Shown here: positions 1-27,488 of the stretch, piece after piece | How positions within the stretch are numbered: the first letter of the stretch is position 1 | Layout: each line of letters begins with the position of its first letter | Virus record (IMG/VR): IMGVR_UViG_3300006875_000119 | Coordinates: 1-27,488 of that record | Origin: a virus | Length of the DNA: 27,488 bases | Reading direction: 5' to 3' (one strand) | Program-made: the position numbers and the translations under genes | Notes under the pieces: generated by a model | What the model saw: the letters and a program-made list of their open reading frames with translations, nothing else | The model's database searches: none | Told to the model about the DNA's origin: nothing

Positions 1-455
1 TTTCAAGGCGAGCAGTGGAGTTTAAAACATTCCCCACTGAAAGCCCTATTGAGCCTGGCAGCTACATTTATGTTCAAACCGATCAGAATCAATGGGATGA
101 TTTCCGTAGTGGCATTGTCGAGGCAGACGGTAAGCTCAATACTCCATTGGCAGAAGATCCAATTAACGGCTCTTATACGGCGCTTTTGTATAGTGGCAGT
201 CCCAAAGAAGGAATTGTCAAACTTTCAGTGTCAGTGACAGACAGTCAATCAGCATCATTCGCTCCTTATGAAGGATGGCTATTTGTCTTGGGCAATGCAG
301 TGACAACAAAGCGTGTTTTCCGCGTGACAGAAGTGACAATGGAAGAAGAAGGCGAAATTACCGTAAGAGCTATTGAGCATCCATGCGAAGAAATTGGAGG
401 ACAAACGCTTTCTTGGATTGTGCGCTTTGATCAGTCTTTGTACCGCATTGATTAA
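1..455 (+). CDS. Tail-tip / host-specificity-like protein, C-terminal part (truncated by window edge)
   Basis: The frame is open from base 3, so the true start lies outside the window; about 150 C-terminal residues remain. The stretch beginning RAVEFKTFPTESPIEPGSY and the later FRVTEVTMEEEGEITVRAIE resemble the end of central tail-tip (lambda gpJ-like) proteins that I recall from siphoviruses. The segment looks beta-rich, with no membrane helix. It sits just upstream of the tail-tube genes, which fits a tail-assembly role at the distal tail. A GTG at base 15 is in frame but is probably internal. The CDS is secure; the function is by resemblance only. Confidence 0.6.
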   Translation, partial: SRRAVEFKTFPTESPIEPGSYIYVQTDQNQWDDFRSGIVEADGKLNTPLAEDPINGSYTALLYSGSPKEGIVKLSVSVTDSQSASFAPYEGWLFVLGNAVTTKRVFRVTEVTMEEEGEITVRAIEHPCEEIGGQTLSWIVRFDQSLYRID

Positions 456-471
456 TCATTCTTGAAAGTGC

Positions 472-477
472 TAAGAT
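472..477 (+). promoter_or_regulatory. Possible -10 element upstream of the tail tube gene
   Basis: TAAGAT lies 27 nt before the ATG at 499 and is followed by A-rich sequence ending AAAGC. This matches the layout of the better TACAAT sites at 950, 8780 and 10045. No -35 hexamer is visible. It is a weak call that gains support only from recurrence. Confidence 0.3.
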
Positions 478-498
478 TAAAACAAAAGCTTTAAGACG

Positions 499-918
499 AT
501 GCCCTTTTATACTGGCCGCACTGGCAAATTAAAGCTTGGCGGAAGCGAGGTGTCCAAGGTGCGCAATTGGACGTTAGATACGTCTGTAAACATGCTGGAC
601 ACCACAGCTCTTGGAGACACTGCTAACACCTTCACTCCTGGCCTGTTTAGTGCCACAGGTAGCGCTACGTTGTCCTATTACAACGGTGACACTACTGACG
701 TGACAAATCTTCTTGAAAAGATTGCCAAGACTGGCGCCATTACTGATAGTGATGAAGTGACGCTTACGTTTGAAGTGGGAACAAGTCAGCTCTTTACGGC
801 AGATGCTTTTATTAATAGTGCCAGCATCACATCGTCCACCGATGAACTGACTACTGTTTCATTTAACTTTACTATTAATGGCCCGTTAACTACTGTTACA
901 CTCTCTGGCACTACTTGA
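499..918 (+). CDS. Major tail tube protein
   Basis: 139 residues, the usual size for a siphovirus tail-tube subunit that stacks in rings to form the DNA conduit. The protein is beta-rich and Thr/Ser-rich. Residues 23-60 (NWTLDTSVNMLDTTALGD followed by FSATGSATLSYY) are typical of tube proteins, where 'W-x-ldt..~.DtT.lgd' precedes a Gly-rich strand and an aromatic strand. The next gene (979) encodes a larger paralog. The ATG at 499 has no clear Shine-Dalgarno, as for many genes here. The role is inferred from pattern and context. Confidence 0.75.
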   Translation: MPFYTGRTGKLKLGGSEVSKVRNWTLDTSVNMLDTTALGDTANTFTPGLFSATGSATLSYYNGDTTDVTNLLEKIAKTGAITDSDEVTLTFEVGTSQLFTADAFINSASITSSTDELTTVSFNFTINGPLTTVTLSGTT

Positions 919-949
919 ACCATTGCCAATTGATCATTTGCATTGTCCG

Positions 950-955
950 TACAAT
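950..955 (+). promoter_or_regulatory. Putative -10 element TACAAT before the tube-like gene
   Basis: TACAATGAAAGC occurs 29 nt upstream of the ATG at 979, in the 60-nt gap after the tube gene. The same core plus an AAAGC tail recurs at 8780 and 10045. No -35 hexamer sits at 16-18 nt, so this would be a -10-only promoter or a phage-specific late site. Confidence 0.4.
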
Positions 956-978
956 GAAAGCATAGTCGCTGAAGCGAG

Positions 979-1854
979 ATGACATTTTTTGTTGGCCACA
1001 CTGGAATTGTTAGGCTTCAGCGCAACGCCAGCAGCAGTTTTCCTGCTGTAATTTCGCCAGCAGATATTAATACCACTCTCAATAGGTTTAGTTTTGAAAA
1101 AAGCGAAGATAATTTAATTACTGGAGATCTGATCGAAATATCAACAACAGATGCAAGAGGGATAGACTTTCTTCCATCGTCCTTTTGGGGATTACCCGAA
1201 GGGCAAAAGGCCAACAACGCAAGGGCGGTCGTCAATGTTAATAATGTTGGCGGCATTCGTCTTTATCGCAACTTTGCTGATGCCATCAATAATGTTAGAG
1301 CTGAAGAAATAACACTATCTGCTTTTAACGGTGCTGATCTGGAGGTTTCTATTGCTGTAAGAGATACAAGGTACAATACGCTTGGAAGCGTCACCTCTTT
1401 TGAGATTAATACAGACAGAGGGGCGATGGAGACAACAAGTTTATCCGATGTATTTAGACAACAGTATTCTGCAGGGCTATTAAGTGGCAATGGCAGCATT
1501 GAATGTTTATTTAGTTATGAAACAACGGGCGTTTCCGAGACTCCGTTATTATTACTTCAAATTATTGATCGTCTAGATATAGGAAGCAATTTCAAGGCGC
1601 TTCTTTCCTTGTCATCCGTCGAAAAAACTTCTTCTTTTACTGAAGAGGTGTATTACGAAGTGGAGGCAGTGATAACAAGAGCTGGTGTAACAGTGACAGC
1701 AGATTCGCTTGTTTCCTGCTCCGTTGACTTTGTGACTACCGGCGAATTTAAACTTCGCATTGGCGTGCCGTCAGAATATATTCTGAAAGAGGACGATGAC
1801 GCTATTTACCTTGAACAGAGTCTTGATTATCTCCTCCAGGAAGTAACGGACTGA
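979..1854 (+). CDS. Tail-tube-like protein with an inserted N-terminal domain
   Basis: 291 residues. The first 13 residues (TFFVGHTGIVRLQR) match the opening of the 139-residue tube protein (PFYTGRTGKLKLGG). Residues 137-275 again follow the tube pattern: VTSFEINTDRGAMETTSLSD, then SAGLLSGNGSIECLFSYE. Between them lie about 120 extra residues with a 'VNNVGGIRLYRNFADAINN' strand-helix segment. I recall similar proteins in cyanobacterial phages. The gene is probably a structural tail protein, perhaps an adaptor at the end of the tube or a decorated tube subunit; this is inference. It is followed by a 54-nt gap and the long fibre gene. Confidence 0.65.
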   Translation: MTFFVGHTGIVRLQRNASSSFPAVISPADINTTLNRFSFEKSEDNLITGDLIEISTTDARGIDFLPSSFWGLPEGQKANNARAVVNVNNVGGIRLYRNFADAINNVRAEEITLSAFNGADLEVSIAVRDTRYNTLGSVTSFEINTDRGAMETTSLSDVFRQQYSAGLLSGNGSIECLFSYETTGVSETPLLLLQIIDRLDIGSNFKALLSLSSVEKTSSFTEEVYYEVEAVITRAGVTVTADSLVSCSVDFVTTGEFKLRIGVPSEYILKEDDDAIYLEQSLDYLLQEVTD

Positions 1855-1908
1855 TAATAGCTATTATCGTTTAAGACTAGACTGTATTTAGCTTTGCCCT
1901 TCTGAGAG

Positions 1909-4900
1909 ATGGCCGATCAAAGAATCACGGAACTTGTTGAACTCTCCCAAGGGGCAGTTGCTTCTGGCGACGTATTGCCGATTGTAGACATTAGCGCCAG
2001 TCAAACCAAGAAGGTGCAGGTAAAAAACCTAATTCAGGCTGGATTTAATTTAGCGGATTCCTCGACATTAGATATTGCAAAAATCAACCAAAGTAGCACT
2101 ACAAAGATTGGTGCTACTGCCATCGCGGATGGCGCCATTACCTATGCAAAAATTCAAAACGTTAGTGCTGCAGACAAGCTTTTAGGGAGATCTTCTGCTG
2201 GCAGCGGCAACGTTGAAGAGATTACTTGCACTTCATTTGCTCGCACCATTCTTGACGACGCCGATGCCGCAACGGTTCGTACCACTATTGGCTTGGGGGT
2301 TGTTGCGACTGGCAATACAGTTAACACTGCTTTAATTGAAGACGAGAGCGTTACCAGTGCAAAATTAGCAAGCGGCAGTGTAACCACTGTCAAGATTGCG
2401 GATAGTGGCGTAACAAACGCAAAGCTTGCCGCGAATTCAGTCGGCAGCATACAACTAGTTGTTAGTGGCGTAACTGCAGGAAAACTGGCTGCTGACGCTG
2501 TAGTCACCGTCAATATTGCTGACAATGCAATTACGGGCACAAAAATTGGAGTCGCTGCGGTCAGCGGCGTTCACATCGTCGATGGAAGCATTACGCAAAG
2601 CAAGCTAGCAAGTGGAAGCATTGCTACTGCTTACATCGCCGATAGCGGTGTTACGCAAGTAAAACTTGCCGCTAATGCAGTAGCCACTGTAAATATTACA
2701 GACGGGAATGTTACTGCAGCGAAACTTGCGTCTGGCTCCGTTACGCTTGCCAAGCTTTCTCTCTCCTCTGGCGAACTTTCTGGCACTCTTATTACTGCAA
2801 GCTCTATACCTTCTGGAAGCTATGCAAGTGGTTCTATTCCCACTGCTGCCATCGCGGATAACGCAGTCACTTTTGCAAAAATTCAACAAGTGGCTAGTGG
2901 AGTACTGCTTGGCAGGGCTTCTGCGGGAAGTGGAAATATTGAAGAGATTACGCTTACTGCTGCTGGCAGAGCATTGTTGGATGATGCTGATGCGAGCGCT
3001 CAGCGCACAACGCTCGGCCTTGGAACGCTAGCTACGCAAAATGGCACATTCTCCGGCACATCCACTGGCACTAATACGGGTGATCAAACCATTACTCTTT
3101 CGGGAGATGTTACTGGCACAGGAACAGCCGGATTTAGCACCACTATTTCTAATAATGCTGTAACAACAGTCAAAATTTTTGATAGCGCTATTACAACTGC
3201 AAAGATTGTTGATAGCGGAGTTACTGCAGCAAAACTTTCTGACAACTCTGCTGCAATTGTCGCTGGTTCCACTCCTACAGGTGACGGTGATTTTATTGGT
3301 CAGCAATGGCTTAATACAAATACTGGCGTTGAATATACTTGGACTGGTAGTGTTTGGCAGCGTCAAAGTGGCCTTTCGACAACTGTCGTTTCAGGAGATA
3401 CTGTTTACAGTTTTGCCACTTCCTATCCTGATGCTTTTAGCGCCTCCATTGTTCCTTCTTTAAATACGCAAGTTGCTACACGCTTCTTTGCTGGTCCAGC
3501 CAGTGGAAGTGCAGATGCAGCTCCTACTTTCCGGGCTATCACGGCTAGCGATCTTCCAAAGGCCACCACCAGCGATTTAGGCGTTGCTCAAGCTGGCACT
3601 GGACTCGTTACTGTCAGTGGCGTTTTTAATCACGCCAACAGCGTGGCATCTGGCACGTATTACAAGGTGACAGTAGACGCGCAGGGACATGTAAGCGCTG
3701 GCGCAGCCAGTCTTGTAGCAGATGACATCCCTGCTCTTTCTGCAAGCAAAATTACCACTGGCACCTTTGGAAGTGGGTTTATTGCAGACGAATCAATTCT
3801 TGCTTCTAAGCTTGCCAACTATTCTGTTAGTCAGTTTGGCGAAGCGCCGCCTGTAGCAGATTTTATTGGGCAATTCTTCTTCAATCCATTGGAGAAAGAC
3901 CTCTATCTATGGGATGGTAACGTTTGGAATCCAGTTGGTATTAGCGTTGGTGAGATTATTTTTGGTGGCACTTATAATGCTTCTGGAAACACGATTGCAA
4001 GTGTTAGTGCTGATGGTGCTGGAATTGGTCTTTCTGTGGGACAACCACTACCGGCTGCATCGACCACTTTTAATCGTTATTACGTTGTAGTTGCTAGTGG
4101 TGGTACTGGCACTTCACCAGCTCCTGAAACTATTCTGCAGCCGCCCGATATTCTTCTTTGCAATGGCACAGCGTGGGTAGAGCTTGATGTTAGTTCTACC
4201 TATCTATCGCAAACTGCTTCTAACGTAGCTTTTGCGCCAGCAGGAACCATTGGAAGTACAAACGTCCAGTCTGCTATTGAGGAAGTAAACACTGAATGCC
4301 GCAATGTTAACAATGTGGCTAGTGGCATTTTGGCCACTGGTTATGGTGGCACTGGAATTAATTCTTACACCAAAGGTGATATTCTTGTTGGTAGTGGCAC
4401 CACATTAGTTAAGCAAGCAATTGGAACTAACGGACAAGTGCTCACTGTTAATTCTGCATTTGGCGCTGGTGTTCACTGGGTTACGCCAGCGAGCGGCACT
4501 GTTCTGTCGGTGAGTGTTAATTCTCCGCTCACTGTTGTTAGCGGCACAACAACGCCCGTCATTTCTATTCCTGATGCCACGACTAGTGTACGTGGCACTG
4601 TTATTCTTACTGATTCAACAAGCACTACTAGCTCTTCACTTGCTGCTACTGCCACTGCAGTGAAGAGCGCCTATGACTTAGCTAATGCTGCATTACCCAG
4701 AGCGGGTGGTACCATTGCTGGCGAAGTAGTCATTGGCAGTGCAGGTACGCTTCTTTTTGAAGGGGCCAGTGATGACGCTTTTGAAATTCAACTTGCTGCG
4801 GCAGATGCCACTGCAGATAGAACAATCACGCTTCCCAATGTCACAGGAACCATTGTCACAACTGGCGACACTGGTACGGTTACTAATTTAATGCTTGCTG

Positions 4901-5070
4901 GCAGCATTGCTGATACTAAGCTTTCTACAATTTCCACTGCTGGAAAAGTTAGCAACAGCGCCACTACTGCTACCAGCGCTAACACTGCTAGTGCAATTGT
5001 TGCTCGTGATGGTAGTGGCAACTTCTCTGCTGGCACCATTAACGCCACCGTTGATGAAGGCACGTTCTAA
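1909..5070 (+). CDS. Long repeat-rich tail fibre protein
   Basis: 1053 residues, low complexity (Ala, Ser, Gly, Thr, Val), with no Walker or other enzyme motif. Residues about 140-300 hold roughly ten short repeats of the form 'IADSGVTxAKLAxNSV', typical of trimeric beta-helical fibres. A larger module is duplicated (residues 72-130 and 315-372). Two Trp-rich units, GDFIGQQW..TWTGSVW (about 460-480) and ADFIGQFF..LYLWDGNVW (about 650-672), may be sugar-binding or knob-like. The C-terminus ends with SGNFSAGTINATVDEGTF. It is likely a receptor-binding or side fibre exposed on the virion. The N-terminal 40 residues (MADQRITELVEL...) look like the attachment segment. Confidence 0.8.
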   Translation: MADQRITELVELSQGAVASGDVLPIVDISASQTKKVQVKNLIQAGFNLADSSTLDIAKINQSSTTKIGATAIADGAITYAKIQNVSAADKLLGRSSAGSGNVEEITCTSFARTILDDADAATVRTTIGLGVVATGNTVNTALIEDESVTSAKLASGSVTTVKIADSGVTNAKLAANSVGSIQLVVSGVTAGKLAADAVVTVNIADNAITGTKIGVAAVSGVHIVDGSITQSKLASGSIATAYIADSGVTQVKLAANAVATVNITDGNVTAAKLASGSVTLAKLSLSSGELSGTLITASSIPSGSYASGSIPTAAIADNAVTFAKIQQVASGVLLGRASAGSGNIEEITLTAAGRALLDDADASAQRTTLGLGTLATQNGTFSGTSTGTNTGDQTITLSGDVTGTGTAGFSTTISNNAVTTVKIFDSAITTAKIVDSGVTAAKLSDNSAAIVAGSTPTGDGDFIGQQWLNTNTGVEYTWTGSVWQRQSGLSTTVVSGDTVYSFATSYPDAFSASIVPSLNTQVATRFFAGPASGSADAAPTFRAITASDLPKATTSDLGVAQAGTGLVTVSGVFNHANSVASGTYYKVTVDAQGHVSAGAASLVADDIPALSASKITTGTFGSGFIADESILASKLANYSVSQFGEAPPVADFIGQFFFNPLEKDLYLWDGNVWNPVGISVGEIIFGGTYNASGNTIASVSADGAGIGLSVGQPLPAASTTFNRYYVVVASGGTGTSPAPETILQPPDILLCNGTAWVELDVSSTYLSQTASNVAFAPAGTIGSTNVQSAIEEVNTECRNVNNVASGILATGYGGTGINSYTKGDILVGSGTTLVKQAIGTNGQVLTVNSAFGAGVHWVTPASGTVLSVSVNSPLTVVSGTTTPVISIPDATTSVRGTVILTDSTSTTSSSLAATATAVKSAYDLANAALPRAGGTIAGEVVIGSAGTLLFEGASDDAFEIQLAAADATADRTITLPNVTGTIVTTGDTGTVTNLMLAGSIADTKLSTISTAGKVSNSATTATSANTASAIVARDGSGNFSAGTINATVDEGTF
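2122..2301 (+). repeat. Fibre internal module, copy 1
   Basis: Encodes ADGAITYAKIQ, then LLGRSSAGSGNVEEIT, DDADAATVRTTIGLG. It matches the module at 2851-3024 in protein sequence, with many silent base differences, which points to an old in-frame duplication. Confidence 0.7.
2851..3024 (+). repeat. Fibre internal module, copy 2
   Basis: Encodes ADNAVTFAKIQ, then LLGRASAGSGNIEEIT, DDADASAQRTTLGLG. It pairs with the module at 2122-2301 about 730 bp upstream. Confidence 0.7.
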
Positions 5071-5082
5071 TCATTAAAAAAC

Positions 5083-5139
5083 AAAAGCCTTTTAGAATTG
5101 CGAAAGACTAATTAGTCCTCTTGATTTTGAAAGGCTTTT
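5083..5139 (+). promoter_or_regulatory. Hairpin masking the ribosome site of the S74 fibre gene (or attenuator)
   Basis: AAAAGCCTTT (5083-5092) is an exact inverted copy of AAAGGCTTTT (5130-5139), giving a 10-bp stem. The enclosed 37 nt contain the perfect palindrome GACTAATTAGTC (5106-5117). The right arm carries the only Shine-Dalgarno-like bases (AAAGG, 5130-5134), ending 9 nt before the ATG at 5144. The stem could hide the ribosome site. Its T-rich right end also allows a terminator reading for the upstream fibre gene. Confidence 0.55.
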
Positions 5140-5143
5140 AATT

Positions 5144-7273
5144 ATGGCTGGCGTTCTTCAGCATTTACGTTCCTCGACGCTGGATAAGCGTCCCAATCCT
5201 GCTTCCATGGTTGATGGGCAAGTTGCCATTAACTATGCAAGTGGAAGCCCTGGCATGTTCTTTAAGGACAGCAATGGCAATTTAGTAAAAGTGGGGCCTG
5301 TACACGTAGGCACGACTGCGCCTAATGTTAGTCCTGCAAGCGGCGGCACTGCTGGCAATTCCAAGGGTGAGCAATGGCTTGATACTACCGGCGACACCTA
5401 TGTGTTCAAGGTGTGGGACGGTGGCGCATGGCGCAGCGAATCCGGCACGTTCGTGGACGTCAACGGCGACGTAATGACCGGCGCGCTCGGCATCATCGCC
5501 GGCTCGGCTGGATCGCCAGGGCTCTACTTCTCGGGCGACACGAATACGGGCCTCTATTCACCCGGCGCAGACCAATTAGCCATCTCGACTAATGGCACTG
5601 GGCGGTTGTTTGTTGATAGCAGTGGAAACATTAAAGTATCTATTGGTGAAATTTCTCAAACTTCTGCAACTAGTTATATCCGGATTGATGGTGGAGATGG
5701 TGCTGGTGCAGGTGCGAACATTCTCGCATTTGGCCAGTCACATGGATCGGCGGCCGGAAGGCTTGTGCTCACTGCAGTTGGCTCTGAAAGTATGCAGTTT
5801 GGCGCAGGTGGCGCCGAGCGCATGCGCCTCACTTCGACAGGTGCTCTAGGTCTGGGGACTTCTAGCCCAGATGCGAATAGCCAACTGCATATTGTTGGTA
5901 GCTCTTATCAACCGCTCTATGTCAATACCACCACCGCCGGCGGCGGTGGCACGGTATTTCTTCAATCAGGCACTCAAGCTCTTTATACCGGAACCGCTGG
6001 TTCAAGTTGGCTTAGTGGATCCGCAGCTACCGATGGGCTTGTTCGCGCAGAAGCAAATCTAATTCTTGCCACGAATGGAAACACACGTGCAGTAACTATT
6101 GACTCGTCACAGCGCGTAGGGATTGGCACTACTTCAGTTAGCACTAAGCTACACATCGTCAGCAATGGCGCTGGTGGTGATGTTTGGGTTGCAAATGGTT
6201 CAGGCCAAAACTGCCTACTGGAGATGGCAGGGAACGGAAATACCCCGCAAACCAGCAGTGCTTTATACGGTCAAGATTCCTCTAACAATGTCTATGGGGG
6301 ATGGGCGCGAGGAGCGCATCCTGTCTTGTTTGGTACAAACGGGACTGAGCGTGGCCGCTGGGATTCAAGTGGTCGATTTTTAGTGGGCACGTCTTCTAGT
6401 TCTGCCGAGGCTAAATTTATCGTCCAAGGTGGAACTACTGCTGCCGGTGGAGCAATAAATATCCAGCGGAACGCAACTACTGCATCCGCTGGTAGCACGA
6501 TTGGCTATATCAGCTTCGCCAATTCTGCTAACGACGCTGGCGCATTTATCTCTGCGAACGGTGACGGTACATGGACCGCTGGTACTAGCCATCCAACGTG
6601 CTTAGTGTTCTCCACTACTGCCGACGGAGCGAGCAGCCCTACGGAGCGGGCAAGAATCACTCAAAGAGGTGCCTTTAAGGCTACAAATACTGGTAGTTAT
6701 ATCAACTCTACTGCCGCTTTTCACGAATTTGTTAATAACGCAGATGATATCGTATCTGTATATATAAGGTCCACAGCCGCCAGTGGTCAGCAATACGGTT
6801 TATACATTGAAACAGCAAATGATCAAAATGATGGTACGCGCTTTTTTCTGCAGTGTGTTGGCGCAACGACGGAAAGAGCAACAATTCGGTCTAATGGTGG
6901 CATAGCTAATTACAGCGCCAATAACGTCAACCTTTCTGACCGCAACGTCAAAAAGGACATCGCGCCTGCCGCTGGCACATGGGACTGCTTAAAAGAATGG
7001 GAAATCGTCAACTTCCGCTACAAGGACCAGTCAGACGAAGCCGACTTGAGCATGGGTGTAATTGCCCAGCAGGTGGCGGAAAGCTGCCCGGAAGTGATTA
7101 CCGTCTTCCAAGAAGCCAAGGAAGCAACTGAGGACCAGCCTGCTCAGGAAGAGCGCATCGGTGTCAAAGAACAGCAGATGATGTGGATGGCCATCAAGGC
7201 ACTGCAAGAGGCGCAGCTCCGTATCGAAACCCTGGAATCCGAGATGGCTGCTGTTAAAGCCCAGCTCTCGTAG
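5144..7273 (+). CDS. Tail fibre / tailspike with C-terminal S74 intramolecular chaperone
   Basis: 709 residues. The N-terminus (residues 1-60, LRSSTLDKRPNPASMVDGQ, GSPGMFFKDSNGNLVKVG) looks like a virion-attachment segment shared with other fibres. Next comes a Trp module (about 72-103) and repeated 'GIGTTSVSTKLHI / RLFVDSSGNIKV' fibre strands. The C-terminal about 110 residues form a peptidase S74 domain with Ser598-Asp599 in LSDRNVKKDI, followed by FRYKD, MGVIAQQVAE and a closing coiled coil. In known S74 proteins this domain folds the trimer and then cuts itself off before the catalytic Ser. Base composition changes sharply within 5395-5580 and after about 6940, suggesting mosaic exchange. 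Confidence 0.85.
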   Translation: MAGVLQHLRSSTLDKRPNPASMVDGQVAINYASGSPGMFFKDSNGNLVKVGPVHVGTTAPNVSPASGGTAGNSKGEQWLDTTGDTYVFKVWDGGAWRSESGTFVDVNGDVMTGALGIIAGSAGSPGLYFSGDTNTGLYSPGADQLAISTNGTGRLFVDSSGNIKVSIGEISQTSATSYIRIDGGDGAGAGANILAFGQSHGSAAGRLVLTAVGSESMQFGAGGAERMRLTSTGALGLGTSSPDANSQLHIVGSSYQPLYVNTTTAGGGGTVFLQSGTQALYTGTAGSSWLSGSAATDGLVRAEANLILATNGNTRAVTIDSSQRVGIGTTSVSTKLHIVSNGAGGDVWVANGSGQNCLLEMAGNGNTPQTSSALYGQDSSNNVYGGWARGAHPVLFGTNGTERGRWDSSGRFLVGTSSSSAEAKFIVQGGTTAAGGAINIQRNATTASAGSTIGYISFANSANDAGAFISANGDGTWTAGTSHPTCLVFSTTADGASSPTERARITQRGAFKATNTGSYINSTAAFHEFVNNADDIVSVYIRSTAASGQQYGLYIETANDQNDGTRFFLQCVGATTERATIRSNGGIANYSANNVNLSDRNVKKDIAPAAGTWDCLKEWEIVNFRYKDQSDEADLSMGVIAQQVAESCPEVITVFQEAKEATEDQPAQEERIGVKEQQMMWMAIKALQEAQLRIETLESEMAAVKAQLS

Positions 7274-7370
7274 TCCTACTCACTAAAAGGGTTGCCGGGG
7301 GGTCGATAGCCACTGCGAGGCCCCCTGTATTCCCCGACCAGCGGGTCTTGTATTGCAGGATCCCCGGCAC

Positions 7371-7394
7371 AAAAAAGCCCGCTCTAAGGCGGGC
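7371..7394 (-). terminator. Intrinsic terminator for the small reverse gene
   Basis: On the - strand, GCCCGCC-TTAG-AGCGGGC is followed by TTTTTT. It lies just past the stop codon of the reverse gene at 7401-7586 and would insulate it from the fibre gene. Confidence 0.75.
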
Positions 7395-7400
7395 CAGTGG

Positions 7401-7586
7401 TTAGTTCAAGTTTTCAACTGCCCAAGCAAGCAACTCATCTTTGATCCAAATCCCATGAATCCATCCCGACTCCTCAAAAGAAAGATGCGGGGCGTACTCA
7501 GGTCGTTCGGTGTCTTTGATGGTTTCGAGCCAACCACCACGGCGATGCAGCTCGTCTCGAACAGCCTTAACTGTGCGGTAATTCAT
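7401..7586 (-). CDS. Small protein of unknown function, moron-like, own promoter and terminator
   Basis: 61 residues (MNYRTVKAVRDELHRRGGWL... ending LLAWAVENLN), hydrophilic, with one likely N-terminal helix. I do not recognise a family. A longer frame begins at a GTG at 7625, but that codon lies inside the -10 box of the promoter, so the ATG at 7586 is the start. The gene faces opposite to every flanking tail gene. It has a strong promoter (7624-7652) and a terminator (7371-7394), the classic build of a moron. It diverges from the 173-residue gene at 7685. Confidence 0.65.
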   Translation of the reverse strand: MNYRTVKAVRDELHRRGGWLETIKDTERPEYAPHLSFEESGWIHGIWIKDELLAWAVENLN

Positions 7587-7601
7587 TTTTCTAGGTGCAG
7601 T

Positions 7602-7615
7602 GGGGATCTCTCCCC
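7602..7615 (-). promoter_or_regulatory. 5' leader hairpin of the small reverse gene
   Basis: GGGGA-GAGA-TCCCC forms a perfect 5-bp stem two or three bases into the predicted transcript from the 7624-7652 promoter, and 15 nt before the ATG. It could stabilise the mRNA or be an operator half-pair. Confidence 0.4.
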
Positions 7616-7623
7616 TTAACACC

Positions 7624-7652
7624 ACTATAGCACATTGGGTCTAACCTGTCAA
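7624..7652 (-). promoter_or_regulatory. Near-consensus sigma-70 promoter
   Basis: On the - strand, TTGACA (7652-7647), a 17-nt spacer and TATAGT (7629-7624). The predicted transcript starts near 7617 and reads the gene at 7586-7401. It is the best promoter in the window and the only one with both boxes clear, suggesting recognition by the unmodified host polymerase. Confidence 0.85.
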
Positions 7653-7684
7653 GTACATGAGACTCGGTAGTCCCCTTCACTCGT

Positions 7685-8206
7685 ATGCTTGACGACATTA
7701 CACCGGAGGAAAACGAGTGGCGTTTCAAAGTTTGTCTTGAATGGATCCACAACTTGACCCGCGAAGAGCTGGTAGAGTTGATGGGCGAAGAATGGCTTAC
7801 AGACTACCGCGCCAATTTCCTTAGTTTTGGGCAGATGAGTTCACATCATTTTCCAGATTTTTATTACGACCCAAGCGAAGGCATCTACCAGCACTACGCT
7901 TGGGCCAAGAACGGCAAAGTCCTGCTGTGCAACGACTCCGATGGTGAGTACGAGCAAATCTTCGGTAGCCGTGAGGAGCTTCAACGCTTTGTTGATCACC
8001 TGATGGAGGTAGCCGACAAAGCTTGGCCTGACCCCGATCTTTGTGTTGACATCGCAGAAATGCTTGAACGGTTGCAGGAGATCAATCCCGAGCAGTACGC
8101 CTGGTGGTACAGCAAGTTGTACCCCATTGATGGCTCAATTGGTGATGAGTGGACTAGGTACACACTTGTGACCTTGCGGAACCTTGTCCGCTGGAAACCC
8201 CGTTAG
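7685..8206 (+). CDS. Acidic protein of unknown function
   Basis: 173 residues, rich in Trp, Glu and Asp, with helical stretches (NEWRFKVCLEWIHNLTREEL) and no signal peptide or membrane segment. I do not recognise the family. It starts at the ATG at 7685, about 99 bp from the divergent small gene, with no evident ribosome site. Its base composition is more GC-rich than the tail genes downstream, like the preceding S74 domain. With the reverse gene it forms an insert between two tail blocks, so an accessory (host takeover, exclusion or anti-defence) role is possible but unproven. Confidence 0.65.
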   Translation: MLDDITPEENEWRFKVCLEWIHNLTREELVELMGEEWLTDYRANFLSFGQMSSHHFPDFYYDPSEGIYQHYAWAKNGKVLLCNDSDGEYEQIFGSREELQRFVDHLMEVADKAWPDPDLCVDIAEMLERLQEINPEQYAWWYSKLYPIDGSIGDEWTRYTLVTLRNLVRWKPR

Positions 8207-8263
8207 TCCACGTCACTACTAGCTCTGGCTGTTTTCCGAAGAAACCGCCTTTCTTTTCATTGC

Positions 8264-8269
8264 TAAACT
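8264..8269 (+). promoter_or_regulatory. Possible -10 element before the 103-residue gene
   Basis: GCTAAACTAACAAAGACC lies 29 nt before the ATG at 8293. It resembles the -10-like series at 472, 13520 and 15609 (TAAACT/TAAACG). Weak on its own. Confidence 0.28.
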
Positions 8270-8292
8270 AACAAAGACCATTCTTTTTAATC

Positions 8293-8604
8293 ATGGCAAT
8301 TACTTATCAATGGGCGGTGGCCAATATGGACCGCACGCTTTCAAATGGTTACGTGGGCACTGTTCACTATACGATCTCCGCCGATGATGGCACTTATGCA
8401 AGCTCGGCCTATGGCAGTCTTGGTCTTGAAGCTCCCGAAGAAGACGAAGCCATTCCGTATGCTCAGCTCACCCCCGAAATTGTCATCGGCTGGGTGAAGG
8501 ACAAATTTGGCGACGAAAAAGTTGCCGAAATTGAAGACGCTCTTGCTCAGCAAATTGAACAGCAGCGTGAGCCGAAAACTGGCACTGGCCTTCCCTGGGC
8601 TTGA
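8293..8604 (+). CDS. Conserved small phage protein of the tail region
   Basis: 103 residues. The pattern ITYQWAVANMDR near the N-terminus, a beta-rich centre (YVGTVHYTISADDGTYASSAYG), then PYAQLTPEIVIGWVKDKFGD, a helix and the C-terminal ..TGTGLPWA match a small conserved phage family that I recall beside tail genes (possibly DUF7936). Its biochemical role is unknown. It is followed after 3 nt by the 45-residue basic protein and then a terminator, so the two form one unit. Confidence 0.65.
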   Translation: MAITYQWAVANMDRTLSNGYVGTVHYTISADDGTYASSAYGSLGLEAPEEDEAIPYAQLTPEIVIGWVKDKFGDEKVAEIEDALAQQIEQQREPKTGTGLPWA

Positions 8605-8607
8605 TAA

Positions 8608-8745
8608 ATGGCCGCAAAATCAAAGATTGGTATTAGCGGGCAAAAGCTGCATCAAACTGGCAAGCCAAAACTTACAAGGCAAGGCCAAGGAAAACATAGT
8701 AAAGCTAGTCACGGACGTAAACTTACGCGAGGACAAGGCAAATAA
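8608..8745 (+). CDS. Tiny basic protein
   Basis: 45 residues: MAAKSKIGISGQKLHQTGKP at the start, then more Lys/Arg/Gly/Gln and ending RKLTRGQGK. About a quarter of the residues are Lys or Arg, with almost no hydrophobic core, so it is probably disordered and nucleic-acid or capsid binding. The start follows the previous stop by 3 nt (TGATAAATG), and a strong terminator comes 4 nt after the stop. I vaguely recall similar short basic proteins in cyanophages but cannot name one. Confidence 0.6.
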   Translation: MAAKSKIGISGQKLHQTGKPKLTRQGQGKHSKASHGRKLTRGQGK

Positions 8746-8749
8746 TAAA

Positions 8750-8774
8750 GGGGCCAAAAGGCCCCTTTTCTTTT
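8750..8774 (+). terminator. Intrinsic terminator
   Basis: GGGGCC-AAAA-GGCCCC followed by TTTTCTTTT. It ends the 8293-8745 unit, and the next putative promoter (8780) starts 5 nt later. Confidence 0.85.
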
Positions 8775-8779
8775 GTCGT

Positions 8780-8785
8780 TACAAT
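8780..8785 (+). promoter_or_regulatory. Putative -10 element TACAAT
   Basis: TACAATGGGAAGAAAGC lies 26 nt before the ATG at 8806, directly after a terminator. Transcription must therefore restart here if the terminator is efficient, which makes this the best-supported member of the series. Confidence 0.45.
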
Positions 8786-8805
8786 GGGAAGAAAGCATAG
8801 ACATC

Positions 8806-10032
8806 ATGGGACAAGTTAATAGGGGTGGAGAGCAGTTTGAAACAGCGATTGCCGCTGATTATCGCGGACAAATTATGCGCCGTGGCATTGATAGCGGGGA
8901 AGTGGATGCGTTTGCACGCAAGCGCGTGAGCCAACCCTATACATTGTTTGATTCCGTGCTTCGTTACGACAAGCGCAGTGATGTGTGGAATGAAACAATT
9001 ACTGGCTCTGCATCGTCTGTTCATGATGCAAATCAAAGCTCTATCAATATGACCGTCACCACTGCATCTGGTGACAGCGTAATGAGGCGCACTCGCCGAA
9101 GATTTCCTTATCAGCCAGGGAAATCTTTGCTTTCCATTCAAAGTTTTGCTGGGTCAGTACCAGCAAGTGGTGTTATTCAGGAAGTGGGATTATTTGATGA
9201 CAATAATGGAATCATTCTTCGTGCCAGTGGCACCACTCTTCAGTTTGTTGTCAGAGGAAAATATTCTGGCATTGTCACTGAAAACGTCGTTAATCAGGAT
9301 CAATGGAATATTGACACTGCTTCGTGGCTTGATTTTTCTAAGGCCAATATCTTCACTACTGATCTTGAATGGCTAGGGGCAGGACGAGCACGTTGTGGCT
9401 TTATTCTTGATGGCGAATATTATTATTGCCATGAATTTCTTCATGCAAATAATATTAGTAGTGTCTATATGACAGCGGCAGTATTGCCACAAACCTATCG
9501 CATCGCTAAGCATACAACAAGCGCCAGTGGTGCAACAATGAAACAAATCTGCTCTACGGTTGCAAGCGAAGGCGGATACGAACTTTACGGCGAAGTGTAT
9601 ACAATTGCCCCTGCTCTAGGCGTAATTCCTAATACAACTGGCGAGCGCATTGTTGCTGGTATTCGCATGGCAAGTGGCCGCACCGACAATGTGATTATTC
9701 CCGTAAAAGTTGATTTGGTAACGGAGGATAATACTACAATTGAATGGAAACTTCGCCGTAATCCAACCACTTCTGGTGTTACTTGGGCCGCTAGTGCCAA
9801 TGGCAGGGGGAATGTGGAAACCACTTCTGCCGGTAGCATTGTTTCTGGCGGCACCACTGTTAATGCTGGCCTTTATTACAGCGCTGGTTCAGTGGAGATT
9901 AACGTGCAAGATGGGCTTAGCCTTTCCTTGGGTGTCAATGGAAGCGGAGTCAGCGATGAGCTGTTTCTTACGGTGACAAGCTCTGGCAATGCCAAAGCAA
10001 CTGGCTTGCTGGGCTGGATTGAAACGCTTTAA
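8806..10032 (+). CDS. Virion structural protein
   Basis: 408 residues from the ATG at 8806. An upstream TTG at 8773 lies in the terminator T-run and is rejected. Segments such as FARKRVSQPYTLFDSVLRYD, RFPYQPGKSLLSIQSFAGS, VGLFDDNNGIILRASGTT and LEWLGAGRARCGFILDGEYYYC follow a widespread phage structural-protein pattern that I recall from marine phage genomes. The protein is beta-rich, with a Ser/Gly/Thr-rich C-terminal fibre-like part. It is probably a tail or fibre-associated component. The exact location in the particle is unknown. Confidence 0.7.
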   Translation: MGQVNRGGEQFETAIAADYRGQIMRRGIDSGEVDAFARKRVSQPYTLFDSVLRYDKRSDVWNETITGSASSVHDANQSSINMTVTTASGDSVMRRTRRRFPYQPGKSLLSIQSFAGSVPASGVIQEVGLFDDNNGIILRASGTTLQFVVRGKYSGIVTENVVNQDQWNIDTASWLDFSKANIFTTDLEWLGAGRARCGFILDGEYYYCHEFLHANNISSVYMTAAVLPQTYRIAKHTTSASGATMKQICSTVASEGGYELYGEVYTIAPALGVIPNTTGERIVAGIRMASGRTDNVIIPVKVDLVTEDNTTIEWKLRRNPTTSGVTWAASANGRGNVETTSAGSIVSGGTTVNAGLYYSAGSVEINVQDGLSLSLGVNGSGVSDELFLTVTSSGNAKATGLLGWIETL

Positions 10033-10044
10033 CCAGAAGCGCAT

Positions 10045-10050
10045 TACAAT
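10045..10050 (+). promoter_or_regulatory. Putative -10 element TACAAT
   Basis: TACAATGAAAGAAAAAGC lies 23 nt before the ATG at 10068, in a 35-nt gap. Same core and AAAGC tail as at 950 and 8780. Confidence 0.4.
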
Positions 10051-10067
10051 GAAAGAAAAAGCTCATC

Positions 10068-10406
10068 ATGATTACGCCAGGTAAGCACGATATTACGATT
10101 TATCAAGGCGCAACTTTTGAGCTTCAATTGCAATATAAAGACGCCTCTGGTGTGCCGGTCAACATGAGCGGCTACACCGTTGCGTCTAAATTGTACGACC
10201 GTCTCGGCAATACGAAGCTTGCTGATTTTGCAGTAACGTATATCAATCAAGCTAGTGGTATATTCAAAATTCGTTTAGAAGCCTCAGGGACTAGTGGCAT
10301 TACACAGCAAGGACAGTATGACGTACTAGTAACTGAGCCTAACAATAGCGCATATTATTTAGTTGAAGGAAATGCCTTTGTTAATCTTGGCTTGAGCTTC
10401 AAATGA
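10068..10406 (+). CDS. Small fibre / baseplate adaptor-like protein
   Basis: 112 residues, all-beta. The opening (ITPGKHDITIYQGATFELQL) followed by GVPVNMSGYTVASKLYD, a GIFKIRLEASGT strand and GQYDVLVTEPNN resembles the N-terminal Ig-like domain of phage upper-baseplate (BppU-type) and fibre-adaptor proteins. Its stop overlaps the next start by ATGA (10403-10406), so it is translated together with the collagen-like protein and the fibre that follow. Likely role: anchoring the fibre at 10705 to the tail. Confidence 0.65.
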   Translation: MITPGKHDITIYQGATFELQLQYKDASGVPVNMSGYTVASKLYDRLGNTKLADFAVTYINQASGIFKIRLEASGTSGITQQGQYDVLVTEPNNSAYYLVEGNAFVNLGLSFK

Positions 10407-10705
10407 CAGTCGTCGTACAACAGTCTTCTTCCATCGTTTCAATTGCAGAAACGGCAGACGCTTCTGTTGTCGTTAGTCAAGAAGCAAATACAATACAAAT
10501 ACAAGCTCCTCCACCATCGCCAAGGCTTGAATTTTTTGGTGAAGGCCCTCAAGGGGCCATTGGTCCTCAAGGGGAAAAAGGAATTAATTTAGACGAAACC
10601 GCTAAGATTGATGGAAGTGTAGTTTACTACGATGCTGCCGCTGCTAAGTTCAAAGCAGATGCAACAATCACTAAAACTCTTCTCACTGATGGAGGCAATT
10701 TCTGA
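10403..10705 (+). CDS. Short collagen-like linker protein
   Basis: 100 residues. An N-terminal beta-rich part (VVVQQSSSIVSIAETADASV) leads to a short collagen-like run (GPQGAIGPQGEKG, about residues 49-61) and a C-terminal segment of the kind found before fibre shafts. It overlaps the gene before (ATGA) and the gene after (TGATG at 10703-10707). It is probably a connector in the tail-fibre assembly. Collagen-like triplets are common in phage fibres. Confidence 0.65.
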   Translation: MTVVVQQSSSIVSIAETADASVVVSQEANTIQIQAPPPSPRLEFFGEGPQGAIGPQGEKGINLDETAKIDGSVVYYDAAAAKFKADATITKTLLTDGGNF

Positions 10706-11517
10706 TGTCTAATACTTTACGGATTAAGCGTCGTGCAAGTGGCGCTGCTGGTGCTCCGACAAGTTTAGCCAATGCAGAATTAGCCTTTAATGAAGTTGAT
10801 GATACGCTTTATTACGGAAAAGGAACTGGCGGCCAAAACAGCACTGCTACTACCATTGAGGCAATCGCTGGCAAAGGAGCCTTTGTAAATCTCACTGGCA
10901 ATCAAACAATTAGTGGCAACAAAACATTCACTGGAACAGTTGATTTAAGTGGCGCTACTATTGCGACAATTACTACAACTGGCGCTGTAACAATTGGCGG
11001 GGATTTAACCGTTAATGGCACTACCACCACTGTTAATAGTACGACAATTAGCGTTGATGATAAGAATTTAGAACTTGGCTCTACTGCATCGCCTTCTGAC
11101 GCTAGCGCTGATGGTGGTGGCATCACTTTAAAAGGAACAACGGACAAGACGTTTTCCTGGGTGGATGCTACGGATGCTTGGACAAGTAGTGAGCATATTA
11201 ATCTTGCAAGTGGCAAAGCCTTCTATATCAATGGTTCGTCTGTATTAACGGGTACAACTCTTGGTGCTGGCGTTGTCTCTTCAAGCCTGACAAGCGTTGG
11301 CACTATTGGCACCGGCATTTGGCAGGGTACTGCTATTGGACTGGCTTATGGTGGCACGGGAGCATCATCTGCATCAGGCGCACGAAGTGCTTTAGAGCTT
11401 GGCACAATCGCTGTTCAAGCAGCTAGCGGTGTGACTATTACTGGCGGCACCATTTCAAACGTTACGCTTAGTGGCGTGACCATCGTCAATTCCACCATCG
11501 ACGGCGGATCATATTGA
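10705..11517 (+). CDS. Tail fibre protein
   Basis: 270 residues. The N-terminus (SNTLRIKRRASGAAGAPTSL, LANAELAFNEVDDTLYYGKG) is a virion-attachment type shared in style with the 709-residue fibre. The shaft (NLTGNQTISGNKTFTGTVDL, GDLTVNGTTTTVNSTTISVD) and the YGGTGASSASGARSALELG unit are standard fibre motifs. No chaperone or lyase domain is visible. It is the last gene of a three-gene overlapping set and is followed by a terminator. Confidence 0.75.
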   Translation: MSNTLRIKRRASGAAGAPTSLANAELAFNEVDDTLYYGKGTGGQNSTATTIEAIAGKGAFVNLTGNQTISGNKTFTGTVDLSGATIATITTTGAVTIGGDLTVNGTTTTVNSTTISVDDKNLELGSTASPSDASADGGGITLKGTTDKTFSWVDATDAWTSSEHINLASGKAFYINGSSVLTGTTLGAGVVSSSLTSVGTIGTGIWQGTAIGLAYGGTGASSASGARSALELGTIAVQAASGVTITGGTISNVTLSGVTIVNSTIDGGSY

Positions 11518-11527
11518 AGCTATGCTT

Positions 11528-11552
11528 GGGCAGCATCATACTGCCCTTTTCT
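11528..11552 (+). terminator. Intrinsic terminator directly before the next start codon
   Basis: GGGCAG-CATCATA-CTGCCC followed by TTTTCT. It ends the fibre cluster, and the ATG at 11554 begins one base after the T-run. Confidence 0.75.
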
Positions 11553-11553
11553 C

Positions 11554-11766
11554 ATGGCTTTCCCATTTGTTGCAGAAGGCGAGTGGTACAAGCAGCAAAC
11601 CGAACATCTTTCAGACATTCTGGCTGAGCTGCTAACAGATGATGATCCGGCAATGGCTTGTAAGGCCCTGAGTGAAACCATTGCTACATGGGAAGACTAT
11701 CACGAGAAGGAGCTTGCCAAATGGAAGCGCCTCAGGGTGCTTCTGGGCCTGGGAGCTGGTACGTAA
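11554..11766 (+). CDS. Small helical protein, end of the virion block
   Basis: 70 residues, mostly helical and charged (WYKQQTEHLSDILAELLTDD, then HEKELAKWKRLRVLLGL). Family not recognised. It starts right after a terminator hairpin with no ribosome site. Its last 35 bases overlap the 3' end of the convergent gene at 11732-12136, and its own likely terminator lies inside that gene (11796-11826). Confidence 0.6.
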   Translation: MAFPFVAEGEWYKQQTEHLSDILAELLTDDDPAMACKALSETIATWEDYHEKELAKWKRLRVLLGLGAGT

Positions 11767-12136
11767 TCCTTAGTTCTCCGCCAAGAGCTTTGACGGCCTC
11801 GCTAGCGTCCGCTGGCGGGGCTTTTTCAATAAGCACAGATGGAACGATGGCATCAGGAAGAGGAGTGACTTTTGCATCAGGGAAAAGCTCATGGGCCTTT
11901 TCAGCGAGAGCATTTGCTTTTGTTTCACGCTCTTCTTTTCCCCATTGCTTGACCAACGCAGTTGTTTGTTGGTCGATTTTCTCCATAACAATTTTTGTTT
12001 TCCACTCTGCCCAATCAGGCCTGCAATAAGCCATGAGCATTTTGAACCATGGCTGCAAAGCAAGAGAGGGCCGCTTTTCGACGGCCCATAAGCCTAGTTC
12101 GTAGCACAAGGCATTAAACCAGGATTGCCTACTCAT
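11732..12136 (-). CDS. Unknown protein coupled to the endolysin gene
   Basis: 134 residues, Trp-rich N-terminal half (MSRQSWFNALCYELGLWAVE; PWFKMLMAYCRPDWAEWK), helical charged centre and a Pro-rich C-terminal tail (PPADASEAVKALGGEL). Family not recognised. Its ATG overlaps the endolysin stop (ATGA, 12133-12136), so the two are translated together; position suggests a lysis or late role. It overlaps the convergent 70-residue gene by 35 nt, and its 3' coding part carries a + strand terminator hairpin. Confidence 0.6.
   Translation of the reverse strand: MSRQSWFNALCYELGLWAVEKRPSLALQPWFKMLMAYCRPDWAEWKTKIVMEKIDQQTTALVKQWGKEERETKANALAEKAHELFPDAKVTPLPDAIVPSVLIEKAPPADASEAVKALGGELRITYQLPGPEAP
11796..11826 (+). 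terminator. + strand terminator embedded in an opposing gene
   Basis: GCCTCGCTAGCG pairs with CGCTGGCGGGGC (three G-T wobbles, no mismatch) with a tight loop, followed by TTTTT at 11822-11826. It would end transcripts of the virion block before they run into the lysis genes. It lies wholly within the coding frame of 11732-12136. Confidence 0.7.
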
Positions 12137-13077
12137 CCCTCCTGAAACACTGAAATAAATACTGTGCCGGCTTTAGTGAGAGGAAGAATCTTGTCGCGCA
12201 GGTCAATATTATGACAACGCACGCAACCATGAGTGGGGACCAGGGGCTGCTTGGGAACCCATGCGCCGGGCCAGCCATTAGCAGAGCCACCTCCGTGCGT
12301 CATAATTCCGGCTCTACTATTGCCGGTTTCTTGATTTTCTAGTTCGACCATATCGAAGCTGTACCAGCCGTAAGCCATGAGAGTACGGTCATAAGCAGGC
12401 TTGTCGCCCACCTTCTCGTAGTCTTTGTAAATGGCACCAATTTTATAAAGGCCAGGGGGAGTGTCTGAATTAGTAATCTTCCATTCAAAATCACTATATT
12501 GCCCACGAGCAAGACAAGGGATTTCCCATAACAGCTTTCCTTCAAACGAGAAAGCTTTCATGGTTTCTATTGCATCGTTCACGATTAAATGTGAATCGCC
12601 TTTCTTAAAACCAAAATCTTGTGGGCGTTTCTTTGGACCAATCATAGTAAAAGTAGTGCTCTCAGGAGCATATTCCTTCATGAGTTTAGATAGTTTTATA
12701 GGGTAATCGGGATCAGTGGCATACGACTGCTCCTTGAGCATTCGCGCTGCTGCATAACGATTAGGGGCATTATTAATGCCTTTAAATTGACGATAATCTT
12801 TGTACCATCGCGTGATTAGATATTCAATGCAAGCAGCAAGACTGGGAAAATCAATGAATCCTGCTTTAATGGTCACCCATTGACCGTCATACCATTCTTG
12901 CGTGGTTGTAGTAGTGCCACTTCCTTTTAAGCCTAAATAATTATGCTTTCCAGAAGTGTGCTTTCCAAAGCCACTTTCTAAGCAGCACTGTGCAGCTACC
13001 AGTTCTGGATATCGAGCGCCATATTTACGAGCAATTTGGAAGCATTCATCCCAGAATGCTCGATTTGACGGCCACAT
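12133..13077 (-). CDS. Two-domain endolysin: GH73 glucosaminidase + YkuD (L,D-transpeptidase) domain
   Basis: 314 residues. Residues about 18-50 (ELVAAQCCLESGFGKHTSG, KHNYLGLKG) carry the FlgJ/GH73 N-acetylglucosaminidase signature, with Glu34 as likely general acid. The C-terminal half is a YkuD-type domain: MTHGGG (His261) and THGCVRC (282-288) with the nucleophile candidate Cys285. YkuD enzymes form or cut peptide cross-links; GH73 cuts the glycan. No signal peptide is visible, so a holin is expected, and two small membrane proteins lie just upstream. The gene begins 4 nt after the 47-residue membrane protein and overlaps the next gene by ATGA. Confidence 0.8.
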   Translation of the reverse strand: MWPSNRAFWDECFQIARKYGARYPELVAAQCCLESGFGKHTSGKHNYLGLKGSGTTTTTQEWYDGQWVTIKAGFIDFPSLAACIEYLITRWYKDYRQFKGINNAPNRYAAARMLKEQSYATDPDYPIKLSKLMKEYAPESTTFTMIGPKKRPQDFGFKKGDSHLIVNDAIETMKAFSFEGKLLWEIPCLARGQYSDFEWKITNSDTPPGLYKIGAIYKDYEKVGDKPAYDRTLMAYGWYSFDMVELENQETGNSRAGIMTHGGGSANGWPGAWVPKQPLVPTHGCVRCHNIDLRDKILPLTKAGTVFISVFQEG

Positions 13078-13081
13078 GGCC

Positions 13082-13225
13082 TCAGCCCTTCACGCGGAAA
13101 ATAGTTTTCAGGCCTTCAATAAGAAGCTGAAGAACGTTGTTGCTTTTCCAGGGGGAATGATCCAGAATTTGGTCAGCGGCGGCAATAATGATACCACCAA
13201 TAACAAACCATTCTGCGCCGCTCAT
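13082..13225 (-). CDS. Small single-helix membrane protein, holin candidate
   Basis: 47 residues. A short hydrophobic segment (WFVIGGIIIAAADQIL, residues 6-21) follows MSGAE; the rest is amphipathic and ends in a basic tail (KTIFRVKG). It lies 4 nt before the endolysin start and 30 nt after the 71-residue membrane/coiled-coil protein, the usual holin position. The function is inferred from position and hydropathy. Confidence 0.55.
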   Translation of the reverse strand: MSGAEWFVIGGIIIAAADQILDHSPWKSNNVLQLLIEGLKTIFRVKG

Positions 13226-13255
13226 GATGAACAATGCAAGGAAGATATAAATACG

Positions 13256-13471
13256 CTAGCGCTTAATTTCTAAACTGCGCACTCTTGTTTCAATGTCACT
13301 CATCTTGTCTGTGAGCACGCTTAGCTTTTCGGTGATGCTTTCAATTTGCACTGCCACTCTTGCTTGCTGAGTGCCCACTGCAATAAGCATGGCGCCTGTT
13401 GACAGCAACATGCCAGCCGTGATGGTGGCTACAAAATTTGCAAGGCCCTCCTTGAAACTGTCCATAGCCAT
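13256..13471 (-). CDS. Membrane-anchored coiled-coil protein, holin-like candidate
   Basis: 71 residues from the ATG at 13471; a second ATG at 13465 is also possible, and a TTG at 13474 is rejected. One membrane helix (FVATITAGMLLSTGAMLIAV) is followed by a heptad-like segment (SITEKLSVLTDKMSDIETRV). Small one-helix coiled-coil proteins of this sort (XhlA-like) often assist phage lysis. It is the first gene of the lysis set. A -10-like TATAGA sits 22 nt upstream. Confidence 0.6.
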   Translation of the reverse strand: MAMDSFKEGLANFVATITAGMLLSTGAMLIAVGTQQARVAVQIESITEKLSVLTDKMSDIETRVRSLEIKR

Positions 13472-13487
13472 CAATCAATACGCTTAT

Positions 13488-13493
13488 TCTATA
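13488..13493 (-). promoter_or_regulatory. Possible -10 element for the lysis operon
   Basis: On the - strand, TATAGAAT lies about 22 nt before the ATG at 13471, in the divergent gap with the HNH gene. On the + strand, TAAACT at 13520 lies 31 nt before the HNH start. No -35 box is clear for either. Confidence 0.35.
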
Positions 13494-13550
13494 AAAATTC
13501 ACGAGGCATTATTTAGCGTTAAACTATGGGCAAGACAATTTAATAGTGCC

Positions 13551-14033
13551 ATGCTAAGAGCGAATGGTCCTGATGAGCTGCTTTACTCTCTCATTGAACT
13601 TCGCCCTGGTGATGCAAAACGCAGATTTCGCAAAAGCATCTTTGAAGACTATTTTTTAAGGGGACCATTTGGCCAATGCGCCTGTGCATATTGCGGAGAA
13701 TGGAAAGAAAAGCTTACAATCGACCACATTATTCCAAAGAGCAAGGGAGGGCCTCATTTTAGTAAATTTAATCTTGTACCTTCTTGTCGAGCTTGCAACC
13801 TTTCCAAAGGCAATGAAAACCTTTTTGAATGGTGGCGTCCTCAGCAATTTTGGACTGAAAAGCAAGAAGAAATTTTAATGGCGTGGGTATATTGCAATAG
13901 TTTTGTTAGTGCTCACACCGACCAAAAAGAGCTTGAAGCATGGTGCGAGAAGAAAGGGATTGTCCTGCCGATGCATCAATCAATTGAACATGAAAAAGCC
14001 CCCTTATGGGGGCTTTGTTGTAGTGCTGCTTAG
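13551..14033 (+). CDS. HNH endonuclease
   Basis: 160 residues from the ATG at 13551. The frame extends upstream to 13371 but would overlap the lysis gene head-on, so this start is preferred. The HNH core is complete: CAYCGEW, then TIDHIIPKSKGG (catalytic His pair region), CRACNLSKGNE with the second zinc pair. Such enzymes nick or cut DNA, serving as free-standing homing nucleases or in packaging. It stands alone on the + strand between two reverse blocks, which fits a mobile gene. Its last codons run through the terminator at 13993-14020. Confidence 0.85.
   Translation: MLRANGPDELLYSLIELRPGDAKRRFRKSIFEDYFLRGPFGQCACAYCGEWKEKLTIDHIIPKSKGGPHFSKFNLVPSCRACNLSKGNENLFEWWRPQQFWTEKQEEILMAWVYCNSFVSAHTDQKELEAWCEKKGIVLPMHQSIEHEKAPLWGLCCSAA
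13993..14020. terminator. Bidirectional terminator inside the 3' end of the HNH gene
   Basis: GCCCCC-TTAT-GGGGGC with TTTGTT on the + side and TTTTT on the - side. On the - strand it ends the ThyX/DUF3310 unit. It lies within the last codons of the HNH gene. Confidence 0.75.
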
Positions 14034-14377
14034 CTTTCGACGGGAGCAAACATCACTTGTTTTCCTGGAAGATCGTAACGGACACCTGGCATCGGACAAA
14101 ATCCTCCTTCGCATTGCTGAGAGGCGTTTTCAAGAGCTTCAATTGCTTCTTGCTGTGGCTCATTTTCCATATTAAAGATGAGAAGGTCAAGATACCAGCT
14201 CGCTTTTTTCAAATCCTCCAAGCCATTCTTGTCTTCATAGCGCCAAACATATTTGATGATATTTCCCTTTAGGAAACCCTTAAAGCCGTCTTTGTCCATT
14301 GAGGCTTCGATAGCCTCAATACATTCAATGCCACCGTTTTTGGCATAGTGGCGAGGATTTTTAACAGGATCGTGCAT
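14030..14377 (-). CDS. DUF3310 family protein
   Basis: 115 residues from the ATG at 14377; a TTG two codons upstream is less likely. The core NPRHYAKNGGIECIEAIEAS, GFLKGNIIKYVWRYEDKNG and LEDLKKASWYLDLLI is the DUF3310 pattern, common in phages and sometimes annotated as nucleotide-kinase-like. The C-terminal half carries a Cys-containing tail (QQCEGGFCPMPG) outside the conserved core. The start is 2 nt after the ThyX stop, so the two are co-transcribed; a nucleotide-metabolism link is inferred from that. Confidence 0.8.
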   Translation of the reverse strand: MHDPVKNPRHYAKNGGIECIEAIEASMDKDGFKGFLKGNIIKYVWRYEDKNGLEDLKKASWYLDLLIFNMENEPQQEAIEALENASQQCEGGFCPMPGVRYDLPGKQVMFAPVES

Positions 14378-14379
14378 GG

Positions 14380-15087
14380 TCAAAATGATGCTTGGTGAAG
14401 ATCAAAAGCTTCAAAAGCTTCTTTAAACAATGGGCGGGCCAAGGAAGATAAGGCTTGAGCATAAGCCTGAATTTCCCATTGACTACTAGCTTCATCTCGC
14501 AATGAAATAAAATGCAATAAAGCTTGCAAGCTGCAGGTCCATGTGAAAGAAGTGTAAGTGGACATAGGCAGGATTCCTCGCGCTTGCTCCTTGCTCACTC
14601 CTAGCGTCAGGAGAGCCCTGTAAGCCTGTTTAGCCTGTTCTAATGCCTTGGCATATTCAATCATTGCCACTTGATTCATAGCAGGCTCCAGGGGGCCACT
14701 GGAGGCTTGTTTATTGTTTGAGCTTTGATAACGAAAACCTCGCGGCATATAAGACACTTCATCATCGGCTTCGCAATAGCGAAAGCTTTTTTCATTCCAG
14801 CCAAGTGTATCGTTAGCAAATGTTCCACCAATTACATGCTTCCACCATTGCCGACAAACATAAAGTGGAGCTTTCACTTGCCATTTTGTAATGACACCAC
14901 GAAATGGACTGGTGTGCTTGTGTTGCACTAAATAATTAAGCAGCTTTTGGTCTTTTTCAGACCATTCACTACTCGTTTGATCAAAACTTTGACGGGCGTC
15001 ACAAACAATATCCAAAGAGCTTCCCATCCAATCAATGAGACGCACAAAGCTAATGCCATCCATTAGCGGATCAATTTTGGTCATCAT
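14380..15087 (-). CDS. thyX: Flavin-dependent thymidylate synthase (ThyX), variant signature
   Basis: 235 residues. It makes dTMP from dUMP using FAD and methylene-tetrahydrofolate. Conserved parts: ARQSF (31-35), HTSPFRG (58-64), RQWWKH (79-84), WNEKSFRY (97-104) and RGILPMSTYTSFTWTCSLQA with LLHFISLRD near the C-terminus. The usual RHRxxSxNExSxRY motif is altered: KHV replaces RHR and about eight residues are inserted before WNE. I believe some phage ThyX proteins share this longer form. The start overlaps the stop of the membrane-protein gene upstream (15084-15087). Co-transcribed with DUF3310. Confidence 0.85.
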   Translation of the reverse strand: MMTKIDPLMDGISFVRLIDWMGSSLDIVCDARQSFDQTSSEWSEKDQKLLNYLVQHKHTSPFRGVITKWQVKAPLYVCRQWWKHVIGGTFANDTLGWNEKSFRYCEADDEVSYMPRGFRYQSSNNKQASSGPLEPAMNQVAMIEYAKALEQAKQAYRALLTLGVSKEQARGILPMSTYTSFTWTCSLQALLHFISLRDEASSQWEIQAYAQALSSLARPLFKEAFEAFDLHQASF

Positions 15088-15293
15088 TCAGCTTTGTCAG
15101 TCGTGATAAGGAAACGAAAAGTGGCGACAATCAGCACCCAGTTCCAGAAAGTCAAAGAAAAACTAGGAATCAACAAGCCTGCACAAATGCTTACAAGCCA
15201 TGCTTGCAAACACAGCGCGCCAAACCCTACGAGCAACACTGCAATAGTTTTGGACAAGTCCTTAAGCAAGTCGTCAGTTGCTTTGGTAAGCAT
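15084..15293 (-). CDS. Small membrane protein with two predicted helices
   Basis: 69 residues. Two hydrophobic segments, TIAVLLVGFGALCLQAWLVS and WNWVLIVATFRFLI, flank a short loop, with a charged N-terminus (TKATDDLLKDLSK). Family not recognised. It overlaps the gene before by 20 nt and ThyX after by 4 nt. Holin or superinfection-exclusion roles are possible but not supported by sequence alone. Confidence 0.6.
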   Translation of the reverse strand: MLTKATDDLLKDLSKTIAVLLVGFGALCLQAWLVSICAGLLIPSFSLTFWNWVLIVATFRFLITTDKAE

Positions 15294-15600
15294 GGTTGAT
15301 CAGCGAGAGGGGTCGAAGTCGTTGCAAACTGATTGTAGGAGCAATGTTCGTAGCTGAATGCCACCGTACTCGTGCCTTCTTGGCACGTCCGCTCGCATCA
15401 AAACCTTCAATGGTGCCAACAATGGAAGAGGGCATCCACCCTGCTGCTGTACGTTGTACGTACACCACGTCTTGTCCTGGAAGCCATTCATGGTTGCGAG
15501 GAGTGCGAGGGAGCTTGTACGGACGGTAGCCCGTCCCGCATTTTACGGCATCCTTCCCATCATCCACCCGATAAACAAACCGTTTGCCAAATCGCTGCAT
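15274..15600 (-). CDS. Unknown basic protein, SH3/KOW-like centre
   Basis: 108 residues. The centre (WLPGQDVVYVQRTAAGWMPS, IVGTIEGFDASGRAKKARVR) looks like a small five-stranded barrel of the SH3/KOW kind, with a basic N-terminus. Family not recognised. It is the first gene of the reverse unit leading to ThyX, starting 30 nt from the divergent + gene at 15631. Other frames here are open on the + strand but lack good starts. Confidence 0.55.
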   Translation of the reverse strand: MQRFGKRFVYRVDDGKDAVKCGTGYRPYKLPRTPRNHEWLPGQDVVYVQRTAAGWMPSSIVGTIEGFDASGRAKKARVRWHSATNIAPTISLQRLRPLSLINHAYQSN

Positions 15601-15630
15601 GGCTAGGCTAAACGAAACAATGCAAGAGCA

Positions 15631-16005
15631 ATGAACACCTTCTCTATTCCCATTGGCTTAAAATACAATGGTCAAGATTGTATTGGCGTTATGGGGCCTT
15701 TTGAACGCAGCATGGAACGGGACTTTGCTCTCGTTGCCAATAAAAAAGCCCTAAGCGAATGCGGCGATATTGAGAAGCTACGGGAAGTGGCTTGCACAAT
15801 GATGGAAGGCTGGAGCAACATGCAGGAAGCCGTCACTGCCCTAGTAAAAGAGAATCTTGAACTGCGTCAAGCCATGCAAATGCAGCAGTGTGATCTTGAA
15901 GCCGCTGATGCGTTGCTAGGCGAAGCCGGAGAGGCTATTAAGACGCTTGCAGAAAAGCAGCAATCCGCTCAAGCCAAAAAAAATCTTTGGCCGTTTGGCT
16001 GGTAA
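15631..16005 (+). CDS. Unknown coiled-coil protein
   Basis: 124 residues. N-terminal part (TFSIPIGLKYNGQDCIGVMG) is beta-like; residues 45-115 are a long helix or coiled coil (MQEAVTALVKENLELRQAMQ), ending KKNLWPFGW. Family not recognised. It is an isolated + gene between reverse blocks. TAAACG 22 nt upstream fits the -10-like series. Its 3' end overlaps the convergent nuclease gene by 68 nt, unusually long. Confidence 0.6.
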   Translation: MNTFSIPIGLKYNGQDCIGVMGPFERSMERDFALVANKKALSECGDIEKLREVACTMMEGWSNMQEAVTALVKENLELRQAMQMQQCDLEAADALLGEAGEAIKTLAEKQQSAQAKKNLWPFGW

Positions 16006-16300
16006 GAAGAAACACTTTCCATCCACCCATCATTGCCAAATTGAATTTACGAGCATCACGCTCATAACCTGAGCCAGTTACGTGACGGCCACGATTAAAT
16101 GTGCCACCTTGTATCTCAATAAGAGAATGTGAAGACAAATGAGCGAAGTCTGCCCTGTAACGTTTTGAACGCTTGCTTTTTGCATAGCGCTCTTGAAAAT
16201 CAGATTCCCAGGTTGATACGTCGCTGAATTCCCTGGTCAATGGAAGGTCAGGGAAATGCGCTTGCCATAGTTCTAAGAACTGATCTTCAAGAGCGCTCAC
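15938..16300 (-). CDS. PD-(D/E)XK-type endonuclease
   Basis: 120 residues starting at GTG, 3 nt after the deaminase-homolog stop; no ATG is available nearby. Core: YRADFAHLS (Asp51), LIEIQGGTFNRGRHVTGSGY (Glu62-x-Gln64) and YERDARKFNLAMMGGWKVF. This matches a common phage endonuclease pattern (D...E-x-(E/Q/K)GG, GRHxxGxG, then a helix and 'GW.V..lT'). Known relatives are predicted single-domain nucleases, perhaps for recombination intermediates. The 3' end overlaps the convergent 124-residue gene by 68 nt. Confidence 0.75.
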   Translation of the reverse strand: MSALEDQFLELWQAHFPDLPLTREFSDVSTWESDFQERYAKSKRSKRYRADFAHLSSHSLIEIQGGTFNRGRHVTGSGYERDARKFNLAMMGGWKVFLLTSQTAKDFFWLERIAAFLQAS

Positions 16301-16303
16301 TAA

Positions 16304-16888
16304 TTAGACAGCAGCAAACGCTACGTTAGCGCCTTGATTTTGATATTTTCCATCGCCATAGTCTTGAGCTGAGTCGGAATTAAGACGCAAGAACATAACT
16401 TGGACGATGCCCTCGTTTGCGTACACGCGCACGGGGAAAGCCAAAGGATTGACAATAGAGATAGTAAGGTGACCACTCCAGCCAGGCTCAATCGGGCACA
16501 CGTTAAGAATGGTTCCTTGTCGAGCATATGTGCTCTTGCCGTCTGTGATCCCCATTATGTTAGGCGGCATTGTCAAGAGTTCCACACTCACGCCAAGAGC
16601 ATAAGAAAACGGCGGAAGGACGAAGAACATGGAGCCATTCTGCTCAACAGGCGTTGCCTCATACATCAGCTCTTTGTTGAAGGCCTTCACATCCAACGCT
16701 TCAATGGGAGCATTGTTATTGATGACCATAAAGCCCTTTGGGGAAAGGCTCAAATCATATCCAGCATGGCTCAAGCCGTATGAGAGGGCTTTGGTGCCGT
16801 TGGGAAGCTCCCTGGTTTTCTCTGCGACGAAAGGAAAAATAAGATCATTTTCAGCAAGAATGCTGATTTCCTTGTCATTAAGAAGCAT
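16304..16888 (-). CDS. dCTP deaminase homolog lacking the catalytic glutamate
   Basis: 194 residues, full family length. Shared motifs: SYGLSHAGYDLSLS (36-49), ITDGKSTYARQGT (114-126), NVCPIEPGWSGHLTISIVNP (129-148) and VYANEGIVQVMF (155-166). In the family, the strand after 'W.GH' reads (V/I)TLE, with Glu (E138 of E. coli Dcd) activating water. Here the aligned residue is Ser144 (codon TCT). The protein may be a dUTPase-like or otherwise altered family member, or catalytically dead. The ATG follows the T-run of the terminator at 16898-16922, so it needs its own transcript start or readthrough. Followed after 3 nt by the nuclease gene. Confidence 0.82.
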   Translation of the reverse strand: MLLNDKEISILAENDLIFPFVAEKTRELPNGTKALSYGLSHAGYDLSLSPKGFMVINNNAPIEALDVKAFNKELMYEATPVEQNGSMFFVLPPFSYALGVSVELLTMPPNIMGITDGKSTYARQGTILNVCPIEPGWSGHLTISIVNPLAFPVRVYANEGIVQVMFLRLNSDSAQDYGDGKYQNQGANVAFAAV

Positions 16889-16897
16889 GGTTCTGGA

Positions 16898-16922
16898 AAA
16901 AGAAAAGGGCTCTTAAGAGCCC
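16898..16922 (-). terminator. Intrinsic terminator (16-nt perfect palindrome)
   Basis: GGGCTCTTAAGAGCCC (16907-16922) is followed on the - strand by TTTTCTTTTT. It ends the recombination operon. The next reverse gene starts at 16888, about 10 nt further. Confidence 0.8.
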
Positions 16923-16955
16923 CGTTGTCAAGAAAAGAAAAGCTTTAAGAAACGA

Positions 16956-17225
16956 TCAAAACGGATCGTCAGAGAAGCTTTGCTTTGCCTTGTTGCCGTT
17001 GTCCCACATCGAAGCGTAGGCCTTGGGAGAGTTGTCAAGCTTATTGACGGTCACTTGCCCTTTGAAATGAGGGGCAGTATCCTTGTCGCGCTTGTCATTG
17101 TCCCAAAGCGCAAAACGTAGGGAGTAGTTTCCTTGGGGGTTGGTGCCTGCCTTCTTCATCGCGTTCAAGATGTCAGGAGTGAGATCGAGAGTGCCAGAAA
17201 AAGTAGGAGCGTCGCCAGCGGGCAT
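16956..17225 (-). CDS. Candidate single-stranded DNA-binding protein
   Basis: 89 residues from the ATG at 17225, chosen because GAGGA sits 7 nt upstream; a longer frame from 17300 has no such site. Small beta-rich body (PTFSGTLDLTPDILNAMKKA, YSLRFALWDNDKRDKD, FKGQVTVNK) and an acidic tail ending SFSDDPF, like the DDDIPF tip with which bacterial SSBs recruit partners. It lies directly downstream of the exonuclease in a recombination operon. The body is not a clear OB fold by eye, so SSB is a hypothesis from tail and context. Confidence 0.55.
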   Translation of the reverse strand: MPAGDAPTFSGTLDLTPDILNAMKKAGTNPQGNYSLRFALWDNDKRDKDTAPHFKGQVTVNKLDNSPKAYASMWDNGNKAKQSFSDDPF

Positions 17226-17296
17226 TGAGTGTTCCTCAACGGAGTGTAGTAGGCCCTGGAAGGGGCATAAGAAGCATAGCGCTATGAACAGAGGAG

Positions 17297-18097
17297 TCAA
17301 GCTCCACGGTCCATAGAAATTGTTAAGGGGCGCCCGCCTGGGTAGTGCTCAAAGAAGAACTGCTGCACTTTCTGCACCATGATGCCTGCTTGCATAGCAA
17401 GCTCAGCTTCGGAGAGGCTGATAATTTGCGCCTCCTGGCCATTGCCAGTGTCAGGATCATAAATAGCAATGGCGCAATGTGCCTCATTGATTTCAATGTC
17501 ATACATCTGTTCAATAGCTTGCACGTAGGCGCCAAGCTGCATGCGATAGTCGGCTAACTGAGTGTCAGGCTTTTCCTTGTAGCTCGTCTTCCAATCAAGC
17601 AGCGCATAAGCACCGTTGTTCATTTTGGCGAGCATATCAAAAGTACCTGAATAGCCAATTTCTTGTGCTGGATCGTACCAAGCGATGGCGCTTTCAACAA
17701 GCAGTGGACTATCTACGCGTTCAAGAAAGCCCATGATGCTTTCAAAATAAGGCACGTAGTTTTTATGCGAGTCGAGGTGGGCTTGAATGTCTTCACCATT
17801 CCAGAGGTCTTCTAGAACACCGTGAAGCCAATTGCCTCGATCCACAGCATTACGAGTGCGACGATTAGCTTCTTCATCGCCCACCTTCCTGCGCCAGTTC
17901 ATGAGAGCTGCAATCTTGCCAGGCGACGAACACGCGCTCGCAATAGTCGTCACAGAGGGCAAAACATACCCTACGGGGACATTGGGAAAATCGTCGCAGA
18001 CGTAATAGCGTTTCTTGTTCAGTTGAAGCCGATTTGGTTCGTGACGGGAGAACGCTGGCATTTGAAGAGAGGCAAGGCATAGATCGTAACAAGCCAC
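17297..18097 (-). CDS. RecB/Cas4/MGME1-like PD-(D/E)XK exonuclease
   Basis: 266 residues from a GTG at 18097 that overlaps the previous stop (TAGTG); an ATG at 18061 is the alternative. Motifs in order: RGNWLH (87-92, the RecB-family R-G-x-x-x-H helix), ES (135-136), GYSGTFD (148-154), LLDWKTS (166-172; Asp168, Lys170) and YRMQLGAYVQA (184-194; Gln187). These are the motifs of Cas4/RecB-type nucleases. It is probably the resecting half of a phage recombination pair with the annealing protein at 18793-19734. Confidence 0.82.
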   Translation of the reverse strand: MACYDLCLASLQMPAFSRHEPNRLQLNKKRYYVCDDFPNVPVGYVLPSVTTIASACSSPGKIAALMNWRRKVGDEEANRRTRNAVDRGNWLHGVLEDLWNGEDIQAHLDSHKNYVPYFESIMGFLERVDSPLLVESAIAWYDPAQEIGYSGTFDMLAKMNNGAYALLDWKTSYKEKPDTQLADYRMQLGAYVQAIEQMYDIEINEAHCAIAIYDPDTGNGQEAQIISLSEAELAMQAGIMVQKVQQFFFEHYPGGRPLTISMDRGA

Positions 18098-18417
18098 TAT
18101 TTCTCGTTCATGTCCCAGAAATAGTCGCAGCCTTCCTCATCACATGGAGGCGCAGCGAAATAGCTCTGCCAGCGATCTGCAGGCGCCATGTAGCGCCAGC
18201 AGTTTTCTTTAACAGGGCATTCACCCCCCGAGCACATTGCAATGTCAGGCATGAGAATAGTTCGAGCAGTTTGATGAAGAAATTGCTTATCAGCCAAAGG
18301 ATGATTAGCAATGGCTTCAAGAACAGCAGCAATGCGACGATCACTGCTAAGCGTGTCTTCAGGAAAGCTCCAGAACGCTTCATGACAAGCATCAATCAGA
18401 GAGCGATGATTCTGCAC
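18097..18417 (-). CDS. Cys-rich small protein, possible metal-binding
   Basis: 106 residues. Six cysteines lie in the C-terminal half: CSGGECPVKENCWRY, then PPCDEEGCDYFW. The spacing C-x5-C-x5-C ... C-x4-C suggests a zinc- or iron-sulfur-binding unit. I recall similar 'CP.k..C.R' proteins in cyanophages but not a function. It overlaps the gene before by 26 nt and the exonuclease after by TAGTG, so it is part of the recombination operon. Confidence 0.65.
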   Translation of the reverse strand: MQNHRSLIDACHEAFWSFPEDTLSSDRRIAAVLEAIANHPLADKQFLHQTARTILMPDIAMCSGGECPVKENCWRYMAPADRWQSYFAAPPCDEEGCDYFWDMNEK

Positions 18418-18604
18418 GCTTTTCTTCCATCATTTCATGCTCTTCAACCATGGTTTCCATGGAGGCTATTATGCAGCTTTCAAAGAAGCCACAAGCCAAA
18501 ATAAACTGCTTGAAATGTTCAATGATTTCAGGCATGTAAATGTTATGGAAAGAATAAGAAACTTTGGTTTCTCCTTCTTCGTAAAGAAAAGTGAAGCGAC
18601 TCAT
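18392..18604 (-). CDS. Unknown small acidic protein
   Basis: 70 residues from the ATG at 18604, fixed by an ATGA overlap with the tiny membrane-protein gene upstream; a longer frame to 18655 would overlap it. N-terminal part is beta-like (SRFTFLYEEGETKVSYSFHN), then a helix (YMPEIIEHFKQFILACGFFE) and an acidic Met/Glu-rich end. Family not recognised. Confidence 0.55.
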   Translation of the reverse strand: MSRFTFLYEEGETKVSYSFHNIYMPEIIEHFKQFILACGFFESCIIASMETMVEEHEMMEEKRAESSLSD

Positions 18605-18741
18605 GGGAGAATCAGTGAAAGGATAGCCAGGATCGACAGAGCAAGGATCAAGCATGTGAAAGTAACAAGAAGAAACAAGCCAAGAGGATCATTCGCCAAA
18701 AAAGGCGGGAGGAAGCTCAATAACTGGTAGGGCATCATCAT
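18601..18741 (-). CDS. Tiny hydrophobic membrane protein
   Basis: 46 residues opening MMMPYQLLSFLPPFLANDP, then one long hydrophobic stretch (LGLFLLVTFTCLILALSILA) running nearly to the C-terminal LILP. Its TGA overlaps the next ATG (18601-18604). It sits between a hairpin and a coding chain. Three ATG codons in a row leave the exact start uncertain. No family recognised. Confidence 0.5.
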   Translation of the reverse strand: MMMPYQLLSFLPPFLANDPLGLFLLVTFTCLILALSILAILSLILP

Positions 18742-18760
18742 CAATGCAAACTGTTCCAGC

Positions 18761-18782
18761 AAAGGCCCGCGCTAAGCGGGCC
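18761..18782 (-). terminator. Weak terminator or RNA-stabilising hairpin
   Basis: GGCCCGC-TTAGC-GCGGGCC on the - strand, followed by only TTTGCT. It lies between the annealing-protein stop (18793) and the tiny membrane gene. The short T-run suggests partial termination or protection of the upstream mRNA. Confidence 0.5.
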
Positions 18783-18792
18783 GCTGCTAGAT

Positions 18793-19734
18793 CTACTGCT
18801 TTTTTGCAACAAAAGCTTTCATACCATCAATAATGGCAGCAGTATCTTCAAGGCCGCGCACGGCATTGATTTCTTCAGTCATTTCAGCTTTGCTAATGGC
18901 AATTTGCTCTTGCTTTGCCCATAGCGTCATCATTGCTGCGACGACGTTTCCGAAGGCTTGCCAGGTTTTGACTTCCGTGGCGCGAGCAAGTCCAATGCTT
19001 TCAAGAGCAGCTTTGCCTGCAGCCATAGAAGCTTTCTCGTCGGCATAATTCAGAGGATTGGCTTTGCAAACTGCTGTGAGAGCTGCTTTTGCATCGAAGG
19101 ACTCGGGGGCAGAGTCAGGGGCAGAGTCAGGGGCAGAGTCAGAAGTGCCACCAGTAGTTCCCGTCGCAGCCTTCTTGGCCGCACGAGCAGGCTTTGGGAC
19201 ATCTTGCTGCAGAGCAGGCTTCGGTGCTTCTTCCTTAGGGATGTCCTCTCCGGCATAGAGCCGAAGACCAAGGCCCGTAAACGTAGCGATGGCCTTGACG
19301 CTTGCACGTTGGATGTTGTCGCTAATGGCACGACCATCAAGCTGCTGAATGGAATTGTGCTTCCTGTCCATCACTGGAAATACCAGTGCTGGAGTGCGGC
19401 GAATGCCGTCCGTTAGATAGGGGCGAAGAATGAAGGCGCCAGGCTCGCCAAATACGGGCCAGCCAATGGTTTTCTCTTCAAAGGCCACAAAAAGCGTCGG
19501 GAAATGCTCCTTTAAGTAGCGGAAAGCAAAAGGCCACGACAAATAGGATAAGCCTTTATAGTCCTTTTCAATGTGAGAACCAATGCCAGGCGTGTCGTAA
19601 GCAGCTTTAAAAGCTTCAGCGCTGATTTCCAGCGGTGTAAAAATGCCGTTGTAACGGTCGAGCATTGCAGCTTTTGCAGAGTCTTCCATGCAGGAAAAGT
19701 CGGACGGAGAGTAAGTAAAGATGGCGTGGTTCAT
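18793..19734 (-). CDS. DUF1071 / SAK3-type single-strand annealing protein
   Basis: 313 residues. Domain (62-166): LSYLSWPFAFRYLKEHFP, LVFPVMDRKHNSIQ, then AISDNIQRASVKAIATFTGL and LGLRLYAGEDIP. This is the DUF1071 annealing-protein signature (YLSWa.a...l, lPVMD, C/S-VK..a..GLGLyiYAGEDlP). Such proteins coat and pair single strands during phage recombination. Residues 167-212 are a Pro/Ala/Ser linker with an SAPD tandem repeat. The C-terminal 100 residues are helical. It overlaps the previous gene by ATGA, and the exonuclease lies three genes downstream. Confidence 0.8.
   Translation of the reverse strand: MNHAIFTYSPSDFSCMEDSAKAAMLDRYNGIFTPLEISAEAFKAAYDTPGIGSHIEKDYKGLSYLSWPFAFRYLKEHFPTLFVAFEEKTIGWPVFGEPGAFILRPYLTDGIRRTPALVFPVMDRKHNSIQQLDGRAISDNIQRASVKAIATFTGLGLRLYAGEDIPKEEAPKPALQQDVPKPARAAKKAATGTTGGTSDSAPDSAPDSAPESFDAKAALTAVCKANPLNYADEKASMAAGKAALESIGLARATEVKTWQAFGNVVAAMMTLWAKQEQIAISKAEMTEEINAVRGLEDTAAIIDGMKAFVAKKQ
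19106..19141 (+). repeat. 12-bp tandem repeat, three copies
   Basis: GGGGCAGAGTCA occurs three times without mismatch. Read on the coding (-) strand it gives the SAPD repeats of the annealing-protein linker. The unit is a multiple of three, so copy-number change alters linker length without a frameshift. Confidence 0.85.
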
Positions 19735-19922
19735 TCTTCAAGAAAAGCAAAGTGCCAGTCGAGAACATACCGTTCGCTTTCTTCATCAAAAGAGAGATAC
19801 AGGCCAAGCACATCTACTCCGGTATCAGAAGCAAAGCAGTCGAACAAATGAACCACATCATGGTCCAGTTGCTTCATGCGAGCATAAAGCTCAGACGTGG
19901 TGAGATTGGGAAAATTCATCAT
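19731..19922 (-). CDS. Unknown small protein
   Basis: 63 residues from the ATG at 19922 (MMNFPNLTTSELYARMKQLD...); an in-frame ATG at 19973 would give 80 residues but a larger overlap with the previous gene. Helical N-terminal half, then beta-like (VDVLGLYLSFDEESERYVLD) and an acidic end. The stop overlaps the annealing-protein start (ATGA). No family recognised. Confidence 0.55.
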   Translation of the reverse strand: MMNFPNLTTSELYARMKQLDHDVVHLFDCFASDTGVDVLGLYLSFDEESERYVLDWHFAFLEE

Positions 19923-20193
19923 GAAGAGAAGCAACTGCTTTATAGCCAAAGCCCGATGGTTGATATTCGCCATACATGATGACAAACATTTTCTCAGGAG
20001 ATTCTGCCTTGTTAATAAGACTGTCGCCTGGCAACGGCCAGTCGTTTATCACCCTCACGTCAGTGGGTTCTTCAAGGAATTCGGGATCGTAATTTTCAGA
20101 AATTACGCCTTCTTCCCATAGGATCTTCACTTCATTGTCGGGGTGCTCAAGAAGAAATTCTTCGCAAGCAAGCTTGAGCTGAGAAACTTTCAT
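19891..20193 (-). CDS. Unknown small acidic protein
   Basis: 100 residues from the ATG at 20193, fixed by an ATGA overlap with the previous gene. The first half reads KVSQLKLACEEFLLEHPDNE, VKILWEEGVISEN; the pattern of a helix then 'D.eV.i' strands resembles small phage proteins with a ferredoxin-like or DUF-type fold, but I cannot name one. Part of the reverse overlapping chain. Confidence 0.6.
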   Translation of the reverse strand: MKVSQLKLACEEFLLEHPDNEVKILWEEGVISENYDPEFLEEPTDVRVINDWPLPGDSLINKAESPEKMFVIMYGEYQPSGFGYKAVASLHDEFSQSHHV

Positions 20194-20444
20194 GAACAAG
20201 AGCCGCAAAAAATAACACCAAAGAAGCTTCGGCAAGATTTTTCATCTTGCTCTTGATCTTCTTCATCCATAGAAAAACCTGGCAGAGAATTTTCTACTCC
20301 ATTCAAGACGCGAAATTTGATGGGATTCACATCGTCTTCTTTCTTTACGTCAAAGGCATAGTTTTTGCTGTAGGAGCCAATCTCAATGTCGCCATAGTTA
20401 TCAATTGCTTTTTGCAATTGCTTAATCAGCTTTGAAGCCTTCAT
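20190..20444 (-). CDS. Unknown small protein with Cys-containing tail
   Basis: 84 residues from the ATG at 20444, supported by GAGG a few bases upstream and a short overlap with the previous gene. Residues 1-45 (KASKLIKQLQKAIDNYGDIE, IGSYSKNYAFDVK) are a helix-strand unit seen in several phage proteins where 'YGD.ei' follows a helix. A long acidic stretch (DEEDQEQDEK) leads to a hydrophobic Cys-bearing end. No family name. Confidence 0.6.
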   Translation of the reverse strand: MKASKLIKQLQKAIDNYGDIEIGSYSKNYAFDVKKEDDVNPIKFRVLNGVENSLPGFSMDEEDQEQDEKSCRSFFGVIFCGSCS

Positions 20445-20670
20445 AATCCTCAATGGTAATGTCAGAAGTGGAATAATCCTCAATCATGGAGAAAGCGCCA
20501 TCAGAAAGAGTGGCACTACCTTCCCAGACGGGAGTAGAACGAACGAGGCGCTCCACTGTTTCGCTCAAGCTTTGCCTTGCATCATGGGCAATGTTTTTCA
20601 GATGGGTGTAGGCAGTGTCAGTCAAGGTGAAGTGGCGGCTTTTCTTGGGCTCGCCGTGATCAATGGTCAT
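20422..20670 (-). CDS. Ribbon-helix-helix-type DNA-binding protein
   Basis: 82 residues from the ATG at 20670. KKSRHFTLTDTAYTHLKNIA followed by SLSETVERLVRSTPVWEG has the strand-helix-turn-helix layout of ribbon-helix-helix regulators ('F.LT..a...L..iA......S..e.lerLiR'), a version I associate with cyanobacteria and their phages. The acidic C-terminus (IEDYSTSDITIEDYEGFKAD) is separate. Near the head of the reverse operon, it may regulate the divergent region at 20735-20877; this is inference. Confidence 0.65.
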   Translation of the reverse strand: MTIDHGEPKKSRHFTLTDTAYTHLKNIAHDARQSLSETVERLVRSTPVWEGSATLSDGAFSMIEDYSTSDITIEDYEGFKAD

Positions 20671-20734
20671 AGAACAGAGGGCCAAGAAGGTAACCGATGC
20701 TGAAACCGATGATGGCGGCCAGCAATAGCTCCAT
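20660..20734 (-). CDS. Possible 24-residue membrane peptide
   Basis: 24 codons: MELLLAAIIGFSIGYLLGPL then FYDH. Nearly all of it is one hydrophobic helix with a Gly-spaced face. It overlaps the next start by 11 nt, and CGAGG lies upstream. It is too short for coding statistics; position at the operon head and its membrane character are the only support. Confidence 0.4.
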   Translation of the reverse strand: MELLLAAIIGFSIGYLLGPLFYDH

Positions 20735-20877
20735 GGTTTTGCCTCGCGAGGGACATGGCCAATATAGCCGGCATGGCCAGCTCGTCAAGGTTTGAAGCTG
20801 AATCTTGTATAAAGAATTGTTAATGCCTTGCAGCAGCAGGATTCTGGTGCTAGAACACCCCCATCTCACCATCGCCC
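20735..20877. promoter_or_regulatory. Divergent control region between recombination and replication blocks
   Basis: 143 bp without a gene, flanked by divergent operons. TATAAA (20808-20813, +) and TATACA on the - strand overlap at the same spot, giving a possible shared -10 region. TCGCGA lies at its left end. No convincing -35 box, iteron array or origin structure was found by eye. Confidence 0.45.
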
Positions 20878-22893
20878 ATGGCTTTTTCCATCCTCGAACA
20901 CCTCGCCAAACTGGAGCCGAGCGACCATGCAGGCAAATACATCTGCCCTGCATGCGGTGGCAATGATCTGTCCGTAAACGAAGGGAACGGAGCATATAAC
21001 TGTTTCAATGACGACAGTCCCAAGCATCGTGCAGAAATTCGTAATATTCTTGCGCCGTTAGAACGCTGGGAGCGTCCCATGCGTGAAGCAAAGCGCTATT
21101 TGTTTCCCTATCAAAACCGTAACCGCGAAGACGTGATAGTCGTCACGCGAGACGACACTTCTGGCAAAAAAAGCATTTCGCAAGACTATCCCACTGCTAA
21201 TAACGCAAGTGGCAAGCGTTCTGAAATTGTCAAACAACTGCGAAAGAATATTCTTCCCTATCGTTATTACGATGCCATTGAAGCATCAGCAGCATCAGGC
21301 CTGCCCATCTTCATTGTTGAAGGCGAACTGACTGCCGATAGGCTTTGGGAAATTGGTTTGCCTTCTAGTACGTTTCTTGGTGGCAGCGGACAATATCGCG
21401 CAAATGGTGACTATTCGCAACTATTTCGCGGACAGAAAGTAGTTCTTTGTCCTGATCGTGACGAGCCTGGCGTGGCTCTCATGAAGGAAGTGGCTGCAGA
21501 CAATCCCAATGCACAATGGTGCTACGCGGATCCCAGTAGCTTTGAATGGGACAATCTGCCTCAAAAAGGAGGCTACGACTTAGCCGACTGGCTTGATGAT
21601 GGTGCAGATCAAGGTGCCATTCTTTCCTGCATCGTTTCAAAAGACAGGCACGAAGGAAAGGACGGGCTGCCTTCTTATGAGGAGATCATTGGCACGTTTG
21701 AGCGCATGGTTGGTCTCTACAACAACGACGCCCGCATTGCCTATGAAGCTCGCCAATGGATGGACGCTCATGGCGTCAAGCTAAATTCACAAGAAATCGA
21801 CAAGCTGCTTTCTGAAGCGCGTGGTCGTGTGCATGGCAAAGAGGAAATGGAAATCCTCGATGCAAAAGCAATTGCACAGTCTGAAGATTCCAGAAAATGG
21901 ACCATTGCTGGCATTCTTCCTGAAAGCAGTGTAATGCTGCTAGCAGCAGCTCCTGGTAGCGGCAAGAGCACTATTGTTTACAACTGGGCTCTGCACGTTG
22001 CCACAGGTAAGGATTGGAGTAACAGACGCTGCAAGAAAGGTAAAGTGCTGATCATTCAATGCGACGAACCAGTTGTTGATGCTGCAGAAAAGCTTCAAAT
22101 TATTGGCTACGACGATGATGCGCTAGGCAATGGTCAAATTGATTTCATTGATCGCTGGCGCTTTAGCAACATTCCCCAACTCCTTTCCTACGTACAACGT
22201 CATCAGCCACAGCTCATCATGATAGATAGCCTCACTTCATGCTTGGCTGGCATGGACGTTGATCTCATTCGTTCTGATGCTGGCAATTGCATTTACGAAC
22301 TACGTGACATTGCCAATCAATATGGTTGCTCCATTGTCATCCTTCACCACTTAAACAAAAGTGGCGGCATTCGTGATAGCTCCAGCTTTGAAGCCAACGT
22401 TAGTGAAGTGGTGAAACTCTATCGCACTGACAATAATCCCGATTCAACGCAGTTCATGTTTGAATGGACCAAGAGCAGGAGTGGTTTGGCTGGTAAGCAT
22501 TTCATGCAGCGTGATCCTGCCACTTATGGCTGGTATTACAAGGGGCCTGCAGTGGGTGGCAATGAAAGTATGGACAATCTTGTCAATATGATTAATTCTC
22601 GAAAGCATGAACGTTTTGATAGGAAGGCCGCTGCTAACGCTTCTGGCTCATGGGACACCGTAAGCGTTGGACGATTACTAGAAGTGGCACGTCGTCAAGG
22701 CTTGATTGACACCAGCTTCATTATTGGTCCGAATGGCGAGCGCACCAGGATGTATCAAAGCTGGGCTTATGAAGCTCCAGATGTTGATTTTGAACCTGTT
22801 CCCGTTCAGGAAGAAGCTCCTAAAGAAGAGTCTGTTTCCATTGTTTCCAATGAAAGTCTTCCCGAAGGGGAAGACGATGATGAGTGGTTTTGA
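20878..22893 (+). CDS. Bifunctional primase-helicase (zinc finger, TOPRIM, RecA-like ATPase)
   Basis: 671 residues. Zinc-binding start: CPAC (23-26), Cys42, His50. TOPRIM domain: IFIVEGEL (Glu148) and LCPDRDEPG (Asp193, Asp195). ATPase: AAPGSGKST (Walker A, Lys363), KVLIIQCDEP and LIMIDSLTS (Walker B, Asp450), then VILHHLNKSGGIRDSS and a FEWTKSRSG sensor-like strand, the pattern of hexameric RepA/Sak4-like AAA_25 helicases. It primes and unwinds DNA at the phage fork. The C-terminal 40 residues are acidic (PEGEDDDEWF), perhaps a partner-binding tail. A 65-nt leader follows the -10-like TATAAA. Confidence 0.88.
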   Translation: MAFSILEHLAKLEPSDHAGKYICPACGGNDLSVNEGNGAYNCFNDDSPKHRAEIRNILAPLERWERPMREAKRYLFPYQNRNREDVIVVTRDDTSGKKSISQDYPTANNASGKRSEIVKQLRKNILPYRYYDAIEASAASGLPIFIVEGELTADRLWEIGLPSSTFLGGSGQYRANGDYSQLFRGQKVVLCPDRDEPGVALMKEVAADNPNAQWCYADPSSFEWDNLPQKGGYDLADWLDDGADQGAILSCIVSKDRHEGKDGLPSYEEIIGTFERMVGLYNNDARIAYEARQWMDAHGVKLNSQEIDKLLSEARGRVHGKEEMEILDAKAIAQSEDSRKWTIAGILPESSVMLLAAAPGSGKSTIVYNWALHVATGKDWSNRRCKKGKVLIIQCDEPVVDAAEKLQIIGYDDDALGNGQIDFIDRWRFSNIPQLLSYVQRHQPQLIMIDSLTSCLAGMDVDLIRSDAGNCIYELRDIANQYGCSIVILHHLNKSGGIRDSSSFEANVSEVVKLYRTDNNPDSTQFMFEWTKSRSGLAGKHFMQRDPATYGWYYKGPAVGGNESMDNLVNMINSRKHERFDRKAAANASGSWDTVSVGRLLEVARRQGLIDTSFIIGPNGERTRMYQSWAYEAPDVDFEPVPVQEEAPKEESVSIVSNESLPEGEDDDEWF

Positions 22894-22908
22894 CTGTCTC
22901 GCAATAGG

Positions 22909-22962
22909 AGGGAGGCTCTATTGCACAGCCTCCCTGCTGCCTACCGTAGCGAGCAGCTTTTT
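22909..22962 (+). terminator. Double hairpin ending in a T-run
   Basis: AGGGAGGCT (22909-22917) pairs exactly with AGCCTCCCT (22927-22935). A second small stem, GCTGC/GCAGC (22936-22940, 22953-22957), is followed by TTTTT. Together they would end the primase-helicase transcript. Confidence 0.65.
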
Positions 22963-22972
22963 ATAGTATAAA
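22962..22972 (+). promoter_or_regulatory. Putative -10 element (TATAGT/TATAAA)
   Basis: TATAGTATAAACAGAAAGC overlaps the end of the terminator T-run and lies 21-31 nt before the ATG at 22993. It shares the AAAGC tail of the late sites. Confidence 0.45.
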
Positions 22973-22992
22973 CAGAAAGCGCTTGCTTAATC

Positions 22993-23148
22993 ATGAAAAT
23001 TATTTGGGACAATAGCGAAAGCAATGCTCCGCTAGAAATCGACGAGACGCAAGAAGCAAAGGAAGTGACAGCAGCATTCTTCAGAAAACTTCGTGAAGAG
23101 CTTGAGGCTGAAGATCTTGAAGAAGACTACGAAGACGAGGGAGAATAA
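22993..23148 (+). CDS. Tiny acidic protein
   Basis: 51 residues: MKIIWDNSESNAPLEIDETQ, then a helix and a C-terminal run of Glu/Asp (EELEAEDLEEDYEDEGE). Strongly acidic, as in DNA-mimic or partner-binding phage proteins. It has its own putative promoter and a strong terminator right after the stop. No family recognised. Confidence 0.55.
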   Translation: MKIIWDNSESNAPLEIDETQEAKEVTAAFFRKLREELEAEDLEEDYEDEGE

Positions 23149-23170
23149 AAAAGGGGCCATAAGGCCCCTT
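23147..23170. terminator. Bidirectional terminator
   Basis: GGGGCC-ATAA-GGCCCC with TTTCTTATTT on the + side and TTTTTT on the - side. It sits between two convergent tiny genes and serves both. Confidence 0.85.
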
Positions 23171-23172
23171 TC

Positions 23173-23331
23173 TTATTTGCGCTTATTTTGATCCTGTCCG
23201 TCTAGCCTCCGTTGAAATTCTTTAGCTTCTTGCTCTTTGCCATAGAGCCAAGCTCTAGTGCTTTGTCCTGTCTTAGGACCATTACGAGGGAGCTTGATGA
23301 CTTTGAAACTATCGGGAACTGAGTTGGTCAT
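23173..23331 (-). CDS. Tiny basic protein on the reverse strand
   Basis: 52 residues: MTNSVPDSFKVIKLPRNGPK, then a helix WLYGKEQEAKEFQRRLDG and a basic end (QNKRK). It is the only reverse gene in the right-hand 6.5 kb. Its stop lies 3 nt past a terminator that faces both ways, which supports it being a real transcript. No family recognised. Confidence 0.5.
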   Translation of the reverse strand: MTNSVPDSFKVIKLPRNGPKTGQSTRAWLYGKEQEAKEFQRRLDGQDQNKRK

Positions 23332-23376
23332 GATTGCTTGCGAAGCCCGCAAATCCTACCACTAACCCGTTTTTCC

Positions 23377-23577
23377 ATGGAACTAGACAGTTCGAGGATT
23401 GGCCCTCTTGTAAAAAATTTGGTGGGGGGCTGTACACTGGTTCCGGAAAGTCCCGCGAGTATCCAAGAGATCTCAGACGAGCATTCCAGGGGCTACAAGC
23501 CTATGCTGCCTGGCCAGCCAGAGCAAGCGGAGCCCCCAAGGGCGAAGCGCCTCAGTCGCAAGGCCAAGATTCCCTAA
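23377..23577 (+). CDS. Unknown small basic protein, paralog of the next gene
   Basis: 66 residues from the ATG at 23377 (MELDSSRIGPLVKNLVGGCT...). The C-terminus (QPEQAEPPRAKRLSRKAKIP) is matched by the start of the following tiny gene (QPEWSPQRAKRSDKRQKK). A second frame from 23334 is also open but lacks this match. The body is more GC-rich than its neighbours and contains a run of six G. Function unknown. Confidence 0.45.
   Translation: MELDSSRIGPLVKNLVGGCTLVPESPASIQEISDEHSRGYKPMLPGQPEQAEPPRAKRLSRKAKIP
23514..23568 (+). repeat. Diverged direct duplication, copy 1
   Basis: Starts CCAGCCAGAG and continues GGAGCCCCCAAGGGCGAAG. It matches 23621-23672 with a few base changes and small gaps. 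Confidence 0.65.
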
Positions 23578-23612
23578 AAAGAACAGGCCAGACGAGACCT
23601 TAAACCTCCGCA

Positions 23613-23723
23613 ATGCCGCTCCAGCCAGAGTGGAGCCCCCAAAGGGCGAAACGTTCAGACAAAAGGCAAAAGAAGCCTTCAATGAACAAAAATCTCCCTA
23701 GCATTGCAAAGGAATTTTCCTGA
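23613..23723 (+). CDS. Tiny basic protein, paralog of the previous gene's tail
   Basis: 36 residues: MPLQPEWSPQRAKRSDKRQK, then KPSMNKNLPSIAKEFS. Very basic. RAKR is encoded by AGGGCGAAACGT here and AGGGCGAAGCGC in copy 1, that is, with silent changes only, despite indels around it. The stop is 3 nt before the next ATG. Too short to be certain. Confidence 0.4.
   Translation: MPLQPEWSPQRAKRSDKRQKKPSMNKNLPSIAKEFS
23621..23672 (+). repeat. Diverged direct duplication, copy 2
   Basis: CCAGCCAGAG then TGGAGCCCCCAAAGGGCGAA; partner of 23514-23568, about 107 bp downstream. Confidence 0.65.
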
Positions 23724-23726
23724 ACA

Positions 23727-23966
23727 ATGCTTAAAGCTCCACGAGCTGTAGACCATCTTCCACTTCTTGAACATAACGGCGTTGAAATTTTGCCTATCGT
23801 TCACTACGGCTTTTCTTCTCCTATCAAAGGACAACAACCAGCTTCACGCACTTTATATGGAGCACGTGATGGCAATGGAGAGCGCCATTGGCGCTCTAGC
23901 CTAAGCGAAATTGAAAAGCTCGTTGACAATGGCTTTGCCATTGAGCAGGAGCAAGATAATGGCTGA
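23727..23966 (+). CDS. Unknown small protein
   Basis: 79 residues. Strand-rich start (LPLLEHNGVEILPIVHYGFS), then SRTLYGARDGNGERHWRSSL and a helix (SEIEKLVDNGFAIEQEQ). Soluble. The stop overlaps the next gene by 8 nt. No family recognised. Confidence 0.6.
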   Translation: MLKAPRAVDHLPLLEHNGVEILPIVHYGFSSPIKGQQPASRTLYGARDGNGERHWRSSLSEIEKLVDNGFAIEQEQDNG

Positions 23967-24180
23967 GACGCATTATCCTGTTAGTCCGAAAGCTTCAATG
24001 GCTAGGCATTATTTTCGCGCCACTGGACAAGATCTAGACAATGAAGGATTAGACGCTGCTTATTGCGAACTATTGAGCATTGTCCATGCTGAGATGGAAG
24101 ATTTTGTCAGGAAGTATGCGCCAAAGCGCCTGGTAGAACTAGATGCTTTGATGGATCAAGCTTTTTGGCAGTATCATTAA
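23959..24180 (+). CDS. Unknown small helical protein
   Basis: 73 residues from the ATG at 23959; the frame extends upstream but would overlap more of the previous gene. Acidic helices (LDNEGLDAAYCELLSIVHAE, MEDFVRKYAPKRLVELDALM). Followed by a strong terminator. Confidence 0.6.
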   Translation: MAETHYPVSPKASMARHYFRATGQDLDNEGLDAAYCELLSIVHAEMEDFVRKYAPKRLVELDALMDQAFWQYH

Positions 24181-24190
24181 ACGAAGGAAC

Positions 24191-24213
24191 GGGGCGCTTT
24201 GTGCGCCCCTTTT
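24191..24213 (+). terminator. Intrinsic terminator directly before a start codon
   Basis: GGGGCGC-TTTGT-GCGCCCC followed by TTTT. The next ATG (24217) is 3 nt after the T-run. Confidence 0.8.
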
Positions 24214-24216
24214 GCC

Positions 24217-24393
24217 ATGACTATTTTTCCTGCATCGCCTGAAGAAGAGCTTTCCCGTGAGGAATGGCAAGAATTATTCAGCTTAAAACAAGCCATTGAT
24301 GGCTACCCAGCGAGTATTGCCACTGATCAAATGGAACGCTTCACTGCATTGTTTGTTCGTTCTCTCCATGGAAAAGGAGATACAATTCACTGA
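24217..24393 (+). CDS. Unknown small protein
   Basis: 58 residues from the ATG at 24217; an in-frame start at 24199 lies inside the terminator stem and is rejected. Helical and acidic (SPEEELSREEWQELFSLKQA, TDQMERFTALFVRSLHGKG). No ribosome site. The region before its stop carries the TACAAT element for the next gene. Confidence 0.55.
   Translation: MTIFPASPEEELSREEWQELFSLKQAIDGYPASIATDQMERFTALFVRSLHGKGDTIH
24381..24386 (+). promoter_or_regulatory. Putative -10 element TACAAT
   Basis: TACAAT lies 29 nt before the ATG at 24410, the same spacing as the site at 950. It falls within the last codons of the preceding gene. Confidence 0.35.
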
Positions 24394-24409
24394 AGAATAG
24401 TTTTACAAA

Positions 24410-25162
24410 ATGGCGCGGCCTGAAATTGATTTCCCAACGTCTGAAGAAGAGCTTGAATATGCTGCTAAGGCATTGAAGAAAGCGGGCATTTCAGAAACGC
24501 AATTTGAAGCCGTGCGTGAAACAAAAGTGAATGGTGGTAATGGTGCTGCTGCCTATTCCAAGGAAATGCTTGGCCTTAGGCGATGGATGGTGCAAGAGCT
24601 TCTTGCTGCAAAAATGAGCAATCGTCAGATTGCGAATGTTCTAAAACTAAGCAAAGAAACAGTGAATGGTGATCGCCATTTCAACCGCGATCTTTACACG
24701 CAAGAAATCTTGAAGAATCAAGATACGCACAGGGCGCGTCTCTTGAAAGAACAAATGGAACTGAAAGACTTGGCTCTTCGTAGCTTTGAAAACAGTAAGC
24801 GCAAGAAAGTAGTGACCATTATGGACGGTGGCGACGATGGTGGGAAGGAGATGGTGAAGATTGAAGAAAGCGCTGGCGACGCGTCGTTCCTCAACGTGGC
24901 CAAGAACTCCCTGGTGGAACAAGCAAAGCTGCTTGGTCTCAATGAAATCAAGCAAGTGGAAAACCAAGACACCTCCTACAGGAAATTCCTGAAGGACTTG
25001 TCTTCCACCATTGAAAAGGAGAAGGAAGCTAAAGCAACAGAAGAGCGCAGGAGCAATTCTCTTCCTGCGTCTGTTGAGACTATCAGCTTCGATGCAGAGC
25101 CGGAAAACGAGCCACTTCCTGACGCCATGCCTTTACAAACAATTAATGAAGATGATTATTGA
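24410..25162 (+). CDS. Terminase small subunit-like DNA-binding protein
   Basis: 250 residues. Helix-turn-helix at about 58-92 (MVQELLAAKMSNRQIANVLK, LSKETVNGDRH), a long charged helical part (100-150) and GDASFLNVAKNSLVEQAKLLGL, a segment typical of small terminase subunits where 'FL..a..al..ka.llGL' precedes a disordered acidic tail. Small terminases recognise the packaging site and hand DNA to the large subunit. No large subunit is in the window, so a regulator with the same HTH is the alternative. It has its own putative promoter. Confidence 0.55.
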   Translation: MARPEIDFPTSEEELEYAAKALKKAGISETQFEAVRETKVNGGNGAAAYSKEMLGLRRWMVQELLAAKMSNRQIANVLKLSKETVNGDRHFNRDLYTQEILKNQDTHRARLLKEQMELKDLALRSFENSKRKKVVTIMDGGDDGGKEMVKIEESAGDASFLNVAKNSLVEQAKLLGLNEIKQVENQDTSYRKFLKDLSSTIEKEKEAKATEERRSNSLPASVETISFDAEPENEPLPDAMPLQTINEDDY

Positions 25163-25208
25163 CAATGGCTCCGCAAGGGGTCATTATTAATGAAATGCTT
25201 CCTTTGCA

Positions 25209-25634
25209 TTGGACAATTTTTCTACAGTCAACGACTTTCTACGCCAAGCAGTGGCAGCTAAAGATGGCAAGCGTGAAGCCATTGCATCTTCAATATCTCC
25301 TGGTCTCCAAGACCATGGCACTGTAGGCGTTCCGCCAAGCTTGGCTAAAACTATAGAAGCCATGCTGCAGAAGCATGGCGACGAAACCTACCGGCAAGTG
25401 GCACTGTTCTGCCTAGGTAAGTGGTTTGAGCTACATATTGGTATGTTTGAAGAGCTGATTAGCGAGGAGCCCAGTATGGCCTGTAGTTGCCTGATGGACG
25501 CCACTCGCATTGCTGATGCTCTCCATCTCCTTTCAGAAATCAATAGCATTGGAGGCGATGGCGGATGGCGCACCATGCTTGAAGAAACACTCAGTCAGCA
25601 CATTCTTGAAGAGCTTGAGGAGGAAAAATGGTGA
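25209..25634 (+). CDS. Unknown helical protein with TTG start
   Basis: 141 residues. The frame has no ATG or GTG near its 5' end; TTG at 25209 is the only reasonable start, and the frame closes upstream at 25193. Mostly helical (FSTVNDFLRQAVAAKDGKRE; SLAKTIEAMLQKHGDETYRQ), ending in an acidic tail (EELEEEKW). A + frame with an ATG at 25165 overlaps its first 118 nt. No family recognised. Followed by a gene with a strong ribosome site. Confidence 0.6.
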   Translation: MDNFSTVNDFLRQAVAAKDGKREAIASSISPGLQDHGTVGVPPSLAKTIEAMLQKHGDETYRQVALFCLGKWFELHIGMFEELISEEPSMACSCLMDATRIADALHLLSEINSIGGDGGWRTMLEETLSQHILEELEEEKW

Positions 25635-25804
25635 TGGCCTCTATTTGCCGCACCTATCTTATTACCACTTCAGAAGGAAAGAAAATTGCCCTTGGGGCAA
25701 TTTCTGCTAAACAAGCAGAACACTTTCTTCTTGTAATGCGTCCTGATTTAAAAGTGGCATTAATTGAAGAAATTTCTCCTCTTCCAGAAGATCCCAAACT
25801 ATGA
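25628..25804 (+). CDS. Unknown small protein
   Basis: 58 residues from the ATG at 25628, with GAGGAGG 4 nt upstream; a second ATG at 25634 forms TGATG with the previous stop. Strand-helix-strand layout: CRTYLITTSEGKKIALGAIS, KQAEHFLLVMRPDLKVALIE. The stop overlaps the next ATG (ATGA). Confidence 0.6.
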   Translation: MVMASICRTYLITTSEGKKIALGAISAKQAEHFLLVMRPDLKVALIEEISPLPEDPKL

Positions 25805-25971
25805 TTTTCTCTTTCCATTGCACTGACGCCACTGGACACATTCGTCTAGGAGATTTCTGTTTTCAATGGAGAAATAGTTTTCTTCTTGGCACAATGTACG
25901 ATGGTTTTGGTGAAAGCCAATTAGCCATCGGAAATCGCTCTTTCCATTTTGGACAATTTCGTTTCGTTTGA
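25801..25971 (+). CDS. Unknown small Phe-rich protein
   Basis: 56 residues: MIFSFHCTDATGHIRLGDFC, then more beta-like sequence ending HFGQFRFV. Eleven Phe residues and no charged helix suggest a small beta sheet. The start is fixed by the ATGA overlap (25801-25804). No family recognised. Confidence 0.55.
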   Translation: MIFSFHCTDATGHIRLGDFCFQWRNSFLLGTMYDGFGESQLAIGNRSFHFGQFRFV

Positions 25972-25973
25972 TC

Positions 25974-26393
25974 ATGGAAATCCAGCTCTCCTTGGTTGAA
26001 GAGCATCCCCTTCCTCGCATGATTCACATTTGCATTCCGCCTCAATTGCAAGAGGAAGCACAAGCTTTGGCTATGGAGAATCCTCCTATTCACCCTGCAT
26101 GGCGAAAGGCTCAACAACGTGGTAGGCATTTTGTTATTGCCACCAATGAGCTTGATGACATTACGGAACTGGCTGACTTTGCTCGCACCAACATTGAAGA
26201 GCCTGAAGGGCCAATGAGCAAGCCAAAGCGCCAGGCCTATCAAATTCTGCTAGACAGGGCTTTTAGGCACGCTGAGCTGATGCCAGTGGGCTCTTGTCAT
26301 GCCATTGCCATTAAATGGCGAGACAAGCCACTGCCTATCACTAAAAACCTAAGCATTGCCACACAGGCTTTGCGCAAGCCACGAGCTTTGTAA
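25974..26393 (+). CDS. Unknown protein
   Basis: 139 residues from the ATG at 25974, 2 nt after the previous stop; a TTG at 25968 is less likely. Mixed helix and strand (SLVEEHPLPRMIHICIPPQL; RHFVIATNELDDITELADFA), basic C-terminus. No known motif. Ends just before a strong terminator. Confidence 0.6.
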   Translation: MEIQLSLVEEHPLPRMIHICIPPQLQEEAQALAMENPPIHPAWRKAQQRGRHFVIATNELDDITELADFARTNIEEPEGPMSKPKRQAYQILLDRAFRHAELMPVGSCHAIAIKWRDKPLPITKNLSIATQALRKPRAL

Positions 26394-26405
26394 CGATTTA
26401 TGAAC

Positions 26406-26429
26406 GGCCCCCTTGATGGGGGCCTTTTT
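26406..26429 (+). terminator. Intrinsic terminator
   Basis: GGCCCCC-TTGAT-GGGGGCC followed by TTTTT. The next gene starts 18 nt later, with CACAAT between. Confidence 0.85.
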
Positions 26430-26446
26430 GCTGGCACAATACGCCC

Positions 26447-26818
26447 ATGCAGCGGCGAACGCTGCTAGTCCTCTGTTTCACCATTGTGACCACTACGTTC
26501 AACCACACTCTTCCCAATCAGCCCATCTGTGCTTTCAAGGATGGAGAATTGGCAATGTTCTTTGGCCAGCCAATGGTAACGCGCAGCTTCTCTATGGCAG
26601 ACCTACAGGAATTTATTTGCACCATTGAAAAGGCTATTGATGAAGAGCCTAACCTTGTGCAACAGCTCGCATTGAATCGTATCCGCTGTGCTTTTATCGT
26701 AAGCCTGGAAATGCTTAAGGAAAATCATGAAGAACTGCAGAAAGAAGCTCCCACTGGCTCTGATTTTGAAGAGTATTTGATGAACTACAACAGTGCAATT
26801 AAAGGAGGCAAACTGTGA
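26447..26818 (+). CDS. Unknown protein, possibly membrane-anchored
   Basis: 123 residues. A basic N-terminus followed by a short hydrophobic run (MQRRTLLVLCFTIVTTTF) could be a signal anchor, or the true start could be internal (no good ATG close by). The rest is soluble and helical (FSMADLQEFICTIEKAIDEE; RIRCAFIVSLEMLKENHEEL). The stop overlaps the next gene (GTGA). Confidence 0.55.
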   Translation: MQRRTLLVLCFTIVTTTFNHTLPNQPICAFKDGELAMFFGQPMVTRSFSMADLQEFICTIEKAIDEEPNLVQQLALNRIRCAFIVSLEMLKENHEELQKEAPTGSDFEEYLMNYNSAIKGGKL

Positions 26819-26994
26819 CTTCCACTCCCAAAGATAGGCTTTCAGACGCTATTTTTGAATACTTTGAGAATGACAATGGCGACCAGCTCATTAAAGATCT
26901 CGCGGAATTGTTGGCGCAAGATCGGGATCATCATCTTAGGAAATTTCGCGCTATCTCTCATGCCTACGAACAACTCTTTGGCCAAAGCTTCTGA
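26815..26994 (+). CDS. Unknown small acidic protein, GTG start
   Basis: 59 residues. GTG at 26815 is chosen because GGAGG lies 7 nt upstream and the codon overlaps the previous stop (GTGA). Helical: DRLSDAIFEYFENDNGDQLI, DLAELLAQDRDHHLRKFRAI. No family recognised. Confidence 0.6.
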   Translation: MTSTPKDRLSDAIFEYFENDNGDQLIKDLAELLAQDRDHHLRKFRAISHAYEQLFGQSF

Positions 26995-27133
26995 TCCATT
27001 GTTGGATTGGGACCACGATAAGCGAAGCGTGATGCAACTTGCTACTGCCAAGCTTGAACGCAGGCTTCAGTATTGGCGAGAAAAGGAGCAAGAGGAAATC
27101 CTCAAGCGTTATCGTCTCATCACTTCCATTTAG
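26960..27133 (+). CDS. Unknown small helical protein
   Basis: 57 residues from the ATG at 26960 (35-nt overlap with the previous gene); upstream in-frame starts overlap more. Charged helix at the C-terminus (AKLERRLQYWREKEQEEILK). No family recognised. Confidence 0.55.
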   Translation: MPTNNSLAKASDPLLDWDHDKRSVMQLATAKLERRLQYWREKEQEEILKRYRLITSI

Positions 27134-27170
27134 CCACCTTGCCCAGTTCTACACACTACGAGGTTCAACA

Positions 27171-27356
27171 ATGAACTACATCGACGAGCTTTATTTGCGC
27201 ATCAACCGAGCCTATCAAGCGCTTGAATCGGCAGGTGAGTTGAAAGCTGCAGACAGCGTTGAAGCTGCAGCGGCTGATGCTGGGACTGATGTTACAAAGT
27301 TGATGGCGGTTGCTGATTATGCAGCTTGGCATCTTGACCAGCTCCAAACCCAGTAG
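27171..27356 (+). CDS. Unknown small helical protein
   Basis: 61 residues from the ATG at 27171, with GAGG 8 nt upstream. Helical, Ala-rich: NYIDELYLRINRAYQALESA, then AADSVEAAAADAGTDVTKLM. Upstream in-frame starts are rejected because they overlap the previous gene heavily. Confidence 0.6.
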   Translation: MNYIDELYLRINRAYQALESAGELKAADSVEAAAADAGTDVTKLMAVADYAAWHLDQLQTQ

Positions 27357-27376
27357 TCAACATCACTTCTTTTTTT

Positions 27377-27488
27377 ATGTCTGAACTTTCACCCGCTGCT
27401 CAGGCGGTGTTTGACGCCATCTTCCCTGTTTACGATGACGAAATTTTGTATGTTGCGCCTGCAAGAAAACATGCAAGCATGATTGCCG
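27377..27488 (+). CDS. Small protein, truncated by window edge
   Basis: Frame open from the ATG at 27377 to the window end (37 codons). The start MSELSPAAQAVFDAIFPVYD resembles a short family found in cyanobacteria and their phages ('LSPAAQAVlDA'), whose function is unknown to me. T-rich sequence, and no ribosome site, precedes the ATG. Confidence 0.5.
   Translation, partial: MSELSPAAQAVFDAIFPVYDDEILYVAPARKHASMIA

Follow-up and report, generated by a model that had tools for sequence, protein, structure and literature searches.

The window, a virus record of 27.5 kb (27,488 nucleotides), carries a gene with the fold of dCTP deaminase (Dcd) near thyX, a thymidylate synthase gene (Table 1). 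The original prediction had placed a dCTP deaminase homolog at this locus. Its coordinates were right, but the strand needed correction, as the gene lies on the minus strand. No open reading frame begins on the plus strand at 16304; the minus-strand reading of 16888-16304 gives a protein of 194 amino acids, and its start and N-terminus (MLLNDKEIS) are kept among its relatives.

Table 1. Genes, motifs, and residues discussed in the text, with their positions in the window.
Feature	Positions	Strand	Remark
DCD-fold gene	16304..16888	-	194 aa; ATG at 16888, stop at 16304
His41, codon CAT	16766..16768	-	His/Gln in 131/131 Glu-less homologs
Motif I, A42-G-Y-D45	16754..16765	-	Residue 42 small in every Glu-less homolog (131/131)
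Motif II, G117-K-S119-T-Y-A-R123	16520..16540	-	S119/R123 equivalent to S111/R115 in E. coli Dcd; invariant
Glu134 of IEPGW	16487..16489	-	Where E. coli Dcd and dUTPases have the motif III Asp; invariant in clade
Ser144, codon TCT	16457..16459	-	Aligned to catalytic Glu138 in E. coli Dcd; one of Cys/Ser/His/Asn in clade members
thyX (FAD-dependent thymidylate synthase)	14380..15087	-	Consumer of dUMP; near DCD-fold gene in 65/67 related loci
Small protein gene	15938..16300	-	Between DCD-fold gene and thyX; phrog_503 match
Palindrome with the sequence that follows it	16922..16897	-	Terminator-like

A perfect 16-base palindrome (GGGCTCTTAAGAGCCC), followed by TTTTCTTTTT, resembles a terminator and ends 8 bases ahead of the ATG of the DCD-fold gene. 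No clear Shine-Dalgarno sequence was seen between this palindrome and the start codon.

Every profile library used (Pfam, NCBIfam, and PHROGs) labels the gene "dCTP deaminase." The protein matches Pfam DCD above its cut-off (6.4e-20), scores 72.2 bits with PF22769 (cut-off 27) and 107.3 bits with NCBIfam TIGR02274 dCTP_deam (cut-off 92.8), and matches PHROG 1663 at 1.2e-44. An AlphaFold2 model built from 75 window and IMG/VR sequences (pLDDT 93.9, pTM 0.89) adopts the Dcd fold, and the structure prediction that had been proposed as a check thus agrees with the family assignment. The nearest solved structure found by Foldseek is 4dhk (E 1.1e-16, TM 0.83/0.93). In order of similarity, the model resembles dCTP deaminases (4dhk, 3km3), then bifunctional dCTP deaminase-dUTPases (DCD-DUT), and then two entries titled dUTPase. 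By sequence and fold, the gene is a genuine dCTP deaminase homolog. A reading as an anti-phage defense deaminase was rejected after a PADLOC search for such an enzyme returned no match.

The Glu138 residue of E. coli Dcd is the established catalytic residue of the dCTP deaminase family. In the window protein, Ser144 pairs gaplessly with this Glu138 (sequence from the K-12 record) and with the corresponding Glu of the solved enzymes 4dhk (Burkholderia) and 3km3 (Anaplasma). The predicted substitution is thus borne out, and the sequence alignments place no Glu at the catalytic position. The protein is 34%-38% identical to dCTP deaminases of the 4dhk/3km3 type (TIGR02274, PF22769), aligns with them without gaps around the site, and shares with them the motifs SYGLS..GYD, GKSTYAR, NV.P.EP.W.G, and NEGI; both GKSTYAR and the YANEGI noted earlier are present. 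In contrast to these enzymes, it has Ser in place of the catalytic Glu, His (His/Gln across the clade) in place of Ser at position 41, and Ala in place of Tyr/Phe at position 42.

Four IMG/VR scans and a GenBank phage search yielded 157 distinct phage homologs. The Glu is absent in 131 of these and is kept in all 26 others, which include proteins from Anabaena, Nostoc, Mastigocladus, and Cylindrospermopsis phages, Thermus phage phiLo, phiKZ, 201phi2-1, N4-like phages, and a Sulfolobus virus. All 80 bacterial homologs likewise keep it. Among the 131 Glu-less proteins, residue 144 is Cys (84), Ser (25), His (17), or Asn (5), and is never an inert residue (no Ala, Gly, or hydrophobic residue). 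The codons used at this position are TGY, TCY, AGY, CAY, and AAY. Sequencing error, frameshift, or chance as the source of Ser144 can be ruled out, since the 131 distinct homologs without Glu come from environmental and cultured phages alike. A search for relatives sharing the Ser had been suggested as a check, and it revealed this clade, in which the 25 Ser-bearing members include a protein of the cultured Synechococcus phage S-CBS4.

A maximum-likelihood tree, computed with columns 41, 42, and 144 left out, separates the Glu-less proteins from all others by one branch (support 91/63) and requires one change. The Glu-less state of the phage clade has a single origin. Inside the clade, position 144 has switched about seven more times, always among Cys, Ser, His, and Asn. 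Where this residue is Ser, both TCY and AGY codons are used, and therefore Ser arose more than once.

Two phage records deserve separate mention. One IMG/VR contig of 106,734 bases has two DCD genes, a Glu-less one and one with Glu, at 98413-98901 and 60160-60552 (the contig is that of L035; the Glu-bearing protein is L092); the assembly may have fused two phages, or one phage may have both enzymes. In the dCTP deaminase of Aphanizomenon phage CL131 (MG209611; L081), an intein separates the GKSTYAR motif from the strand that bears the Glu, as already published (PMC6293099).

Loss of the Glu is accompanied by changes elsewhere in the active site. Residue 41 is His or Gln in all Glu-less proteins (Gln in 62 of the 131) and in no Glu-bearing homolog, and is Ser in 80/80 bacterial proteins, so that the two changes are perfectly associated; His144 occurs only together with Gln41. 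At position 42, all 131 Glu-less proteins have Ala, Ser, or Cys, whereas 79/80 bacterial Dcd proteins have Tyr or Phe. This residue alone is not diagnostic because E. coli Dcd and N4-like phages also have Ala there. Residue 116 differs completely between the Glu-less and the Glu-bearing homologs, yet it varies inside the clade: 110 of the 131 members have Asp or Glu, the S-CBS4 group has Trp, and other members have Gln, Lys, or Ser. A compensating acid at position 116 was therefore rejected as not universal in the clade.

The remainder of the active site is strictly conserved. All 131 Glu-less proteins share S119, R123, E134, W137, G139, N147, E159, Q163, Y177, G180, Y182, and Q183 without exception, and thus the S..R motif expected of a dCTP deaminase (S111/R115) is present throughout, whereas the catalytic Glu occurs in 0/131. 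Across 1025 pairs, the median pairwise dN/dS is 0.13, and for pairs with the window it is 0.10; the DCD-fold gene is present in 13/13 large genomes searched. Given the invariance of the rest of the active site and a dN/dS of about 0.1, the Glu-less protein is a working protein, in agreement with the original view that it is not simply dead.

The early-gene neighborhood of the window is that of Synechococcus phage S-CBS4. Shared are a RecA-family ATPase/helicase, a Sak annealing protein, an exonuclease, the DCD-fold gene, a phrog_503 protein, thyX, and a lysozyme. The S-CBS4 protein, gp073 (annotated dcd), has Ser at the catalytic position like the window protein and lies near exo, thy1, and the RecA-family ATPase; it differs in having Gln41 and Trp116 and is 49.5% identical. 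The phrog_503 protein of the window, judged by eye from its sequence (IEIQGG...GRHVTGSGYERDARK), looks nuclease-like. The ThyX of the window has ∼8 extra residues within its signature motif (RQWWKHVIGGTFANDTLGWNEKSFRY), for which we took RHRxxSxNExSxRY as the standard of comparison. This insert is normal for the phage group because the same insert is found in 65/67 related loci.

Both thyX and ribonucleotide reductase genes are present in 13/13 large genomes searched; in S-CBS4, the ribonucleotide reductase is followed by a protein that weakly matches the class I small chain. No separate trimeric dUTPase was found in the 13 large genomes, and no dimeric dUTPase, MazG, or ThyA-type synthase (PF00303) was found in 16 related genomes. 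A separate dUTPase was likewise not found in phages with the Glu-bearing protein. Its absence therefore fits a dUTPase function of the Glu-less protein, but is no proof of one and does not discriminate between readings. Outside the phages, the genomes behind L311, L315, L317, L323, L344, and L363 (several cyanobacterial, two of Thermus kin) encode a Glu-bearing Dcd and have no PF00692 match, although some of these assemblies may be incomplete. With no PF00303 match, that is, no homolog of ThyA-type hydroxymethylases, in the 16 related genomes, a modified-pyrimidine pathway was rejected, and the suggested role in one is unsupported.

Dcd-fold dUTPases without the Glu are already known in archaea. 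The two dUTPase-titled structures retrieved with the model are 9ln0 ("dUTPase P45," a thermostable enzyme) and 8y1w ("Thermococcus pacificus dUTPase complexed with dUMP"); we take P45 to be the Pyrococcus furiosus protein described below. Where the Glu would stand, each has Met (LTLMLYN, LTLMLFN), and the S..R motif is kept in both. PMC5122711, citing Hogrefe 2002, describes the P. furiosus protein annotated as dCTP deaminase as an efficient dUTPase without deaminase activity. Like the phage gene, the archaeal P45-type dUTPases bear the name dCTP deaminase in databases. The window protein resembles P45 (9ln0, 9ln3) and the T. pacificus enzyme in having the Dcd fold without the deaminase Glu, the S..R motif, and the AGYDL motif I. 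In contrast to the phage clade, the P45-type proteins have Met rather than Cys, Ser, His, or Asn, have Asp rather than Glu in motif III, keep the Arg of motif IV (GERFVQ), and form a separate lineage. A grouping of the P45-type proteins with the Glu-less proteins of cyanophages was rejected (p-AU 0.021), although this value is marginal and the branches are long. The two Glu losses therefore look independent, with moderate evidence given the long branches.

The bifunctional dCTP deaminase-dUTPases of M. jannaschii, M. tuberculosis, and B. halodurans have the same fold as the window protein, but the wild-type sequences examined (4a6a/2qxx, 4xjc) keep the Glu. Dcd-fold proteins need not lose the Glu to have dUTPase activity, since the SIRV5 protein and the B. 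halodurans DCD-DUT retain it. Trimeric dUTPases (PF00692) share the superfamily and the fold, and E. coli dUTPase (Dut) has Ser at the place equivalent to 144 (LMISVWN, compared with LTISIVN in the window). Unlike them, the window protein has Gly160 in place of the motif IV Arg (NEGIVQ versus GERIAQ), lacks the Gly-rich C-terminal lid of motif V (its C-terminus is DGKYQNQGANVAFAAV), and scores 17.5 with PF00692, below the Pfam gathering cut-off of 22. The S-CBS4 gp073 protein scores 22.4, marginally over that cut-off.

The explanation that we favor, with moderate confidence, is that the Glu-less gene encodes a dUTPase derived from Dcd, with dUMP as the product used by the phage ThyX. An ancestor would have lost the catalytic Glu and thereby given up deamination. 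The protein would bind dUTP in the old dCTP pocket and cleave it to dUMP and pyrophosphate, which would keep uracil out of phage DNA and supply dUMP to the phage's own ThyX. The neutral hydrogen-bonding residues at 144 (Cys, Ser, His, or Asn) and 41 (His or Gln) may favor uracil over cytosine or aid the phosphate chemistry. Deaminase activity is presumably lost because Glu138 has an established catalytic role, and dUTP hydrolysis would have been gained or retained because the archaeal Glu-less relatives are dUTPases. The dUTPase step is argued by analogy with P45, the most relevant precedent, and from the neutral residues now found on the base side, where E. coli dUTPase likewise has Ser.

The replacement of Glu by Cys, Ser, His, or Asn in every member of one clade whose remaining active site is invariant favors this explanation, as does the fact that both solved Glu-less Dcd-fold proteins are titled dUTPase. 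Together with PMC5122711, these structures make a dUTPase-like function the best supported of the three suggestions made originally. Several features argue against it: the motif IV Arg is Gly160; motif V is absent, though Dcd-type dUTPases also lack it; Glu134 stands where dUTPases have the catalytic motif III Asp, as it does in the Glu-bearing relatives; P45 has Met rather than a polar residue and belongs to a separate lineage; and the protein falls under the Pfam dUTPase cut-off.

It is unlikely, but conceivable, that the protein binds a nucleotide (dCTP, dUTP, or dTTP) but does not turn it over, and that it serves as a sensor, sponge, or regulatory subunit, possibly by mixing into host Dcd trimers, since active sites in this family lie between subunits. 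E. coli Dcd E138A was crystallized with dCTP and with dTTP (1xs4 and 2j4q titles; 1xs4 is the dCTP complex), so binding survives loss of the Glu. The binding residues are invariant in the 131 homologs, and staphylococcal phage dUTPases are known signaling proteins (PMC5593958). The sensor role raised in the original prediction may apply. The reasoning given there, in which kept binding motifs speak against a dead enzyme, does not discriminate among these readings, since P45 keeps the S..R motif without the Glu. The confinement of residue 144 to Cys, Ser, His, and Asn despite about seven interchanges, with E134, R123, and S119 kept, suggests chemistry beyond binding. Mixed trimers are unlikely at an identity to bacterial Dcd of 45% or less, and no partner gene is known.

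We give a rather low probability to the possibility that the protein is still a deaminase, acting on dCTP or another cytosine nucleotide, in which Cys, Ser, His, or Asn at 144 substitutes for the Glu with the help of His/Gln41 or Asp/Glu116. The complete separation of Glu-less from Glu-bearing homologs by residues 41 and 116, the acid at 116 in most of the clade, and the location of the gene in the thymidylate pathway with thyX are consistent with such an activity. However, position 116 is inconstant, the Gln found at 41 in nearly half of the clade has no acid-base power, E. coli Dcd has Asp116 in addition to its Glu, and the 16 genomes have no ThyA-type base-modification synthase. Similarly doubtful is an activity or nucleotide-signal role unlike that of either dCTP deaminases or dUTPases, for example on another pyrimidine nucleotide or in control of the host dNTP pool, for a phage branch in which the polar set at 144 is coupled to His/Gln41. 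Finally, a decaying deaminase gene without function would account for the lost catalytic residue, but this reading is refuted by the low dN/dS, the 131 intact distinct homologs with an unbroken invariant core, and the presence of the gene in all 13 large genomes.

The name dCTP deaminase is probably wrong for the Glu-less lineage. The S-CBS4 gene is called simply dCTP deaminase in PMC6293099, and in the literature searched we found no description of a phage-wide, apparently independent Glu-less version with Cys, Ser, His, or Asn at 144 and His or Gln at 41. A widespread phage gene carries the name of an enzyme yet lacks the residue that enables its reaction. If the protein is a dUTPase, the thymidylate route inferred for these phages shifts to dUTP in place of dCTP. 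The phage clade would then join the archaeal P45 enzymes as a second and apparently independent example of a deaminase becoming a dUTPase by losing one Glu. With a gene from a cultured phage, such a second case would allow direct tests of how activity evolved in this superfamily.
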